From Candidatus Schekmanbacteria bacterium (GTDB lineage: Bacteria > CSSED10-310 > JACPHN01), in contig JACPHN010000041.1 in the NCBI GenBank assembly GCA_016188575.1, positions 1-64,000 on the forward strand: DNA of 64,000 nucleotides. Direction: 5' to 3'. A program made the translations under genes and the position numbers. Shown piece after piece: positions 1 through 64,000 of the stretch. The notes beneath the pieces were generated by a model that made no database searches, was not told the DNA's origin, and saw only the letters and a list, made by a program, of their open reading frames with translations. The number at the start of each line of letters is the position of its first letter. Position 1 is the stretch's first letter.

Positions 1-1
1 C

Positions 2-562
2 GCCGACGAGGCGGTGCGGCTGGCGCGGCTCGCCCGCGCCGCCGGCTTGCCTTCCTGGGTGAAGCTGGAGGTGACGCCCGAACCGCGGTATTTGCTGCCG
101 GACGGCGTGGAGACTCTCCGCGCCGCGGAGCTTCTGGTCCGCGATGGATTCACCGTGCTGCCGTACATTCATGCCGATCCGGTGCTCGCGAAACGCCTTG
201 AAGATGCCGGCTGCGCTACCGTCATGCCGCTCGGGTCGCCAATCGGCTCGAGCAAGGGGCTGCAGACGCGGCTCAGCCTGCAGATCATCGTCGAACAGGC
301 GCGCGTTCCCGTAGTCGTGGACGCCGGGCTTGGGGCGCCATCGCACGCCGCCGAGGCCATGGAGCTTGGCGCCGATGCCGTGCTGGTCAACACCGCGATC
401 GCCGTATCTCGCGATCCCGTGGCCATGGCCGATGCCTTTCGCATCGGCGTCATCGCGGGGCGCCGAGCGCGGCTCGCGGGCCTGGCCCCGGTGCGCGAGG
501 AAGCGGAAGCCTCGTCGCCCCTGACCGGCTTTCTTGCCGATCCCGGGGACACCCCATCGTGA
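2..562 (+). CDS. thiG: Thiazole synthase ThiG (5' part outside window)
   Basis: ThiG builds the thiazole phosphate ring of thiamine from deoxyxylulose phosphate, iminoglycine and sulfur carried on ThiS. The visible 186 residues are the C-terminal two thirds of a TIM barrel. The family signature [10 protein letters not shown] is present, followed by the phosphate-binding segment [20 protein letters not shown] and [12 protein letters not shown]. The reading frame is open to the left edge, so the true start lies upstream. The stop overlaps the GTG start of thiH by four bases (GTGA), which indicates translational coupling. No defect is visible in the part that can be read. Confidence 0.95.
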
Positions 563-1671
563 GCCTGGCAAACGAGCTATCCGGCCCGCTGCACCGCGCC
601 GCCGCCACCATGATCCACGCGGCCGGCGAGGGCGACGTCGAGCGCGCGCTCTCGGTGGATCAGCTCGATCTCCTCGACTTTGCCGCGCTGCTATCCCGCG
701 CCGCCGCGCTTCGCCTCGAAGACCTGGCTCGTCGGGCGCGCCAGATCAGCCTGCTCCGTTGGGGCCGCTCGGTACAACTGTTCGCGCCATTGTACGTCTC
801 CAACGAATGCACCCAGGTGTGTACCTATTGTGCCTTTCAGCGCCGGAGCTCCATTCCCCGCCGCACGTTGGCCGTCGACGAGGTCGTGGCCGAAGCGCGA
901 ATGCTCTTGGAGACCGGGTTCCGGCACATCCTGCTCGTTTCGGGCGAGCACCCCAAGCTGGTGCCGCTGTCATATTTGGAAACCGTGGTCGCCGCCTTGC
1001 ACCCCGAAGTTCCCGCCCTCAGCATCGAGGTCGCTCCCCAGAGTCTGGAGGGGTACGAGCGCCTGGTGCACGCTGGCACCGAGGGACTCGTCGTCTACCA
1101 GGAGACCTACGATCGCGACGTCTACGCGCGTGTCCACCTCTCCGGGCGCAAGGCCAACTACGACTGGCGCCTCGCGGCGCCGGAACGCGGCGCGGCGGCC
1201 GGCATGAGGCGGGTCGGGCTCGGCGCGCTGCTCGGCCTCGCCGACTGGGCTACGGACGTCCTGGCCCTCGGCGTGCACGCGCGCTACCTCATGCGGCACT
1301 GGTGGCGCACCTTCGTGACCGTCTCCTTGCCCCGCCTGCGCTACGCGAAAGACGCGATAGCCGCACCGCGGCCCGTTTCCGACGCGGAGATGACCCAGGC
1401 CATCTGCGCTCTTCGCCTGTTCTTGCCCGACACCGGGATTGTGCTCTCTACCCGTGAATCGCCGCGTTTCCGCCACGGCGTTATACCGTTAGGCGTGACC
1501 CACGCCAGCGCCGGGTCGCGCACCGAGCCGGGCGGCTACAGCACTCCGGCTCCGGAATCCGAACAGTTTCGCATCGACGACGACAGGCCCGCCGAGCTGT
1601 TCGCTGCCGCTCTCCGCGGGCAGGGTTACGACGCCGTCTGGAAAGATTGGGAGGCGATTCTGCATGGCTGA
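559..1671 (+). CDS. thiH: 2-iminoacetate synthase ThiH (radical SAM)
   Basis: ThiH cleaves tyrosine to 2-iminoacetate (dehydroglycine) and p-cresol and supplies the glycine-like unit to ThiG in anaerobic-type thiazole synthesis. The protein has 370 residues, the normal family length. Cys84, Cys88 and Cys91 form the CxxxCxxC radical-SAM cluster motif ([12 protein letters not shown]). The C-terminal third contains the conserved segment [19 protein letters not shown]. The GTG start overlaps the thiG stop, and the 3' end overlaps the next gene by eight bases, so thiG, thiH and the thiS-like gene form one operon. Choosing ThiH rather than the oxidase ThiO implies synthesis from tyrosine and an oxygen-sensitive enzyme. 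Confidence 0.95.
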
Positions 1672-1954
1672 AGAAAATGCACGCATGCTGACGCGGGTTG
1701 CGCCCGACCAGGTGGCGCGCCTGCGCGACGCCGGCAGGCTCACCCTCATCGTCAATGGTGAGCATTACCTCCCCGCCCCGGAAACGACAGACATGACCAT
1801 CTCCTGCGTGCTCGAGGCGCTGTCGCTGAGCTCAAGCTACATTGTCGTCGAGCTCAACGGCACACCCCTCTTTCGCCAGGAACATGCCACCACCCTGATC
1901 CGCGCGGGTGACCGTCTCGAGCTGGTGCGGGCCGTTGCCGGTGGCGCCTCATGA
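1664..1954 (+). CDS. thiS: ThiS-like sulfur carrier with residues after the diglycine
   Basis: This beta-grasp protein has 96 residues. The ThiS core begins near residue 26 (LTLIVNGEHYLPAP) and continues with VVELNGTPLFRQE and IRAGDRLELVRAV. Known ThiS proteins are about 66 residues and end exactly in Gly-Gly, where sulfur is loaded as a thiocarboxylate. Here the chain ends AVAGGAS, two residues beyond the diglycine. It also carries about 25 extra N-terminal residues; an in-frame ATG at 1685 would shorten these. Position directly after thiH supports the assignment. Either a protease trims the tail, or this protein is not used as a canonical ThiS. Confidence 0.82.
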   Translation: MAEENARMLTRVAPDQVARLRDAGRLTLIVNGEHYLPAPETTDMTISCVLEALSLSSSYIVVELNGTPLFRQEHATTLIRAGDRLELVRAVAGGAS

Positions 1955-2012
1955 TCGCCGGGCAGCACAGTCGTGCTCTTCCCGGCACCAGTCCGCAGAA
2001 GGGAGGGCGACC

Positions 2013-3443
2013 TTGAACGCTCCTGCCGCGCCGCCAGCGGCGCTTGCCGAGCTCACCGCGATCCCCGCCATCACCATTCGCGGGCGCCGTGATCGCCGGT
2101 CCGCCGTCCGATTCACCATGATGCTACTGCTGGTGCTCGCTTTCGCCGCCTGCCAGGATCGCAAGCTGTTTCGCGAAGGAGAGCTGCTGCAAGGGCAGAG
2201 CTTCTTCCTGCAGGCCGTCGAAAAATACGAAGCCTTCATCAAGGAGAATCCGCAGTCGGAGCTGGCGGCCCAGGCCCGTGAGCGCATCGGCGAATGCTAC
2301 TCCGAATACGGCAAGCAGCAGGCCAAGCTGCAGCGCTTCGACAACTCCGTCATCGCGACCGAAGCTCTTGTTGAGAAGTACGCCGACACCGAAGCCGCCA
2401 AGCGCGGGGGCGCAAAATCAAGCCTCGCGTTCTTTCGCGCCAAAGCAGGGGATCGCTTCTTCGAGCTGACGGATTACGCCGCCGCTCAGCAGGTGCTCGC
2501 CAAGCTGATCGCGTCCGACGCCGCGGACGAGTATCAAAAGCGCGCTCGAAATATCCTCGACGAAATTGGCAAGATCGCTTTCGCCACCGAGAAGGGACTG
2601 TGGGCGATCAACCCGGACGGCTCCAGTCTGCGCCAGCTCGCCAAGAAAGGCATCGACCCAACCCTGTCGGCCGATGGTCGCTACCTGGCCTACGTGGAGC
2701 CGCCCAAGCAGACCGCGCAGCGCCTTCAGGGTGAGCTGATGCAGGTCGAGGTCGAGACGGGGAAGATTTCGCAGCTCCTCAAGGCGGGCATCGCCTGGGA
2801 TCCCTCCTGGTCCCCCGTGGATGACCGCATCGCTGTCAACAAGGGCGACTTCTTTCAGATCATTCGCGCCAAGAGCGATGACAAGGAGTCCTTTCCGAGC
2901 GCCGCCGAAGCGGGCTTCACCGAAGGCGGCGAGCCACTCTTTCACCGCCTCGTCGGCTGGAGCCCAAAGGGGAATCAGCTACTGGCAGTTCAGCAGCGCT
3001 CGAGCTCGGGCAAGTACCGTCTCGTTACGCTCTCAAGCTCGTTCTCGGAGGCGTCTGCGGTAACGACCTGGAAGGCCCGGAACAATGGCGCCGACGGCTC
3101 CTTCCGCGACGCTGCCTGGGCGCCCGATGGCAAGCGACTGGCCTTCGCCGTCGCCGATGGCGTCTTCCTCGTCCATCCCTCGGGAACCGACCTGTACAAG
3201 TTGATCGATAGCCCCTCAATGGGGTGGGATGTCACGGCGATCGCTTTTTCTCCGGATGCCAAGATGCTCGGGATGGTGGGCAGGCGCGCCGGCGACGACA
3301 CGTATCACCTCTCGATCGTGGATGTGCAGAAGAAGATCACCGAGATTCCGTTGCCCGTCGCCGAAGTCGGGGCGCTCTTGCCGCACAGCCTGGCCTGGGG
3401 ACGTGGTCGCATGTCCCCAAGCGCCGGCCGGGCGGAGCCTTAG
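2013..3443 (+). CDS. Lipoprotein with TPR-like N-terminus and TolB-type beta-propeller
   Basis: The product is predicted to have 476 residues. A TTG start at 2013 follows a strong ribosome-binding site (GAAGGGAGG, 1998-2006). A second choice is ATG 2118, directly before the lipoprotein signal MMLLLVLAFAAC; the lipobox cysteine is residue 47 in the long form. Residues about 50-200 are helical with TPR/YfiO-like spacing (YEAFIKENPQSELAAQARER). Residues about 215-470 contain WD40/PD40-type blades (LWAINPDGSSLRQL, WDPSWSPVDDRIAV, DAAWAPDGKRLAFAVADGVF). It probably sits in the periplasm on a lipid anchor as a scaffold or sensor. Its partner is unknown. The gene follows the thiamine operon without clear functional connection. 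Confidence 0.75.
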   Translation: MNAPAAPPAALAELTAIPAITIRGRRDRRSAVRFTMMLLLVLAFAACQDRKLFREGELLQGQSFFLQAVEKYEAFIKENPQSELAAQARERIGECYSEYGKQQAKLQRFDNSVIATEALVEKYADTEAAKRGGAKSSLAFFRAKAGDRFFELTDYAAAQQVLAKLIASDAADEYQKRARNILDEIGKIAFATEKGLWAINPDGSSLRQLAKKGIDPTLSADGRYLAYVEPPKQTAQRLQGELMQVEVETGKISQLLKAGIAWDPSWSPVDDRIAVNKGDFFQIIRAKSDDKESFPSAAEAGFTEGGEPLFHRLVGWSPKGNQLLAVQQRSSSGKYRLVTLSSSFSEASAVTTWKARNNGADGSFRDAAWAPDGKRLAFAVADGVFLVHPSGTDLYKLIDSPSMGWDVTAIAFSPDAKMLGMVGRRAGDDTYHLSIVDVQKKITEIPLPVAEVGALLPHSLAWGRGRMSPSAGRAEP

Positions 3444-3451
3444 AGCCTATC

Positions 3452-3624
3452 CCTGGACCCACCGCCGGTTCGACTGCAAGCGGTGCGGAGAGCGCATCAC
3501 GAAGATCCCCCACCTCACCTTCCACCGCCAGCGGGGGGAGGGATGGATGCACTTCTCCCGGGTGCGGAGGGAGGGACGAAGGGGGGCACGGTCACGCCGA
3601 CGGCGAACCGGCAGTGGATCTCGG
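3452..3624 (+). repeat. Dispersed palindromic intergenic repeat, copy A
   Basis: This fills most of the gap between the propeller lipoprotein and the sigma-54 activator. The left end CCTGGACCCACCGCCGGTTC and the right end GAACCGGCAGTGGATCTCGG are imperfect inverted repeats (16 of 20 by eye). The middle contains purine- and pyrimidine-rich GC blocks. The left half matches copy C (24702-24770) and the right half matches copy B (28797-28850). It has no coding potential. The remainder of 3444-3748 holds nothing recognised. Confidence 0.7.
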
Positions 3625-3748
3625 GCGCGTCGCGCCCCTGCTCACTCGCGGCGCTCATGCTATAGTCGGTGGCGCTGCCGGCGACGGGCGAGGGGCCCGG
3701 ATGCCACGGCCGGGGTCAGTGCGGTTCAGTGCGAGGCAGGAGTTGCCC

Positions 3749-6745
3749 GTGGCGGTGAATCCGGAAGCGTCAACAAGCACTTGGTCGGGCGGGACCTTCA
3801 GTGGCAAGGTGCTTGTCGCGGCGTACTCCATCCTACAGTCCACCTCGGCGGACATTGATGCCTTTCTTCGCCTGATCATCCGCGGCGTCCGCTCCTTGGT
3901 CGCGGTTGACGGCGTCCAGGTGGCGCTGCTCGAACCGGGCGGCGAGCCGGCGCCGAGCCTTCGCCTGCGCGTCGCTGGAACTGCGGCCCTGGCCGGCGGC
4001 GAGGGGGCGGCGGCGGTGGCGAAGCTGCGCGCCGCCGCGAGAAGCCAGATTGCGATCTGGTCGGATCAGGGCGCGCTCGATGAGCTGGGGATCACCGGTG
4101 AGCACGCCAGCGTCTGCTGGATGCCAATCCATGCGTCCGTAGGACCATCCGACGGCGGCGCCGGGACAGACGAGGGAGAGGCGACCTCGGTAGAGCTCGG
4201 CGGTATCTACCTCGACACGCGCTTCCCGACGCCCGCCCTGCATCGCGCGGCCTTGCTCGAGGTGGAGAGCCTCGCCGAGGTGCTCGGTCAAGTGCTCCTG
4301 ATCCGCGATCTGTACCTGATCGACAGCGGCAATCCCTTGCGGCGCGGGCTCAACCGCAGCGCGCTGTTGCGGCTCCTGGCACGCCTGCTGGCGGCCGGGG
4401 GAGAGCAGCCCCAAGAGCTGTCTCTGGCGCTGTTTTCGGTCGATGGCATGCGCGAGATCAACCGCAGCGCCGGGTATCGCGCCGGTGACCTGGTCCTCGC
4501 CAGCGTGGCGGCGGTTATTCCGGCCGGGTTCCCGGCCACGGCGATCGTCGGGCACTACGGCGGCGCGAGGCTGGCGGTTGTCGTCCCCGGAGCGGAAGGC
4601 GGCGCCGTCTTCCGCGCCGCGCAGAAGATGGTGGACACGGTGCGGCGCCGTTTTGCTGCGACGCCGGCGCCGGTGACCGTGAGCGCGGGAGTGGTTGGCC
4701 GCGAAGATCCACAGGATCTGTCGACCGAAGCGTTCCTCGCAGCGGCGGCGAGCGCGCTGGAGGCCGCCCAGAGCGGCGGAGGCGACCGCGCTGTCCGCTT
4801 CGGAGCGGAGCAAGCGCGCGCCCTGAAGGGTACACCGGCGACCGGTCCGCTAGACTGGTTGCCCGGCCGGGATCTCGGCGCGCTCATCAGCATGTGGGAG
4901 CTCTTGACGGGAGTCTCGACGCGGGCGCAACTTCGCGAGGTGCTGGGAAAGTCCTTGCTGTTACTGCTTCATCTCATGCGTGCGGACCGCGCTTGCGTGT
5001 ATGCGCCCGAGACCGATCGCGGCGCTCAGCGACTGGCTCTGGTCGCCGGGCGGACACGCTCGGGCGAGGTTCTGAGCAGCGTCGCACCGCTGCCGGAGCT
5101 GGTCGATGACGTGGTGAAGACAGGCCAGCCGAGGCTGGTCTCGCCTCCCGCCGGCAGCGGCCCCACTGCGGTACGGGCAGGCGGCACCGGCGCCGCTGCC
5201 GAGGTCGCCGTGCCGCTGGCGGGCGACACAGAGGTGCGCGGCGCGCTGTATGTCGCGGCCACGAGCGCGGGCGAGCTGCAGGTCGATGGCAATGCGCTGG
5301 CGCTACTGGCGCGGCTCGGCCGATGTTTCGCCCGCGCCATGGAGCACGCTGGCACCATGGAAGCGGCGCTCACTTCCAAGGAGCGCGAGCGGCAGCGACT
5401 GCGGGCCGAGAACGAGCAACTACGCGAGCTGATTCGCTCCGCGACCGACCTCATCGCCGCCGATCCCGCAATGCTGCAGGCGATCGAGCGGGTCAGACGG
5501 GTCGCTCGGTCCGATGCCGCCGTCCTCATTCTCGGCGAGAGCGGAACAGGAAAGGAAGCCCTGTGCCGCCTGCTACACAGGGCCTCGGCCCGCGCCAATC
5601 AGCCGTTTGTCGTCGTCGACTGCGGCGCCATCCCCGAGCAGCTCCTCGAAAGTGAGCTCTTCGGCCACGAGGCCGGCGCTTTCACGGGCGCGGACCGGCG
5701 GCGCCTCGGGCGCTTCGAGGAGGCGCAGGGGGGCACAATCTTTCTGGATGAAGTGGGGGACTTGCCGCTGGTTCTCCAGGTGAAGCTCCTGCGCGTGCTC
5801 CAGCACAAGACGATCCGGCGACTTGGCGGCAAGCACGAGATCGCCGTCGACTTCCGCCTCGTCGCGGCCACCCACCGCGACCTCGAACGAATGGCGATGG
5901 AGGGTGCGTTTCGGCAGGACCTGTACTACCGCCTGAGTGTGGTGCCGATCGCCGTGCCGCCGCTCCGCAAGCGCGGCGACGATATCCTGCTGCTGGGGCG
6001 CCATTTCGCCACGCAGTTCGCGCGCGAAGCCGGGCTGCCACCTCCCGCGTTTTCGGAGGCGCTGCGAGCGGCCGTGCTTGCGTACCGCTGGCCCGGCAAC
6101 GTCCGCGAGCTTCAGAACCGCATCAATCGGGCGGTGTTGCTGGCGGAGCGACCGGTTCTCGAACCGGCGGACCTCGGCTTTCCCGTGGGCGGGGAGCCGA
6201 TCGCGACGGCGGCGATGGCAGGGCAGTCCGCGAGCTGGGCGCCCGAAACCGAGGTGGAAACTGCTGCGGGCGCCGCGGCCAAGCTGGCACCTGGCGCCAC
6301 GGTCCCGGATCTGGATGGGGCCGTCGGCGCCTGGGTCCGCGGTCAGTGGCTCCCGGCGTGCCGCGATCTGGCGCCGCCGATGGACCATCTCGGCGCGTTC
6401 CTCATGCTCGAGTCCGTGAAGGCCGCCTGCGGCCGGCTCAGCGGCGCTGCGCGCCTGATCGGACTGGGGCGAACCGCTTTCCTGCGGCAGATGGAGCGAC
6501 TGGACCACCCGGAGCTGGCCGCCGCCATCGAGAGCCATGGGGTGGCGCAGGTGCTGCGCGGCGAGCTGCGGCGCCGGCGGCCTGATCAGGAAAGCGGGCA
6601 TCCGGGCCTCTTCACCGCCTGCGAGCGCGCCGTCGTCGGCGAGCTTGCCCGGCACTTCAACGGCAACCAGGTCGATATCGCTCGCGCCATGGGCTGTCAC
6701 CCGTCGACCATCTGCCGCATGCTCAGGCGAAAGCAGGAGCGCTGA
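3749..6745 (+). CDS. Sigma-54-dependent activator: GAF, degenerate GGDEF, GAF, AAA+, two Fis-type HTHs
   Basis: The product has 998 residues from GTG 3749, which follows GGCAGGAG; an ATG at 3701 is an alternative. Order of domains: GAF-like (about 20-180), a GGDEF-like domain (about 195-345) whose signature reads YGGARL and so is probably not a cyclase, a second GAF (about 380-535), a coiled linker, then the AAA+ sigma-54 domain (about 565-810). The AAA+ part has Walker A GESGTGKE, the sigma-54 contact loop GAFTGA, and Walker B GGTIFLDEVGDL. Two separate Fis-type helices follow, one at about 886-920 (SGAARLIGLGRTAFLRQMERL) and one at the C-terminus (NQVDIARAMGCHPSTICRML). It should activate sigma-54 promoters in response to a small ligand. 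The target genes are unknown. Confidence 0.88.
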   Translation: MAVNPEASTSTWSGGTFSGKVLVAAYSILQSTSADIDAFLRLIIRGVRSLVAVDGVQVALLEPGGEPAPSLRLRVAGTAALAGGEGAAAVAKLRAAARSQIAIWSDQGALDELGITGEHASVCWMPIHASVGPSDGGAGTDEGEATSVELGGIYLDTRFPTPALHRAALLEVESLAEVLGQVLLIRDLYLIDSGNPLRRGLNRSALLRLLARLLAAGGEQPQELSLALFSVDGMREINRSAGYRAGDLVLASVAAVIPAGFPATAIVGHYGGARLAVVVPGAEGGAVFRAAQKMVDTVRRRFAATPAPVTVSAGVVGREDPQDLSTEAFLAAAASALEAAQSGGGDRAVRFGAEQARALKGTPATGPLDWLPGRDLGALISMWELLTGVSTRAQLREVLGKSLLLLLHLMRADRACVYAPETDRGAQRLALVAGRTRSGEVLSSVAPLPELVDDVVKTGQPRLVSPPAGSGPTAVRAGGTGAAAEVAVPLAGDTEVRGALYVAATSAGELQVDGNALALLARLGRCFARAMEHAGTMEAALTSKERERQRLRAENEQLRELIRSATDLIAADPAMLQAIERVRRVARSDAAVLILGESGTGKEALCRLLHRASARANQPFVVVDCGAIPEQLLESELFGHEAGAFTGADRRRLGRFEEAQGGTIFLDEVGDLPLVLQVKLLRVLQHKTIRRLGGKHEIAVDFRLVAATHRDLERMAMEGAFRQDLYYRLSVVPIAVPPLRKRGDDILLLGRHFATQFAREAGLPPPAFSEALRAAVLAYRWPGNVRELQNRINRAVLLAERPVLEPADLGFPVGGEPIATAAMAGQSASWAPETEVETAAGAAAKLAPGATVPDLDGAVGAWVRGQWLPACRDLAPPMDHLGAFLMLESVKAACGRLSGAARLIGLGRTAFLRQMERLDHPELAAAIESHGVAQVLRGELRRRRPDQESGHPGLFTACERAVVGELARHFNGNQVDIARAMGCHPSTICRMLRRKQER

Positions 6746-6994
6746 CTCCCGTCTCGGATTTGGCACCGCGCTTGCGGCTTCGGCAAGCAACGAGGGTGGT
6801 GCGGCGCTGATCGAACCAAAGCGCCGCTGGCGCGCCACCAACGAGCACCAGTCCCCTGCGAGCTCGCTACACAGCGCATCGAGGAACGCCTTGATCGCAA
6901 CACGATCGAAGTGCGCCGCGGCGTCGGTGCCAAGGGGCCTACGGTGGACAGCATCGAAGAGCGGAACGAGCCTGGATGTGACGTGTTGGGCATC

Positions 6995-7092
6995 AGGGGG
7001 CGGGTGGAGGAGGCTCGGGCGCTCTGCGAGCAGGCGCTGGCGACTGCGCGCGAGGTGGGAGACCGGGGAAACGAGGGGACGATACTTTCCAG
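6995..7092 (+). pseudogene. TPR-unit remnant
   Basis: The frame reads GRVEEARALCEQALATAREV followed by GDRGNEGTIL. This is the typical repeat unit of large TPR proteins (of the kind G-R-x-E-E-A-R-x-x-x-E-Q-A-L-A-x-A-R-E-V-G-D-R). Only about one unit remains, without a start codon, ribosome-binding site or flanking repeats. The rest of the gap 6746-7100 shows no recognisable gene. It is most likely scar tissue of a lost TPR gene. Confidence 0.5.
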
Positions 7093-7100
7093 CGGCTTGC

Positions 7101-8459
7101 CTAGAAAAAGACCTTCAGCCCGATTGCCTGCGAATAGTCGAACGGTGCGGCGAGCTCGGTGTGCTTGGCAGAGCTGTAATAGAGTGTATTCGTGAATAAC
7201 TTCATGCGACTAAACAGTTTGGCCTCCACCGATGCGTAGGCATAATACGACCCATCGTCCAAGTTCTGAGCCCAGCCCACGGTGGGGTCGAGGCGCTCGA
7301 ACCAATCCGTGCGGGTGACATAGATCATGACGTAGTTGCGGCGCTGAAACGCTAGGCGATTGGAGGCTGCGTAACCCAGGTTACGTGCAGCGAGCCCTGC
7401 GAGCAGTTGCAGGTTCGGGTCGTCGCCGCGGTACAGGAACGGCTCTTCCGACCGATCGAGCAAGTCGTAGTATCGCTTGGCTTCTGCGTTCGAATAGCCG
7501 GGGCCATAGTGCAAATACTCGCCGTAGATCGCTGTCCCGCTAAGGAAGGTATAAGATCCGCCAACGAGGAGCTGGGGAATGAGCTTACGGGACTCACGTT
7601 TGGCATCGCGGAACGCGAGCCCGAACGGATCCTCTGGGTCCACCTCCGCGTAACGAGCCACAGTGCCGCGCGTGAAGGCAGCGTCAAAGAACAACAAGAC
7701 CGCCTCGGACACCGACCAGTTTCCGTAGCCGCCGGCACGCACGCGGTCGCCGTCAACGTAGGAGAGCACCGGGCTGAAGAAGAGCTGGTCGAAGGTCAGC
7801 TCGGCCTTGACCGCATAAACGGCGCGGAAGCGTTCGGTCTCATCAGCCTCACCTCTTGCGAAGTTGGCATAGGCCATGATCGAGAAAAAGTCGTTGGGAG
7901 CATAGCTCAGCGAGGCGAAGTCCTTGCCTCCGAGCTCCCGGTAGGGCCGGCTCCGCCCGGTCAACTCGTAGAATGGATTGGAGGGCGAGGTGAGGAAGCC
8001 GCTGCCCCACTGGAGGTTTTTTCGTTCCACCGCAACCGTTAGCGAGGAAACCGGGCGCCACTTGAGGTATCCCTCGCGGAGAAAAAAGTCTACGTCCGAG
8101 TCATTCTCGCCGGAGCGGGTTCCATCGCGAAACTGGCGGTAAATACCGACAAGTCGGGGGCTGGCTCCCAGCCGCACGGGGCCGGCTTCCACCGCCACAT
8201 CGGGGCGGATGTGCAGCTCGTAGCTGTAGCGATCCAGCTTCTTGAGGTCGTTTCGCGGATTGTCGGCCAAAAGCGATAGATGCTGCACATTGACCAGTGG
8301 CAAGAGCTGCATGTTGAACAGGACATGTTCACTGAACCAGGTAGCCAGTGCCCCCTTTTCCGCCTCGGTATCCGCGAGAGCCCGACCGCCGGTGGCGGCG
8401 GCGAATAGACCTAACCCAAAAGCAACCGCCACTACCCGTCCGACCTGCTGTGAAACCAT
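7101..8459 (-). CDS. Outer-membrane beta-barrel of the exporter operon
   Basis: The product has 452 residues. A signal peptide is visible (VVAVAFGLGLFAAATGGRALADT). The mature part alternates polar and aromatic residues in strand-like fashion and ends in KVFF, a C-terminal aromatic as used by the Bam machinery. Repeated strand endings such as FFLREGYLKW, MIYVTRTDWF and LFTNTLYYSS support a barrel of about 14-18 strands. It is the last gene of a four-gene minus-strand set with a LolA-like carrier, an FtsX-type permease and a LolD-like ATPase. It probably serves as the outer-membrane receiver or exit of that exporter. The substrate cannot be read from sequence. Confidence 0.7.
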   Translation of the reverse strand: MVSQQVGRVVAVAFGLGLFAAATGGRALADTEAEKGALATWFSEHVLFNMQLLPLVNVQHLSLLADNPRNDLKKLDRYSYELHIRPDVAVEAGPVRLGASPRLVGIYRQFRDGTRSGENDSDVDFFLREGYLKWRPVSSLTVAVERKNLQWGSGFLTSPSNPFYELTGRSRPYRELGGKDFASLSYAPNDFFSIMAYANFARGEADETERFRAVYAVKAELTFDQLFFSPVLSYVDGDRVRAGGYGNWSVSEAVLLFFDAAFTRGTVARYAEVDPEDPFGLAFRDAKRESRKLIPQLLVGGSYTFLSGTAIYGEYLHYGPGYSNAEAKRYYDLLDRSEEPFLYRGDDPNLQLLAGLAARNLGYAASNRLAFQRRNYVMIYVTRTDWFERLDPTVGWAQNLDDGSYYAYASVEAKLFSRMKLFTNTLYYSSAKHTELAAPFDYSQAIGLKVFF

Positions 8460-8562
8460 GAAGTTGACCTCGCCAGATTCCGGCCTTCCCCAATAGACCC
8501 CCTGCGGGCGGCGCGAGCGTCACCCGCAACGAGGTCTGTCTCGAACCGCGGACCGTTTGCCG

Positions 8563-9315
8563 TCAGTTCTGCAAGATGAACTCCGAATCAGGGATATCAG
8601 CCAGTTTGACATCCGAGTAGCTCATGACCGTCTCCGTATCCTTGACTACTGCGTCCTGAATGCGCATCTCCGAAACAAAGGGGCTCGGCTTGCCATCGAC
8701 GGGCACCGTTTGCTCGTACTTGAAAAAGGCCGTTTTGAGCAGTTTTCCGGAAACGCTATAAAACTCTGCCTTTAGCCCCAGACTACGATCCACCGATACC
8801 CAGTACTTGATCTGATCATAGGTGACATTCTTGGACTTTCCCTTGAGATCAAAAATCTGGCACTCAACGCCATCGACGGCTTCTTTACCAGAAACCGTTG
8901 GTTCGTAGTCGCCTGCATAGTTTGTGGAGGCGATATCCGCGTTGGCAGCTCCACCCATAAGTTTCTGGCGAGGGGAGATGCTGACCGGCTTGCTTACGCC
9001 CGGCTTTATGAACCACATGTTATTTTTTTTCATCAGCATCTTCTGCCCCTTGGAAGAGGTTGGCTCCAGGAAGATGGCAAACGAGTTTTCGCCTTTGACT
9101 TTCACAAGAAGCGTGGTGGGCTCCTCGTCGACCTTGGCACCGACCTCCACCATCTTGACTGTCCACTGAAGCCCCGCAGCATTTCCCCGCGCTGAGTCCG
9201 CTTTCTTGAGCACGTCTGCCAGCGTCGGCTCCTGGGCTGCCGCAGCCCCCATCGCTGTCAACGCGAGACACGAAACGACCCCTGCCGTCACAAATGTCAA
9301 CCATTGCCTGGTCAT
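8563..9315 (-). CDS. Periplasmic LolA-like outer-membrane lipoprotein-sorting protein
   Basis: The product has 250 residues from ATG 9315, preceded by AGGAG at about ten bases. A signal peptide (LTFVTAGVVSCLALTAMGAAAAQ) precedes a LolA/LolB-like beta half-barrel. Diagnostic stretches are LADVLKKADSARGNAAG, LVKVKGENSFAIFLEPTSSK, GQKMLMKKNNMWFIKPGV, and YDQIKYWVSVDRSLGLKAEF with the paired YEQTVPVDGK strand. This form is usually annotated as outer membrane lipoprotein-sorting protein. It is commonly found next to FtsX-type permeases and probably shuttles a lipid or lipidated cargo between the membranes. It lies between the permease and the barrel genes. Confidence 0.82.
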   Translation of the reverse strand: MTRQWLTFVTAGVVSCLALTAMGAAAAQEPTLADVLKKADSARGNAAGLQWTVKMVEVGAKVDEEPTTLLVKVKGENSFAIFLEPTSSKGQKMLMKKNNMWFIKPGVSKPVSISPRQKLMGGAANADIASTNYAGDYEPTVSGKEAVDGVECQIFDLKGKSKNVTYDQIKYWVSVDRSLGLKAEFYSVSGKLLKTAFFKYEQTVPVDGKPSPFVSEMRIQDAVVKDTETVMSYSDVKLADIPDSEFILQN

Positions 9316-9393
9316 ACGCTGTTCACTCCTGTTCTGTAACCGCGCGATTGAGATTGAATATCGAAGGTCCACATTCTTTCCGCGGCCGTGACC

Positions 9394-10632
9394 TTACACA
9401 TGCCCGAAAGCGTCGACGATGCTAAGACGGCTGGCTCGTACGCTGGGGATGACGGCCGCTGCAACGCTCAGCAGCACGAGGAACAAGCCGCTCAGGAACC
9501 AGATCGACGGAACCAGATCGACCTCGAGTGGCGTTGCCGTTGCGGTGCCAGGAGGAGCGTAGGTGATACCCAAGGCCGAAACGACCAGAGTGACCGCGAC
9601 GGTGCCCACGAATCCAACGCCGACGCCAAGCATGCCGATCACGGCCCCTTCAGCAGCGAAGAGCCTGATCACCAGGCGCTGCCGCATGCCCAACGCGCGC
9701 AGTGTGCCGATTTCCTGTGTTCGCTCCACGACGCTCATGGTCATCGTGTTGACGACGCTTGTCACCACGATCATCAAGACGATGCAGAAGATAAAAGCGA
9801 AAAGCATTCCATAAAACGAACGAACCTGGGTGTAAAAGGCCGACAGCTCCTCCCAGGTCTTCACGTCCGGCTCGAATCTGATCCCCGGCGTCTTGTCCAG
9901 CAGCCACGTTCGCACCTTCTCGGCTTGGCTGATGTCGTCGATCAGCAGTGTTAGACGGTCAACCGACTCCGTGTCGTAGAGGGACTGTGCGAGGTTCAGC
10001 GGCACCACCATGAACTTGTCGTTCGTCGCGGCCATGCCGGTATTGAAAATGCCCCGGGCCTGGATATCCAACGCGTTCATCTGCCCTGCCAGCGTATTGG
10101 CCATCATGACCACGGTGTCATCCAGCTTGGCGTCTAGCATCTTGGCGAGGTCGCTACCCATCAGCACGCCGGTCGGGGCATCGACTGAAATGGTGCGGCC
10201 TTGGGACTGAGGCAGCGCCTGGCCCGTGCCTGCTATCATCTTGGCATGAAGCTCCGGACGTACTCCCTGGGCGGTGAAGATCGTGGACATGGTGCCGTTC
10301 GACACCAGGCCCGCGACGTCGAGACGTGGCATGATCTCGTGCACGGACTGATTCTGTTTTAGCAGACCTTGAAGTGCCATCTGCTCCTCGGCAGTGATCA
10401 GGTAGCGCTGGGGGTTGATCTTCCCCTCCTCAAGGAATCCTTTTTTGAAAATAGTCAGATGTCCCAGCCCTTCGCCAAACACTACGGCATCCTTCAGCGT
10501 CCGAAATACCGCGGCCATGTAGCCGCCAAACAAATCGATGGCCATGAAGCCAAGCGTAATGGCCAGGATCGTAATCAGGCTCCGGCGTTTGTTGCGCAGA
10601 ACGTTGCGGAAAGCGAGCTTGAAGATGCTCAT
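9394..10632 (-). CDS. FtsX/LolE-type ABC permease
   Basis: The product has 412 residues. ATG 10632 follows AAGGAAGAG and overlaps the stop of the upstream ATPase gene by four bases (ATGA). An N-terminal membrane helix (SLITILAITLGFMAIDLFGGYMA) precedes a large periplasmic domain (about 45-280). Three C-terminal helices follow; the loop between them carries ERTQEIGTLRALGMR, the hallmark coupling-helix region of MacB/LolCE permeases. This fold moves lipoproteins, lipids or peptides from the outer leaflet of the inner membrane rather than importing solutes. It should work with the ATPase at 10629-11318 and the LolA-like carrier downstream. Confidence 0.9.
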   Translation of the reverse strand: MSIFKLAFRNVLRNKRRSLITILAITLGFMAIDLFGGYMAAVFRTLKDAVVFGEGLGHLTIFKKGFLEEGKINPQRYLITAEEQMALQGLLKQNQSVHEIMPRLDVAGLVSNGTMSTIFTAQGVRPELHAKMIAGTGQALPQSQGRTISVDAPTGVLMGSDLAKMLDAKLDDTVVMMANTLAGQMNALDIQARGIFNTGMAATNDKFMVVPLNLAQSLYDTESVDRLTLLIDDISQAEKVRTWLLDKTPGIRFEPDVKTWEELSAFYTQVRSFYGMLFAFIFCIVLMIVVTSVVNTMTMSVVERTQEIGTLRALGMRQRLVIRLFAAEGAVIGMLGVGVGFVGTVAVTLVVSALGITYAPPGTATATPLEVDLVPSIWFLSGLFLVLLSVAAAVIPSVRASRLSIVDAFGHV

Positions 10633-11318
10633 GCCGCACTCTTCCTTTGATCCGATTTGATAACGCCATCCTGCAACCACATGATGCGCTTGACACGGTC
10701 GATGAGGCGAGGATCATGTGTAGAAAACAGAAACGTAATCTTCTGCTTTGTGTTGAGATCGAGCATGATATCCAGGATCTGCATGGATGTGGCCGTGTCG
10801 AGGTTGGCCGTAGGTTCGTCCGCGATCACCAGCGCTGGCTCTTGTGCCAGCGCCCGGGCAATTGCCACCCGTTGCCGCTGCCCGCCGCTGAGCTTGTTCG
10901 GGCGATGGTTGACAAACTTCTCCAGGCCTACTCCCACGAGCGTTCCCATGGCCTTGTCGCGGGCTGCGACAGCGGACATCTTGCGAAAACTGAGCGGCAG
11001 CATGACGTTTTCGAGCGCGCTGAGCACCGGAACCAGGTTGAAGGTCTGGAAGATGAAGCCGATCGTGCCGTTGCGCATCGCCGTCTGTTCGTCATCGGTC
11101 ATCGCCAGAATATCCTGGCCCGCGTAGCGAACACTTCCGGTCGAGGGTGTGTCGATCGTGCCGATAATGTTTAGCAACGTGCTTTTGCCGCTTCCCGATG
11201 GTCCGCAAATCGCAATGAACTCTCCTTTGTCAATGTCGAGGGAAACGCCATTGAGCGCCTTTACGGGGATTTCGCCGAGCAAGTAAGTTTTGGTGATCTC
11301 TCTCAGTTCCAGCAACAT
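10629..11318 (-). CDS. LolD/MacB-type ABC transporter ATPase
   Basis: The product has 229 residues, the usual length of LolD. Walker A is GPSGSGKST, the signature is LSGGQRQRVAIARAL, and Walker B is ALVIADEPTANLD, followed by the H-loop FSTHD. The first residues LLELREITKTYLLGEIPVKA are typical of the lipoprotein-release/MacB subfamily. It leads the operon and is translationally coupled to the permease. The divergent gap upstream (11319-11600) has no recognised operator. Confidence 0.93.
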   Translation of the reverse strand: MLLELREITKTYLLGEIPVKALNGVSLDIDKGEFIAICGPSGSGKSTLLNIIGTIDTPSTGSVRYAGQDILAMTDDEQTAMRNGTIGFIFQTFNLVPVLSALENVMLPLSFRKMSAVAARDKAMGTLVGVGLEKFVNHRPNKLSGGQRQRVAIARALAQEPALVIADEPTANLDTATSMQILDIMLDLNTKQKITFLFSTHDPRLIDRVKRIMWLQDGVIKSDQRKSAA

Positions 11319-11617
11319 CGCGTCTCCCCCTCAAGTGGTTCAGGCTACAACCAGCATCTCGATCAAGAGCTCCGCCAGCGATGCGTCTACGTCGGACACG
11401 ATGCGCGCCGCCTGTCGAGCTCGGGCCGACTCACGCGTTCGCAGCGACCGGTGCCCAGGCTGTATGCAGCATAATACGCACGATCTCCGACTCTGCTACG
11501 ATCCGCACAGGCGGTCCCCAACACTCGGTACCGGAGCTTACATGCATTTGCATGCACTTGCCATGGCGGTGCAGCCCGCTGCCGCACTGACATAGGATGG
11601 GTATGAGCTTGAGCCTG

Positions 11618-11653
11618 TTGACATCCTCTCCGGCCTGAAGGTCGAGAGATTCC
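11618..11653 (-). mobile_element. Right-end hairpin of an IS605/IS1341-type element
   Basis: On the minus strand the sequence runs GGAATCTCTCGACCTTCAGG then CCGGAGAGGATGTCAA. An imperfect stem (CTCTCGACC / GGCCGGAGAG) is followed by GGATGTCAA. The form matches the right end of TnpB-bearing IS605/IS1341 elements, which fold as a hairpin and end at a short TCAA-like cleavage site. It lies seven bases beyond the stop of the TnpB remnant, exactly where such an end is expected. Confidence 0.6.
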
Positions 11654-11659
11654 TGGGGA

Positions 11660-11853
11660 CTATGCCGCAACCGGCTTGATGGCTCCGCAGGCAGACAGGG
11701 CTTGCCCGGCCCCCAAGATCTTCTTCGCGGCATTGAGATCGGCATTCTCGCTGTGCCCGCACTGGACGCAGCGGAACATGGTCTGACTGTGCCGATTACC
11801 GCTGCCGTATGACCGCAGGCGTTACAGCGGCGTGACGTATCGCGCGGCGGCAC
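11660..11853 (-). pseudogene. TnpB (IS605 OrfB) C-terminal remnant with frameshift
   Basis: In one frame the minus strand reads VPPRDTSRRCNACGHTA. After a one-base shift it reads HSQTMFRCVQCGHSENADLN, then AAKKILGAGQALSACG and a stop. This is the zinc-ribbon and final RuvC segment of TnpB (CxxCGH ... FxCxxCGHxxxADxNAA). Everything N-terminal is missing and the frame is broken, so the element is dead. The adjacent hairpin supports an IS605/IS1341-family origin. Confidence 0.75.
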
Positions 11854-11979
11854 CAAAAAGAGCGCGAGACCGGGTCAATTGTGGGGTCATGTCGACACAG
11901 GGGGTGGGAGTGCGAGGTCGCCCCGATTTTCGCAGTCGGCCGAGTCTGCTTTACACCTGAGGCCGCGACGATAGGGGTA

Positions 11980-12069
11980 GATAGGGGTAGGAAGGGCCGG
12001 TTACTCCCGGCCTCTCCCCCTCCGAACCCAGCGTGCGGATTTCCTCGCCTTCGATCCCTCGGGCTATGA
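11980..12069 (-). mobile_element. Probable 3' end of a group II intron (domain V-VI remnant)
   Basis: On the minus strand the order is GGAAATCCGCACGCTGGGTTC, then GGAGGGGGAGAGGCCGGGAG, then TAACCGGCCCTTCCTACCCC and TAT. This resembles the 3' strand of domain V (ending in GGTTC) followed by a GC stem with CCTAC near its base, as in domain VI with its bulged A, and the usual 3' intron end. The 5' strand of domain V is degenerate and no reverse transcriptase frame is present. A 10-base tandem (ATAGGGGTAG twice) abuts the end. The rest of 11319-12205 shows no gene apart from the TnpB remnant. Confidence 0.45.
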
Positions 12070-12205
12070 GGTACACGTGATTGGGTTTCTGCATCGCTAC
12101 TTGCGACCACCGAGGGACAGCTCGCGCCGCTCTGGCGCCTGAGCTATGCTGCCACCGGGAAGGTATGGCTCAGGGTAAGGAGCCACGCCGAGGGAGGATG
12201 ACAAT

Positions 12206-12544
12206 ATGGACTTTGAGTCGATCATGATGTTCATCGTGGCGATCGGCCTTGCGGCCGCCGCCGGCTACTTTCTGTTTCGCATCGCCAAATACGGTGGGTT
12301 AGGAGCGGCACTGTTCGGTGCGCCGATCGAGGCCACGGTCGGCGAGGTGGCGGGGACGAAGGCTGGGTATGTGACTACGGTGCTGAAGGTCAACCGACTC
12401 GGCGGTGGCTCAGCGGAGAAAGCCGTGGGCCTGGAGATCGTAACCAAGAGTTTCGGTAGTTATCAGATGTTCCCGATCACGCTCTCGGCGGCAGAAACAA
12501 GAAAGCTCATCGCCCTGCTGCAAACCGCGACAAATGCGCGGTAG
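12206..12544 (+). CDS. Small single-pass membrane protein, unknown function
   Basis: The product has 112 residues from ATG 12206 after a strong ribosome-binding site (GAGGGAGG). One N-terminal membrane helix (MMFIVAIGLAAAAGYFLFRI) is followed by a short soluble domain of about 80 residues. That domain could be beta-rich (IEATVGEVAGTK, YVTTVLKVNRL, AVGLEIVTKSF) and ends in a helix (SAAETRKLIALLQTA). No family was recognised. It stands alone between mobile-element debris and a convergent gene. The good ribosome-binding site and regular codon use suggest it is real. Confidence 0.65.
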   Translation: MDFESIMMFIVAIGLAAAAGYFLFRIAKYGGLGAALFGAPIEATVGEVAGTKAGYVTTVLKVNRLGGGSAEKAVGLEIVTKSFGSYQMFPITLSAAETRKLIALLQTATNAR

Positions 12545-12696
12545 ACACCTGCACAACGGCGCCCGCGCCCGTTCCGCGCCGGTGTAACGAATCGGTGGCC
12601 CCACCCGCAAGTCCGGCAGACAAACCCGGCTACGTAAACGCTACCACGCGGCACGCGCCGTTGATCGCCGCGCCGCACGGGCGTACTGCTCACTGT

Positions 12697-12760
12697 CCCC
12701 CGCCTGACCCTTCCTCCGCAAGCGAGGGAAGGGGGTGGACAGAGCTCTCCCCCACCCCCG
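12697..12760. repeat. Dispersed intergenic repeat, short copy G
   Basis: The sequence CCTTCCTCCGCAAGCGAGGG with flanking CCCCCGCCTGACC and GGGGGTGGACAGAGC resembles the GC-rich central hairpin of the repeat family (CCTCCCCCGCAAGCGGGGGAGG). It may also act as a bidirectional terminator between the convergent genes at 12206-12544 and 12766-14211. Assignment to the family rests on the central hairpin alone. Confidence 0.4.
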
Positions 12761-12765
12761 GGCTG

Positions 12766-14211
12766 CTACTGGCGAATGTATCCGGGCTGGCAATCCGGCG
12801 CCTTCCGGCAGTCCTCCTCGAGCCTGCCCGCTGCCGCCTTGGCGCTTTCGTATCGCGACCTGGCCTCCGCCATCTGGGTGTCCAGATCCAATCGCTCGAG
12901 TGGAGTAGCGATGCGGTATACGCGCTGCATTTCAGACAGGTAGGCTTCGGCGTCGCGTAAGTCCGAATGCGTACTGCGGGCGAGCTCGCCCCAGCGCGAC
13001 TCGCTCCCAGTCCGTTCGGCGGCGGTAGTCTCCGCCGATGGCGTGCTTTCCCGACCGAGCTTCGCGCGCGCCGCCGCGTTCCGCGGATCGATGGTGAGCG
13101 CCTGCCGGTAGGCCTCCGTGGCCTCCGCCGACAATCCGTTGCTCTCGCACCAGTTGCCGAGATCCACATAGGCTTGCGCGGTGCCGGCCTCCTTGGCCTG
13201 GCGCTGGCGTTGCTCGCGCTTCAGCCGCAGGGCCTGCTTTCGCGATAGCCAGGTGCCCTCGAAGTATTCGTGGCCGAGCTTCTCGTGCGCGGCCTTGTTG
13301 TTCGGGTCGACCCGCAGTGTCGCCGTCAGCGCGGCGTCGCGCTCGGCGACGAGGTGTTGGCCGTCGCACCATTCGGCGAGGCTCAGGTAGGCCGCAGCCG
13401 TGCTCGCCTGATCTGCCTCCTGCGCGCGCCGGCGATACGCCTCCCGTGCCTGCTCCACGAGGCGGGCGCGTTCTTTTGCCCAGACCGCGAGATCCGTCTC
13501 GACGCCGCTCACCGGCTCCTTCTCCGGGCTCGGTTGACGAATCTGAATCGGCCCGGCCAACTCGCCGGGCTGCATTCCCGCCCGCTTGTAGATTTCGAGC
13601 CAGGCGGCGAGGATCGTGCGCACCACGCCGACATGGTTGACGTCCAGATCGTGGTCGCCGCACGGCGACGTCGTCGGGGCGGGGGACACCGCCCCCAACG
13701 GCTCCGGCAGCGCCTCGATGCGCACGGGAAAGCCTTCGTCCTGCTTGACCGCGAGCTGGATGAGTCGGTCCGAGCTCAACCGCTGCTCGGCGCCTTGCGG
13801 ACAGGGGTTCACGGCGTCGGCGGCCAGATGAGCAACGCGCATGAGCGCCTTGAACCACTTGAAGGGGTTGCTGTCCGCCAGGTGAGCGGCTCTCTCGATC
13901 TCCTTTTGCAGCAGTTCGGGCACCTCGTGTTCCGCCCCCCACAGCGCGTGCGGCTCCATGACCGCCGCCATCACGTGATCCGCGTAGGGCGTAAAAGCCT
14001 GTCGCATCTCGGCGGGCGCCACCGCGATGGCGTCCCGGGCAACCTGGGCGTGGTAGATCTCGCCCCAGCCGAAGGCGTGACCTGGTGCCACCACCACGGC
14101 GAGCAGGACAGCTCCTATTACGTACCGCGGAAGCGGCGGAGCGAGGCGGCCCGGCGTGGGCAAGGGGGGGCAGGCACCAAACCAGGGTATCAAGCTGCGG
14201 GTGCGATCCAC
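12766..14211 (-). CDS. Secreted P1-nuclease/zinc phospholipase C-like protein with TPRs
   Basis: The product has 481 residues from GTG 14211, preceded by GAGGAG. A signal segment ([19 protein letters not shown]) ends just before [18 protein letters not shown]. This matches the mature N-terminal Trp-x-x-x-x-His start of S1/P1 nucleases and zinc-dependent phospholipases C, where that Trp and His bind zinc. Further His/Asp motifs follow ([29 protein letters not shown]). Residues about 255-400 hold TPR-like units ([40 protein letters not shown]). A C-terminal coiled coil follows. The usual HxxxD zinc pattern is only partly visible, so catalysis is uncertain. Confidence 0.6.
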
Positions 14212-14282
14212 GGGAGGCTCCTCGAGGTGGTGGATGGGGGCGTCTGAAGGGCGCCGACTGGACCTATTCTCCGGGCGCCGTC

Positions 14283-14492
14283 AACCGTTGTCAAGCTGAC
14301 TTTTTCGCCTGGATCCCCGCCTGTTCGACTACAGATGGCGTGACCATCACGAGCGGGCCGCTGGCGGGCCTGACGGCGCGCGCTGTGCTCGTCCTCGACG
14401 GCGACAACAAGGTTCTGTACAGCAGCTTCGTGACGGAAATCACTCATGAGCCGGACTACCAGGCCGCCCTCGACGCGGCCCGCGCAGGTTGA
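14283..14492 (+). pseudogene. tpx: Thiol peroxidase (tpx) C-terminal remnant
   Basis: The frame reads [20 protein letters not shown] then [20 protein letters not shown] and YQAALDAA before a stop. This is the C-terminal third of atypical 2-Cys peroxiredoxin Tpx. The peroxidatic-cysteine region is absent. Upstream residues ([16 protein letters not shown]) do not fit the family; within them CCTGGATCCCCGCCTGTTCGAC at 14310-14331 resembles the left end of the dispersed repeat, suggesting an insertion or deletion at this point. No start codon or ribosome-binding site serves it. Confidence 0.65.
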
Positions 14493-14578
14493 CGCCGGCG
14501 GGACCCGGGCGCCGCGCGGCTCCGCGAGGCGCGCCGCCACGTCTCCGGGCCGCCGCTCCGCCGCGAGCGCCTCTGCTC

Positions 14579-15015
14579 ATGCTGGCCCTTGCTCTGATAC
14601 TCGGCGGGTCAGCGGCCGCTTGCGCCGCGGACAATCAGCCCGACCCACCCATTTCCGCGGCGGGTACCGCTGGTACACATTCGATGTGACGGAGCATCCG
14701 TTCGTGCATTCCTTTTCGACGACCGACGGCACCGAATGGGTCGCCGATCCGGGGCCACGGCTGCAGGTGGACACCAGCTCGGGCCTGGAAGGCCCGGCCG
14801 TAGTCGACCCTGCCGTGGCCCAAGTCGCGACCGGAAGCTATCTGATGGTGTACGTGACGGAAATCCCGTTGGCGGCTCCAGGCCCAGGCTGGGCGCCGCA
14901 ATCGCTGGCCATGTCATTGCTCGTGGCTGGTGCGGGCCTGGCACTATTCACGACGCGTGGCGGGGCCGGAGCGCGGCGCCGGCGACTCGCTCGGCATCAC
15001 TCCCCATCCCAGTAG
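14579..15015 (+). pseudogene. Broken secreted-protein gene (signal peptide, frameshift, C-terminal membrane anchor)
   Basis: ATG 14579 opens a clear signal peptide (MLALALILGGSAAACAADNQ) but that frame stops at 14689. Another frame carries YRWYTFDVTEHPFVHSFSTT, DGTEWVADPGPRLQVDTSSG and VVDPAVAQVATGSYLMVYVT. This resembles a five-bladed-propeller glycosidase or sialidase blade, in which a dated or predicted value is followed by a D-P-x-V strand. The second frame ends with a membrane helix (SLAMSLLVAGAGLALFTT) and an Arg-rich tail, like a C-terminal sorting signal. A single frame change near 14660 would join the halves. The 3' end overlaps the convergent cupin gene by 19 bases. Confidence 0.45.
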
Positions 15016-15491
15016 CTCTTCACCGCTGATTTGTCGTAGATCTCTCCCAGGGCGCGGACCATGACCTTGTGCGAGTCCGTGTAGACGCAGACCTCGTTGG
15101 GGCTGCGCTCGCCGATGGTGACGAAGCGACAGACGGCGGTGCTGTTGTTGACCAGACAGTGACCCGCCCGCTGACCCGCCGGGAAGCAGGCGTAGTCGCC
15201 CGCCTCGAGCTCGTGAGTCTCGTCGCCCAGACGCAACGTCATGCGCCCTTCGAGGACCAGTAGGTGTTCTTCCTCGAGCAGATGGTAGTGAGCGGGGCAG
15301 CTCTGTTTTCCCGGTTCGAGCTCATCGATCTGCACGCCGACGTGGTACGCGTGGACGCCGGCAGCCGAGGTGAGGTGGCGGAAGCGGGTGCCGAAGCGCG
15401 TTCCTTCGGCCCAGGTTTCCCACGAGACGTCTTGGGTCGCGACAGGCTTTGCGAAGCTGGCGGCATCGCCCGCTTCAGGTTTGGTGGACAT
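14997..15491 (-). CDS. Cupin-domain protein
   Basis: The product has 164 residues from ATG 15491. A single cupin core holds motif 1 (CPAHYHLLEEEHLLVLEGRM, with the metal-binding HxH and Glu) and motif 2 (YACFPAGQRAGHCLVNNS). The N-terminal segment WETWAEGTRFGTRFRHL and the C-terminal PNEVCVYTDSHKVMVRALGE, then YDKSAVKSYWDGE, are typical of small stand-alone cupins annotated as cupin domain-containing proteins. A role in metal-dependent sugar or stress chemistry is possible but cannot be specified. It lies alone next to the kinase cluster. Confidence 0.85.
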   Translation of the reverse strand: MSTKPEAGDAASFAKPVATQDVSWETWAEGTRFGTRFRHLTSAAGVHAYHVGVQIDELEPGKQSCPAHYHLLEEEHLLVLEGRMTLRLGDETHELEAGDYACFPAGQRAGHCLVNNSTAVCRFVTIGERSPNEVCVYTDSHKVMVRALGEIYDKSAVKSYWDGE

Positions 15492-15537
15492 GGCAAGCTC
15501 CGGTAACGAACGTGGTGAAGGTACCGGAACGACAATA

Positions 15538-18165
15538 TCAAGAGTGCGGCGAGCGTGCAGCCCCCGCAACGACGTCCGGGGCGATCCCGGCTTCGGGCAT
15601 CTCCTTGCCGAGCGTCCCTGCGAGCTCGTCGAGCGCCAGGCGCAGAAACCGCGACTCCTCGCGAGCGCCCGGGCGAGCGCCTCGCCTGGAAAGCTCGATC
15701 GCGCGGCGCAGTCGCGCCTCGGATTCCGAAAGCCCGGCGCTGATGCGGCCGAGAATGGCGCCGAGGCGGCGCCGATCTCGCTCCAGCTCGCCGATCCGTC
15801 GCAAGCCGTCCTCGGCGTGGCGCAGCTCGCTTTCGATGGCCTCTCGTACTTCGCGCGTCGCTGCCGCCCGCAAACGGTCCCGCAAGGCGACGACCTCGCG
15901 CACCGAGGGCAGCTCGAGCTGCTGGGTCAACGCCCCGTCGAGCGCCGCCGCCTGGTCGGCGATCTCCGCAGCGTGAGCGATCAGTTTCAACGTCGGCTCC
16001 CGGATTTCGGATACCTCCAGGACCTCGTCGGGGGCCGTCTCGAGCGCGTCGAGGATGGCGAAGCCGCGCGCCGCGACGCGGCGCAATGTAGTGCCGATGC
16101 GCCGCCCCTGCGTCCGTGCCAACGCCGCCCGCAGCCCGCGCGCCACCTCTTCGGGGAGCGCTAGCGGCGCGACGTCGTGGGTCAGGCTGAGCGCCCCCCG
16201 CACGCGGCGTCCGACCTGGCGGCCCCCCAGGCGCAGCAGCACGTCGCGCGTGAAATACGCCAGGAACAACAGCGCCGTGATCCCCCCGACGCCGATGATG
16301 ATCCAGTGCTCCGCCAGGCGCCGCAACGTATCCATGTCGATGAGCGAGAGCAGGGCAACCAGCGGCGCCACCACGGAGATGCCGAAAATCGCGGACATCG
16401 TGCCACTGGTCAGCAAGTCGTCATTGTCGCCGTTGCGCCGGCGAATTTCCGCCGCAAAGCCCACCTCCTCGAGCAGCTTTTTCAGGATCGTGGCGCCGTC
16501 CGCGTCAACGCTGTGCAGGAGCACTTCGGGCCGGTCCCGCCCCGGCGCCGCGACCGCGACACCCAGCTCGGGCGCCGCGGCGAAGGCGTGAGCGATGCGC
16601 GCGAGGTCGGCGGTCGACCACGTCCCGCTCTCCGGAACCGCGTCGATGGGCCACAAGAGCAGCCTTTGGCGGCGCTGTCCGCGCCTGGTGGGCGACCACA
16701 TTCTCAGCAGCGTAGGCAGGCGCGGCGCCGCGAATGGGGCCACCAGCGATCCGAGCATGCGAAGCAAGCGTGGAAAGCGCAGCCTTCTGACCGCTGCCGC
16801 CGCCGCCACAGTGGCGAGACACGCCGCGAGATAGCCGAGCCGAAAGCCGTACGCGACGCTGAGATACGCGAATGCCGAGGTGAGCAGCAGCATGGCGTCA
16901 CGCCCGAGGCGCTCCCGTTCCTCGTCGGGCAGCGGCACCGACGAGAACCCGGTGCGCGTCTTGAAGCCGAGCTCGCGGAGCCGGCGACTGACCTCTCTGG
17001 CGCGACGCCGGCCGGCCACCATGGCGATGCGCGCGTAGCCTGCGCGCGCGACGTACCGCGGTCGGAGCTGGCCCGCGAAGCGCCCCAGCACGGCCCAGTA
17101 GCGCTCCGCGTCCACGTGGCCCAGTTGCCGTGCTACCAGCAACGCGTCGCCGCCGCCTTCGCGCAATACCGTGGCCCCGCAGCGCGGGCAAAACGGGGCG
17201 CGCATGGGTAGGTCTTGACCGCATGACAGGCATGCGGTGCGATCCTCGATCGCCACGACCTCGCCGCTGTGGCCCTGCTGCGCGAGCGCCGCAAGCATCT
17301 CGTCGATCGTCGCGAAACGCTCTTCGACTTCCTTTTCCATCGCGCGCTGAATGATCGCGTCCAGCCACGCGGGAATGGCCGGGTTGATCGAGCTCGGAGT
17401 CGGGGGTGTTAGCCAGGTGTGGGCGTGCAGCACTTCATAGGCGCTCGCGCCCCGGTGCGGAAGGCGCCCCGTGGCAAGCTCGTACAGCGTCGCGCCGAGG
17501 CCGTAGATGTCCACGCGGTGATCGAGCTCCTGCCCCCCCAGCACCTCCGGCGCCGCATACTCCGGCGTGCCCAGAATCACGCTGCCCGTCGTCAAACCGA
17601 TGTCGGCTTCCACCTGAGCCAGGCCGAAGTCGACGAGCTTGATCGTGCCCGCCTCGTCCGGCAGCAGGTTGTGCGGCTTCACGTCGCGGTGCACGATGCC
17701 GCGTGCGTGCGCCGCTGACAGCGCCCGGCACGCGGCTGTTCCTATCGCGATCACGCGGCTCAGCGGTAACGGCCCGCCGGCCTGGATGAGCTCCCGCTTC
17801 AGATCCGGCCCGGGAAGGTATTCCATGACCAGGAACAGCTTGCCGTCTACTTCGTGTAGGTCGAAGAGCGACACCACATGGGGGCTCGAGATGGTCCGCG
17901 TCGCGGCGACCTCACGCGCGAATCGCTCGCGCACGATGGGGTCGCGCTGGAATTCGGGAAAAAGCAGCTTGACGGCGACGATTCGACCTAGCGCGTGGTC
18001 GCGGGCGTAGTACACCACCGCGATTCCGCCGCGCCCGATTTCCTCGACGAGCTCGTATCGGTTGCCGAGCCGATGCAATGACGCCATCCCGGGCGCGGCG
18101 CGCTCCGCTTCTTCGCCCGCACCGGTGAGCGGCCCGAATCTCCCGGCGCCGAGCGCTCCACTCAC
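15538..18165 (-). CDS. Transmembrane Ser/Thr protein kinase with zinc ribbon (second of pair)
   Basis: The product has 875 residues. The Hanks-type kinase domain spans about 36-300, with glycine loop GRGGIAVVY, Lys66 (VAVKLLF), HRDVKPHN around Asp161, Asp179 of DFG and APEVLG. A zinc ribbon follows (CLSCG ... CPRCG). Then comes a region with two short modules (VSRRLRELGFKTRT, ILKKLLEEVGFAAEIRR) that resemble each other, separated by paired membrane helices (LLLTSAFAYLSVAYGF and IFGISVVAPLVALLSLIDM). The tail is a long coiled coil. Its ATG overlaps the stop of the upstream kinase (ATGA). The layout mirrors that of the kinase upstream, indicating duplication. Confidence 0.9.
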   Translation of the reverse strand: MSGALGAGRFGPLTGAGEEAERAAPGMASLHRLGNRYELVEEIGRGGIAVVYYARDHALGRIVAVKLLFPEFQRDPIVRERFAREVAATRTISSPHVVSLFDLHEVDGKLFLVMEYLPGPDLKRELIQAGGPLPLSRVIAIGTAACRALSAAHARGIVHRDVKPHNLLPDEAGTIKLVDFGLAQVEADIGLTTGSVILGTPEYAAPEVLGGQELDHRVDIYGLGATLYELATGRLPHRGASAYEVLHAHTWLTPPTPSSINPAIPAWLDAIIQRAMEKEVEERFATIDEMLAALAQQGHSGEVVAIEDRTACLSCGQDLPMRAPFCPRCGATVLREGGGDALLVARQLGHVDAERYWAVLGRFAGQLRPRYVARAGYARIAMVAGRRRAREVSRRLRELGFKTRTGFSSVPLPDEERERLGRDAMLLLTSAFAYLSVAYGFRLGYLAACLATVAAAAAVRRLRFPRLLRMLGSLVAPFAAPRLPTLLRMWSPTRRGQRRQRLLLWPIDAVPESGTWSTADLARIAHAFAAAPELGVAVAAPGRDRPEVLLHSVDADGATILKKLLEEVGFAAEIRRRNGDNDDLLTSGTMSAIFGISVVAPLVALLSLIDMDTLRRLAEHWIIIGVGGITALLFLAYFTRDVLLRLGGRQVGRRVRGALSLTHDVAPLALPEEVARGLRAALARTQGRRIGTTLRRVAARGFAILDALETAPDEVLEVSEIREPTLKLIAHAAEIADQAAALDGALTQQLELPSVREVVALRDRLRAAATREVREAIESELRHAEDGLRRIGELERDRRRLGAILGRISAGLSESEARLRRAIELSRRGARPGAREESRFLRLALDELAGTLGKEMPEAGIAPDVVAGAARSPHS

Positions 18166-20273
18166 GAGCGCCCCTCCTGCGGCGCGGCAACCGCAAGCGC
18201 TGGCTCGGCAAGGTAGGCCGCTCCCGTCACGGCGCCCGACAGCTCTCCGCTGAGCCGATTCAGGGTGCGCGAGACTTCCGCCAGCGGCGCACTATCGCGC
18301 TCGCGGTCGCCGCCGGCCGCGAGCGCGCGCGACAACCTTGCCCGCAACTGATCGAGCCGGGAGACGACCTGCAGCAGGCGGCTGGTCCGCTCGTCTCGGC
18401 TGCGCTCCCACTCTCCGCGTTCGTCGAGCGCCTTTTGGAGCGCCACGGACTCATCGATGAAGAGCTCTGTCCGGTCGGCGCTGGTTTCGCGCCGGATCCG
18501 CTCGGCAACCGCCTGGAGCCGATCGAACAGCGGCGCCGCCGGGTTCTGCTCCAGTCGGCGCGACAGGCGGTCCGCCTCCATGACGTCCTCCAGTGACATC
18601 GCCAGGATCAGCTCCACGTCACGCCGCATCGCCGCTGTGTCCGGGGTGGGGAGCCGGGTCCTGTCGATCTGCCCGAGCAGCGCCGAGGCGCAGCGCAGAC
18701 TGCGCGCCGCGAGCTCCCGGAGCCGCCCCTCTGCAATCGTCTGGCAGATGGCGCGATAGGTATCCCGAATGTCTTTGGGTAGCGGCGGTGCGCCGCGCAG
18801 CCGCGTAAGCTGCGCGAGCGGTTTCAGGCGCCGCGCCATCCACCGATACAGGCGGTGCCGACTCATGCCGATGATCGGCAGGCCGATCAACGCGAAGGGC
18901 ACGCCCATCCACGCCAGCCCGAGCGCGTAGGGAAGCCCAATGCTGACCCAGATGAAGGCCGCGAACGCGCTCACCAGTAGCAGCTCCTGCTTGCGCGTCA
19001 GCAAATCCTCCACGGCGTCCTCGGTGCGGCGCACGCTGATGCGCGCTCCGGTATCCTCGAGGTTTTTTCGATAGGTGCGGGCGGCGGCCTCGGAGAGCGG
19101 ACCGCCGAGCAGCGCCGGAAGCGAGCGCTTGCGCGACAGCAGTCGGTCGCGGATGGTCCCCGAGTCGGCGGCCGCGACCTGTGAGAGACGACTCGCCAAG
19201 GTCGCCACGCGGGCCTCGTCGAAGCTCATGTCGTCGAGCACGAGGTGAAAGCCCTCCTGCTCGGGCAGCTCCTCGACGGCGCCGCACGCTGCGCACAGCG
19301 ACACACCGGTCTCCCAGAGCGCACCGCAGACGGGGCAATAGGCGCTCGCGACAATGGCGCCCGGACCCCCTCCAGCGCCATTGCCGCCGGCCAGCTCCGT
19401 CTCACCATCCAGGAACTGGACAAACGCCAACATCGACGGGAAGCGGTCCTCCGGCCGCCGCGCCATGGCCCGCCACACGGCCTCGTCCAGACGCGCCTCG
19501 ACGCCGGCCACCAGCGTCGACGGCCTGGGAGCATCCGCCTCGGTCTTACGCCGCAACAGCTCGTAGGGCGTTCCCGCGACGAACGGCAAGGTGCCCGTCA
19601 AGCATTCGAACAGGGTCACCCCCATGCCGTAGACGTCGGCGCGCGCGTCGACAAAGCTCGATAGCACCACCTCGGGTGCGAGGTACTCCGGCGTACCCAG
19701 GACCATGCTGCGCGTCGTCAGGCCCGCCAGCCCCTCGACCGCGGCCAGCCCGAAGTCGACGATCCGAATGTCCCCGGACTCGCTGAGCAGCACGTTGTGG
19801 GGTTTTACGTCGCGGTGGATGACGCCGCGCTCGTGCGCCGCTCCGAGACCCGCGGCCATCTGCATGGCGATCGCCAGCGTCGCCGCGGACGACAGCCGCC
19901 CGCCGACGGTCAGGCGCTGCTTGAGGTCGGTGCCATCAAACAGCTCCATGACCGCGAAGGGAATCCCGTGCTCGTCTTCGTGAAAGGCATAGACGCGCGC
20001 GACGTTCGGGTGGACGATGCGTTGCGCGGCGCTGACCTCGCGCAAGAAGCGCCGGCGCACCACCGCATGATCGGCCAGGTGCGGAAAAAGCGCCTTGAGC
20101 GCCACCGTCTGGCCGGTAATCTGATCGTGCGCGCGAAACACGGCCGCCATGGCTCCCGTCCCGAGCTCTTCGCCGAGGCGGAAGCGGTCGAGCACCACGA
20201 GGCCAGGCTCCCAGCCTTGCTCGGGTCTTGGTGTCCCCTGCGTCGCACCTCCAAAGCTTCGGCCCCCGTGCAT
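18162..20273 (-). CDS. Transmembrane Ser/Thr protein kinase with zinc ribbon (first of pair)
   Basis: The product has 703 residues. The kinase domain (about 30-290) has loop GTGAMAAVF, Lys60, HRDVKPHN at 153-160, DFG at 173-175 and APEVV. Cysteines 313, 316, 327 and 330 form a zinc ribbon. A module RKNLEDTGARISVRR precedes paired membrane helices (about 431-470). The C-terminal 200 residues are coiled coil. All catalytic residues needed for activity are present. The gene starts three bases after the stop of the ankyrin gene and overlaps the next kinase by four, so the three proteins are probably made in fixed ratio and could form one membrane complex. Confidence 0.92.
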   Translation of the reverse strand: MHGGRSFGGATQGTPRPEQGWEPGLVVLDRFRLGEELGTGAMAAVFRAHDQITGQTVALKALFPHLADHAVVRRRFLREVSAAQRIVHPNVARVYAFHEDEHGIPFAVMELFDGTDLKQRLTVGGRLSSAATLAIAMQMAAGLGAAHERGVIHRDVKPHNVLLSESGDIRIVDFGLAAVEGLAGLTTRSMVLGTPEYLAPEVVLSSFVDARADVYGMGVTLFECLTGTLPFVAGTPYELLRRKTEADAPRPSTLVAGVEARLDEAVWRAMARRPEDRFPSMLAFVQFLDGETELAGGNGAGGGPGAIVASAYCPVCGALWETGVSLCAACGAVEELPEQEGFHLVLDDMSFDEARVATLASRLSQVAAADSGTIRDRLLSRKRSLPALLGGPLSEAAARTYRKNLEDTGARISVRRTEDAVEDLLTRKQELLLVSAFAAFIWVSIGLPYALGLAWMGVPFALIGLPIIGMSRHRLYRWMARRLKPLAQLTRLRGAPPLPKDIRDTYRAICQTIAEGRLRELAARSLRCASALLGQIDRTRLPTPDTAAMRRDVELILAMSLEDVMEADRLSRRLEQNPAAPLFDRLQAVAERIRRETSADRTELFIDESVALQKALDERGEWERSRDERTSRLLQVVSRLDQLRARLSRALAAGGDRERDSAPLAEVSRTLNRLSGELSGAVTGAAYLAEPALAVAAPQEGRS

Positions 20274-20276
20274 CTG

Positions 20277-21902
20277 CTACGTTCCCAGGAACCAGTCGAC
20301 GAGCGCGCGCAGCACCGATTTGTCGCCGTCGTCGCCGTCTTCGCCCGTCACTGAGCGGGGAGCGGGGGGCGGAGCTCCGGCCGCGACCAGCATCGCGAGG
20401 ATTTCTGCTCGCCCGCGGGCCGCCGCCACGTCGGCCGCACTCCGGCGCTGCTTGTCGCGCCGCGCCACATCGGCGCGGCTGGCGATGAGCGCCTTGACGA
20501 TTTCCGGTTCGCCCTTGCTGGCAGCAACGATGAGCGGCGTCTGGCCGGTGCCGTCGGCGCGGTTGACGTCCGCCCCCGCGGCGATGACGGTGCGAGCGAG
20601 CTCGTCGTCGCCGCTTCTGATGGCCTCGATCAAGACTGTTCGCCCAAAGCGATTCGCGCCATCGAGGTCGGCTCCACGGTCGAGGAGCGCCTTCACAAGC
20701 GGCAGATGCTTTGCCTTGAGCGCCAGGAGCAGCACCGACTGACCGTCGCCCGTGCTTCCCTTGGCGCTCGCACCGGCCTTCAATAGCGCCATCGCCGTGT
20801 CCATGTGGCCGCCCGCAATCGCGCGCTGCAGGGCGTCTTCCCCGAACACCGCGCCGTCGATCCGGGCGCCGTGCCCGAGCAGAGCTTCGACCGCGGTCGT
20901 GCGACCCAGGGCGGCGGCCACTGCCAGCATGCGGTCGTCCTGCACCGCGGTCTCCTTTACCAGAGCCGCGAGCGCTGCGGGCGGGGCCATGGCCGCGGCG
21001 ATGCACACCGCGTCGCTGAAGCGGTGCCGGGCAGCGCCTGCCGCCAGCAGAGGTGTTGCGAGCTCCGCCTTGCCCTGCACCATCGCCATGGCCAGCGGCG
21101 TCCACTGCCACGTGCTTTCCCAGTCTGGCGGCGTGCCCCGTGGCAGTGCGAGCATCCGCGCCAGGTACGTGGCATCGCCCCTCTGCGCGGCGGCGGCCAG
21201 GGCAGCGAGGGCCTCCGGTAATTTCTGATTGACCGCCACCAGCGGCGCTACGAGCGCCCGCAAAGTCTGCTCGTGCCCGGCGGTCGCGGTCCAGCATGCA
21301 GCCGTCGGCGTGATCCTCGCGCCACTTTGGACCAGCTCCTGAACCACTTCGGTGTGGCCACCGTAGGCGCTCTCCACCAGCGCCGTGTACCCGTAGCGCG
21401 AGCGCATGTTCACGGCGGCGCCCGCCGAAAGCAGCAACCGGACGCACTCGACGCGGCCGCTCGCCGCCGCCGCCATGAGCGCCGTTTGCCCGACATCGGC
21501 AACAGCGTCGACTTTCGCTCCCGCGGCCAACAGCGCCTTCACGACCTCTGCTCTCCCAAAGGTCGCCGCAAACATCAGGGGCGTCCACTGCCGGTGGCGG
21601 TTCTTCGACTCGATGTCTGCGCGGGCGGCGAGCAGCACCTTGACGACTTCGATGTGCCCGGCGCCGGCCGCGACGTAGAGAGGGGTGCGGTTCCCCGAGT
21701 CGCGCGACTCCACGTCGGCGCCTGCCGCAAGCAGCTCCCGCACCGCACCAGCGTCACCGCGACCGGCGGCGACAACCAGGCTACTCGCAGGGCTGTGCTC
21801 CTGCTTGCTCAACACCCCGGCCCCAAGATACGCGGCCGCGATCGCGAGCGCCGCTGCCAGTGTCAGCGCGAGGACCAACTTGAGCGTTTGTTCGGCGGTC
21901 AT
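20277..21902 (-). CDS. Membrane-anchored ankyrin-repeat protein
   Basis: The product has 541 residues from ATG 21902, which follows AAAGGAAAG; an in-frame ATG at 21935 would add 11 residues. One N-terminal membrane helix (LVLALTLAAALAIAAAYLGA) is followed by about 13 ankyrin repeats. Clear examples are TPLYVAAGAGHIEVVKVLLA, TALMAAAASGRVECVRLLLS and TPLIVAASKGEPEIVKALIA; the middle repeats are more diverged. The topology puts the repeats on the periplasmic side or in the cytoplasm depending on the helix orientation. As the first gene of the ankyrin-kinase-kinase operon it is a plausible adaptor, input or substrate of the kinases. No experimental counterpart was recognised. Confidence 0.9.
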   Translation of the reverse strand: MTAEQTLKLVLALTLAAALAIAAAYLGAGVLSKQEHSPASSLVVAAGRGDAGAVRELLAAGADVESRDSGNRTPLYVAAGAGHIEVVKVLLAARADIESKNRHRQWTPLMFAATFGRAEVVKALLAAGAKVDAVADVGQTALMAAAASGRVECVRLLLSAGAAVNMRSRYGYTALVESAYGGHTEVVQELVQSGARITPTAACWTATAGHEQTLRALVAPLVAVNQKLPEALAALAAAAQRGDATYLARMLALPRGTPPDWESTWQWTPLAMAMVQGKAELATPLLAAGAARHRFSDAVCIAAAMAPPAALAALVKETAVQDDRMLAVAAALGRTTAVEALLGHGARIDGAVFGEDALQRAIAGGHMDTAMALLKAGASAKGSTGDGQSVLLLALKAKHLPLVKALLDRGADLDGANRFGRTVLIEAIRSGDDELARTVIAAGADVNRADGTGQTPLIVAASKGEPEIVKALIASRADVARRDKQRRSAADVAAARGRAEILAMLVAAGAPPPAPRSVTGEDGDDGDKSVLRALVDWFLGT

Positions 21903-22034
21903 GCGTCTTTCCTTTTGCTTGCGGGTAGTCGGCACCTGTGCGGTCCGGCCGGCCGGTGCCGCGAACGCTCACGTTTGACCCGTGCAAGCCTACAATAGTT
22001 CCGTTTGGCAAGTCCTGCTCGGCGACGCGCACAG

Positions 22035-22178
22035 CCTGATGCCACCGCCAGCTCGACCGCAAGCGCATGATCCGCCAATCCTCCCCCGCAAGCGGAGGGG
22101 TCACATCCGCCTTCTCGTGGCGATTCATCCGCGCCCCTTCCCCCGCGATCCGGGGGGAGGGGACAGTGGCAAAGTGGC
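22035..22178. repeat. Dispersed palindromic intergenic repeat, copy F
   Basis: The segment begins CCTGATGCCACCGCCAGCTC with GACCGCAAGCGCATGATCCG, which parallels copies A and C, and contains two GC hairpins (CCTCCCCCGCAAGCGGAGGG and CCCCCGCGATCCGGGGGG). It occupies the divergent gap between the ankyrin operon and the serine protease gene (21903-22340). Nothing else was recognised in that gap. Confidence 0.55.
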
Positions 22179-22340
22179 GTTTTTCGCCATGATGGCGGTG
22201 ATGACGCGCCGAAGCGCCCGCCCCTCCCGGCCACGGCGCCGGCCGATGGCACAGCCGCGCCATCGCCAACAATCGCAGTCCTGGCACGCTTTGTGAAACT
22301 CCCAGCTCGAAACGCATTTTCACCACCCCCGTAGGAGATC

Positions 22341-23756
22341 GTGCCCGTGTCCAGACTAGCCGCTCAGCACCCCATGCTCACCCCTCCCGCCCCGGTTGCT
22401 TCACCGCGCTCCCGGCGCGCCCGCCGCTTCGGCCCCTCCGTGGCGGCAGCCATGATGGCCGGCCTCGCGCTTTTTTCCCCCGCATCCTCGCGCGCTGGCG
22501 GCGACGAACGGGTCATCGTCGACAACCCGATGCGACATCCGTTCAACACCGTCGTCAAGGTCCGCATCGGCAGCGACGGCAATGGCCGCGGTAGCGGGGT
22601 CCTGGTTGCCGATTGCACCATCCTCACCAATGGCCATGTCGCCTACAACCGCTCCGACGACGACTATCGCACCATCCATTCCGTCATTCCCGGCGACTAC
22701 TACGATGAGGACACTTCCAGCACCGCGCTCCCGTACGGCTCCCAGACGCCCGTCGACGCCGCGACCAATTCCAACTACGTCGACACCGGCGAGGAGAAAT
22801 ACGACTACGCCGCGCTGTTCGTCGGGTCGCCGTTCTCCGGCATCAGCACCTACATGCCCGTGTCCTTCGACTACGGCGCTTCCTACGTCAACGTCGCCGG
22901 CTACCCGAGCGAGGATCTCTCCTCGTCTCGGGAAGGTGCTGGTAAGGAGCAGTGGCGGGGCTGGGGCGACGTGTGGTGGCGAGGATCGCGGCTGATGTGG
23001 TATCGCGCGGCTTCGAGCGGCGGCCAAAGCGGCGGTCCCGTTTGGGTCTTGGAAGACGATGGCGACCGCTACGTAGTCGGCGTCAATCGCGCCCACACCA
23101 ACGACAACCTCGACGGTGAAGGCGTGCGCTTCGTCGACAACAACGAAGACCTGGTCACCGGTTGGATGGATAACGGCTGCTCCCGCTCGCGCACCGCGCA
23201 GAGCTCGCTGAGCTTCGACGAGCTTCTCGACGGCCGGCAAACGCTGTCCGGCGAGCCCATCGAAGTCCTTTCTCCCGAGGAGCTGGGCCTGATGCCGCGA
23301 CCTCGCAACGTCCGCGGCAAGGCCGCGTACCGCGTCGCCCAGGTCATCGAAGGCTCGTTTTATCGGTGGGAAGTCTATCAGATGCGCGGCGGCGCGCCCC
23401 GCGGCCATGCCGATGGCGGTGAGATTGCGGTCAGTACCGTAGCCCCCACGGCGGGACGCTTCATCCGCCTGATCGCCCCCGAAACCCGCTGGCTCGATAC
23501 CGATGAAGCCGCGGTCCTCCTGAGCGCCTCGCGCCTGTGGATGACCCAGCCCGCTCCCGCGCTGCCGCTGGCCGCCAGCGCGGTTGATCGCCATGAGCCC
23601 GACGGCGCCTATGCGGTGCGGGACGAGGCGCCGATCCGCCGGCTGCGGACGGATCCGCGAGCCAAGGACGTGGCGGCGCCGCGGCGCAGCGAGCGACAGA
23701 CCGTCTCGACCTCGCTCCTCGGGCTGTTCGGCCGACCCGTTGCCGGCGCCCGCTAG
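22341..23756 (+). CDS. Secreted trypsin-like serine protease
   Basis: The product has 471 residues from GTG 22341 after GTAGGAG. An Arg-rich N-terminus (RSRRARRFGPS) and a hydrophobic core (VAAAMMAGLALFSPASSRA) form a long signal peptide. The chymotrypsin-fold catalytic triad is readable: His in CTILTNGHVAYN, Asp in EEKYDYAALFVG, and Ser in SSGGQSGGPVWV. Weaker similarity to V8/glutamyl endopeptidases is suggested by the early GNGRGSGVLVADC strand. About 200 extra C-terminal residues after the protease domain are of unknown role (RVAQVIEGSFYRWEVYQMRG). A stem-loop with a T-rich tail follows the gene. It has no apparent operon partner. Confidence 0.85.
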   Translation: MPVSRLAAQHPMLTPPAPVASPRSRRARRFGPSVAAAMMAGLALFSPASSRAGGDERVIVDNPMRHPFNTVVKVRIGSDGNGRGSGVLVADCTILTNGHVAYNRSDDDYRTIHSVIPGDYYDEDTSSTALPYGSQTPVDAATNSNYVDTGEEKYDYAALFVGSPFSGISTYMPVSFDYGASYVNVAGYPSEDLSSSREGAGKEQWRGWGDVWWRGSRLMWYRAASSGGQSGGPVWVLEDDGDRYVVGVNRAHTNDNLDGEGVRFVDNNEDLVTGWMDNGCSRSRTAQSSLSFDELLDGRQTLSGEPIEVLSPEELGLMPRPRNVRGKAAYRVAQVIEGSFYRWEVYQMRGGAPRGHADGGEIAVSTVAPTAGRFIRLIAPETRWLDTDEAAVLLSASRLWMTQPAPALPLAASAVDRHEPDGAYAVRDEAPIRRLRTDPRAKDVAAPRRSERQTVSTSLLGLFGRPVAGAR

Positions 23757-23816
23757 GGACCGCGCGGCAGCGCGCCGCGCCGGTGCCCGGCCATGCTGCA
23801 CCTGAGAACAACCTGG

Positions 23817-23850
23817 GCGGCGGTGTCCTGAGACACCGCCGCCGCTTTCT
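23817..23850 (+). terminator. Probable rho-independent terminator of the protease gene
   Basis: GGCGGCGGTGTC - CTGA - GACACCGCCGCC is a perfect 12-base stem with a four-base loop, followed by GCTTTCTT. It lies about 60 bases after the stop codon. The T tract is short, so efficiency is uncertain. Confidence 0.65.
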
Positions 23851-23855
23851 TGCGG

Positions 23856-23965
23856 CCGCGCGGAAACCGCATCGCGAAGACCGCATCCTCACCGCCCCCC
23901 GCAAGCGGGGGGAGAGTCGGAGGGGAGCGCTGTCGCGTCGACATCGAACCGGCGGTAGACCCAGG
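23856..23965. repeat. Dispersed palindromic intergenic repeat, copy D
   Basis: The segment GCGGAAACCGCATCGCGAAG resembles GCGGAGAGCGCATCACGAAG of copy A. It is followed by the hairpin CCCCCCGCAAGCGGGGGG and ends GAACCGGCGGTAGACCCAGG, the family right-end motif. The outer left arm is missing. It separates the protease terminator from the zinc-ribbon gene. Confidence 0.6.
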
Positions 23966-24054
23966 CTCGTTTGGCGCCCTGCCAGCCGCTTCTTGCGCGG
24001 GCTACAATCGCCGCAATCGCGCTGTGCGACAACTTCTCCGGGAGGGAAAAAGCG

Positions 24055-24663
24055 ATGGAATGTGGACGCTGCCACCACCTCTGCAACGAAGGCGCCAACT
24101 ACTGCGAGAAGTGCGGACAGCCGCTCTGGCCGGGTGAGCGCCGCCCCCCGCTGGATCCGGGAAGGACAGCGGAGCGTCAGGTTGGCGACCGCAAGACGAC
24201 CCCGATCTGGGTCTTTATCCTGGGCGGATGCGGCTGTCTGCTGGTCATGGCCGCCATCGTCGGGATCATCGCGGCCATCGCCATCCCCTCGCTGCTCCGA
24301 TCCCGCATGTCGGCCAACGAAGCTGCCGCCGCCGGGGCACTGCGCACGATCGTCGGCGCCCAGACCGACTTCAACAACGCCGCAGACCCGCATTGCTTCG
24401 CGTCGAGCCTCAAGACGCTCGCTGAGCCTGACGCCGGCGGCGCCGCCCACATCAGCGCGGAGCTCGGCCAGGGACAGATGAAAGGTTATGCTTTCGAAAT
24501 CATCGCCGGGCCGGACCCCTGTTGGCAATACACCGCCACCGCGGTGCCGATCGCCTACCAGGTCTCGGGGGTGCGCTCTTTCACCGTCGACGCGACGGGC
24601 ATCATCCGCGGTGAGGACGCGCATGGAGCTGTCCCGGGGCCGGACGCACCCGAGGTAAGGTAG
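24055..24663 (+). CDS. Zinc-ribbon membrane protein with pilin-like helix and domain
   Basis: The product has 202 residues from ATG 24055 after GGGAGG. The N-terminus is a zinc ribbon (CGRCHHLCNEGANYCEKCG). A membrane helix follows (WVFILGGCGCLLVMAAIVGI) and continues as IIAAIAIPSLLRSRMSANEA. That last part is nearly the consensus of type IV pilins and pseudopilins (I-x-A-A-I-A-I-P-x-L-L-x-x-R-M-S-A-N-E-A). The prepilin cleavage motif G-F-T-L-I-E is absent, so the protein should keep its cytoplasmic ribbon and not be processed. The C-terminal domain (about 100 residues) would then face the periplasm. No partner genes for pili lie nearby. Confidence 0.75.
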   Translation: MECGRCHHLCNEGANYCEKCGQPLWPGERRPPLDPGRTAERQVGDRKTTPIWVFILGGCGCLLVMAAIVGIIAAIAIPSLLRSRMSANEAAAAGALRTIVGAQTDFNNAADPHCFASSLKTLAEPDAGGAAHISAELGQGQMKGYAFEIIAGPDPCWQYTATAVPIAYQVSGVRSFTVDATGIIRGEDAHGAVPGPDAPEVR

Positions 24664-24701
24664 GCCCCCCGCTCCGCACGCGGTGCGTCTTCTCGGGCGC
24701 G

Positions 24702-24872
24702 CCTGGAGCCACCGCTTGGTCGACCGCAAACTGCACGGAATGCGCACCACGGAGACCCCTCACGTCTACCCGCAAGCGGGAGGAGAAGCCCGACCTCACC
24801 TCCCCCGACACGCACGGGGAGGAACGGAGGGGAGCTACGTCGCGCCGACGGTGATTGTGCGGTGGTTTCGGG
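24702..24872 (+). repeat. Dispersed palindromic intergenic repeat, copy C
   Basis: This is a full-length copy, 171 bases against 173 for copy A. It starts CCTGGAGCCACCGCTTGGTC and ends GTGCGGTGGTTTCGGG. Like copy A, it is followed by GCGCG. The left 70 bases align with copy A without gaps at roughly three quarters identity by eye. It fills the gap between two convergent genes. Confidence 0.7.
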
Positions 24873-24890
24873 CGCGCGCAGCCGCTTCCT

Positions 24891-26564
24891 TCACGCTTCG
24901 CCGCGAAACCGCACCAGCCCCGGCAGGTACCCGGGCGGCGGTGCGTATCCCAGGAGCCCGAGCACCGTCGCGGCGACGTTCGCCAGGCCAGCGGTCTCGA
25001 GGCCGCGGGCGAGCTCGTAGTCGCCGGCGTTTTGCGGGTCATAGACGATGAACGGCACGGGACTGAGCGTATGACTGGTCTTGGGCAGAGGACGTCCCGC
25101 TTCATCGCGCTCGATCGCCCCGCTCTTTGCCCGCATATACATTTCGTCGGCGTTGCCGTGGTCCGCCGTGACCACCAGAATGCCGCCGGCCGCCTCCACC
25201 GCAGCCTGCAGCCGTCCCACGCACAGATCCACGGCCGCCACCGCGGCGATCGTCGCCTCGCGCACCCCCGTATGACCGACCATGTCCCCGTTGGCGTAAT
25301 TGAGGCGGATGAAGCGATCCCCGCCGCGCTGGATCCGGGCAACCACAGCGTCGGTGATTTCCGCGGCCTTCATCCACGGTCGCTCCTCGAACGGAGCCCG
25401 GTCCGACGGCACCTCGATATACGTTTCTGTCGCCGGATCGAACATACCGCTCCGATTGCCATTCCAGAAATAGGTGACGTGCCCATACTTCTGGGTCTCC
25501 GATATCGCGAGCTGCGAGACGCCCGTGCGCGCCAGATACTCGCCCATCGTGCGATCGATCGCGGGAGGAGGCACCAGATACCGAGTGGGTAGCAGCAGAT
25601 CCCCATCGTATTGCATCATGCCCGCGTAGCGCACCGCCGGTCGGGGGCCGCGATCGAAGTGGTCGAACGCCTCGCGCTCGAAGGCCTGGGTGAGCTCCAG
25701 GGCGCGGTCCCCTCTGAAGTTGAAGAAGATGACGGCGTCGCCGGATTCCATTCGCCCTACCGGAGCCTCGCCCCGCGCCACGACGAATTCCGGCAGATTC
25801 TGATCGATTGCTCCCGGCCACTCGCGGCGATAGGTCTCGACGGCCTCGGTCGCGCTCGGAAACATCCGCCCCGTTCCCCGGACGTGCGCGTCCCACCCGC
25901 GCCGCACCACCTCCCAGCTCGCGCCGTAACGATCCATCGTCACGAGCATGCGCCCGCCACCGCTGGCGATCTGATACTGCCGGTCTCCCCCGCCGTTGAT
26001 TTCCGCAAGCACCGCATCCAACCGGCCAATGTACAGAAGCGCGGAAGTCTGCGGGACGTCCCGCCCGTCGAGCAGGATGTGCACACACACCTGGCGCACG
26101 CCCTCGCGATCGGCCTGCCGCAACAGCGCGAACAAGTGGTCGATGTGGCTGTGCACGTTGCCGTCGGACAGGAGCCCGATCAGGTGCAGGGCGTGACCTT
26201 CGCGGGCGCAGGGGGCGATCAGCCAGCGCCACGTCTCGGACCGGAAGATCGACCCGTCGGCGATGGCATCGTTGACCCGCAGCGCCCCTTGGGCGAAGAT
26301 CCGCCCCGCCCCGATGGCGTTGTGACCGACTTCCGAGTTGCCCATGTCGTCGTCGGAGGGCATACCCACGGCGATTCCGTGTGCCCGGAGAGAACGAAAG
26401 AGCCCGCGCTTCTTGAGGTCGTCCACCACCGGAGTCCGCGCGAGCGCGACCGCATCGGCCTCGTCGCCGGCGCCGATGCCCACGCCGTCCAGGATCGCCA
26501 GCACCAGTGGTCCCCGGCGACCGGCGAAGAAAGGATTGAGCCCGAGCCTCCCGACCTCCTCCAT
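24891..26564 (-). CDS. gpmI: 2,3-bisphosphoglycerate-independent phosphoglycerate mutase
   Basis: GpmI interconverts 3- and 2-phosphoglycerate in glycolysis and gluconeogenesis using two manganese ions and a phosphoserine intermediate. The product has 557 residues from ATG 26564, preceded by GAAGGAGA. The catalytic serine sits in DDMGNSEVGHNAIGAGR. The phosphatase-fold metal motif near the C-terminus is VVTADHGNADEM with a later SHTLSPVPFIV. The substrate-binding insert begins LSDGNVHSHIDHLFALL and HILLDGRDVPQTSAL. The length is slightly above the usual 510-550. It stands alone on the minus strand. Confidence 0.96.
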   Translation of the reverse strand: MEEVGRLGLNPFFAGRRGPLVLAILDGVGIGAGDEADAVALARTPVVDDLKKRGLFRSLRAHGIAVGMPSDDDMGNSEVGHNAIGAGRIFAQGALRVNDAIADGSIFRSETWRWLIAPCAREGHALHLIGLLSDGNVHSHIDHLFALLRQADREGVRQVCVHILLDGRDVPQTSALLYIGRLDAVLAEINGGGDRQYQIASGGGRMLVTMDRYGASWEVVRRGWDAHVRGTGRMFPSATEAVETYRREWPGAIDQNLPEFVVARGEAPVGRMESGDAVIFFNFRGDRALELTQAFEREAFDHFDRGPRPAVRYAGMMQYDGDLLLPTRYLVPPPAIDRTMGEYLARTGVSQLAISETQKYGHVTYFWNGNRSGMFDPATETYIEVPSDRAPFEERPWMKAAEITDAVVARIQRGGDRFIRLNYANGDMVGHTGVREATIAAVAAVDLCVGRLQAAVEAAGGILVVTADHGNADEMYMRAKSGAIERDEAGRPLPKTSHTLSPVPFIVYDPQNAGDYELARGLETAGLANVAATVLGLLGYAPPPGYLPGLVRFRGEA

Positions 26565-26785
26565 GTTCGTCTCCTTCAGCATTGCGGTTTTGGCGAAGAG
26601 GTGATGGCGAGAATAGGCGCGCGAGCCGGGCGGCGTCAACCGGCGGTTGCCGGCGCACCCGGGCCGATCGGTTTCGTCGCGGCTCGCGATCCTGGTGCGG
26701 CGATTGCAAGCCGGAGTGGCACGGCGGCGGCGACGACGACGCCGCCGCTCAAACCCAAGACCAACCACCTATCGGGAGTCAGCCC

Positions 26786-28417
26786 ATGAAAATCGATCAC
26801 CTCTACGAAGCCGCTCGAACCAGCCGCCGCCGACACCGCCTCCACGGCACCACGCTGGCGATCGCCGCCGCTCTCACCGTCGCCGCCAGCGCGCCGGCAC
26901 AAGCCCAGGTCGCGAGAATCGAGACGGTCGTGGTCGACTGCGCGCGCCGACTGGGCCCGGCAGATCAGGTGAGGGACTTCCTGGCTGCCGGCGGCGGCCT
27001 CGAGGCCGTCGCCGGCGATGCTGACCATCCGCTCGTTCAGGCCTGGCGCGACCTCGGCATGCGGCGGATCACCTACGAGAAAATCCACATCGAGACGCCC
27101 GAGGAGATCCCCTTCCTCACCGTGACCCGCTCCCCGGCAGGCGACATCGACATCGACTTTTCCGCCTGGGATGAGCACCTCCGAAACGCCGTGGAAAATC
27201 TCGGCTCGACGCCCTTCCTTCACCTCGGCGCCATCCCCCAAGCGCTCTCTTCACATCCCGAGGCCGACAACTACTGGGCGTACCAGCCGCAGAGCCTCGA
27301 CGAATGGCAGTCCTTCGTGGCGCGCATCGTCGAGCATACCGTCAACGTCCTCGGCCTGGTCGGTCTTTCCTATGGCGTCAATGGGGAACCCGACCATCCC
27401 GACACCTGGAAGGGCAGCGGCAGCGGCGACCCCAATCAGACATTGCGCGAGCACATCGAGCTCTACGCCGCGACCTACAGAGGCGTCAAGAGCGCCGATC
27501 CCGCGGCCCAGGTCGGCGGCCCCGCAACCATGAGCTGGCAGGCGAGCCGCTACACCACTGATCCGCCCTTCGTGCTTGCGGATTGGATCCGCGCGCTCGC
27601 TCAGTACAACCAGGAGCAGACATCCGACCCGGCCGTAACACTGGATTTCGTCGCCTGGCAGGACTATAGCTGGGTCAGCGACCAAATCTCCGACGGAGCC
27701 GACGCCGTCTCGGGCTTTCTCGAGGAGAACGGATTCGATCCCGCGACGCCCAAGATGATCGGCGACAGCGGCTGGGGGTCGTGGAGCAGCGACTACTTTG
27801 ACGGCACGCTCGAGCCGCACCAACGCGCTTCGCACCTGCTGCACAACGTCATCCGCGAATTCCGGGATCCGCGCGCCCGCAAGTTTCTGGCGGGAATCCT
27901 CTACTACTGCTTCTTCTTCCGCGAGGATTGGGTCACGCCGGGCTTCGAAGCAGAGATGGAAACGCTGCGCCGCGTGGCCCTCGTCATTTGCCGCCTCGAC
28001 GGCGGCTACGACCGGACCCCGATTTATGCCGGCTTCGAAATGGTCGCAGCGATGACGCGCGGTGACATTGTCCAGACGATCGCGCCGGCGGCGCTCGCGG
28101 CGATGGCTACTCGCGACGACCTCGCGGACTCGGTCGCAGCGACGGTGAACAATCACCACGCCGAGACGTTCCAGACCGAGCTCGTGCTGCGCAATCTGCC
28201 GCGCACGGACGGTCTCGTGTACGTCCGGCTGCAGCGCATCGACAGCGCTCACAGCGTCGCTGGTCAGGGGCTCGAAGCGCCGTCCAGCGAGGCTCTGCGC
28301 GTCTCGGACGGGATGTTGCGCCTGCCGCTGACGCTCGAAGCGTACGGGAGCGTGCAGGTGTCGGTGCGGCCGATCCGGATCTTCGCTCAGGATTTCACTC
28401 CCGACCTCTTGCCGTAG
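26786..28417 (+). CDS. Secreted GH39-like glycoside hydrolase
   Basis: The product has 543 residues from ATG 26786, after CGGGAGT. A signal peptide (LAIAAALTVAASAPAQAQ) precedes a TIM-barrel enzyme of the beta-xylosidase/iduronidase type. The Asn-Gly-Glu-Pro motif (LSYGVNGEPDHPDTW) holds the likely acid/base glutamate. WQDYSWVSDQ and MIGDSGWGSW lie where later strands carry substrate-binding residues; the usual nucleophile glutamate of GH39 is not obvious and may be replaced by Asp in the segment KMIGDSGWG. The C-terminal 150 residues form a beta-rich domain (TELVLRNLPRTDGLVYVRLQ). A terminator follows at 12 bases. Confidence 0.65.
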   Translation: MKIDHLYEAARTSRRRHRLHGTTLAIAAALTVAASAPAQAQVARIETVVVDCARRLGPADQVRDFLAAGGGLEAVAGDADHPLVQAWRDLGMRRITYEKIHIETPEEIPFLTVTRSPAGDIDIDFSAWDEHLRNAVENLGSTPFLHLGAIPQALSSHPEADNYWAYQPQSLDEWQSFVARIVEHTVNVLGLVGLSYGVNGEPDHPDTWKGSGSGDPNQTLREHIELYAATYRGVKSADPAAQVGGPATMSWQASRYTTDPPFVLADWIRALAQYNQEQTSDPAVTLDFVAWQDYSWVSDQISDGADAVSGFLEENGFDPATPKMIGDSGWGSWSSDYFDGTLEPHQRASHLLHNVIREFRDPRARKFLAGILYYCFFFREDWVTPGFEAEMETLRRVALVICRLDGGYDRTPIYAGFEMVAAMTRGDIVQTIAPAALAAMATRDDLADSVAATVNNHHAETFQTELVLRNLPRTDGLVYVRLQRIDSAHSVAGQGLEAPSSEALRVSDGMLRLPLTLEAYGSVQVSVRPIRIFAQDFTPDLLP

Positions 28418-28656
28418 CAGGAGCGCCTCCGGCCGCGGCGCCGGTTTTTTTGCGCAACCGCCAATTTGCTGGCGCCGGCGAGCCGGACAAGTGGCGCGCC
28501 GGCGTGGTCTGCCGCGCCGCTCAGGTAGGCGTGTCCGGTGATCGCTGTCACCGGCGCAGCCGCCGCACTTGCGCCGCATAACGCAAGACCCGCGCCGAGC
28601 GCCGACGCCGACCATGCTGCCGCTGTTCCTCGTCGCCGATTCATCCGCCTCGCCAT
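28387..28656 (-). pseudogene. Truncated 5' end of a secreted-protein gene
   Basis: From ATG 28656, after AAGGGAAA, the frame encodes 89 residues. It opens with a positively charged start and a signal peptide (AAWSASALGAGLALCGASAA), then VTAITGHAYLSGAADHAGAP, like the first strand of a carboxypeptidase-regulatory-like or invasin-type domain. The frame then turns into low-complexity Arg-rich sequence across the GH39 terminator. It looks like the front of a gene whose remainder has been deleted. Confidence 0.35.
28429..28451 (+). terminator. Rho-independent terminator of the GH39-like gene
   Basis: CCGGC - CGCGGC - GCCGG is followed by seven T residues, 12 bases after the stop codon. The stem can be extended by alternative GC pairing with the upstream GCGCC. 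This is the clearest intrinsic terminator in the window. Confidence 0.8.
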
Positions 28657-28756
28657 TCGCTTTCCCTTCGACTCGACGCAACTGCATCGTCGTCTTGCCC
28701 GAATATCTCCGCACAGGCTATGCGCGCCTTGCTCGGGTGTCAAGATCCAACGCGGT

Positions 28757-28850
28757 CCTGGATCCCCCCTCCGCCTCACTTCGCCCCGCTTGCGGGGGAG
28801 GGACGGAGGGGGGACGGTCACGCCGACGGGGAACAGGCGGTGGATTCAGG
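28757..28850 (+). repeat. Dispersed palindromic intergenic repeat, copy B (right half)
   Basis: The segment holds the hairpin CCCCGCTTGCGGGG, then GGAGGGACGGAGGGGGGACG, GTCACGCCGACGGGGAACAG and GCGGTGGATTCAGG. The last 50 bases match copy A (3570-3624) at about nine in ten positions. CCTGGATCC at its left edge again matches the family end. The gap 28452-28948 holds nothing else besides the truncated gene on the minus strand. Confidence 0.7.
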
Positions 28851-28948
28851 CTCTCCGGCCCTCTTTCCTTGACAGCGGCCCAGGCCCGTACAAAAAAACG
28901 GACCGGTGCTGCCAAACAGCAAGGGAATGATCAACTTGCAGGTGATTG

Positions 28949-29425
28949 ATGGCAGAGATGCTGAGGGACATTGAATCGTCCGAAAAACACCTTGCCGCGG
29001 CTCGCCGCCACGGCCGGCTGGTGCACCGGATCAGGGACGGCGCAGCGTACGCGGCGCGCCTCGACGAGCCGCGCCAACGCCTGGAAGCACGGCTAGGCGC
29101 CCGGCAGACGGCTGAGGCGGCGCTGGAAGACGCGCGCGACGACCTCTACCTCGCGGACTTCGAGCTCGACAACAGCGTCCGGACGGTGTTCGAGCGCGCC
29201 AGCCAGGCGGACCGCGATGCCATGGCCGAGCGGCTGCGGGCGCGACTCTTTCCCCATGGGAAGTTTACGGCGATCACGCTGGCGAGCGCCGGCACCGCGG
29301 AACCGGACCTCGTGGAGCAGCTCGCGGCGCGGGTCGAGTCGCTCCCGGAAGCTCATCCGTTGCGGCCGCTCGCGGCCGATCTGCGGGCGGGCCTGGCCGC
29401 ACCGTTCCGGCGCGCCGCAGGGTGA
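28949..29425 (+). CDS. Hypothetical helical protein
   Basis: The product has 158 residues from ATG 28949; a TTG three bases earlier is in frame. The ribosome-binding site (GCAGGTGA) is weak. The sequence is predicted almost entirely helical, with heptad-like Leu/Ala spacing (LDEPRQRLEARLGARQTAEA, LEDARDDLYLADFELDNSVR). A second half has LEQLAARVESLPEAHPLRPL-like helices. No signal peptide or membrane segment is visible and no family was recognised. It may be cytoplasmic and oligomeric. Its neighbours give no hint of function. Confidence 0.55.
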   Translation: MAEMLRDIESSEKHLAAARRHGRLVHRIRDGAAYAARLDEPRQRLEARLGARQTAEAALEDARDDLYLADFELDNSVRTVFERASQADRDAMAERLRARLFPHGKFTAITLASAGTAEPDLVEQLAARVESLPEAHPLRPLAADLRAGLAAPFRRAAG

Positions 29426-30006
29426 GGGATTCCCATCTGTGCCTGCCTGCGAAAGGGCGAAGCCGTCGTGGCGACCTCGGCCGCGCTCCTTCGCTTCGGC
29501 GCAACTGTCCTTCCGGCCTCGAGTACACCTCTCCGCATTTCCGTAGTCCGCCGCTCGCCCGTTTCGCGCGCGCTCCGCCGTTCCGAAGCGCTTCCGCAGG
29601 CTCCAGAGGGTGATTTCGGGCCTCGTCGGTGCTTTCGGCCACGCCACGGAAGATCACCGAACCAGAGCTCGTTCCGGGATTGGCGCGCGATGAATCGCGC
29701 GCCTACGCTCTTCGCGAGGCCGTAGCGGCGCGCTTCATGCCGCACCGGGTTTGCAGGAATGGTGCGACGGCGGCCGCTCCGGGATACGGCCACAGCGTGC
29801 CGCGGCGCTCCGCGCAAAGACCTCGACCCAATCTTGCCAAATCCTTGCGTCTCGCTCTCCGTTGCGCTCGCGCTGCACCCAGGAAAGTGCGTCAACCACG
29901 CGCTTTTTCCCATCCTCGGCCGGGCGCCTGCACCTGGCACGAAATGTGCTATTGGGCGGCAACCGAAAACCCGCCCCCAAACCCCAACCGCAGCCTGGAG
30001 AGCCCC
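29426..30006. other. Gene-free gap upstream of the RHS gene
   Basis: No start with ribosome-binding site and no recognisable protein segment was found in these 581 bases on either strand. The only ordered feature is a perfect 22-base palindrome at 29682-29703. The gap probably contains the promoter and a long leader of the RHS gene. Confidence 0.5.
29682..29703. repeat. 22-base palindrome upstream of the RHS gene
   Basis: GGCGCGCGAT - GA - ATCGCGCGCC has perfect ten-base arms. Its 16-base core is the reverse complement of the core of the palindrome at 38191-38212, on the other side of the RHS/immunity pair. The form resembles REP-type palindromes. Confidence 0.75.
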
Positions 30007-33000
30007 ATGAAACCAACATGCAGGCCCGTTCCTCTCACCCGGCGCGGCCACGGCGCGCTCACCGCCGCTCTCGCCGTCATGCTCGTCGCAGCAGTCACCG
30101 CCAACGCCACCATCCCCACCGGCGGCACCGCCTTCGAGGACAAAAAGGACGAAAAAGCCGCCGCCGGGTTCGTCGTCGACCCGTTTCATGGCGCCTTCGC
30201 GCTGCAACGCACCGACGGCGTCGTCCTTATGGAGGACGGCACCCCCTTCAAGATCGTCCGCACATTCAGCTCCGACGCCGTCAAACACAATCCCAACCTG
30301 CTCGTCGGACGCGAGGATGACGGCACGCGCTGGGGCAGCTACGAGCTCTCCATCGCCAGCCCCCTGCTCGGCGGCCTGTGGAACCTCGAGCTCGGCGGCC
30401 GCCTGGTCAGCTCGTCCAACATGCTCGTCGCCCCGCGCTTCGCGCTCGCCAAGAGCGGCAGCAGCTTCCTGCTGAAAGAATCCCTCGAGCTCCGCGCCCG
30501 CTCCGCCCCCATCTTCGTGACCGGGGACGGCGAGGCGGTCAGCTTCAGCCCCATCGGCTACCGGTCGATCGACGCCGGCGGCTCTGGCAACACCGAGTCC
30601 ACCGGCTACGTGCAAACGGCCCAGGGCTACCAGTACGTCTGGTACAAGCGCAGCAGCAACTACTACGTCCACGAGATCTGGACGTCGCCGGCCGGCTACC
30701 AGCTCTTCATGCTCTCGCGCCTGCGCTTCAACACCGCCGAGCTCGTCGACGAAACCACCGTCATCAAGCCGACCGAGGTCGCCAACCTGTTCACCGCTGT
30801 CGTCTCGCCGCAGGGCTACACTTACGCGCTCAACTACCCGGCCGAGATGGACAACGAGATCGAGCTGCAAAAGCTCGCATGGAACATCCGCCACCCGGGC
30901 ACGCTGATCGATTCCGACGCCTCCGCCGCGCGCCTGGCCCCAACCCGCACCGCGCTCACCGCCACCGCTACCACCGGCGGCGCCAGCGCCGTCGCCTACG
31001 CCCGCTGGTCGCCGGACGGGCTGCGCGTGCGCCATATCATCTCGGCCCGCGGCCGCATCCTCGCCACCGTCAACTTCTACAACGACGAGATCGGCACCGA
31101 CGGCGTCGATTACTGGTCCAAGCCCGAATCCATCACCTTCACCGGCACCAACACGCTGATCCGCTTCTACTACTACCACCAGGCCGGTTCCGGGCAGAGC
31201 CCCGCGGAAATCGCCTGCGGTTCCCAGAGCGAGATCTGCAACAAGGACGCCCTGCAGAGCATGGAGTCGCAGCTCCTCTACATGGTCCAGATCGCCGACT
31301 GCGACTGGGTCGAGGCGCAGGGCAACGTCTGCATCAACACCGCCGACGACAGCCAGAACCACCATGTCGACGATCACGACATGGTCATCACCTACGGCTT
31401 CACCGTGCTCGGTCTCGCCGGCAACACCGAGGGTCAGCTCGACCACAGCGGCACGAGCGACGCGAAGGTCTACACCGACTACGAATACCTCAATACCAAC
31501 TACCACGCGATCGGCGGGGTGCCCTTCTACCCGAAGGGACTTTCCTCGGTGAAATATCTGTGGGGACACGGCAACGACGACTACAACCTGGTCTCGACGG
31601 CGGTGGAGTCGTTCGCCTACGGCAGCTTCGACTATTCCGCCTACGCGCTCGCTCAGGACTGGATGGAGACGGTCAACACCTGCAACGTCCAGTATCCCGA
31701 CGCGGATTGCGGTGACGAATCGCTCCTGGTCCGCTACCCCATCGAGCTGGCGAAAAAGGAGCTGCCCTACTGGCGCCAGTATCTGATGACCTCGTCCCGG
31801 CGCGTGGGTGAGCCGACGATCACCTATGACTACTTCGACGGCCTGAGCGACAGCGGCGCTGCGGATCCGAGCAACGTGGCCTACCTGCCGCAGGCGCTTT
31901 ACGAGCGGACCGACTTCTACTACGGCGACCTCGGGCGCCGCGTCTTCCGGCTCGGTTCGCAATCCGACACCTACTACAACACCCTGGTGCTGCCGACCAA
32001 CTACGTCGAGGTCGGCATGCAGGCGGTCGGTATCGCCGCCAGTACCGCGGGGTGCGCGGCCGGGGCGGGCACATCGTGCGCGTCGGCCGCGACCGGGATG
32101 CTCGGGCTCATGACCAGCCAGATGTACAACGACACCCAGCTCCCGATGACCGAGTATTCGACCTACCTGGACGTGCTTTACGACCTCTACACCTCCTCGG
32201 ACCCCGATGACGACATCAGTGATCCGCGCGCAGGCGTCAGCGGCCTCGACATGCAGAAGGCGTACATCTATGGCACGGATCTGCGCATCCCCTATTGGGA
32301 AGACTACTATCACAACGAATACGAAAAGAAGCGCGAATACAGTTGGGACGAGAAGTACATCGGCGGCAAGCTCAACGAGGCGGCGATCGACGACTATTAT
32401 GAGGAAAACCCCTCGAATCCGTCGCTCTACGAAGACATCAGCAGCAAGATGCAGTGGAGCAAGCGATACGCGCACGGCCGGTGGAGCTACCTCGTTCCCG
32501 CGTTCGCGGTAAAGACCATCGCGCAGAACAACCGCCGCACCCAGCTCGCCTACAACCTCGATCCGGCGACCGGCTCGCCGCTGACCCCCGAGCACTACAC
32601 CGACGGCATGGTGACCTACGGCTATGGCGAGTATGCGGTGAGTAGCACGACAAAGTCGGAGGGGTGCACCTACACGAGCGGCCCGCAAGGCCAATCCATG
32701 CCGACCGCGTGCTACAAGCGACTGACCTGCACCTACTCGCGGGCACAAGACGACATCTCATTTGCATTCAGCAAGCGCTACAAGTACTGGTCCAAATCCG
32801 GTTCCGTCGACCCGACGCCGACGTGCCAGGGACTCTTCGAAAGCAACGTGCCCGAGAAATTCGACGTCTGGACCAACCCGGGCGTCGACCCGCGGCTCGA
32901 CGAGACCACCGTTCCGGGGCGCAGCGGCGAGCTCTCCTACGACACCGCCACCGCCGACGGCAGCCGCGTCTTCGCCGCGAGCGTGACCGATCCGGACGGC

Positions 33001-36000
33001 GTCGAAGAGCTGAGCGTCTACTCCACGCGACCCACCGCCTACAGCTTCGACAAGGGGCTCGTGTACGCCGCCGCGACCGCCGAGGAAACCTTCGGCAAGC
33101 TGCTCCGCTCCACCACCATCATCCCTGGCGAGGAAGCGCGCCGGCTCGACATGACCTACGCCTGGGGCACGACCGCGCAGGGCATGAGCACGCGCATGCA
33201 GTCGGCCAATAGCGACATCCTCTACGTGGTCGAGGACCGCCGCGAGCTGGCCAGGAAGCCGGGTTGGTCCAACGCCGACGAATACAGCATCAACCCCGAG
33301 CTCCCTGACGCCTTCACCTTGCGCAGCAACTTCGACCGCTTCGGCCAGGCCGGCACCGTTGCCGACGACCACCGATACGGGACCCACGAGTATGCCAGCG
33401 CGTTCACCTACACCTACGAATCGTCGAGCTACGCCGCGCACCTCGAGTACAACCTGCTCGGCCTGGTCATGACGCAAGCCGACAGTTTCAACGGCAAGGC
33501 GACACACCGCACCGAGGTGACCTATGACACCTTCGGCCGCCCGCTCGTCACCCGCGCCATCGCGCAGCAGACCTCCAATGCGGCCAACGGCTTGCCGAGC
33601 TCGCTGATCACCGCCGCCCAGGCCTACTACGGCGCCACCTCCCGCACCTCCTACGGGTATGCCAGCACCAGCGGAACCAATGCAAGCTGCGCTTATGACG
33701 GCGAGGACGACAGCTCCGACGACCTCGGCGGGCTGCCGTGCTGGAGCGTCGACGGCCTCGGCAACGGCGCCATTCTCGGCGGATACCGCTACGGCATGCC
33801 GGCGAAATCGACGGGAGGCAAGAGCGTCCTCGACTCGTCGCTGGGCATCGCTGCGCTCGACACCACTCTTTATTCATTCGACACCAGCGAGGCGTTCGCC
33901 TCCACGGACACCGAGCCGGTGCGCGCCGAGTACGACTACACCGGGCGGCAGCGCTCGCAGACGGCGCTGTTCCGCGGCACCCCGCGCACGACCCACTACG
34001 CCTACCGGATCTACGACGGACGCCTCACCGCGATCAATCGGCCCGACCCCGAGCGCGACTCGGTGTTCGAATACGTCGACCCACCGCTCTCCGCAGACGC
34101 GACCTCGGGTCTGTACGGCGGCAACTGCCAGGCAGCTCCCGCCAATCCCAAGCCGTACTCGATCGTCCGAGAAAAGCGCGGATATCTGAGCTCCGACAGC
34201 GCGGAATGCCTGACCAGCGTCTTCGACTACACGATGACCAGGACGCTTCAGGACACCAGCAGCCCCTACCCCGTGCCGACCAGGGAGGAGCAGTCCGGTT
34301 TCGGCGGCGACACGGCGTCGTACACCTCCCGAGAGGTCAAGACCTTCACTTCCGGTGATCGCCTCGCCAAGATCGAGCGCTACCGCAGCAGCAGCGACAC
34401 CGCGACCAACGCCTGCGGCTCCACAAGGGTTCGCACCGATACGTATCGCCTCAGCGGCCGGCTCGAGCAGACCGACGAGCTCGTCGGCGACGTGTGCGGG
34501 TCCACCACCATCGTCACCAACTACGCCTACCCGCGCCTGGAGGTGCACACCACGGGGCGCAACGCCGCGGTGGGCAAGCGCGTGTATGATCTCGTCGGCT
34601 TCGGCGAGAAGCTCATCCTGGCCAGCGACACCGTCGACACCGCCGGGGTCGCCTACGAATTCGACTACAGTTACAACACCTACGGAGCGCTCAACAGCAT
34701 CTACAAGGGCCTGTACCAGGAAGGGGCGGAGCTGGTGCGGCTTTACTACTACGATCAGTATGGCCGCGAGCGGCAGGTCTATTCCCCCGCCATCGGCTAC
34801 CGCCACTTTACGCACTACGAAAACGGCGCGGTGCGCTCGCAGGACGAGGGTAGCTCGTCGACGCCGGAATACGATCAGTTCTACCGCATGTTCGAGTACG
34901 ACGCGGCCGGCCGGCTCGTCGCGGTGTGGCCGCGCTCAGGCTCCACGCCGATTCGCGAATACACCTACGAGAACGGGCTGCTGGTCTCGTCGCAGAGCCA
35001 CCCCGCCAGCGGCTACAAGACCGCGACGGTCGACGCTGCCCACGCGATCCGCTCGACCTTCGACTACTACGACCCGGTGCGGCCTCGGGAAAAGACTGTC
35101 ACGGTGCTGGAAAACGACACCACGGTAATGGCGGCGATCGCGCGCACCTTCGAGTACGACGCCACGCGGAAGCTGTTCCAGACCAGGGAGATGGCGTCCC
35201 ACACTCGCAACGGCGCTTCCCAAAGCTGGTACACGCGCACCTTCACGCCGACCTCGGACGGCAAGGAGCGGCTCTACACCATCAACCAGTCGGGCGGGGT
35301 CATGGGCGAGAACGGTCTCGTCGGCTACATGAGCTACAAGCCCACCGGCGAGCTCAGCAGCTACACCGCCAACTTCTACAACGGCAACGGCTTCACGGTC
35401 AATCTGAGCCGCACCTACACGGCCGACGGGTTGGTAAGGCGCATTCGCGACTCGAGCTCCAAGTACGCGGACCGGAGCTACACCTACAACACGGCGGGGC
35501 TGATCACCTCGGTGACCGGCACGCTGGCCGGGCAGTCATACACGCAGAGCTACTGGTACGACAGCCGCAACCAGCTCGCGGAGGAAGTGCTGGAGATCGC
35601 CAACCCAACCACGGCCACGGGGGTCAGCCCGCTGCTGACCTATCATTGGTACGAGTACGACGCGTTGGGACGGCGCCTGGAGCGCGGCGGCTATTACGAC
35701 CGCTCCACGACGAGCGCGGCGGATGACTCCACGGATCTTACGGGCAGTTACATCTTCATGGACTCCTACGCCTTCCGCACCCAAGGCAGCACGCCGACGG
35801 TGCTCGACAAGGTGGAGATCTGGGGTGCAGACGAAAACGCAGGCTACCTGCAATACGGCTACATCACCGGCGGCCGCGTCAACGGCATTCTCCACGTCAC
35901 CGGCCAGGAAGGCACCTCCTCGTATGTGGTCGAGTCGGCGGGCTTCGGCTACGACCCGCTCGGACAGGTCGTCAAGGAAGAGGCGAGCGACGGCGAGATC

Positions 36001-37629
36001 GACGGCTACGGCCCGATGAGCGTCGCGACCTACAACTACTACGACGCCGACGGCAAGCTCACGTATACCATCCATCCGGATGGCAAGTCGTGGCTGTATG
36101 TCTACGAGGGCGAGCGCCGCGTGGCGTCGCTGGAGACCAGCACGGGACTGCGGCGCAGCTACCTCTACACGCCGGCCGGTCTCGCCGGGGTCGCGTCGAA
36201 CGAGACGAACCACGGCTTTACCGCGACGATTCCCGACCATGCCGGTTCCGTGCTCGCCTACGTCTACCGCGGCACCGCGTCCACCGGCGGCACGGTAACC
36301 TACGCGGTGCTGGATGCCTACGGCAACCCGGCGTATGGCAAGCACTTCTCGAACGACCTGTACAACCCGAGCGCGGACTCTGGCGCGGAGATCAACCCGA
36401 TCTTCGCCGAAAAGCATCGCGGCAACGGTACGGGAGCATTCAACTTCAACGCACGCCTCATGGATCCGGTCACCGGCCAGTTCTTGCAGCCTGACCCCGT
36501 CGAGCACCTCAACTGGTATGCCTACGCCTCCAACGACCCGGTCAATCGCCTCGACCCGAACGGACGCCAGGACAGGTTCGGCCAGAACCACATCCAGTAC
36601 GTCGATGACGGCGAGGTGGTGCACGCGCTGAGCTTTTCCTACGCGACGCAGGAGGAGCAGGGAGTCTACCGGCAGGTCGAGTACATCAACGGGCTCCCCT
36701 CGGGCCGCTACGCCATCATCGGCGAGAAAGGGCTCGACAACAGCGAAAGCGCTGCCGTGGCGTGGGCGGTTTCCGGCGGGCTGGCGGCAGGGTTACGCGC
36801 CGTCATCGCCAGGGAAGGTATCCAGGCGGCGGGCGTTGCGGCGCTCGAGGACATGTTCGGCTTGCCGCTGTGCTTTGCCGCGGGGACGCTGGTCGTGACC
36901 GAAACGGGTCCGCGCCCCATCGAGCAGATTGCGGTCGGCGAGCGCGTGTGGTCGCGCGACGAGGCCACCGGGGAGACCGGCTGGCACGCCGTGGTCAACC
37001 GCTTTGTGACTCCCGATCAGCCGGTCATCCAGATCTCGCTTGCCGCGGAGAGCGGCGGCGACGAGACGCTGCGCGTCACGGCCGAGCACCCGTTCTGGGT
37101 GGAAGGCCGCGGCTGGGTGGCAGCGCAGGAGCTCGAGGCCGGAAACGAGCTGCTGTCCGCTCACGGCGGCTGGCTGCGCGTCACGGGCGGCACGTGGGTG
37201 CCGGCGACAGCGACGGTCTACAACCTCGAGGTCGCGGATCACCATACGTATTTTGTCGGCCGCGGCGGGGCGTGGGTCCATAACTCCTGTGCCGCCAAGG
37301 CCAGCGGACGAAGCGCCAATCGCGTGCCTGACAAGGTCGTCGGGCGGCCGACCTCGGAACAGCAGGCGCTGATCGACATGGCGGTCCAGGACTCCAAGCG
37401 CATGGGTCGCGGTCAGGGGCCGGTGACCTCCGGTGACGCGGACGCCTATGTCGAGCTCGGCAACGAGGTCGGTGTGCCGGTGCGGGCCAAGCCGAACGAC
37501 CTGTCGGGGGCGCACGGCTATGGGCCGGTGCCCGCCGGACCGGACGCCTCACACATCCACGTCAATGGCGAGCACGTCCCCGTGCCGCCGGGGTATACTC
37601 CCCCGGCAGGGGCGACTGTCATTCAATAG
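30007..37629 (+). CDS. Secreted RHS/YD-repeat polymorphic toxin with Hint domain
   Basis: The product has 2540 residues. ATG 30007 begins a signal peptide (GALTAALAVMLVAAVTANAT), so export through the general pathway is likely. Many YD repeats (YDxxGRxxxxxx) fill about 1000-2130 and should form the RHS shell. The core ends with GAFNFNARLMDPVTGQFLQP and NWYAYASNDPVNRLDPNGRQ. A Hint/pretoxin domain spans about 2289-2427: it begins CFAAGTLVVTETGPRPIEQI and ends VADHHTYFVGRGGAWVHNSC, with the autocatalytic Cys2289 and His-Asn kept. The last 113 residues are the toxin tip and include GQGPVTSGDADAYVELGNEV and a His-rich SHIHVNGEHVPVPPG that suggests a nuclease. The toxin activity is not proven. Confidence 0.88.
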   Translation: MKPTCRPVPLTRRGHGALTAALAVMLVAAVTANATIPTGGTAFEDKKDEKAAAGFVVDPFHGAFALQRTDGVVLMEDGTPFKIVRTFSSDAVKHNPNLLVGREDDGTRWGSYELSIASPLLGGLWNLELGGRLVSSSNMLVAPRFALAKSGSSFLLKESLELRARSAPIFVTGDGEAVSFSPIGYRSIDAGGSGNTESTGYVQTAQGYQYVWYKRSSNYYVHEIWTSPAGYQLFMLSRLRFNTAELVDETTVIKPTEVANLFTAVVSPQGYTYALNYPAEMDNEIELQKLAWNIRHPGTLIDSDASAARLAPTRTALTATATTGGASAVAYARWSPDGLRVRHIISARGRILATVNFYNDEIGTDGVDYWSKPESITFTGTNTLIRFYYYHQAGSGQSPAEIACGSQSEICNKDALQSMESQLLYMVQIADCDWVEAQGNVCINTADDSQNHHVDDHDMVITYGFTVLGLAGNTEGQLDHSGTSDAKVYTDYEYLNTNYHAIGGVPFYPKGLSSVKYLWGHGNDDYNLVSTAVESFAYGSFDYSAYALAQDWMETVNTCNVQYPDADCGDESLLVRYPIELAKKELPYWRQYLMTSSRRVGEPTITYDYFDGLSDSGAADPSNVAYLPQALYERTDFYYGDLGRRVFRLGSQSDTYYNTLVLPTNYVEVGMQAVGIAASTAGCAAGAGTSCASAATGMLGLMTSQMYNDTQLPMTEYSTYLDVLYDLYTSSDPDDDISDPRAGVSGLDMQKAYIYGTDLRIPYWEDYYHNEYEKKREYSWDEKYIGGKLNEAAIDDYYEENPSNPSLYEDISSKMQWSKRYAHGRWSYLVPAFAVKTIAQNNRRTQLAYNLDPATGSPLTPEHYTDGMVTYGYGEYAVSSTTKSEGCTYTSGPQGQSMPTACYKRLTCTYSRAQDDISFAFSKRYKYWSKSGSVDPTPTCQGLFESNVPEKFDVWTNPGVDPRLDETTVPGRSGELSYDTATADGSRVFAASVTDPDGVEELSVYSTRPTAYSFDKGLVYAAATAEETFGKLLRSTTIIPGEEARRLDMTYAWGTTAQGMSTRMQSANSDILYVVEDRRELARKPGWSNADEYSINPELPDAFTLRSNFDRFGQAGTVADDHRYGTHEYASAFTYTYESSSYAAHLEYNLLGLVMTQADSFNGKATHRTEVTYDTFGRPLVTRAIAQQTSNAANGLPSSLITAAQAYYGATSRTSYGYASTSGTNASCAYDGEDDSSDDLGGLPCWSVDGLGNGAILGGYRYGMPAKSTGGKSVLDSSLGIAALDTTLYSFDTSEAFASTDTEPVRAEYDYTGRQRSQTALFRGTPRTTHYAYRIYDGRLTAINRPDPERDSVFEYVDPPLSADATSGLYGGNCQAAPANPKPYSIVREKRGYLSSDSAECLTSVFDYTMTRTLQDTSSPYPVPTREEQSGFGGDTASYTSREVKTFTSGDRLAKIERYRSSSDTATNACGSTRVRTDTYRLSGRLEQTDELVGDVCGSTTIVTNYAYPRLEVHTTGRNAAVGKRVYDLVGFGEKLILASDTVDTAGVAYEFDYSYNTYGALNSIYKGLYQEGAELVRLYYYDQYGRERQVYSPAIGYRHFTHYENGAVRSQDEGSSSTPEYDQFYRMFEYDAAGRLVAVWPRSGSTPIREYTYENGLLVSSQSHPASGYKTATVDAAHAIRSTFDYYDPVRPREKTVTVLENDTTVMAAIARTFEYDATRKLFQTREMASHTRNGASQSWYTRTFTPTSDGKERLYTINQSGGVMGENGLVGYMSYKPTGELSSYTANFYNGNGFTVNLSRTYTADGLVRRIRDSSSKYADRSYTYNTAGLITSVTGTLAGQSYTQSYWYDSRNQLAEEVLEIANPTTATGVSPLLTYHWYEYDALGRRLERGGYYDRSTTSAADDSTDLTGSYIFMDSYAFRTQGSTPTVLDKVEIWGADENAGYLQYGYITGGRVNGILHVTGQEGTSSYVVESAGFGYDPLGQVVKEEASDGEIDGYGPMSVATYNYYDADGKLTYTIHPDGKSWLYVYEGERRVASLETSTGLRRSYLYTPAGLAGVASNETNHGFTATIPDHAGSVLAYVYRGTASTGGTVTYAVLDAYGNPAYGKHFSNDLYNPSADSGAEINPIFAEKHRGNGTGAFNFNARLMDPVTGQFLQPDPVEHLNWYAYASNDPVNRLDPNGRQDRFGQNHIQYVDDGEVVHALSFSYATQEEQGVYRQVEYINGLPSGRYAIIGEKGLDNSESAAVAWAVSGGLAAGLRAVIAREGIQAAGVAALEDMFGLPLCFAAGTLVVTETGPRPIEQIAVGERVWSRDEATGETGWHAVVNRFVTPDQPVIQISLAAESGGDETLRVTAEHPFWVEGRGWVAAQELEAGNELLSAHGGWLRVTGGTWVPATATVYNLEVADHHTYFVGRGGAWVHNSCAAKASGRSANRVPDKVVGRPTSEQQALIDMAVQDSKRMGRGQGPVTSGDADAYVELGNEVGVPVRAKPNDLSGAHGYGPVPAGPDASHIHVNGEHVPVPPGYTPPAGATVIQ

Positions 37630-37642
37630 GTGAGCAGACGGC

Positions 37643-38176
37643 GTGTGGTACATCGTCAAGAGGAACTGGCCGGCCACGGCGGCCGGAGCCGGGCGCGCCA
37701 TGCAGGGCGGGGGCGCTAGATATTGCGGCCTGGGCGGTGACGTCTGGCCGCTGGACGGGGCCGCGGGCGACCGTGCCCGGGGCGCTCACGACCGGCTCAT
37801 GTCGCGGCGTGCATACCTCGAGCTGGGCGACGGCTCCGGGTTCATGGCCTGCACCGATCTGGCGAGCGCACGGGAGTATCTCGCGGTCGCCCGCGAGATA
37901 CTTCCGGACTGCATGCTCGTCGGTCTCGACGAGGGTCGCTTGGGAGAAGCGGCCCTCGGCTTCGACCTCGGCGCGCCGGCAGGCGGGTACTCGGTCATCG
38001 AGTCGGAGATCATCATCGCCGCGCCGCACCCGGAGCGCGCTCGCCCGCAGCTCAACGAGCTCGGGTTGTTCGCCACCCTGAGCGCGCTCGAATCCTACCT
38101 CGCCGCGCGCAGCGATGATCCGTCGCTCGAGGAAATCGACTCATGCGCGGCCGTGGCGGTCCGCCTCGTCGAGTGA
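37643..38176 (+). CDS. Candidate immunity protein of the RHS toxin
   Basis: The product has 177 residues from GTG 37643, which lies 13 bases after the RHS stop codon. No signal peptide or membrane helix is present, as expected for a cytoplasmic immunity protein against an imported nuclease. It is acidic in its second half (ESEIIIAAPHPERARPQLNE, ARSDDPSLEEIDSCAAVAVR). An inner ATG at 37799 would give a shorter form. No family was recognised; the assignment rests on position, since RHS and other polymorphic toxins are usually followed by their immunity gene. Confidence 0.6.
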   Translation: MWYIVKRNWPATAAGAGRAMQGGGARYCGLGGDVWPLDGAAGDRARGAHDRLMSRRAYLELGDGSGFMACTDLASAREYLAVAREILPDCMLVGLDEGRLGEAALGFDLGAPAGGYSVIESEIIIAAPHPERARPQLNELGLFATLSALESYLAARSDDPSLEEIDSCAAVAVRLVE

Positions 38177-38190
38177 ACCCGGCCGCGGCC

Positions 38191-38212
38191 GCGGCGCGAT
38201 TCATCGCGCCGC
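38191..38212. repeat. 22-base palindrome downstream of the immunity gene
   Basis: GCGGCGCGAT - TC - ATCGCGCCGC has perfect ten-base arms, 14 bases after the immunity stop. It could act as a transcription end or as a REP element. There is no T tract. The core GCGCGATTCATCGCGC is the reverse complement of that at 29682-29703. Confidence 0.75.
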
Positions 38213-38406
38213 AGTGAGCGTGCGGGCGCGACAAGTTGAAGGTCTGCGCGCACCTTGGTATGCTCGCTTGTGCAGGACGAGCGAAGGCTTGCTCGGCCTT
38301 GAAGCCGGAGGCTTAGCTGGACTGGCGAACGGCCGTGAGCGACGGGAACGGACCCCAAGACGACGCATCGACCCTTCCTCACGCCGCAGGAGAAAGGATC
38401 AACGTG

Positions 38407-38892
38407 ATGACCAAGGTCGAAGTGGAGTTGCCTGAGGAAGCGCTCCATTCACTGCGAGCGACCCCCGAGGAGCTCGCCAGGGAGATGCGCTTCGCTGCCG
38501 CCGTCCATTGGTACCATCAGCGGCTGATTTCGGGCAGCAAGGCGGCACAGATCACTGGAATGAGGCATCTGGAGTTTCTCGACGAGCTGGCGCGGCGGAA
38601 GTTGACCGTCCTCGACAGTGACGTCGATGAGCTCGAGCAGGAGTTGGATCGTGGCTGGGCCACCGGCGGCGGCGGAGTCGACCACGAAATCAAGAGCTCC
38701 GTCATGGCCATCATCATGGCGGCGGAGTATGCGAAGGCGGTGCTTGACGAAGGGACCGGTGAAGATGTAGGTGAAGTCATCGACAAGATCGCCGGCGAGG
38801 CACGCCGCTGCGCGCGCATCGTCGACAGCCGGGGCGGGCGTGGGACCGCGCTTGCCGTTCATTTTCCCCGAGGAGAATCGCATGGTGACTGA
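38407..38892 (+). CDS. UPF0175-like DNA-binding domain fused to a HisKA-like helix pair
   Basis: The product has 161 residues from ATG 38407 (GTG 38404 is possible) after AGGAGAAAGGA. Residues 1-70 match the UPF0175 family, an antitoxin-like ribbon/helix fold (LPEEALHSLRATPEELAREM, ISGSKAAQITGMRHLEFLDE). Residues about 90-145 look like a histidine-kinase dimerization and phosphoacceptor domain: the H-box VDHEIKSSVMAIIMAAEYAK and a second helix DVGEVIDKIAGEARRCARIV. The catalytic ATPase domain is absent. The 3' end overlaps the response-regulator gene by 11 bases. It could be a phosphotransfer protein with its own DNA-binding head, or a kinase truncated by deletion. Confidence 0.65.
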   Translation: MTKVEVELPEEALHSLRATPEELAREMRFAAAVHWYHQRLISGSKAAQITGMRHLEFLDELARRKLTVLDSDVDELEQELDRGWATGGGGVDHEIKSSVMAIIMAAEYAKAVLDEGTGEDVGEVIDKIAGEARRCARIVDSRGGRGTALAVHFPRGESHGD

Positions 38893-39283
38893 AGGTAAGC
38901 GCATCTTGCTGCTCGAGGACGAGCCGTTCAGTGCCTGGGCAACGCAGCGCTACCTCACAATCCGCGGTTTTCGCACCGAGACCGCGGCGACGGTTGACGA
39001 GGCCCTGCGGGTAGCGGCGACGTTCCGCCCTGATGTGCTAGTGGCCGACTGGTTGCTCAGCGAGGCGCGCAGTGGTCTCGATGCCGCGCGCCAGATTCGC
39101 GAGCTGCAGCCCGAGGTCAAGGTGATCTTTCTCACGGGGGTGACCTCGGCGATTCTCACTGGCGAAGGAGGGCAGCACGAGCTCGCCGGATATCGCGTTC
39201 TGGCCAAGCCTTGCGAGCCTTCCGTGTTGGTGCAGCGCATCGTCGAGCTGACCGCACCCGAAAACAAGCGGCAATCTGACTAG
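38882..39283 (+). CDS. Single-domain response regulator (CheY-like receiver)
   Basis: The product has 133 residues from ATG 38882, preceded by GAGGAG inside the upstream gene. The receiver fold is complete: acidic pair in ILLLEDEPFS, phosphoacceptor Asp in PDVLVADWLLSEARSGLDAA, the switch Thr in KVIFLTGVTS and the Lys in YRVLAKPCEPSVL. There is no output domain, so it acts through protein contacts. Overlap with the UPF0175/HisKA gene suggests that gene is its partner. The stop is shared in a CTAG with the convergent gene at 39280-41442. Confidence 0.9.
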   Translation: MVTEGKRILLLEDEPFSAWATQRYLTIRGFRTETAATVDEALRVAATFRPDVLVADWLLSEARSGLDAARQIRELQPEVKVIFLTGVTSAILTGEGGQHELAGYRVLAKPCEPSVLVQRIVELTAPENKRQSD

Positions 39284-41442
39284 CCGGCGCCGCGCACATA
39301 CAGATCCGGCCAGCAATCGTTCCCCGAGTGGTAGCTCACGCGCACCGCATCCGCGGCGTCGTCGCCAACCCTCCAGACGAAGATCTCATAGTCCGCCGTA
39401 TCGTGCTCGTGCCCTGCGGCGCTCGCGGCGAAGACCAGATACCGGCCATCGTTTGCCAGGCGCGGGAAGTACTCGTGGCTGTGCTCGCCGGGTAGATCGA
39501 GCCACAGTCTCCGCTCCGGGCTCGCCGGGTCGCGTGTAAAGATCGCATTGCGCTGCCGGCCGCCCTCGTCGACAAAGTACAGAAACCCACCGTCCGGGCT
39601 CCACGTGAGTTGACAACCCTGGCCGAGCCGCCGCACGGGCTGCTGGCCCCGCCGTGGGGCTGCGTCGATGACCGCTGTTGCTCGCTCGGCCTTTCTCAGC
39701 GTCACCGCCAGAGCGTTGCGCCGCGACGAGAAGCTCGGTGTCTCGAGCATCACACCTGCCGGCAGACCGTCGAGCACCGGCGAAAACAGAACGGTTTCCG
39801 TGCCCGTCGCCAGATCGCTCTGAACAACCGTGTTGCCTCCGCGCTGGAAGAGGATGGAGCGGCCGTCTTCGGACCAGGTCGGGGCGTTGCCGTGACGCGC
39901 CACCAGGCGCTCGACGCCCGTGGCCAGGTCGAGCTGCCAGACGTCCCAGGCGAGGTAATTTCGCTGTGATACCCAGACCTCCTGAGAGCGCGCAAAAACC
40001 ACTCGCGCCCCGTCCGGCGAAATGCGCGGGAACGTGTCGGCATGTGGGTCCGTGGTCATCCGCCGGAGCTCGAGGTGCGGGAGTGTCAGCCGGATGATGT
40101 CGTGATTGCCGAACCGGTTGGAGCTCCACACCAGGAATCCGCGCACCCCGCCGAGCAGCGTTCGCAGGCGCGCCGCGTCGGCGCTCGACAGGTCGAGGTC
40201 CGCACCCGGAGCGGGCGGTGACAGGGCGCCGAGCTTGCGGCTCGCGAGCAGCTCCCAGCCAAGGCCGGCGGCTCCGCAAACGAGCACGAGAACGGCGGCC
40301 GCCAGCCGTGCGCCAGACCTTCGCGATGCGGGCATCGGCGCGGCCGCGGCGGGCGCGGCGAGCGCCACCGGTGGACGCCGCACCAGCGCAATGAATCCTG
40401 CCAGCGCCACCAGGCCGAGCCCATAGTCGCAAAGCTGCGTCCACACGTGCGCTGCCGTCATCGCCAGCGCCGCCTCCGCCACAGAAAACCCAAGCAGCCC
40501 GAGCACGAGGGTGCTCCCCGCCTCATACGGGCCAAAGCCAAAAAGCGCCGGAACCGGCAGCGCCGCGAAGGATTCCGCGCCCACGAAGGCGAACACCGTC
40601 TGTGCCAGCGGCACCTTCGCGAGCGCCGGAAAGTGCGGTACGGTGATCGCCGACAGCGCCGCATAGAGGCCGAGATACTTGCAGCTCCGCACCCCGATCG
40701 ACAGCGCGAAAACGCGGCCGGTCACCCCAGCCTTGCGCGTGGTCTCCAGCGCCCTGGCCAGCTCACCGCTGATGGTCACCAGGGCGGTCACGTAGCGGGG
40801 GGCGTGGTCGCGGTCGCGCGCTCGGCGGTGGCGCTCGATCAGGCGTGCGGCGAGGGGCGCGCCGCCAAACAGGAGCAGCGCGGCGACGCTCGCTCCCGCG
40901 GCCAGCACGCTGCCGCCGGCGATCATCCACAGTGCCCCGGTGCCGGCGAGAAACTGCGCGGCGATGCACGGCAAAAGCAGCGCGACCAATGCCGCCACGT
41001 CGAACAGAAAGCTGATCGCGAGCGAGGAGAGACAGGCAGCCGCGCCGACCGCCAACCCTCGGTTCAAGAGCGCCACATACCCGAGCTCGCCCAGGCGCGC
41101 CGGCACCAGGTCAATGAGCATGTTGCGAATTGCTGCCACCAGGAAGAGCCATCCGCGCGCCGGAACTGCCGCTGCGCCGGCTGCCCGCAGGAGCACTCCA
41201 TACCGTGCGCCCCGCAGCGCCGTCTGCGCCAACGTGCAGGCGAGATAGGCAAGGACGAACGACCAGGCGGGAGCGGTAACCAGACTGACCAACCTGGGGA
41301 GCTCGGCCCCCGCCTCGCCCGCCGTAAGCTGTCCGAGCAGGGCGGCGAGAATCAGCAGCGAGCAGCCGGCCGCAACAAGGAGGCGGACCGCGATCCCACC
41401 GAGGCGGCGGCGGCCCACCCCATCCTTACTTGGGACCGGCAT
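39280..41442 (-). CDS. LPG-synthase/AglD-type membrane domain fused to a TolB-like beta-propeller
   Basis: The product has 720 residues from ATG 41442; this start overlaps the yejE stop by 17 bases. Residues about 15-370 carry around eight membrane helices of the UPF0104/lysylphosphatidylglycerol synthase transmembrane family (AIRNMLIDLVPARLGELGYV, FAFVGAESFAALPVPALFGF). Residues about 430-715 are PD40/TolB propeller blades (FPRISPDGARVVFARSQEVW, APTWSEDGRSILFQRGGNTV, YFPRLANDGRYLVFAASAAG). The propeller would lie in the periplasm. Such membrane domains flip or modify lipid-linked sugars or lipids. I know of no well-described protein with this combination. Confidence 0.8.
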   Translation of the reverse strand: MPVPSKDGVGRRRLGGIAVRLLVAAGCSLLILAALLGQLTAGEAGAELPRLVSLVTAPAWSFVLAYLACTLAQTALRGARYGVLLRAAGAAAVPARGWLFLVAAIRNMLIDLVPARLGELGYVALLNRGLAVGAAACLSSLAISFLFDVAALVALLLPCIAAQFLAGTGALWMIAGGSVLAAGASVAALLLFGGAPLAARLIERHRRARDRDHAPRYVTALVTISGELARALETTRKAGVTGRVFALSIGVRSCKYLGLYAALSAITVPHFPALAKVPLAQTVFAFVGAESFAALPVPALFGFGPYEAGSTLVLGLLGFSVAEAALAMTAAHVWTQLCDYGLGLVALAGFIALVRRPPVALAAPAAAAPMPASRRSGARLAAAVLVLVCGAAGLGWELLASRKLGALSPPAPGADLDLSSADAARLRTLLGGVRGFLVWSSNRFGNHDIIRLTLPHLELRRMTTDPHADTFPRISPDGARVVFARSQEVWVSQRNYLAWDVWQLDLATGVERLVARHGNAPTWSEDGRSILFQRGGNTVVQSDLATGTETVLFSPVLDGLPAGVMLETPSFSSRRNALAVTLRKAERATAVIDAAPRRGQQPVRRLGQGCQLTWSPDGGFLYFVDEGGRQRNAIFTRDPASPERRLWLDLPGEHSHEYFPRLANDGRYLVFAASAAGHEHDTADYEIFVWRVGDDAADAVRVSYHSGNDCWPDLYVRGAG

Positions 41443-42481
41443 ACGTGGCGGCTTTCGGATCCCACGCGTCCCGGATGGCTTCGCCAACAAAGGTCGTGAG
41501 CAATAGTGTCGTGAACAGGGCGAAAAACGGCGACAGCGTCAGCCACCAGGCGGTGATCTGGCCCTGCCCCTGCTTGAACAGCTCACCCCAGCTCGGCGTC
41601 GGCGCCGGCAAGCCGAAACCCAGGAAGTCGAGGCTCGCCAGGCTGAAAATCGCCGAGACCACCAGGAATGGCGCCAGAGTGACGACCGGCGTCAGCGCGT
41701 TCGGAGTGATGTGCAGGAGCATGATGCGCGGGGTCGGTATCCCCAGCGCCCGCGCCGCCGACACATACTCCAGGTTGCGCTCGCGCAGGAACTCCGCCCG
41801 AATGTACCGGCTGACGCCGATCCACTGGAAGAGGAGCAAAATGCACAGCAGGAGCCAGAAATTCGGCGTGAGAATCGAGGAGATCAGAATCACCACGTAC
41901 AGGAAAGGCAACGCCGCCCAGATCTCGGTGAGGCGCTGCATCGTCAGGTCGACCCGGCCGCCGAAAAACCCCTGGATCGCCCCAAGCACGCAACCAACCG
42001 CGATGGCGACGGCGGTGAGACCGATCGCGAAAGTCATGGAGATGCGAAAACCGTATACGAGCCGGGCGAGAATGTCGCGCCCCCGGTCATCGGTGCCCAG
42101 CGGATGCCCCCAGGTCGGCGCCGCCGGCGGACGGTCCCCCTCGATGACCACCGTTTCCAGCGGAGAATACGGGTGCGGAGGCATCACGATCGTGCCACCC
42201 GCCGCCTTGAACTTTGCATCGGCAACGAGCAGCCGGAAGTCCGCCTCCAGGTCGAGCTCACCGCCGAACAGCGTCTCGGCGTAGTACCTGTTCGTCAGCG
42301 CCGGGAAATACCAGTGGCCCTGGTAGGCAACGAAGACGGCGCGACTGCCGATCAGCAGCTCGGCGCCGAGACTCATCAGGTAGACCACGCACAGGATCCA
42401 CAACGACCAGTAGCCGCGCCGATGACTGCGGAACCGGGCCAGGCGCTTCTTCGTAATCGGGCTGAGCTGCACGAGGGCCAT
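41426..42481 (-). CDS. yejE: Peptide ABC transporter permease, YejE type
   Basis: The product has 351 residues with an N-terminal helix, a long periplasmic loop holding HPYSPLETVVIEGDRPPAAP and GHPLGTDDRGRDILARLVYG, then five C-terminal helices. The loop after the first helix is a hallmark of YejE. The EAA-loop YVSAARALGIPTPRIMLLHI contacts the ATPase. It follows yejB after one base. The pair should import microcin-like or murein peptides with the binding protein at 43514-45394. No ATPase gene is adjacent. Confidence 0.92.
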   Translation of the reverse strand: MALVQLSPITKKRLARFRSHRRGYWSLWILCVVYLMSLGAELLIGSRAVFVAYQGHWYFPALTNRYYAETLFGGELDLEADFRLLVADAKFKAAGGTIVMPPHPYSPLETVVIEGDRPPAAPTWGHPLGTDDRGRDILARLVYGFRISMTFAIGLTAVAIAVGCVLGAIQGFFGGRVDLTMQRLTEIWAALPFLYVVILISSILTPNFWLLLCILLLFQWIGVSRYIRAEFLRERNLEYVSAARALGIPTPRIMLLHITPNALTPVVTLAPFLVVSAIFSLASLDFLGFGLPAPTPSWGELFKQGQGQITAWWLTLSPFFALFTTLLLTTFVGEAIRDAWDPKAATYAGPK

Positions 42482-42482
42482 C

Positions 42483-43517
42483 TCAGGACTCCAGACTCGA
42501 AAAGCCGATCCGCGGATCGATCAGCACGTAGAGAATGTCGCTCAGAAGGTTCCCGAGCAAGGACAGCACGCTGCCGACCATGATGATCCCGAGCGTCACC
42601 GGGTAGTCCCGCTGCAGCAGCGCTTCGTAGTTGAGCAGCCCCATCCCCCGAATCGAGAAAACCACCTCGATCAGGATCGACCCCGAAATGAACACGGTCA
42701 TGATCGCTCCGAAGCCGGTTGCGATCGGAATCAGCGAGTTGCGCAGCGCGTGCTTGTAGAGCGCCGCGCGGAAGTCCAGGCCCTTGGCGAGCGCCGTACG
42801 CACGTAGTCGGCCCGCAGATTCTCCATGAGCGAGTTCTTCATCATCACGGTCAAGACCGCGAAGCTGCTCACCATGTAGCAAAGAAGCGGCAACACCATG
42901 TGATGAAGCACGTCCAAAAGCTTGTTCAGTGAGGACATCGCGGCAAAGTTGTCGGAGGTCAGCCCGCTCAGCGGAAATACGTTCCAAAAGCTCCCGCCGC
43001 CGAACAAGACCAGCAGCAACATGCCGAGCGCGAACTCGGGGATGGAGTAGCCCGCGAAGACCAGCACGGAGGTGACCGAGTCGCGCCAGGTGCGGTGGTG
43101 AATGGCCTTGTACACGCCGAGCGGAATGCACACGGCGTAGGCGAGCAGAAACCCTGTCCCCCCGAAGAGCAGCGAGATCGGCACCCGCGACGCGATCAGG
43201 TCCCAGACCGGCAGGCGGTAATTGTAACTGCGCCCGAGATCGAGCCTGAGGACGTTCCCTAGCCACCGCAAATAGCGAATGTGAATCGGTTTGTCGAAGC
43301 CGTAGAAGGCCTTGAGCTGCGCGATCGCCTCCTGAGTCATTCCCGCGTTGGTGCCGGCGAACGCGCCGCCGCCACCCGCTCCCGCGCCTCGCATACGCTG
43401 GATGGCTTGTTCGACTGGCCCGCCCGGAACCATCTGCACGATGAAAAACACGACGATGCTGATGCCCAGCAGCGTGGGCAGCATCAGCATGATCCGGCGC
43501 AGGATGTACTCGATCAT
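42483..43517 (-). CDS. yejB: Peptide ABC transporter permease, YejB type
   Basis: The product has 344 residues from ATG 43517, overlapping the stop of yejA by four bases (ATGA). The N-terminal MIEYILRRIMLMLPTLLGIS and the segment FFIVQMVPGGPVEQ are characteristic of DppB/YejB permeases. The insert GGGGAFAGTNAGMTQEAIAQ is typical of YejB. The ATPase-contact loop is YVRTALAKGLDFRAALYKHA. Six helices are visible. It forms the transmembrane channel with YejE. Confidence 0.94.
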   Translation of the reverse strand: MIEYILRRIMLMLPTLLGISIVVFFIVQMVPGGPVEQAIQRMRGAGAGGGGAFAGTNAGMTQEAIAQLKAFYGFDKPIHIRYLRWLGNVLRLDLGRSYNYRLPVWDLIASRVPISLLFGGTGFLLAYAVCIPLGVYKAIHHRTWRDSVTSVLVFAGYSIPEFALGMLLLVLFGGGSFWNVFPLSGLTSDNFAAMSSLNKLLDVLHHMVLPLLCYMVSSFAVLTVMMKNSLMENLRADYVRTALAKGLDFRAALYKHALRNSLIPIATGFGAIMTVFISGSILIEVVFSIRGMGLLNYEALLQRDYPVTLGIIMVGSVLSLLGNLLSDILYVLIDPRIGFSSLES

Positions 43518-45394
43518 TTGCCGTGTGTCCGCCAGTACGTGTTTTCCACGGGGACTTTCGGAAGCTCCGCTCCGGACTGCATCGCCTTTTGCAGCGCCTC
43601 CGCCCTGGCCGCGTCGTACCACCACGTTTGCCAGTGGCCGTAGCGCGGGTCGATCGTCGGGAACGTCACCCATTCCGGCATGCCGAACTTGTCCCACCAC
43701 ATGATCCGGAAGTTGTCCGAATAATAGTCGAGCATGTAGGGGACCGCCTCGGTGAGGATAGCGTCGATTCCCTGTATGGCCTTGGCTCGATCCTCCAGGC
43801 TGGGCTTCGCGTCGTATTCGTCAATCAGCGCGTCAACCTGGGCGTTCTTGAATCCGGCAACGTTGTAGGAATCCTCTTTGTCCGCCTCGCTCGAATGCCA
43901 GAGTTGGCGAGGTTCCGGGAACGATGCCGGCGCCCAGTTCATGTAGACGACATCGAATTCCTTGGAATTGAGCACCTTGATCCAGGCGCTCGGGCTGATG
44001 AGCCTGAGGTTCATCTTGATGCCGTATTTTCGATACGTCTCCTGAAGCGGCGTGTAACGAGGTTCCGCCATCTTGTGAATATACTGGAAATCGAACTCGA
44101 GGCGTTTGCCATCTTTTATGAGCGTCCCATCTGTATCCTTCTCATACCAGCCGGCCTCTTTCAGAAGCTCCAAGCCCTTTCTTGGATCAAACGGGTAGAG
44201 CGCATTTTCTTTGTTCTGATATATAGAATTCTGATAATATGAATCCTTACGCTCTACGAGATTATACTGTATTTGATCGATTACGATATCTCTATTCAGC
44301 AGGAAGTGCAATCCCTTCCTGACGCGCTTGTCCTGAAAAATCGGGTTTTTCAAGTTGAACACCCATTGCGAGGGAACTTGCGGCTCCCTGTGGACATATT
44401 TCTGCTTCTTTATCCATCCTTTTTGGACCTTGTCGAAATCTGTTTCTTCGACCCAGCGGCGGGCCTGGGCTACGAAATAAAAGTCGATATCTCCCTTCTT
44501 GAACGTCTCGAAGCTAATGTCGTCTTCAAGATTCACTTTTTCATATACGGTATCGAAGTTGTACAGGCCCACGAACTGCCGCTTTCCTTCTCCCCAAAAG
44601 TCCTTGCGTCGCACCAGGGTGACATATTTTCCGGTATCGTAATCGCCGAGGTCGTAGGCGCCTGAAACGACTGGTGGCTTCCAGTGCCATTCGTCGATGT
44701 ACGTCTCCGGGTCGATTTTGTGGGCAGGCAGGATGAAGAGGTCGTCGATCAAGACGAGGTTGCGCCAGCTCGGCTTGGCCGCAACGAATTTCACCGTTCG
44801 CTCGTCGATCGCCACCGGCGGTGTGGGGAATCGGTTTTTGAACTCTCCGCTCAGGACGACTTCGGCGACCTTGGGGTGCATCATGAGATTGAAAGTGGCC
44901 ACGACGTCATTGGCGACCACTGGTTGACCGTCCGACCACCTGGCGTCGGGGTCGATGTGGAAGATGAGCTCCTTGCCGCCGTCTATCTCTTCCCACTTGT
45001 TGGCAAGCTCAGGAACGTATTCGAGCGTGGACTTGTGGATCGTGATCAGGGTGTTGAACATGGCCTCCGCGTAGATGTCGCGCGTGTTGGCGTCGCGATC
45101 GGGGCCATAGAAGTTCATGTGGGTCGGGTAGGAGTTCGTGTCGAGGACGATCTTGCCGCCCTTGACCGCGCGCGGGTCGCCGAGCAGGGTGAAATCGCCG
45201 GGGGGAACGGGTATCGCGTCCGCTGCTGGCGCCGCTGGCTGCGCTGGGGCTGTCGCCGGTTCGACGGAAGCGGCGGGCGGCGTGGCGCCAGGCTGGGATT
45301 CGGGGGTGCCACCGCCACAGGCAGCGGCCATGAGCGCGACGGCAAGCACGAGCGCCGTGGGTGCGAAGTTTCTGGTCAGTCCATCCCGTTGCAT
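43514..45394 (-). CDS. yejA: Extracellular solute-binding protein, family 5 (YejA-like), lipoprotein
   Basis: The product has 626 residues from ATG 45394, after GAGGAGG. The lipobox is ALMAAAC, so the protein is anchored to a membrane. After a Pro/Ala linker the family-5 fold begins LLGDPRAVKGGKIVLDTNSY. YejA features include GPDRDANTRDIYAEAMFNTL, LIFHIDPDARWSDGQPVVAN and VVYMNWAPASFPEPRQLWHS. It captures peptides in the periplasm. Base composition falls at 44190-44560, where the codons are AT-richer than in neighbouring genes. It leads an operon with yejB, yejE and the propeller fusion. Confidence 0.9.
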   Translation of the reverse strand: MQRDGLTRNFAPTALVLAVALMAAACGGGTPESQPGATPPAASVEPATAPAQPAAPAADAIPVPPGDFTLLGDPRAVKGGKIVLDTNSYPTHMNFYGPDRDANTRDIYAEAMFNTLITIHKSTLEYVPELANKWEEIDGGKELIFHIDPDARWSDGQPVVANDVVATFNLMMHPKVAEVVLSGEFKNRFPTPPVAIDERTVKFVAAKPSWRNLVLIDDLFILPAHKIDPETYIDEWHWKPPVVSGAYDLGDYDTGKYVTLVRRKDFWGEGKRQFVGLYNFDTVYEKVNLEDDISFETFKKGDIDFYFVAQARRWVEETDFDKVQKGWIKKQKYVHREPQVPSQWVFNLKNPIFQDKRVRKGLHFLLNRDIVIDQIQYNLVERKDSYYQNSIYQNKENALYPFDPRKGLELLKEAGWYEKDTDGTLIKDGKRLEFDFQYIHKMAEPRYTPLQETYRKYGIKMNLRLISPSAWIKVLNSKEFDVVYMNWAPASFPEPRQLWHSSEADKEDSYNVAGFKNAQVDALIDEYDAKPSLEDRAKAIQGIDAILTEAVPYMLDYYSDNFRIMWWDKFGMPEWVTFPTIDPRYGHWQTWWYDAARAEALQKAMQSGAELPKVPVENTYWRTHGK

Positions 45395-45553
45395 TCCGTG
45401 TATCCTCCTCGACAGCGAGCCCGGCACCTGATCCTGGCGGGTTGTTGTTCCACTTGCGGCACCTGCACGCGGCTACGCTAGCACGATCGCCGCCGCGGTG
45501 CACGCCGGCGGTGGGTCGGCGGGCGACACCGACCGGGTACTACCGCGCGCTGC

Positions 45554-45817
45554 TTACCTCGCGGTGAGCTTGTGCTCCGCTGACGCGTCGTCGTCGTCGA
45601 TCTGTAGCGCGCCCCGGAGATGGGTAAGAGAACCGATCAACCACACCAGCATGCCGAATCCTGCGAGCACCAGTGCGGCACGAGCAGAGCCCGCCGGGTC
45701 GCGGAGTCGGACGCTCTCCATGCCGGCATCCAGCCCCCCCGCAAAGGTGATGATGCAGTGCAACACCATTCTCCCGAGCGTGATCAGCAAGCCGGCAAGC
45801 ACGGTCTTTCTCGCCAT
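45554..45817 (-). CDS. Small two-helix membrane protein, unknown
   Basis: The frame has 87 residues from ATG 45817 with two membrane helices (TVLAGLLITLGRMVLHCIIT and AALVLAGFGMLVWLIGSLTH) and an acidic tail (IDDDDASAEHKLTAR). No ribosome-binding site precedes this ATG; the frame is fused by position to the broken TehA-family gene. It may be the tail of another gene joined by deletion, or a small gene of its own. No family was recognised. Confidence 0.4.
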   Translation of the reverse strand: MARKTVLAGLLITLGRMVLHCIITFAGGLDAGMESVRLRDPAGSARAALVLAGFGMLVWLIGSLTHLRGALQIDDDDASAEHKLTAR

Positions 45818-45825
45818 TCGACGGG

Positions 45826-46130
45826 CGGTAGGTGCAGACGGAGTACATGCCCAAGGGAAAGACCAGGCCCCAGTAGAGCGGATCGTACGTGAAGGGCACG
45901 CGCCGCACGGCGTGGCGCCAGATTCCCAACGCCAGGAGCATGGGAATCCACCACGTCGCCGTGGCCCAGTACAGGAGGGTAAGGCCCGCCACAAAGGGCC
46001 GTATTGAGCTTGGCAGCGCCGAGCCATCGGCGGCGCTGAGGAGCGCGGTACCGGCGATCGTGGAAATGGCCACGGCGCCCATGCAGATCCGCCGCGATCT
46101 CATATACTCCGCCGAGGTGCTTGCAGGCAT
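45826..46130 (-). pseudogene. TehA/SLAC1-family (TDT) transporter fragment
   Basis: From 46130 the minus strand encodes MGAVAISTIAGTALLSAADG, then FVAGLTLLYWATATWWIPML, LALGIWRHAVRRVPFTYDPL and YWGLVFPLGMYSVCTYR. These are three middle-to-late helices of the tellurite-resistance/dicarboxylate transporter family, which normally has about 330 residues and ten helices. The first five to six helices are missing. The homologous part ends at CTYR, and 3' of it the frame becomes random. This is a gene remnant cut at both sides. Confidence 0.7.
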
Positions 46131-46264
46131 GGTCTCACGTTCTCCTCCGGCGTACCTCAGCGCGCCGCCGGCCGCGGCCACGGGCGTGGGGATCCGCCGG
46201 CGCCCGCGCGGTGGCGCGAGTGAGGAGCGATCGCCGCTGGTGGCGAGGGGCGGATTGGCAGCTT

Positions 46265-47614
46265 ATGGATAAACTACTCTATGTAGCGCCGCCGGTTCGT
46301 GTCAAGCAGGCCGCGCTCGGCGCGATCGCCGTCGCCATCGCGGGAACTCCGTCTGGAGGCTGCGGTTTACGAGTACGCCAGTGGTTGCCTTTTCCAGTTG
46401 CTTCGCAGGACCGCCGCCTGCCGGCCGTGGCCCGCCCCCATCAGGAGCTGCTCGCCTTGCTGTCATCTCGCGTTCCCGTCCAATCGTGGGGAGGCCGGCG
46501 CCCGTGCCCGCCGCGATCCCGGCATCTCTCGGTCACCCTGCTCGCCCTCGTTTCGCTGGCGACTGGCGGCTGTTCCGACTCTGCCGTTCAGGCAACCGCC
46601 CAGCCGCGGAATGAACCACAGGCACCCGATTCCAAGCCCGTTCTGGTCGCCGCCGAACCCGTGCGGCGCGGCTCCATCGCCAGCTTCTATGCCACGACCG
46701 CGACCCTCGATGCCGAGCACCAGACGACAGTGCACGCGCGCGTCGAGGGCATCGTCAAGGCCGTGTATCGAGAAGAGGGCGATGTCGTCAAAGAAGGCGA
46801 CGTCCTGGCCCAGCTCGAGGACGACGACCAACAGCTTCGACGCAAGCAAGCGCGACTCAAGCTCAAGCTCGCCCGCAGCGAGCGCGACCGGATCGCGCGC
46901 ATGCACGCTGCCAGCCTGCTCCCGGATCAAGACCTGGAGCAGCGCGAGAATGAGCTCGAAACCGCGGCGGCAGAGGTGGAGGCGGCGGAGCTGCAGCTCG
47001 CGAATACGCGGGTGCGCGCGCCGCTCGGCGGGCGCGTCGTGCGCCGTCACGTGGACGTTGGGGGTCACGTCTCGGCAGCCGCCCCGCTCTTCGAGATCAT
47101 GGATGTCGAACCCATGCTCGTGCGGATTCACGTCCCGGCGAATCGGCTCGCGGACGTCGCCCCGGGGCAGGCCGTGGAGCTCACCGTCGGTTCCCGTAGC
47201 GAGACGCTGACCGGAAAGGTCACGCTCGTAAGCCCCGTGGTGGACCCGCAGGCGGGCACCGTCAAGGTGACCGCGGAAATCCACGAATACCCCGCTGGCG
47301 TGCGGCCGGGAGACTTCGCCGCGACCAGGGTCGCCACGGCAGTTCACGATACCGCGCTTCTGGTCCCGGCGATTGCCGCGTTCGAAGAGCAAGACCAACA
47401 GGTCGTCTTCGTGGCCGCGAGCGGCAAGGCTCAACGGCGCGTCGTGATCACGGGATTTTCGGATCGCGGCCTCACGGAAATCGTGTCCGGGGTGTCGGAG
47501 GGCGAGCTCGTCGTGGTGAAAGGCCAGCGCAACCTGCGCGACGGGCTTCCGATCACGTTGGAGGCCAGTGCAGCGGCGCCCACGGTGGCGGCGCCGGCGG
47601 AGCCCGAAGCGTGA
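46265..47614 (+). CDS. RND efflux periplasmic adaptor (membrane fusion protein)
   Basis: The product would have 449 residues from ATG 46265; the start is uncertain. The natural lipoprotein signal lies inside (LSVTLLALVSLATGGCSD), with no good start just before it. The core is clear: barrel-sandwich half VHARVEGIVKAVYREEGDVV, a helical hairpin (about 200-260), second lipoyl half LANTRVRAPLGGRVVRRHVD, a beta-barrel (VRIHVPANRLADVAPGQAVE) and a membrane-proximal domain (LTEIVSGVSEGELVVVKGQR). It links the RND pumps encoded next to an outer-membrane channel. The stop overlaps the first pump gene by four bases (GTGA). Confidence 0.88.
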   Translation: MDKLLYVAPPVRVKQAALGAIAVAIAGTPSGGCGLRVRQWLPFPVASQDRRLPAVARPHQELLALLSSRVPVQSWGGRRPCPPRSRHLSVTLLALVSLATGGCSDSAVQATAQPRNEPQAPDSKPVLVAAEPVRRGSIASFYATTATLDAEHQTTVHARVEGIVKAVYREEGDVVKEGDVLAQLEDDDQQLRRKQARLKLKLARSERDRIARMHAASLLPDQDLEQRENELETAAAEVEAAELQLANTRVRAPLGGRVVRRHVDVGGHVSAAAPLFEIMDVEPMLVRIHVPANRLADVAPGQAVELTVGSRSETLTGKVTLVSPVVDPQAGTVKVTAEIHEYPAGVRPGDFAATRVATAVHDTALLVPAIAAFEEQDQQVVFVAASGKAQRRVVITGFSDRGLTEIVSGVSEGELVVVKGQRNLRDGLPITLEASAAAPTVAAPAEPEA

Positions 47615-50600
47615 TCGGCGCTCTGGTCAAGGGCGCGGTCTCGCGCCGCGTCACCGTGCTGATGGCCACGCTCGGCGTCATCGCCTTCGGGCTCGTGGCC
47701 ATGTCACGCCTGCCGTTGAATCTGCTTCCCGACGTCAGCTTTCCGTCCATCACGATCCAGACTCCATTCCCGAGCGCGGCCCCGGAGGAGGTCGAGAGCC
47801 TGGTCACCAAGCCCATCGAGGAGACCGTCGGCGTGCTGAAGGGCCTCAAGGAGATCCGCTCGGTCTCGCGTTCCGGGCTCTCGGAAGTGGTGCTGACCTT
47901 CGGCTGGGGCACGGACATGGCGGAACCGGCGGTGGACATCCGCGAGAAGATCGACCGCCTGGAGCTTCCCGAAGACACGGAGCGGCCCGTGGTGCTGCGC
48001 TACGACCCGTCGCTGGACCCGATCATGCGGCTGGCGGTATCCGGACCGCAGTCGCTCACCGCATTGCGCTGGTCGGCAGAAAAAGAGATCAAGGAGGCGA
48101 TCGAAAAGATCGAGGGAATCGCGGCGGCGCGGGTGCGCGGCGGCGAGGAAGAAGAAGTGGCCGTGGATCTCGATCAGGGACGACTGGCTGCGATGGGGAT
48201 TGCGTTTGCCGAGGTCGCGGAGCTGCTGGCAAGGTCGAACATCAATCGCCCGGGCGGCGCAATCAAGGGCAAGGAATCGACCTACCTCGTGCGCACGCTC
48301 AACGAATACGATGAGCTGGCGGAGATCGCGGACCTCATCATCACGCCGCGCGATCGCCCGCCGGTGCGGCTCGGCGAGGTGGCGCGGGTGCGCCGGGCGG
48401 TAAAAGATCGCGTGGAAATCACGCGGGTGAATGGCCAGGAGGCCGTGCTCGTCGAGGTTTTCAAGGAGGGCGACGCCAACACCGTGCGGGTGGCGGCCGA
48501 CGTTCGGCTGGCGCTGGACGAGCTCGGCAAGGAGCTCCCCAAGGAGATGAAAGTCGCGCTCGTAGCGGATCAGTCGCGCTTCATCACCACGGCGCTCGCG
48601 GAAGTGCGCGACGCCTTGCTGCTCGGAGGCATGCTGGCGATCGCGGTGTTGCTGATCTTTCTCCGGGACGTGTGGGCGACAGTCATCATCGCCACCGCAA
48701 TTCCGCTGTCCGTCGTGGCGTCGTTCGTGCTGATGTATCGTCTTGACGTGTCGCTGAACATCATGTCGCTTGGGGGGCTGACGCTGGGCATCGGCATGCT
48801 GGTCGACGCGGCCATTGTCGTGCTCGAGGCCATCCATCGCCGCCGGGCCGCGGGAGCGACGCGGCGAGCGGCGGCCATCCAGGGTACGGTCGAGGTCGGA
48901 GCAGCAGTGACGGCATCGGTGCTGACGACGGTCGCGGTATTTCTGCCGATCGCGTTCGTGGCCGGGGTCGCAGGTCAGCTTTTCCGCGATCAGGCGCTGA
49001 CGGTCACCTTCAGCCAGCTCGCTTCGCTCCTGGTAGCGCTTACGGTGGTTCCGGCGATGGCGGCCGGCAGAGCCGCGCCGCGAAGCACCACGGCCAGCAC
49101 CGACAGTGGACCCGCGGACAACTTGCGCGAGGGCAAATGGATGGCGGCCACAACCCGCGCATTCGAGATGACCTTGCGGTGGGTGCTCCGGCACCGCAGC
49201 GCGACGCTGGGGGTGGCGGCCATTCTGTTCGCCGCCGCGGTGGGCGGTGTCGTCACCATCGATCGCGAGCTCGTACCCCGCCTGATGGAGGGCGAATTTT
49301 TCTTTGAAGTCGGTCTGCCCGAAGGGAGCTCGCTGGCGGCGACCAGCGAAGCGGTCGGGCGCATGGAGAAGATGGTGGCCGAGGTCCCCGATATCGCGCT
49401 CTCCTACTCCACCGTCGGCAGCCGAAACGTCGCGGGTGGCATGGCGCTCAAGACCCAGGACGAAAGTCTCGCGCAGGTGTTTGTCGAGCTCCGGGACCGC
49501 AGCGATGAGCGCCAGGAAGACGCGATCGCCGGAGGGCTTCGCGAGCGATTTGCGCGGCTGCCGGGAGTAAGCACGCGACTGGGGCGGCAGTCGTTCTTTA
49601 CGCTGAAAACCCCGGTAGAGATTCTCTTTTTCGGCGATGATCTCGCGGCGCTGCGGTCATACACGACCGCGCTGGTCCCGCGGCTGGGCGAAATCACGGG
49701 GCTCAGGGAGGTGCGCGCGTCACTGGAAAGCGGCAACCCGGAGCTCGCCGTGACCTTCGACCCGAGGCGCCTGGCGCGCCATGGGTTGACGATCGGCGAC
49801 GTGGCGGATACTCTGGCCGGCCGGATTCAGGGGCGCGTCGTGTCGCAGCTCCGCACGGCCGAGAAGCAGATCGACGTGCGTCTGCGCAATCGCGCGGAGG
49901 ACCGGGAATCGCTCGGTGATGTCAACAATCTCGTGGTGGCGCAGCAGGGAACCGCGCCGATCACGTTGAAAGCGGTGGCCGCAGTCACGCCCGCCCAGGG
50001 ACCCGCCGAGATTCATCGCATCCAGCAGAGCCGTGCCGCGATCATCACCGCGGACGTCGTCAACCGCGGGCTCGCCGCGACAACGGCCGACGTGATGGCG
50101 GTGCTGAAGGCGTGGCCGCCGCCGGCAGGGGTCAGCGCGGAGCTCGCGGGGCAAGACAAGGAGATGCAAGAGTCCTTCGCCAGTCTGCGGTTCGCGATCG
50201 CGCTGGCGATCTTCATGGTCTATCTGGTGATGGCGGCGACCTTCGAAAACCTTGTCCATCCTCTGATCATCGTGTTTTCGGTGCCGCTGGCCCTGGTGGG
50301 GGTGGTGGCCGGTCTGTTGGCGGCGGGCTACGCGATCAGCGTGATCGCGTTGATCGGCGCCGTGCTCCTGGTCGGAGTCGTCGTCAACAACGCCATCGTG
50401 CTGATCGATGCGATCAACCGGTTTCGGCGCCAGGGCATGGACAAGGTCGAAGCCATCGTGGCGGCCGGCCGGGTGCGCCTGCGGCCGATTCTGATGACAG
50501 CGCTGACGACGGTCTTGGGGCTACTTCCGATGGCGTTTGGCTTCGGCGAGGGCGCCGAGCTGCGGGCACCTTTGGCCGTGGTCGTGTCCTCCGGCCTGGT

Positions 50601-50769
50601 CGCCTCCACGCTGCTGACCTTGCTGGTGATCCCGGTGCTGTACGATCTCGTGCCGTCCGCGGTTTCCGCGGGAGCGGAACGAGAGCTGGCAGAAGCGCTG
50701 CAGCTTGCGGAGCGCTGGCGGGAGGAAGCGGAGGGCATCTCCGGCGCGACCCCGGAGGCCTCGGCGTGA
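47611..50769 (+). CDS. RND efflux pump inner-membrane subunit, first of tandem pair
   Basis: The product has 1052 residues from GTG 47611 with the full RND layout of 12 helices and two periplasmic loops. Helix 4 carries the proton-relay acidic residue (LGIGMLVDAAIVVLEAIHRR). Other marks are the first helix MATLGVIAFGLVAMSRLPLN, LFLRDVWATVIIATAIPLSV-like helix 3 and the C-terminal VNNAIVLIDAINRFRRQGMD. It belongs to the HAE/MdtB-like group. The next gene is a second RND pump, coupled through GTGA. The pair may form mixed trimers, as MdtB and MdtC do. Confidence 0.93.
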   Translation: MIGALVKGAVSRRVTVLMATLGVIAFGLVAMSRLPLNLLPDVSFPSITIQTPFPSAAPEEVESLVTKPIEETVGVLKGLKEIRSVSRSGLSEVVLTFGWGTDMAEPAVDIREKIDRLELPEDTERPVVLRYDPSLDPIMRLAVSGPQSLTALRWSAEKEIKEAIEKIEGIAAARVRGGEEEEVAVDLDQGRLAAMGIAFAEVAELLARSNINRPGGAIKGKESTYLVRTLNEYDELAEIADLIITPRDRPPVRLGEVARVRRAVKDRVEITRVNGQEAVLVEVFKEGDANTVRVAADVRLALDELGKELPKEMKVALVADQSRFITTALAEVRDALLLGGMLAIAVLLIFLRDVWATVIIATAIPLSVVASFVLMYRLDVSLNIMSLGGLTLGIGMLVDAAIVVLEAIHRRRAAGATRRAAAIQGTVEVGAAVTASVLTTVAVFLPIAFVAGVAGQLFRDQALTVTFSQLASLLVALTVVPAMAAGRAAPRSTTASTDSGPADNLREGKWMAATTRAFEMTLRWVLRHRSATLGVAAILFAAAVGGVVTIDRELVPRLMEGEFFFEVGLPEGSSLAATSEAVGRMEKMVAEVPDIALSYSTVGSRNVAGGMALKTQDESLAQVFVELRDRSDERQEDAIAGGLRERFARLPGVSTRLGRQSFFTLKTPVEILFFGDDLAALRSYTTALVPRLGEITGLREVRASLESGNPELAVTFDPRRLARHGLTIGDVADTLAGRIQGRVVSQLRTAEKQIDVRLRNRAEDRESLGDVNNLVVAQQGTAPITLKAVAAVTPAQGPAEIHRIQQSRAAIITADVVNRGLAATTADVMAVLKAWPPPAGVSAELAGQDKEMQESFASLRFAIALAIFMVYLVMAATFENLVHPLIIVFSVPLALVGVVAGLLAAGYAISVIALIGAVLLVGVVVNNAIVLIDAINRFRRQGMDKVEAIVAAGRVRLRPILMTALTTVLGLLPMAFGFGEGAELRAPLAVVVSSGLVASTLLTLLVIPVLYDLVPSAVSAGAERELAEALQLAERWREEAEGISGATPEASA

Positions 50770-53700
50770 CCGTGCCGGAGATGTCCATTCGCCGCCCGGT
50801 CGCCACGCTCGTGGTGCTGGCCGCCCTGTTCGTGCTCGGCGCGATTGCGCTCGATCGCCTGCCCCTCGCGTTCATGCCCGCGACGGAGGAGCGCAGCCTG
50901 TTCGTCATTGCCGAGTACCCGGGAGCGTCGCCCGCGGCCATCGAGCGCCTGATCGTGCGCCCCCTGGAAGACGCGCTCAGCGGTATGAGCGGCATGATCC
51001 ACATGTGGTCCCACTGTGGCGACGACGGCGGGCGCGTGCATCTGTCGTTCGCTTGGCGGGTGGACATGCCTGCCGCCCGCGCCGAAGTGCGCGACCGCGT
51101 CGAGCGTGTGCGCCGCGAGCTCCCTCAGGACCTCGAGCGCGTCGTCATCTCGCCTTCGTGGGATCCGCGGTCGACCGGGGAGAGCGTCGTGGAGGCGCGC
51201 ATCGCCTCGGGACGCAACCTGAGCTCCGATTATGACCTGCTCGACCGCAAGATCGTGCGCCCGCTGGTACGAATTCCCGGCGTGGCTTCCGTCATTTTGG
51301 ACGGCGTCAATCCCCGGGAGGTGCGCATAAACCTGCGCCAGGAAGCGCTTCGCAGGTTCAACCTGGACCCGCGCCGGGTGCTCCGATCGTTGCGCGACAA
51401 TGGCGAGGATCGCTCGCTCGGAGTTGTGCGGGAAGGTGAGCAGCGCTTTCTGCTGCGCGCGCCGGCGGCCGTGAAAGGGCTCGCGGCGATCGCGGACCTC
51501 CCGATCATCGGCACCGCGCTCACGGTCGCCGACGTCGCCGACATCACGTTCGCGGAAGCCCCGCGGGAATACGGCAGGCATCTGGACGGCGCCTTCGCCA
51601 TCGCGTTGGAGGTCGTCAAGGAACCATCGGCGAACGCGGTCGAAGTGACCCGGGCAGTTCGCGCGCGGCTCGACTCCATGGCGGAGGACAGCGAGCTCGA
51701 GGGCATCAATGTCCTGGTGTGGCACGATCAGGGCGAGGAAATCACCAAGACGATCCGGGACCTCGAGCAGACGGGGATCATGGGCGCCGTGCTGGCGAGC
51801 ATCGTGCTGTTTCTCTTCCTGCGCAGCGTGCCGGCCACCCTGGTGGCTGTCGCATGCATTCCGCTCTCGCTGCTCGTGGCGTGCGGCGTGGTCTGGCTCC
51901 AGGGCAGGACGCTCAACACCCTGACGCTGCTGGGGCTGATTGTGGGTGTCGGCATGCTCGTGGACAACGCCGTCGTGGTGATGGAGAACGTTCACCGGTA
52001 TCAGGAAAAAGGCCTCGAGAGCCGCGGCGCCTCGCTGCTCGGAGCCCGCGAGGTGTCGCTCGCGGTCATCGCCGCCACGCTCACTTCGGTCATCGTGTTT
52101 TCGCCGCTCCTGTTCAACAAACCCACGATGATGAACGTCATTCTCAAGGAGCTGGCCATGACGGTGTGCGCGACCCTGCTCGCCTCGTTGTTGGTGAGCC
52201 AGACGCTGATTCCGATCGCCGCCAGCCGCATGGCCACATACGCCCCCGGCGCCGATCGCGCCAAGCTGCCAATGGCCCGGCTGCAGCGGGCCTACGCAAG
52301 AGCAATGCGCCTGACGCTGCGACACCTCTGGCTGGCGCCGCTGCTCGGGGTCGCCGTGCTCGCGTCAGCAATCTACCCGTTTCAGCACATCGAGAAGAAC
52401 TTCGAAACCAACCAGAGCGAGATGTTCGTAGGCATCCAGTACAACATCAGCGAACCGCTCTCGTTGGATGAGAAGGAGATTCTCGTCAATGCCGTGGAGA
52501 CGCAGCTCCGGCCGCACCAGAGCGAGCTCGAGGTGAAGTCCATCTACAGTTTTTGGAGCGCCGGATTCACCACCACGCGACTCTACATGACGGATGGGCA
52601 CAACAATGAGGCGCAGATGGCCACGGTGCGAAGCCGGCTTCCGGAGCTGTTGCCGCAAATCCCGGGCCTCCAGCTCGAGGTCATGGATAGCACGCCGTTC
52701 TGGCAGCGCAATCGCGGCAAGCGGATTACGGCGCAGCTCGTCGGGCCCGATTCCGAGGCGCTCGCAGACCTGGCGGCGGAGGGCCGGAGGCTCATCGAGG
52801 CCATTCCGGGGTTCACCAATGCCTATACCTCAACCGAAGGCGGCAGTCTGGAGATTCACACGCGCGTCGATCGGGAACGGGCGCGCGCCTACGGCATTGC
52901 CGTGGAGCAACCTGCCGAAGTGTTGTCGCTGACACTGAGGGGGCGGGACCTTCCCGTGCTCACCACGCCCTCGGGCGACGTGCGCGTGCGCCTGGTCTTG
53001 GAGGACGGCGCCATCCGGGGGCTCGACGACTTGAAGTCGGTCGCCTTGCTGCGCGCGTCCCTGGCGCCGGTGCCGGTGGAGACCGTGGCCACCTTCGGCG
53101 TCGTCAAGTCAGCGGAAGGGATTCAGCGGGATGACAAGGTCACCGGAGTCTGGGTCGGCGCCCGTTTCGAGGAGGGGACCAAGGAGGAGCGGACCAAGCA
53201 GTTGCAGGACGCGCTCTCCACGATCGCGTTGCCGCCGGGGTTTCAGTGGGACTTCCTGTCGTTCGCGTCACAACGCGAGGAGAGCCAGCGGGAGTTTCTT
53301 ACCAACCTGGCACTCGCACTGGGGCTCGTGTTCGCGGTGATGGCGGCGCTCTTCGAGTCCATGCGGCAGGCGTTGAGCCTCATGGTCGCTCTTCCCTTCG
53401 CGGTCGCTGGAGCGTTCTGGGCGCTCTACGCCACCGGCACCGACTTCGACCAGCCGGCGTCCGTCGGCCTCTTGCTGCTGCTCGGGATTGTGGTCAACAA
53501 CGGCATCGTGATGATCGAGCATATCAACCACTACCGGCGCAGGGGAATGGACCGCCCCGCGGCCATGATCAGAGGGGGCGCCGAACGCCTGCGCCCGATA
53601 CTCATGACGGCGCTGACGACCCTCATCGGCCTGGTGCCCATGGCCGTGCAGCAACCGAGCCTCGGGGGCATCTACTACTATTCACTGGCACTCGTGATCA

Positions 53701-53852
53701 TGGGTGGCTTGACGATCTCGACGATTCTGACGGCGCTGCTGTTGCCGGCAACCGTGTGTATCGCCGAGGACCTTCCGGCGTGGGCAAGACGCCGCATCCA
53801 GGGCGCCGGGCGCCGCCTGTCGCGCCCGTGGCGCCCGGCCACAGGGACGTAG
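50766..53852 (+). CDS. RND efflux pump inner-membrane subunit, second of tandem pair
   Basis: The product has 1028 residues from GTG 50766. Landmarks are helix 1 (RPVATLVVLAALFVLGAIAL), the porter loop beginning PATEERSLFVIAEYPGASPA, helix 4 GVGMLVDNAVVVMENVHRYQ and the terminal GIVVNNGIVMIEHINHYRRR. It differs strongly from the upstream pump, so the duplication is old. No tolC-like outer-membrane gene follows; the pump must use a channel encoded elsewhere. The gap to the next gene (53853-54006) is featureless. Confidence 0.92.
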   Translation: MTVPEMSIRRPVATLVVLAALFVLGAIALDRLPLAFMPATEERSLFVIAEYPGASPAAIERLIVRPLEDALSGMSGMIHMWSHCGDDGGRVHLSFAWRVDMPAARAEVRDRVERVRRELPQDLERVVISPSWDPRSTGESVVEARIASGRNLSSDYDLLDRKIVRPLVRIPGVASVILDGVNPREVRINLRQEALRRFNLDPRRVLRSLRDNGEDRSLGVVREGEQRFLLRAPAAVKGLAAIADLPIIGTALTVADVADITFAEAPREYGRHLDGAFAIALEVVKEPSANAVEVTRAVRARLDSMAEDSELEGINVLVWHDQGEEITKTIRDLEQTGIMGAVLASIVLFLFLRSVPATLVAVACIPLSLLVACGVVWLQGRTLNTLTLLGLIVGVGMLVDNAVVVMENVHRYQEKGLESRGASLLGAREVSLAVIAATLTSVIVFSPLLFNKPTMMNVILKELAMTVCATLLASLLVSQTLIPIAASRMATYAPGADRAKLPMARLQRAYARAMRLTLRHLWLAPLLGVAVLASAIYPFQHIEKNFETNQSEMFVGIQYNISEPLSLDEKEILVNAVETQLRPHQSELEVKSIYSFWSAGFTTTRLYMTDGHNNEAQMATVRSRLPELLPQIPGLQLEVMDSTPFWQRNRGKRITAQLVGPDSEALADLAAEGRRLIEAIPGFTNAYTSTEGGSLEIHTRVDRERARAYGIAVEQPAEVLSLTLRGRDLPVLTTPSGDVRVRLVLEDGAIRGLDDLKSVALLRASLAPVPVETVATFGVVKSAEGIQRDDKVTGVWVGARFEEGTKEERTKQLQDALSTIALPPGFQWDFLSFASQREESQREFLTNLALALGLVFAVMAALFESMRQALSLMVALPFAVAGAFWALYATGTDFDQPASVGLLLLLGIVVNNGIVMIEHINHYRRRGMDRPAAMIRGGAERLRPILMTALTTLIGLVPMAVQQPSLGGIYYYSLALVIMGGLTISTILTALLLPATVCIAEDLPAWARRRIQGAGRRLSRPWRPATGT

Positions 53853-54006
53853 TGGAGCCTGTGGGTGGGCGCGCGACGACGATACCTGGCAGCCCAGCTC
53901 CGCTCGGGATACAAATGGAAACAAAGGGATGACGGAGCTGCCGTCATCGCCGCCCATGATCGCGACGCGGCAGATCGGCCGCTGACGACAGGAGCACTGC
54001 GCGCCG

Positions 54007-54876
54007 ATGACAGTTTCCGCAGACAGTAGCGTCCCCCGTGAGAAGGTCTTCCCTTGGGAGCGCGAGGGCGACCGGATCACGTTCGAGACGCCCGAACAAA
54101 CGCTGGTCGAGTACGAAATCGCGCCGTTTTCGTCGCGCATCGCTGCCGCTTTCTTTGACCGGCTCATCGTCAGCGCCGTGGTGCTGGTGATCTGGATCGG
54201 CCTGCTGCTGCCGTCGGTGGCGCTCGAGGTCGATCTCGGCGCGGCCGGCGACGCCCTCGGAACGACGTCGTATCTGATCGCGGCCGCGCTCGTCCTGCAG
54301 TTTCTGTCGACGACGTTCTATTTCGTGTGGGCAGAGGTCCGCGGGTGCGGACAAACGATCGGCAAGCGACTCATCGGCATCCGCACGGTGCTCGCGACGG
54401 GCCAGGGGATCACCATCGGCCCGGCGCTGCTGCGCAATCTCGCTCGGGTCGTGGACGAGCTCCCGCTGCTGTGGCTGATCCCCGCGCTGACGCGGGGAAA
54501 GCGGCGCATCGGCGACTATCTCGCGGGCACGTACGTCGTGGTCGCGGCGCGGGAGGGCTCGGGGCGCAAGACGGCGGCCGCAGAGGCGCTCGGCGCTCCA
54601 AGCTACGGAGCCCTGGGCATGCGGCGCTTCTATTTTTCCGCGGAGACTGCGGCGAAGCTCTACCCCGATGATCTCAACTTGCTCGAGCACGTGCACGAGC
54701 GCCTCGGCCACGCGCCGGAATCGCAAACCCATGCAGTTCTTGGCGAAGTCGCGGAGCGCTACATCGAGCGGCTGGCGCTGCTTGCGGACGCCGATCGTAT
54801 CCGCGCCGCGCCGGATCGGTTTCTGCTCGAGCTGGAGCTGTTTCTGCGCGATCGCTTTGAAGGGCAGGCGTATTGA
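54007..54876 (+). CDS. RDD-family membrane protein
   Basis: The product has 289 residues from ATG 54007, after AGGAG. The RDD domain spans about 35-180: an Arg in ISSR-like position (APFSSRIAAAFFDRLIVSAV), two further helices, and the loop RGCGQTIGKRLIGIRTVLAT with ALTRGKRRIGDYLAGTYVVV. About 100 C-terminal residues form a soluble helical domain (LLEHVHERLGHAPESQTHAV). RDD proteins are of poorly known function; some are proposed Na+/H+ antiporters. It may belong to the transcript of the RND genes but is separated by 154 bases. Confidence 0.88.
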   Translation: MTVSADSSVPREKVFPWEREGDRITFETPEQTLVEYEIAPFSSRIAAAFFDRLIVSAVVLVIWIGLLLPSVALEVDLGAAGDALGTTSYLIAAALVLQFLSTTFYFVWAEVRGCGQTIGKRLIGIRTVLATGQGITIGPALLRNLARVVDELPLLWLIPALTRGKRRIGDYLAGTYVVVAAREGSGRKTAAAEALGAPSYGALGMRRFYFSAETAAKLYPDDLNLLEHVHERLGHAPESQTHAVLGEVAERYIERLALLADADRIRAAPDRFLLELELFLRDRFEGQAY

Positions 54877-54903
54877 TTGCGCCGTTGTGGGGGCACGTGG
54901 CGG

Positions 54904-55164
54904 TCAGCAGGAGGCGCGCTCGGGAGTTGCGGGCAGGTGGCCGTGGTCGCGCAGCCAGGCGCGGATCTCGGGAGAGAGCAAGGCGAGCGGCTCGCCGCGA
55001 AAAAGCGCCGCGGTGTCGCCGGACGCGAACGCGTGCTCGGCCTGCGGGAGACGCACCACCTTCAGCGCGACGGTGCGGCCCGTCGCGCCTTGCACGGCGC
55101 GAAAGACGCGGCCCATCCCGCCTTCACCCACAAGTGCGACGATGCGATAGCCCGGGATTCTCAT
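54904..55164 (-). pseudogene. Ser/Thr protein kinase N-lobe fragment
   Basis: The frame from ATG 55164 reads MRIPGYRIVALVGEGGMGRV and FRAVQGATGRTVALKVV, the first three strands of a Hanks kinase with glycine loop and the VALK lysine. It then passes into unrelated sequence ending ALLSPEIRAWLRDHGHLPAT. The C-helix, HRD and DFG parts are missing. The fragment is 86 residues long (91 from the ATG at 55179) and lies beside copy E of the dispersed repeat. It is most likely left from a deletion. Confidence 0.6.
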
Positions 55165-55179
55165 GCGCGGCGCCAGCAT

Positions 55180-55310
55180 GATCGTTTTCGCTCCCCTCCC
55201 CCAAGCGCTCGGATAAGGAACAGGCAGGCACAAGCGACCTCCGTCCGCGCGCGGGGGGAGGGTCAGGGTGGGGCGCTTCACGATGCGCCTCCCGAGCGAC
55301 TTCCAGTCAA
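55180..55310 (-). repeat. Dispersed palindromic intergenic repeat, copy E
   Basis: On the minus strand GGCGCATCGTGAAGCGCCCC and ACCCTGACCCTCCCCCCGCG resemble the GAGCGCATCACGAAGATCCC and CCACCTCACC segment of copy A. It lies in opposite orientation to copies A-C, between the kinase fragment and the Uma2 gene. The outer arms are poorly kept. Confidence 0.45.
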
Positions 55311-55444
55311 ACCTGAGGGCAATTAGAGGTACTGCCGGCCTGGCGCTTTGGCAACCTCGGCGGGCTGCCTGAATCCTCCACCGCTTGGCCACTGCCCCGT
55401 TCGGCGCTATCCTCAAGCCGGGCCTCGCACGAAAGGAGCCGACC

Positions 55445-55993
55445 TTGAGCACCGACGTCCAGGAACGTCTGATTAGCGCCGACGAGTTCGAGCGCATCGC
55501 GCACCGATACGGTCGCTCCGAGCTCATCGATGGGAGGGTTGTGGAGTTGCCGCCCGCAGGACTTGAGCATGGCGCTATCGAAAGCAGCATCAGCGCAATA
55601 CTGCGCGCCTTCATCCGCAAACACAGGCTCGGCTATGTTGGAACCGGCGAAGTAGGCTGCAAGCTGCCAAGCGGCCGCGTTCGTGCTCCAGATGTGTTGT
55701 TCGTCCGCCAGGACCGCCTCAAGGATGTTCAACTACGACGGTTCCTCCCCTTCGCCCCCGACCTGGCGGTGGAGGTGGTGTCGCCGGACGACAGCGCCAG
55801 GGAGGTTCGCGAAAAGGCCAGCGAATGGATCGCCGCCGGCTCCGAGCAGGTCTGGGCAGTTGATCCCGGAACCTGCACCGTCACCGTCTACGAGCGCGGC
55901 GTGCCGCCCCGCGTGTGCGGCGAAGGCGCGACGGTGGACGGGAGCTCGATCCTGCCCGGCTTTTCCTGCCCCGTGGCCGAGATCTTCGCCTAG
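55445..55993 (+). CDS. Uma2-family endonuclease-like protein
   Basis: The product has 182 residues from TTG 55445, eight bases after GAAAGGAG; an upstream in-frame ATG lacks such a site. The fold is PD-(D/E)XK. Landmarks are the start DEFERIAHRYGRSELIDGRV, LPSGRVRAPDVLFVRQDRL with the active-site Asp, DLAVEVVSPDDSAREVREKA with the Glu and Lys, and EQVWAVDPGTCTVTVYERG. The family is often multicopy in large genomes and its function is unknown, although a restriction-like nuclease activity is predicted. It stands alone. Confidence 0.9.
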   Translation: MSTDVQERLISADEFERIAHRYGRSELIDGRVVELPPAGLEHGAIESSISAILRAFIRKHRLGYVGTGEVGCKLPSGRVRAPDVLFVRQDRLKDVQLRRFLPFAPDLAVEVVSPDDSAREVREKASEWIAAGSEQVWAVDPGTCTVTVYERGVPPRVCGEGATVDGSSILPGFSCPVAEIFA

Positions 55994-55994
55994 C

Positions 55995-56085
55995 AGGGCA
56001 GCGGCCAGATGCTGTCGTTCGCCGCGATCAAGAATGGCCACCACGCACCGCGTATCCAGCAGCACCGGCCGCCTTTCGCGGCGCC
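55995..56085 (-). pseudogene. PIN-domain (VapC-like) N-terminal remnant
   Basis: The minus strand encodes RPVLLDTRCVVAILDRGERQ followed by HLAAAL. This is the first strand and helix of a PIN-domain toxin, where the consensus is L-L-D-T-x-x-x-V-A-L-L-D-R-x-E-x-H. Only about 25-30 residues are kept, and no antitoxin gene lies beside it. It is antisense to the upstream region of the beta-helix gene. Confidence 0.5.
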
Positions 56086-56093
56086 GTAGCGGG

Positions 56094-57686
56094 ATGCCCG
56101 CGATCGTGGTTTCCAGGCGTCGCCGCTCACCCGCATTCGTCTCCGCCTGCCTGCTGCTTGCAGGCGTCTCGCTGACAGCATGCACCAGTGGTCCGGCCCT
56201 GCCCCCGCCCGCGGAAGCCAGTCCCGAGCCGCGCGCCTTTCTTGGCGGGGCTCCGTTTCCCGCCCTCACCCTCACACGCCTGCCGGGCCAGGCGCCCCCC
56301 TACCTCGGCGCGCCGTCCCCCCGGCGGGAGCTCTTCGCGGCGCCGTCGCTGGCAGGACCGGGCGACGGCAGCCGAGAGTCGCCGTGGACCGACCTGCGTG
56401 GAGCGCTTCGCCGGCTAGAACCAGGCGACCACCTCACGCTACTGCCCGGCGTGTGGACTGCGGCTATGCACCTGGACGAGCACTGCCGAAACGGCCTTCC
56501 CGAGGCCCCGATTCGCCTCTCCGCCGCACCGCGCTCGCGCCTGGTGCCCCCCGAGGGCGCGCGGTTCGGGCTGTTCGTCGAGCGCTCCTTTTGGGCGATC
56601 GACGGCATCGAGGTGTCACCCACGGGCGCCGGCACGGTCGCCGTGCTTGTCCATGACGCCCAGAACGTCCACCTGTCACGCTGCTTTCTACACGACGGCA
56701 AAGCCAACGGGCTCGTGATCGGCCCAGGCGCCCGCAACGTCACCGTAGAGCAATGCGAAATCAGCGGCTTCCAGCGGGGCTCCGCCGACGCGCACGGCGT
56801 GACGATCCTGCCGGCCACGACCGGCATCCGCTTGGAGAACAATCACGTTCACCACAACTCCGGCGACTCCGTGCAAATCGTCGGCCCCGAGCAGCTTGCC
56901 ACCGACCCGTTCGATCCCCGCCACCTGCCTCTCAAACCTGCGCGCGACATCACCGTGCGCGGCAACCGGATGCACGAAGACCGAGAAAATGCGGTGGACA
57001 TAAAGACCGCCACAGACGTGGAGATCTCGCAAAATCGCATCTGGGGCTATCGCCCAAGCTCTGGCTCGCGTTTCGGCGAGGCGGTCGTCGTCCACTATGG
57101 CGCGACCAACGTAACGGTCCGCGAAAATCTTGTCGCTGGCGCTCATACCGGGATCGTCGTCGACCGCGGCACGCTTGCCGGCCAACCCGCCGCGGCACTA
57201 CCCCGTCAAATCGTCCTCGAACGGAATTACTTGCGCGGCGATGCCCGCGCCGACACGGCCATTTTCGTGATCGACTCGGAGCGCGTCGAAGTCCTCCACA
57301 ACGTCATCGAGGCCTACCCGACAGCGCTGGTTTTTCTCGGAAGAGACGGCCGAAACCCGCGTCACGTCGCCGTCAACAATCTCGCCATCGACCCCTCGCG
57401 CCTGGCGTTCCGCGCCTCGCGGCTCGCGGATGTCGCGCGTTTCGAGCATAACGTGTTCGCGCTTTCCGGCTCCGAGCTCCGGTGTCGCGTCGGACGGCAA
57501 ACCGTGCCGTTGCGCTCCGTGCTCGCCGAGGGCCTCCTGCCAGCAACCGTCATCGCCGGCTCGGTTCACGTCCCGGGCGGCGACCTCGACCGGATCGCGG
57601 GCGTCAGCGTCATTGACCGAGGAGCCCCCATTCCGGGGCGGAACTTCCTGGGAGCCGCGCCCGACATCGGGATCGCGGAGCACTGA
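56094..57686 (+). CDS. Right-handed parallel beta-helix lipoprotein
   Basis: The product has 530 residues from ATG 56094; ATG 56034 is in frame and would add 20. A lipoprotein signal is visible (FVSACLLLAGVSLTACTS). From about residue 90 the chain has beta-helix coils with Asn/His ladders (NVHLSRCFLHDGKANGLVIG, NVTVEQCEISGFQRGSADAH, GIRLENNHVHHNSGDSVQIV, DVEISQNRIWGYRPSSGSRF). The family includes carbohydrate-binding or polysaccharide-degrading proteins and adhesins. No catalytic motif of pectate lyases was identified. The protein is likely in the outer membrane or periplasm. Confidence 0.8.
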   Translation: MPAIVVSRRRRSPAFVSACLLLAGVSLTACTSGPALPPPAEASPEPRAFLGGAPFPALTLTRLPGQAPPYLGAPSPRRELFAAPSLAGPGDGSRESPWTDLRGALRRLEPGDHLTLLPGVWTAAMHLDEHCRNGLPEAPIRLSAAPRSRLVPPEGARFGLFVERSFWAIDGIEVSPTGAGTVAVLVHDAQNVHLSRCFLHDGKANGLVIGPGARNVTVEQCEISGFQRGSADAHGVTILPATTGIRLENNHVHHNSGDSVQIVGPEQLATDPFDPRHLPLKPARDITVRGNRMHEDRENAVDIKTATDVEISQNRIWGYRPSSGSRFGEAVVVHYGATNVTVRENLVAGAHTGIVVDRGTLAGQPAAALPRQIVLERNYLRGDARADTAIFVIDSERVEVLHNVIEAYPTALVFLGRDGRNPRHVAVNNLAIDPSRLAFRASRLADVARFEHNVFALSGSELRCRVGRQTVPLRSVLAEGLLPATVIAGSVHVPGGDLDRIAGVSVIDRGAPIPGRNFLGAAPDIGIAEH

Positions 57687-57790
57687 CGAGCTACTCCTCC
57701 GCGCGCCGCTCGTGAAAAACCATTCCGGCGCGGCTACAATGGTCAGGATCGTGTTTCCGCAGCTATCGATTACCGCGTCAAGGAGCTCCC

Positions 57791-60187
57791 ATGCCGACCT
57801 GCACAGGCCATCGAGCGCGTCCGCGCCGCGCCCTCGCCTTTGTCTTGCTCGCCCTCGCCCTGAGCCGCCCATCCTTCGCCGCCGCCGCGGGCGCGGCCGA
57901 AGGCGGGCCGCAAGCGCGCTCCGCCACGCCTGTAACGCTGCTGCCACCGGTCCTCGAAGGCGCCGCCGGCGTACGCCTCACCTGGTCCGAAGCAAGCGCT
58001 CCCGATTTTTCCCATTACGCGGTCTGGCGATCCGAAACACCGCTTCCCGTTCCGTCGCTGGACCTTCTCGGCGCCGTCCTCGCGGCGCTCGGCGTGACCG
58101 CGGCGCTGCTCGCGCTCCGCGTCGGGCACCGCGCTCACCCGGTGCGGCGGCGCGTCGCCACGGCCGCAATTATTGCCGCCCTGGTCGGGCTCTGGGTCAT
58201 CACCGCCGAGCAGGCCTCCTCGGTCTCCATTGCCGATCTGCCGCCGGCGCCCGGCGAAGGCGTCTGGCTCACGACCATCGACGATCGCGCCACGACGACC
58301 TACCTCGACTCGGCCGTTCCCGCAGGAGTTTATTTCTACCGCATCTACCTCTTCACCACCGGCGACGACATGGTGTCGTCCAACGAGCAACCCTTCTACG
58401 ATCTCGCACCGACGCCGACGCCGACTCCGACCGAAACGCGAACCCCCACGGTGACTCCGACCGCCACCCGCACACGCACGCCAATCCAGTCACCGACCCC
58501 GTCGCCGACCATCACGCCCACGTCGATCCCCACCATCAACGCCAACCTGTACCTTGCCGAGCTACGGCTGACACAAGCGACCGACATCGGTCTGTCTCCC
58601 AAGGCCAACCTCGGCGCCGTTACCGTCCCGCGCATCGCCGGCCGGACCGCCGTGGTCCGCGCGTTCGTCGGTGTCAGCGGCTACAGTTACCTCGTTGATT
58701 CCGTCTCTGCTCGGCTGCGCGCCTACAGCGGCGGCGACGAGCTTTCCGGATCGCCGCTTGTGGCATCGATCGACAAGCTGCCCGAATCGGCCAGTGAAGC
58801 GGCGTGGAGCGACTCGATCAACTTCACGATTCCTTCGGGGTGGCTGGAAGAAGGCACGAGCTTCGTTCTGGAGATCGACCCGGACAATGCCTACGCCGAG
58901 ACCGACGAGACCGACAACCGAGCTCCTGGCTCGGGCACCACGCCCTTCGAGCTCGTGTCCACTCCCGATCTGGATCTCATGATCGTGCCGGTCACGCATG
59001 CCGGCGTACCACCTGACAGCGCCGCCTTCGACGATGTGCAGGACTGGTTGCAGTGGACCTATCCGGTCCCGGACGTCAGCAGGCAGATCCATAGCTCGGT
59101 GACGTACTCGGGGCCGCCCGTGAGCAGCGATGGCACGAACTGGGATGCGGTTCTCGACTTCGTGACCGACATCCGCGGGATGGAGACATCCGCGCCGAAT
59201 CGGTATTACTACGGTGTTTTTTATCCGGGATACGACTACGGCGTCGTCGGTCTGGGGTGGATGCCGTACTATCCATCCAGTCCGTTGCCGGTGGCCGTGG
59301 GCACGGATCGCTCGTTTGCCGCGGGGGAGACGGGAGCACATGAAATCGGCCACAATCACGGCCGGAGGCATGTGGCGGCAAGCGGCAGTGGTTGCGGGAC
59401 GCCGTCCGGTACCGATGCAAGCTACCCGTACGCGAACGGCATCATCGGCGTGGTGGGTTGGAGAGCCGGCGCTACGGAGCTTTACGGCAAGGCGGCCTAC
59501 AGAGACTATATGAGCTATTGCAACACGACGTGGATATCTGATTATAACTACAAGGCCTTCTACGACTGGGACGCCTATTATAACTCCGCCCGCGGGAGCG
59601 CAGCGCCGAACCCGACCTCCGAGCGCGTCTACTATCTGTCGGGTGTTGTCCGTGCTGGGCGCGCGACGACGACGATGGCGGCCGAGCTCAGGGACCACGC
59701 GCCAACACCCGACGAGGGCGCGCTCGTGCTTGAGCTGCTCGACGCCAGCGGCGGCGTCGTTGCCCTCCACCACGCCGCTTCGGCACCTGCCGACCACATC
59801 ACCGGTGTCAGCGCGTTTCAGGTCAAGGTGGCGCTGGGCCGCGGCGTCGCCGTGTCTGGTTACCGGCTCAGCAGCCAATCGGGCGCCGTCCTCGCGGAGG
59901 AGATGCGGACCGGGAAAGCGCCGGAAGTCACGCAGCTCGCGGCGCGGCGCAGCGTCGGGGAAGACATCGAGATATCCTGGAGCGATTCCGTGGGCAGGGG
60001 CGGGCTCGCCGTGGTCATGACCGATACGGGCCCGGATGGGAGTTTCGAGGTCAGGGCAATCGGCGCCAACACCGGCTCGGCGCGCCTTCGCGGAGGGGTG
60101 GGCGAGCTTGCCGCTCGGCATGTTAGCCGCCTGCGCCTGCTGGTGTCGGACGGAGCTCGCAGCACCATCATGGAACGTCCGCTGTAG
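57791..60187 (+). CDS. Secreted metzincin-type zinc protease with internal membrane helices and Thr-Pro linker
   Basis: The product has 798 residues from ATG 57791 after AAGGAG. A signal peptide (LAFVLLALALSRPSFAAAAG) precedes an FN3-like domain (GVRLTWSEASAPDFSHYAVW). That domain is interrupted by two hydrophobic helices (LDLLGAVLAALGVTAALLAL; VATAAIIAALVGLWVITAEQ), an unusual arrangement. A Thr-Pro linker spans about residues 207-245. A CARDB-like beta domain follows (FVLEIDPDNAYAETDETDNR). The protease motif HEIGHNHGRRH gives zinc ligands His517, His521 and His527 with Glu518; the later YRDYMSYCNTTW has the Met-turn. A beta domain closes the chain. The ECF sigma gene starts 14 bases later. 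Confidence 0.82.
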   Translation: MPTCTGHRARPRRALAFVLLALALSRPSFAAAAGAAEGGPQARSATPVTLLPPVLEGAAGVRLTWSEASAPDFSHYAVWRSETPLPVPSLDLLGAVLAALGVTAALLALRVGHRAHPVRRRVATAAIIAALVGLWVITAEQASSVSIADLPPAPGEGVWLTTIDDRATTTYLDSAVPAGVYFYRIYLFTTGDDMVSSNEQPFYDLAPTPTPTPTETRTPTVTPTATRTRTPIQSPTPSPTITPTSIPTINANLYLAELRLTQATDIGLSPKANLGAVTVPRIAGRTAVVRAFVGVSGYSYLVDSVSARLRAYSGGDELSGSPLVASIDKLPESASEAAWSDSINFTIPSGWLEEGTSFVLEIDPDNAYAETDETDNRAPGSGTTPFELVSTPDLDLMIVPVTHAGVPPDSAAFDDVQDWLQWTYPVPDVSRQIHSSVTYSGPPVSSDGTNWDAVLDFVTDIRGMETSAPNRYYYGVFYPGYDYGVVGLGWMPYYPSSPLPVAVGTDRSFAAGETGAHEIGHNHGRRHVAASGSGCGTPSGTDASYPYANGIIGVVGWRAGATELYGKAAYRDYMSYCNTTWISDYNYKAFYDWDAYYNSARGSAAPNPTSERVYYLSGVVRAGRATTTMAAELRDHAPTPDEGALVLELLDASGGVVALHHAASAPADHITGVSAFQVKVALGRGVAVSGYRLSSQSGAVLAEEMRTGKAPEVTQLAARRSVGEDIEISWSDSVGRGGLAVVMTDTGPDGSFEVRAIGANTGSARLRGGVGELAARHVSRLRLLVSDGARSTIMERPL

Positions 60188-60201
60188 GCAGCACAGGACC
60201 G

Positions 60202-60729
60202 ATGCCTGACGTTGACATCAGTGAGCTCGTGCGGCGCTACGGACCGATGGTGTTTCGCCGCGCCCGCTACCTGCTCGGCAACGACGCGGAGGCCCAGGAT
60301 GCGGTGCAAGAAGTCTTTGTCCGGCTGGTCAACAAGATCGACTCCTTCCGCGCGGAGAGCCAGCCGTCGACGTGGCTCTACCGGATCACGACGAACTACT
60401 GCCTGAACCTCATCCGCGACCGCGGACGGCGCCGGGAGCTTCTCGAGCAGCATGCGACGAGCACGGAGGATGACCCGGACCCGGGAGCTCCGGATCCCGA
60501 GCTCATGGCACTGATGCGCCGGCTGCTGGCCGCCGCCGATCCGCTGCAGGCGCAAGCGGCAATCTACGTCCACGTGGACGGCATGAGCCACGCCGAGGCC
60601 GCGGCGCTACTCAACGTGTCTCGCAGAACGGTGGGTAACCTGCTCGAACGCTTCGAGAAATGGGCGCGGCGCAACCTGGAGGGGCTCGTGCCCAACAACG
60701 CAGCCGGCGGGTCTAACTATACGAAATGA
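60202..60729 (+). CDS. ECF-type RNA polymerase sigma factor
   Basis: The product has 175 residues from ATG 60202. Region 2 reads YGPMVFRRARYLLGNDAEAQ, DAVQEVFVRLVNKIDSFRAE and TWLYRITTNYCLNLIRDRGR, and region 4 reads DGMSHAEAAALLNVSRRTVG. There is no region 3, as usual in ECF factors. Its last four bases (ATGA) overlap the start of the membrane anti-sigma gene. It probably transcribes this operon itself, but a -35/-10 pair in the upstream coding sequence could not be identified with confidence. Confidence 0.95.
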   Translation: MPDVDISELVRRYGPMVFRRARYLLGNDAEAQDAVQEVFVRLVNKIDSFRAESQPSTWLYRITTNYCLNLIRDRGRRRELLEQHATSTEDDPDPGAPDPELMALMRRLLAAADPLQAQAAIYVHVDGMSHAEAAALLNVSRRTVGNLLERFEKWARRNLEGLVPNNAAGGSNYTK

Positions 60730-61550
60730 GTAACCTGGACTATTCAAAGCTGTCGGGCAAGAACCCGGATTGTCCCTCGGAGCTGCTGCTGGATCGGTTC
60801 CACGGCGGTGAGCTTCCCAGCGCAGAAAGCGCCGCAGTTGAACGGCACAGCGCGCAGTGCCCGGCCTGTACGGCCAGGCTGGCGCTGCGGCAGCGCGGCG
60901 CTGCGGCTTTCCCCGCGCTGCGGCTGGACGAGGTCGCCGATAAGTGCGTGCGCCTGGACGCGCAGCGCCGCGTCTGTAGAACCTACCGCAGCTCGGTGTG
61001 GCAGCGCTTTGCGGAGCGGCTCTCGGCGACCAGGCGCGTGCACCTGAGCTGGATCGCGGCCGCGGCGACCGCCGCCGCGGCCATCTTCGTGGCGCTCCTG
61101 CCGCAGCTTCGTCACGATGGCGGCATCGACGGGACCGGAATCCACATGAAGGGCGGCCCCCGGCTTCACGTCGTGCGCGAGCGCAGCGGTGCCGTCGCCG
61201 AGCTGGCGGACGGCGAGCTCGTGCGTGCTGGTGATCGGCTCCAGTTCCGAGTCGATCTCCCGGCGGACGCAGAAGTCATGGTGGTTGGCGTCGAATCGTC
61301 CGGCGCGATTTACCCGTGTTACCCGCTCGGCGCGTCCGGCTCCACAGCGGCGCGCGCCGGTGCCGGCATCGCGCTGGCAGGCGCCGTCGAGCTGGACGAC
61401 AGCGCCGGCGACGAATACCTTCATCTCGTCGTTTGCCCGCGCCACTTTGCCCTGCACAACCTTTCGGCGCCTGCCCGAGGAGCCATGGCTGTCGCCGGTG
61501 GAGACGGGTGTCGGAGTGACTCCATCCACATCGTGAAGGAGGTACCGTGA
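60726..61550 (+). CDS. Membrane anti-sigma factor with zinc-binding N-terminus
   Basis: The product has 274 residues. The N-terminus is a zf-HC2/ZAS-type motif (ERHSAQCPACTARLALRQRG, H-x-x-x-C-x-x-C) that should hold the sigma factor. A membrane helix (LSWIAAAATAAAAIFVALLP) separates it from a periplasmic domain of about 150 residues (LADGELVRAGDRLQFRVDLP, AEVMVVGVESSGAIYPCYPL) resembling DUF4384. DUF4384 often occurs with caspase-type or FHA proteins. The periplasmic part probably senses envelope state. The GTG start of the caspase gene overlaps its stop. Confidence 0.9.
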   Translation: MSNLDYSKLSGKNPDCPSELLLDRFHGGELPSAESAAVERHSAQCPACTARLALRQRGAAAFPALRLDEVADKCVRLDAQRRVCRTYRSSVWQRFAERLSATRRVHLSWIAAAATAAAAIFVALLPQLRHDGGIDGTGIHMKGGPRLHVVRERSGAVAELADGELVRAGDRLQFRVDLPADAEVMVVGVESSGAIYPCYPLGASGSTAARAGAGIALAGAVELDDSAGDEYLHLVVCPRHFALHNLSAPARGAMAVAGGDGCRSDSIHIVKEVP

Positions 61551-63154
61551 GGGCGGTGCGCCTGGTTAGCCCGGCGGCGGTCGCGGTCACCGTAGTCCTG
61601 CTGCTGGTCGCCACGGCGGACGCCGCCGCCGGGACGCGCGTGATTGCGATCATCGCCGGCAACAACGCCGGCACCGCGGACGACGCCGCGCTCGAGTTCG
61701 CGGAGCATGATGCCGAGGCACTCGCGGCGGTGCTGCGCAAGCTCTCCGGCGTCGCTGCACACGATGCCGTGCTGCTGCTCGGTGACCAGGCCGAAGATCT
61801 CAGAAATGCCTTGCTGCAGACCAACGTGCGCCTGCGCTCGCCGCTGCGCGATCCAGGCCAGGACGTCACCATCCTCATCACCTACTACTCTGGACATGCC
61901 GGGCCTGATGGGCTACACATGTCGGGGACGGTGCTTCCTTTCGAGGAGCTCAAGGCACTGGTGGCCGGCTCGGCGGCCTCCGTACGCGTGCTCATCGTCG
62001 ACGCGTGCCGCAGTGGAGGTATCACCCGTGTAAAGGGCGCGCGCGCGGCGGCGCCATTCGACATCGCGATGGAAGACCGCATCACGGCGGAGGGACTCGC
62101 CATCATCACCTCGAGCACCGCCGGGGAAAACAGTTATGAATCGCAGAGCCTGCGCGGCTCTTTCTTCACGCACCACCTCGTAAGTGGGCTGCGCGGTGCC
62201 GCCGACACCGACCGCGACCGGCGGGTGACGCTTGCTGAGCTGTATGACTATGCGTACCGCCAGACGCTGCAATCTTCCGGGAGCACGTCATCACTGCAGC
62301 ATCCGACCTTCCTGTATGAGATCAAGGGGCGAGGCGAGCTGGCGATCGCACGACTCGATCGCGATGTGGAACGGATGGCGACGCTGCAGATCGCCTCGCC
62401 GGGACGATATCTGCTGCGCGATCGCGCGGAAGACGGTCCGATCGCCGCTGAAGTCGAGATTTCGGAGAAGGGTGCTGACATTGTCCTGCCGGCAGGGGAA
62501 TACTTTGTCCAGCACAGGGGCAAGGCTGCGTTTCGGGAGTACGGGGTCGCTCTGAACAGCCGCGCCGCAGTCGCGCTCGAAAAGTTGCCGTTCCGCGAAG
62601 TCACGTACGCCCGGCTGCTCCGCAAGGGTGGCGGCGAAAGACGCGCCGTCCACGGTTTCTATGCTTTGGCGGCCGGACGAGGCGAAACGCTGGACCGCGA
62701 AGGCCCGACTGCGCACGCCGTGCTCGGATATTCTCTGGATCTGCCCTGGCTTACCTGGGGTGGGCGGTTTCGCTATGCGGACCGCAAATCGACGCTCGCG
62801 GGCGCCAGCCTCGAGCAGCGGCACACAGAGTTGGCCTTCGGGCTCACGGCTCAGCGCTACGTCGACCTGAATCGCATCAGCCTCGCGCTCGGGCTCAGCG
62901 CCGAGGCGGTGCGGCACGAGCAGCGCTTTTCCGGCCCCGGACGGGCGCCGGCGCGCGCCGCGTGGGGATCGGCGTTTGGCGGGCTTCTGGGGGTGGAGCT
63001 GCAACTGGCGCCGCGCCTTGTAGCGCGTGTCGAGCTCGGCCCGATGACGACGACGTTCACCCGCGCCATCATCGACAACGGCGCCCCAGCGGGCAGCGAA
63101 ACTGCCTCGGTCTTCACGTGGTGGCTGGCGACCGGTTTCGGGTGGCGTTTTTGA
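61547..63154 (+). CDS. Exported caspase-like peptidase fused to an outer-membrane-like beta-barrel
   Basis: The product has 535 residues. A signal peptide (SPAAVAVTVVLLLVATADAA) leads to a caspase p20-like domain (about 30-245). His117 lies in LITYYSGHAGPDG and Cys154 in VLIVDACRSGG; both catalytic residues are kept. Residues about 255-355 are a beta-sandwich (GRYLLRDRAEDGPIAAEVEI, LPAGEYFVQHRG). From about 360 on the chain alternates as short strands with aromatic ends and closes LATGFGWRF, a C-terminal Phe typical of beta-barrel outer-membrane proteins. Location would be periplasmic with an outer-membrane anchor. The gene overlaps the anti-sigma gene by four bases. Confidence 0.82.
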   Translation: MRAVRLVSPAAVAVTVVLLLVATADAAAGTRVIAIIAGNNAGTADDAALEFAEHDAEALAAVLRKLSGVAAHDAVLLLGDQAEDLRNALLQTNVRLRSPLRDPGQDVTILITYYSGHAGPDGLHMSGTVLPFEELKALVAGSAASVRVLIVDACRSGGITRVKGARAAAPFDIAMEDRITAEGLAIITSSTAGENSYESQSLRGSFFTHHLVSGLRGAADTDRDRRVTLAELYDYAYRQTLQSSGSTSSLQHPTFLYEIKGRGELAIARLDRDVERMATLQIASPGRYLLRDRAEDGPIAAEVEISEKGADIVLPAGEYFVQHRGKAAFREYGVALNSRAAVALEKLPFREVTYARLLRKGGGERRAVHGFYALAAGRGETLDREGPTAHAVLGYSLDLPWLTWGGRFRYADRKSTLAGASLEQRHTELAFGLTAQRYVDLNRISLALGLSAEAVRHEQRFSGPGRAPARAAWGSAFGGLLGVELQLAPRLVARVELGPMTTTFTRAIIDNGAPAGSETASVFTWWLATGFGWRF

Positions 63155-63236
63155 CGAATTGTCCAGACGGCGCGCGGCGAGTAGAATAGCAGGCGTTTAC
63201 AGGCCTGCCCGGTGAACCCCAACTCCGCGTGTAGCG

Positions 63237-64000
63237 ATGAGCGACTATCGGCTTCTTGGCAAACGCTTCGTGCGCGCGATGCGTCTGCGCTATCTCTCGG
63301 CACTCGGGCTGCTGGGCGTGCTTGCGATCTTCAACTACGCCGGGATGGCCTCCGCCATTCGCGGGCATCGAGTGGACGCGGAAATCGTCAATATCAGCGG
63401 CCGCCAACGCATGTTGAGCCAGCGCATCATAAGCGCCGCGACGATGCTCGTTCATGGACCGCCCGCTCAGCGGTCCAGTGCGCGCACAGAGATCCTCGAG
63501 GCTGCAGGTAGCCTGCTGGAGAGCCAGGCCATCCTCTCCAACCTGGCGCCCGCGACCTTTCACGCCTCATCGCGTGAGGCCGCACCGCCGCTTGCAGACG
63601 CGGTTCGCGCCTTCGTGGCCCGGGCCCGGGCGCTCGCGGAGCTCTCCGACGCGCACCTGTCAGAAGGTGTTGGTGGCGGGCTGGCGGAGCAGCAAGCCGC
63701 CGCGGCGCAGCTTCTGGTCCGACTGGACGGCGCCGTCGGCGCCTATCAGGCGATTGCGGACCAGCGCGTAGCGGAGCTTGGGCGGGAGCACCTCAGTGCC
63801 CTGCTCACGACCCTCGTTGTGCTCGGCGCCCTCGGTCTCGCAGTTTTTCGCCCCATGAGCCAGCGGGTTCAACACGACGTCGACAGACTCGTCGGTCTCA
63901 CGGCGCAGACCGAAGTGCAGGCGAACGCCATCGGCCGAGCCTATCAGGAGCTGCAGAAAGAGGCCGCCGACAGGCGCAACGCTCAGGATGCGCTGCGGGA
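63237..64000 (+). CDS. PilJ-type membrane sensor (3' part outside window)
   Basis: About 254 residues are visible from ATG 63237 (start uncertain, weak ribosome-binding site). The first helix (YLSALGLLGVLAIFNYAG) is followed by AEIVNISGRQRMLSQRIISA, the hallmark of the type IV pili methyl-accepting/NarX-type sensing domain. A second helix (LSALLTTLVVLGALGLAVF) lies near residue 185-205, then a coiled coil (VQANAIGRAYQELQKEAADR) that usually leads into a histidine kinase, PAS domain or cyclase. It is 82 bases after the caspase gene and could sense the same signals, but cotranscription is not shown. Confidence 0.8.
   Translation, partial: MSDYRLLGKRFVRAMRLRYLSALGLLGVLAIFNYAGMASAIRGHRVDAEIVNISGRQRMLSQRIISAATMLVHGPPAQRSSARTEILEAAGSLLESQAILSNLAPATFHASSREAAPPLADAVRAFVARARALAELSDAHLSEGVGGGLAEQQAAAAQLLVRLDGAVGAYQAIADQRVAELGREHLSALLTTLVVLGALGLAVFRPMSQRVQHDVDRLVGLTAQTEVQANAIGRAYQELQKEAADRRNAQDALR

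Follow-up and report, generated by a model that had tools for sequence, protein, structure and literature searches.

The FecI-FecR-FecA system comprises a sigma factor, a membrane anti-sigma factor and an outer-membrane barrel with an N-terminal periplasmic domain, all encoded in an operon, and DegS is an inner-membrane serine protease with a PDZ domain that is encoded outside the sigma operon. Caspases are enzymes of animal cell death, and the bacterial homologues are their relatives; caspase-1, -3 and -7 become active when cut in the L2 loop, about twelve residues past the catalytic Cys. To our knowledge, hardly any natural substrates have been identified for the numerous caspase homologues of bacteria.

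In the DegS-RseA-RpoE system of E. coli, a periplasmic site-1 cut of a single-span anti-sigma factor frees an ECF sigma factor (PMC10028731), and a precedent for the cutting of a sigma inhibitor by a caspase-like protease is found in the Csx29-Csx30-CASP-sigma system of type III-E CRISPR, or Craspase, whose caspase-fold protease acts on an inhibitor of an ECF-type sigma factor (PMC10028731). Non-animal C14 members cut after Arg or Lys, and orthocaspases self-process (PMC5756287); in cyanobacterial orthocaspases, a caspase p20 domain and DUF4384 occur together in 23 cases (PMC8283722). The parts of Asplund-Samuelsson et al. 2012 (PMC3501461) drawn on here place four of the five metacaspases of M. 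xanthus in operons with a sigma factor and list operons of a metacaspase with a sigma-70 factor in Anaeromyxobacter, Haliangium and Sorangium as well, and they contain no description of an anti-sigma factor, a barrel or a mechanism.

The locus described here lies in the window, i.e., the whole stretch of 64,000 nucleotides that was analyzed, and is like several of these systems in part. As in FecIRA, a sigma factor, a membrane anti-sigma factor and a predicted outer-membrane barrel with an N-terminal periplasmic domain share an operon, but FecA is a 22-strand TonB-dependent transporter with a signaling domain, and where that system has a TonB-dependent barrel and an STN domain we found eight strands and a caspase domain with protease residues. 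Craspase is a cytoplasmic, RNA-guided CHAT protease with a large soluble inhibitor, whereas here a predicted secreted caspase with an outer-membrane barrel accompanies a membrane anti-sigma factor; in place of a TPR-CHAT protease bound to gRAMP and crRNA, we observe a signal peptide, a caspase domain, a beta linker and a barrel. DegS differs in being a serine protease of the inner membrane, with a PDZ domain and a gene outside the sigma operon, and the likeness in the site-1 cut is suggested here by motif sharing and co-loss. Unlike in the cyanobacterial orthocaspases, where DUF4384 is fused to the caspase, the DUF4384-like part belongs to a separate anti-sigma factor. The sequences suggest a three-gene switch, carried by many soil bacteria of the myxobacterial kind, in which genes would be activated by a caspase cut of an anti-sigma factor, and we did not find such a switch in the literature searched.

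Organization and distribution of the operon

Three genes follow each other in one direction with a 4-bp overlap at each junction (overlap letters ATGA and GTGA), which agrees with an earlier note made from the letters of this DNA:

60202..60729, + strand: ECF sigma factor gene, 175 aa (Pfam Sigma70_r2 4.6e-21, Sigma70_r4_2 6e-7; TIGR02937 sigma70-ECF)
60726..61550, + strand: membrane anti-sigma factor gene, 274 aa (HxxxCxxC, TM helix, periplasmic beta domain, family profile E 1.6e-63)
61547..63154, + strand: exported caspase/outer-membrane barrel fusion gene, 535 aa, GTG start (Peptidase_C14 8e-12; AlphaFold2 pLDDT 89)

The first protein contains sigma-70 regions 2 and 4 only (PF04542 and PF08281, both above the Pfam cut-off), as is characteristic of the ECF sigma factor that had been proposed for it. 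A shared ECF promoter motif (GGAAC...CGT) was not found upstream of the sigma genes.

A scan of GTDB contigs yielded 79 named loci, nearly all of them from Myxococcota. Since the order sigma, anti-sigma, caspase recurs in most of these, the arrangement is above chance; it is also retained in a genome of the same phylum as the window (G001). The source genome has one caspase-barrel protein, and matches were observed in 164 of 193 Myxococcota genomes, usually several per genome, as well as in 15 of 386 genomes of an outside sample (at 1e-20), some of the 15 being Myxococcota. The fusion is thus not a singular case, and an operon unique to the source genome can be rejected, as the family is widespread in Myxococcota. 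In one genome (G064), 17 C14 caspase genes are spread over 8 Mb, several of them within sigma/anti-sigma operons.

The operons in the parts of PMC3501461 drawn on here and the present family are very probably the same, although the loci were not matched one by one. A literature search for peptidase C14 together with anti-sigma returned no match, and one for a caspase-barrel protein found no description. Judged by the literature searched, including those parts, the sigma-caspase operon had already been noted, and the barrel and the link between caspase and anti-sigma factor are new.

The protease domain of the caspase

An alignment of 36 relatives was the basis of the AlphaFold2 model of the caspase protein (mean pLDDT 89, pTM 0.69), which consists of a signal helix (residues 9-23), a caspase fold (29-260), a beta linker (266-353) and then the barrel:

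61547..61618, + strand: signal peptide, about residues 1-24 (helix 9-23, hydrophobic core then ADA-AA; cleavage point predicted)
61895..61897, + strand: catalytic His117 (invariant in 36 relatives)
62000..62008, + strand: Asp152 (acidic specificity residue, C-2) to catalytic Cys154 (both invariant in 36 relatives)
62033..62038, + strand: K163-G164 at C+9/C+10 in an L2-type loop, proposed self-processing site (invariant in 36 relatives; the disordered stretch 163-177 starts there)
62204..62239, + strand: EF-hand-like loop D220-E231 (DTDRDRRVTLAE), possible calcium site (D220 and E231 invariant; Pfam EF-hand_5 in 6 of 36 relatives)
62342..62605, + strand: beta linker domain, residues 266-353 (AlphaFold2 strands)
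62648..63151, + strand: eight-stranded outer-membrane-type barrel, residues 368-535 (AlphaFold2; Foldseek)

The caspase p20 fold is indicated by the match to PF00656 (8e-12) and by the structural alignment of residues 27-273 with caspase-7 and Arabidopsis metacaspase 4 (VIA-align Z of 21.6 and 21.4, respectively), and metacaspases rank top when the protease part is searched with Foldseek. No match was obtained when solved structures were searched by sequence. The His-Cys dyad is retained in all 117 relatives examined (counted by regular expression, with the few misses read by eye), so that His117 and Cys154 had been picked correctly in the earlier note, as had the signal peptide, which is modeled as a helix, and a loss of the dyad among the relatives is not seen. 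Asp152, at C-2, is presumably the residue that lines the acidic pocket in metacaspase structures. Its invariance, together with the K/R found at both of the motifs described below, suggests that the caspase would prefer a basic P1 residue (Lys/Arg).

A subfamily of relatives (L207, L210, L136, L138 and L142) has ATCHSG in place of DxCxSG at the catalytic Cys and a loop without KG; its anti-sigma factors retain TGxKG, and the N-terminus is lipobox-like in L207 and L210.

Barrel and other tails

Eight long strands (368-534) ending in the terminal Phe535 are predicted by AlphaFold2, as expected of a barrel of the OmpA/OmpX/OmpW type, and Foldseek ranks OmpA (2.1e-8), NspA (8.2e-7) and OmpW (3.0e-6) among the matches, along with Ail. 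Strand hydropathy alternates in the expected direction, reaching P < 0.05 in only three of the eight strands. On the model and the Foldseek matches, a soluble tail in place of the barrel is rejected, and the C-terminal barrel with its terminal Phe that had been read from the letters is therefore borne out by structure prediction, the homologues likewise giving no soluble tail in its stead. Such barrels usually have both termini facing the periplasm, so the caspase domain would be periplasmic, tethered to the outer membrane by its own barrel.

The tail past the caspase profile measures about 175-225 residues in most relatives and 400-450 in a second group, which carries GxQxGxxN-type repeats; in L012, L014 and L015, such repeats are followed by a strand-rich C-terminal part, and the anti-sigma factors of the long-tail paralogues L020, L021 and L078 lack the cysteines of the zinc motif. 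In the Arg-Gly clade of caspases, the tails, read by eye, mostly consist of a pair of hydrophobic helices, with no barrel (e.g., the two terminal helices of L193, L197, L200 and L209, with a C-terminal GRF in L193, L197 and L209). Because of these two helices, caspases of this clade seem to be anchored in the inner membrane, a pattern suggesting that the motif may persist when the anchor is replaced, as would fit a substrate in the inner membrane.

The anti-sigma factor and the shared Lys-Gly motif

The window's anti-sigma factor has the zinc motif HxxxCxxC (H41, C45 and C48) and a single TM helix at about residues 107-125. Its Pfam scores lie below threshold for both zf-HC2 (18.4 bits, cut-off 22.2) and DUF4384 (PF14326; 13.6 bits, cut-off 27), and the two domains are matched by 24 and 31, respectively, of the 36 relatives' anti-sigma factors at E <= 0.1, with a best value of 2.3e-8 for DUF4384. 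We therefore keep the label DUF4384-like, the window's score being below the cut-off while the relatives match, and the recurrence of both domains in the relatives is in line with the zinc anti-sigma factor with a DUF4384-like part that had been named before. The linker at residues 128-140 is disordered (pLDDT < 50, AlphaFold2), the first periplasmic strand begins at residue 146, and the Ig-like structural matches of the periplasmic domain are only middling (Z up to 9.0):

61149..61154, + strand: K142-G143, proposed cleavage point between the two, where the disordered linker 128-140 ends (invariant in 36 anti-sigma factors)
61161..61547, + strand: DUF4384-like periplasmic Ig-type beta domain (AlphaFold2 strands 146-271; DUF4384 in 31 of 36 relatives)

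Across 36 anti-sigma factors with a mean identity of 29%, no column but K142, G143 and E230 is invariant, making the juxtamembrane K142-G143 the only invariant dipeptide. The same dipeptide stands nine residues past the catalytic Cys in the caspase, where we observe KG in 94 of 94 distinct loops. For the main clade, KG is paired with KG in 115 of 125 distinct adjacent caspase/anti-sigma pairs. This count is tilted towards a match, since for each anti-sigma factor the [KR]G nearest to the profile column, up to six residues away, was taken as the motif. The ten remaining pairs consist of two extraction failures (L091 at a contig end and L167, misread), two pairs with the loop KG displaced by one, four members of the ATCHSG subfamily without a loop KG, L077 with KSG, and L260, one of the pairs (with L228 and L298) in which KG meets RG. 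In the second caspase clade, RG is paired with RG in 17 of 18 pairs. The K/R switch forms one deep split on the tree, and many independent co-switches from K to R are rejected on this ground; covariation at P3 (Fisher P = 2.3e-4) loses its significance when descent is taken into account. The [KR]G at C+9 was absent from all six other caspases of these genomes that were read.

A natural experiment: loss of the caspase gene

When a caspase-less anti-sigma factor (L205) was used as the query, 30 loci were returned. KG is present in all 23 members of this subfamily that adjoin a caspase, and the Lys is kept in none of the seven caspase-less members, which show PPPAQRT at this column, with Arg-Gly in L275. 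Thirty columns reach at least 90% conservation among the 23; of these, the Lys alone is lost in all seven caspase-less members, and 20 are retained in all seven. The tree, whose backbone is weak, places three switches to the caspase-less state and three coinciding losses of KG, so that the caspase losses amount to at most three independent events.

Four other orphan anti-sigma factors (L203, L204, L303 and L306) retain KG, and each of their four genomes encodes an unpaired caspase: G035 (C50, C41), G107 (993032), G164 (C23) and G077 (C18:112065, 3 kb away). According to whole-genome lists, no unpaired caspase occurs in the genomes of the seven orphans that lost the Lys, distant ATCHSG-type members aside. 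The resulting 2x2 table (4/4 versus 7/7) gives an uncorrected P of 0.003, with fewer than eleven independent events behind it, and one of the genomes compared (G226) has a completeness of only 79%. Orphan anti-sigma-like genes of a second family, L299, L300 and L301 of genus g89, are without KG, and neither a sigma nor a caspase gene was found beside them.

Proposed mechanism and alternatives

Because Lys-Gly is common to, and co-conserved in, caspase and anti-sigma factor, we place the caspase upstream, as the sigma-releasing protease, and infer that it makes the site-1 cut in its own anti-sigma factor and self-processes at the same motif. The simplest account would be that the KG of the anti-sigma factor exists for the caspase, with loop and linker as two substrates of one Lys/Arg-specific enzyme. 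A self-contained envelope signaling unit, in which the caspase cuts itself and its own anti-sigma factor at the shared motif and so frees the sigma factor, is in our judgment the probable function of the operon. In such a unit, the zinc-type anti-sigma factor would hold the ECF sigma factor at the inner membrane, and the exported caspase would insert its C-terminal barrel into the outer membrane, leaving the protease domain in the periplasm. The enzyme, specific for Lys/Arg at P1, would mature by self-cleavage at the (R)xK|G of the L2 loop; its second target would be the (R)xK|G counterpart in the anti-sigma factor, on the linker that joins the TM helix to the DUF4384-like domain. With the chain cut at K142-G143, next to the membrane, the periplasmic domain would be lost, as is typical of the step that precedes site-2 proteolysis, and intramembrane proteolysis of the remaining stub could free the sigma factor. 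Candidate triggers may be calcium at the EF-hand-like loop or a failed barrel insertion that frees the caspase to reach the inner membrane. The cleavage, the order of cleavage, the site-2 step and the regulon are likewise what we infer.

Several observations speak against a site-1 role. With its tether in the outer membrane, the enzyme would have to act on a site that lies about 20 residues away from the inner membrane; the K/R split is single, the covariation at P3 disappears on the tree, the caspase losses number three at most and there are exceptions (L275, L077, L228, L260 and L298); the anti-sigma factors of the ATCHSG subfamily keep KG although the caspase loop has none; and the search for a common ECF promoter motif gave none. 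A more specific version, in which the caspase combines the roles of sensor and dedicated site-1 protease, parked by barrel insertion and, when insertion fails, reaching the inner membrane, processing itself and cutting at [KR]|G, as a class found in most Myxococcota and some other phyla, is tentative and in its full detail doubtful.

The earlier note had proposed an envelope-stress circuit that raises a periplasmic caspase anchored in the outer membrane. The circuit with such a caspase is the natural reading of an exported caspase with an intact dyad, a barrel and an ECF/anti-sigma operon, and this part stands; a role as output only fares less well, since the shared Lys-Gly suggests upstream action. 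If the caspase were output only, another protease or a ligand would act on the anti-sigma factor, the sigma factor would raise the caspase, the caspase would act on other periplasmic proteins (in repair, remodeling or cell death), and the KG of the anti-sigma factor would be structural. The gene order would suit this, the caspase coming last, as a target might, but a structural KG should not match the sequence of the caspase's own loop, nor should it vanish from otherwise conserved domains exactly where the caspase is missing, and we regard this alternative as unlikely. Docking without cutting, with the linker as a pseudosubstrate in the caspase active site so that the caspase is inhibited by the anti-sigma factor or keeps hold of it, would fit the shared motif and the co-loss equally well, and invariant P1 and P1' residues suit an inhibitor as well as a substrate; the retention of the dyad throughout the relatives argues against it, as does the position of the motif, since disordered linkers beside a membrane seldom harbor inhibitor loops, and we consider docking decidedly improbable. 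A third, trypsin-like protease cutting both the caspase zymogen and the anti-sigma factor at the same basic site would explain why two proteins of one operon have a basic-Gly motif in common, but it is very improbable, as the anti-sigma motif disappears with the caspase and not with another protease, and the caspase has an acidic Asp of its own at C-2.

If the site-1 reading is true, a substrate, an exact cut site and a purpose would be named for a family that ranks among the largest of secreted caspases, and caspases would count among the few proteases by which ECF sigma factors are released across the envelope. It would also link the L2-loop self-processing of animal caspases to a bacterial signaling switch, and a bench test would be possible in genetically tractable myxobacteria.

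Neighboring genes

Upstream of the operon, at 57791-60187 (+), lies the gene of an exported 798-aa protein that matches CARDB weakly and contains HEIGHNHGRRH, a metzincin zinc motif. This gene and the sigma gene are 14 bases apart and may be transcribed together; a place as a conserved fourth member of the operon was rejected, as a homologue is absent near the operons of relatives. The downstream gene at 63237-64000 (+) has an N-terminal PilJ-type sensor domain (PF13675, 4.2e-9) and probably encodes a separate signaling protein. Further upstream, the ORF at 55683-57686 (+) resembles a secreted parallel beta-helix protein, with a repeated N-x-V-x-x-N pattern.
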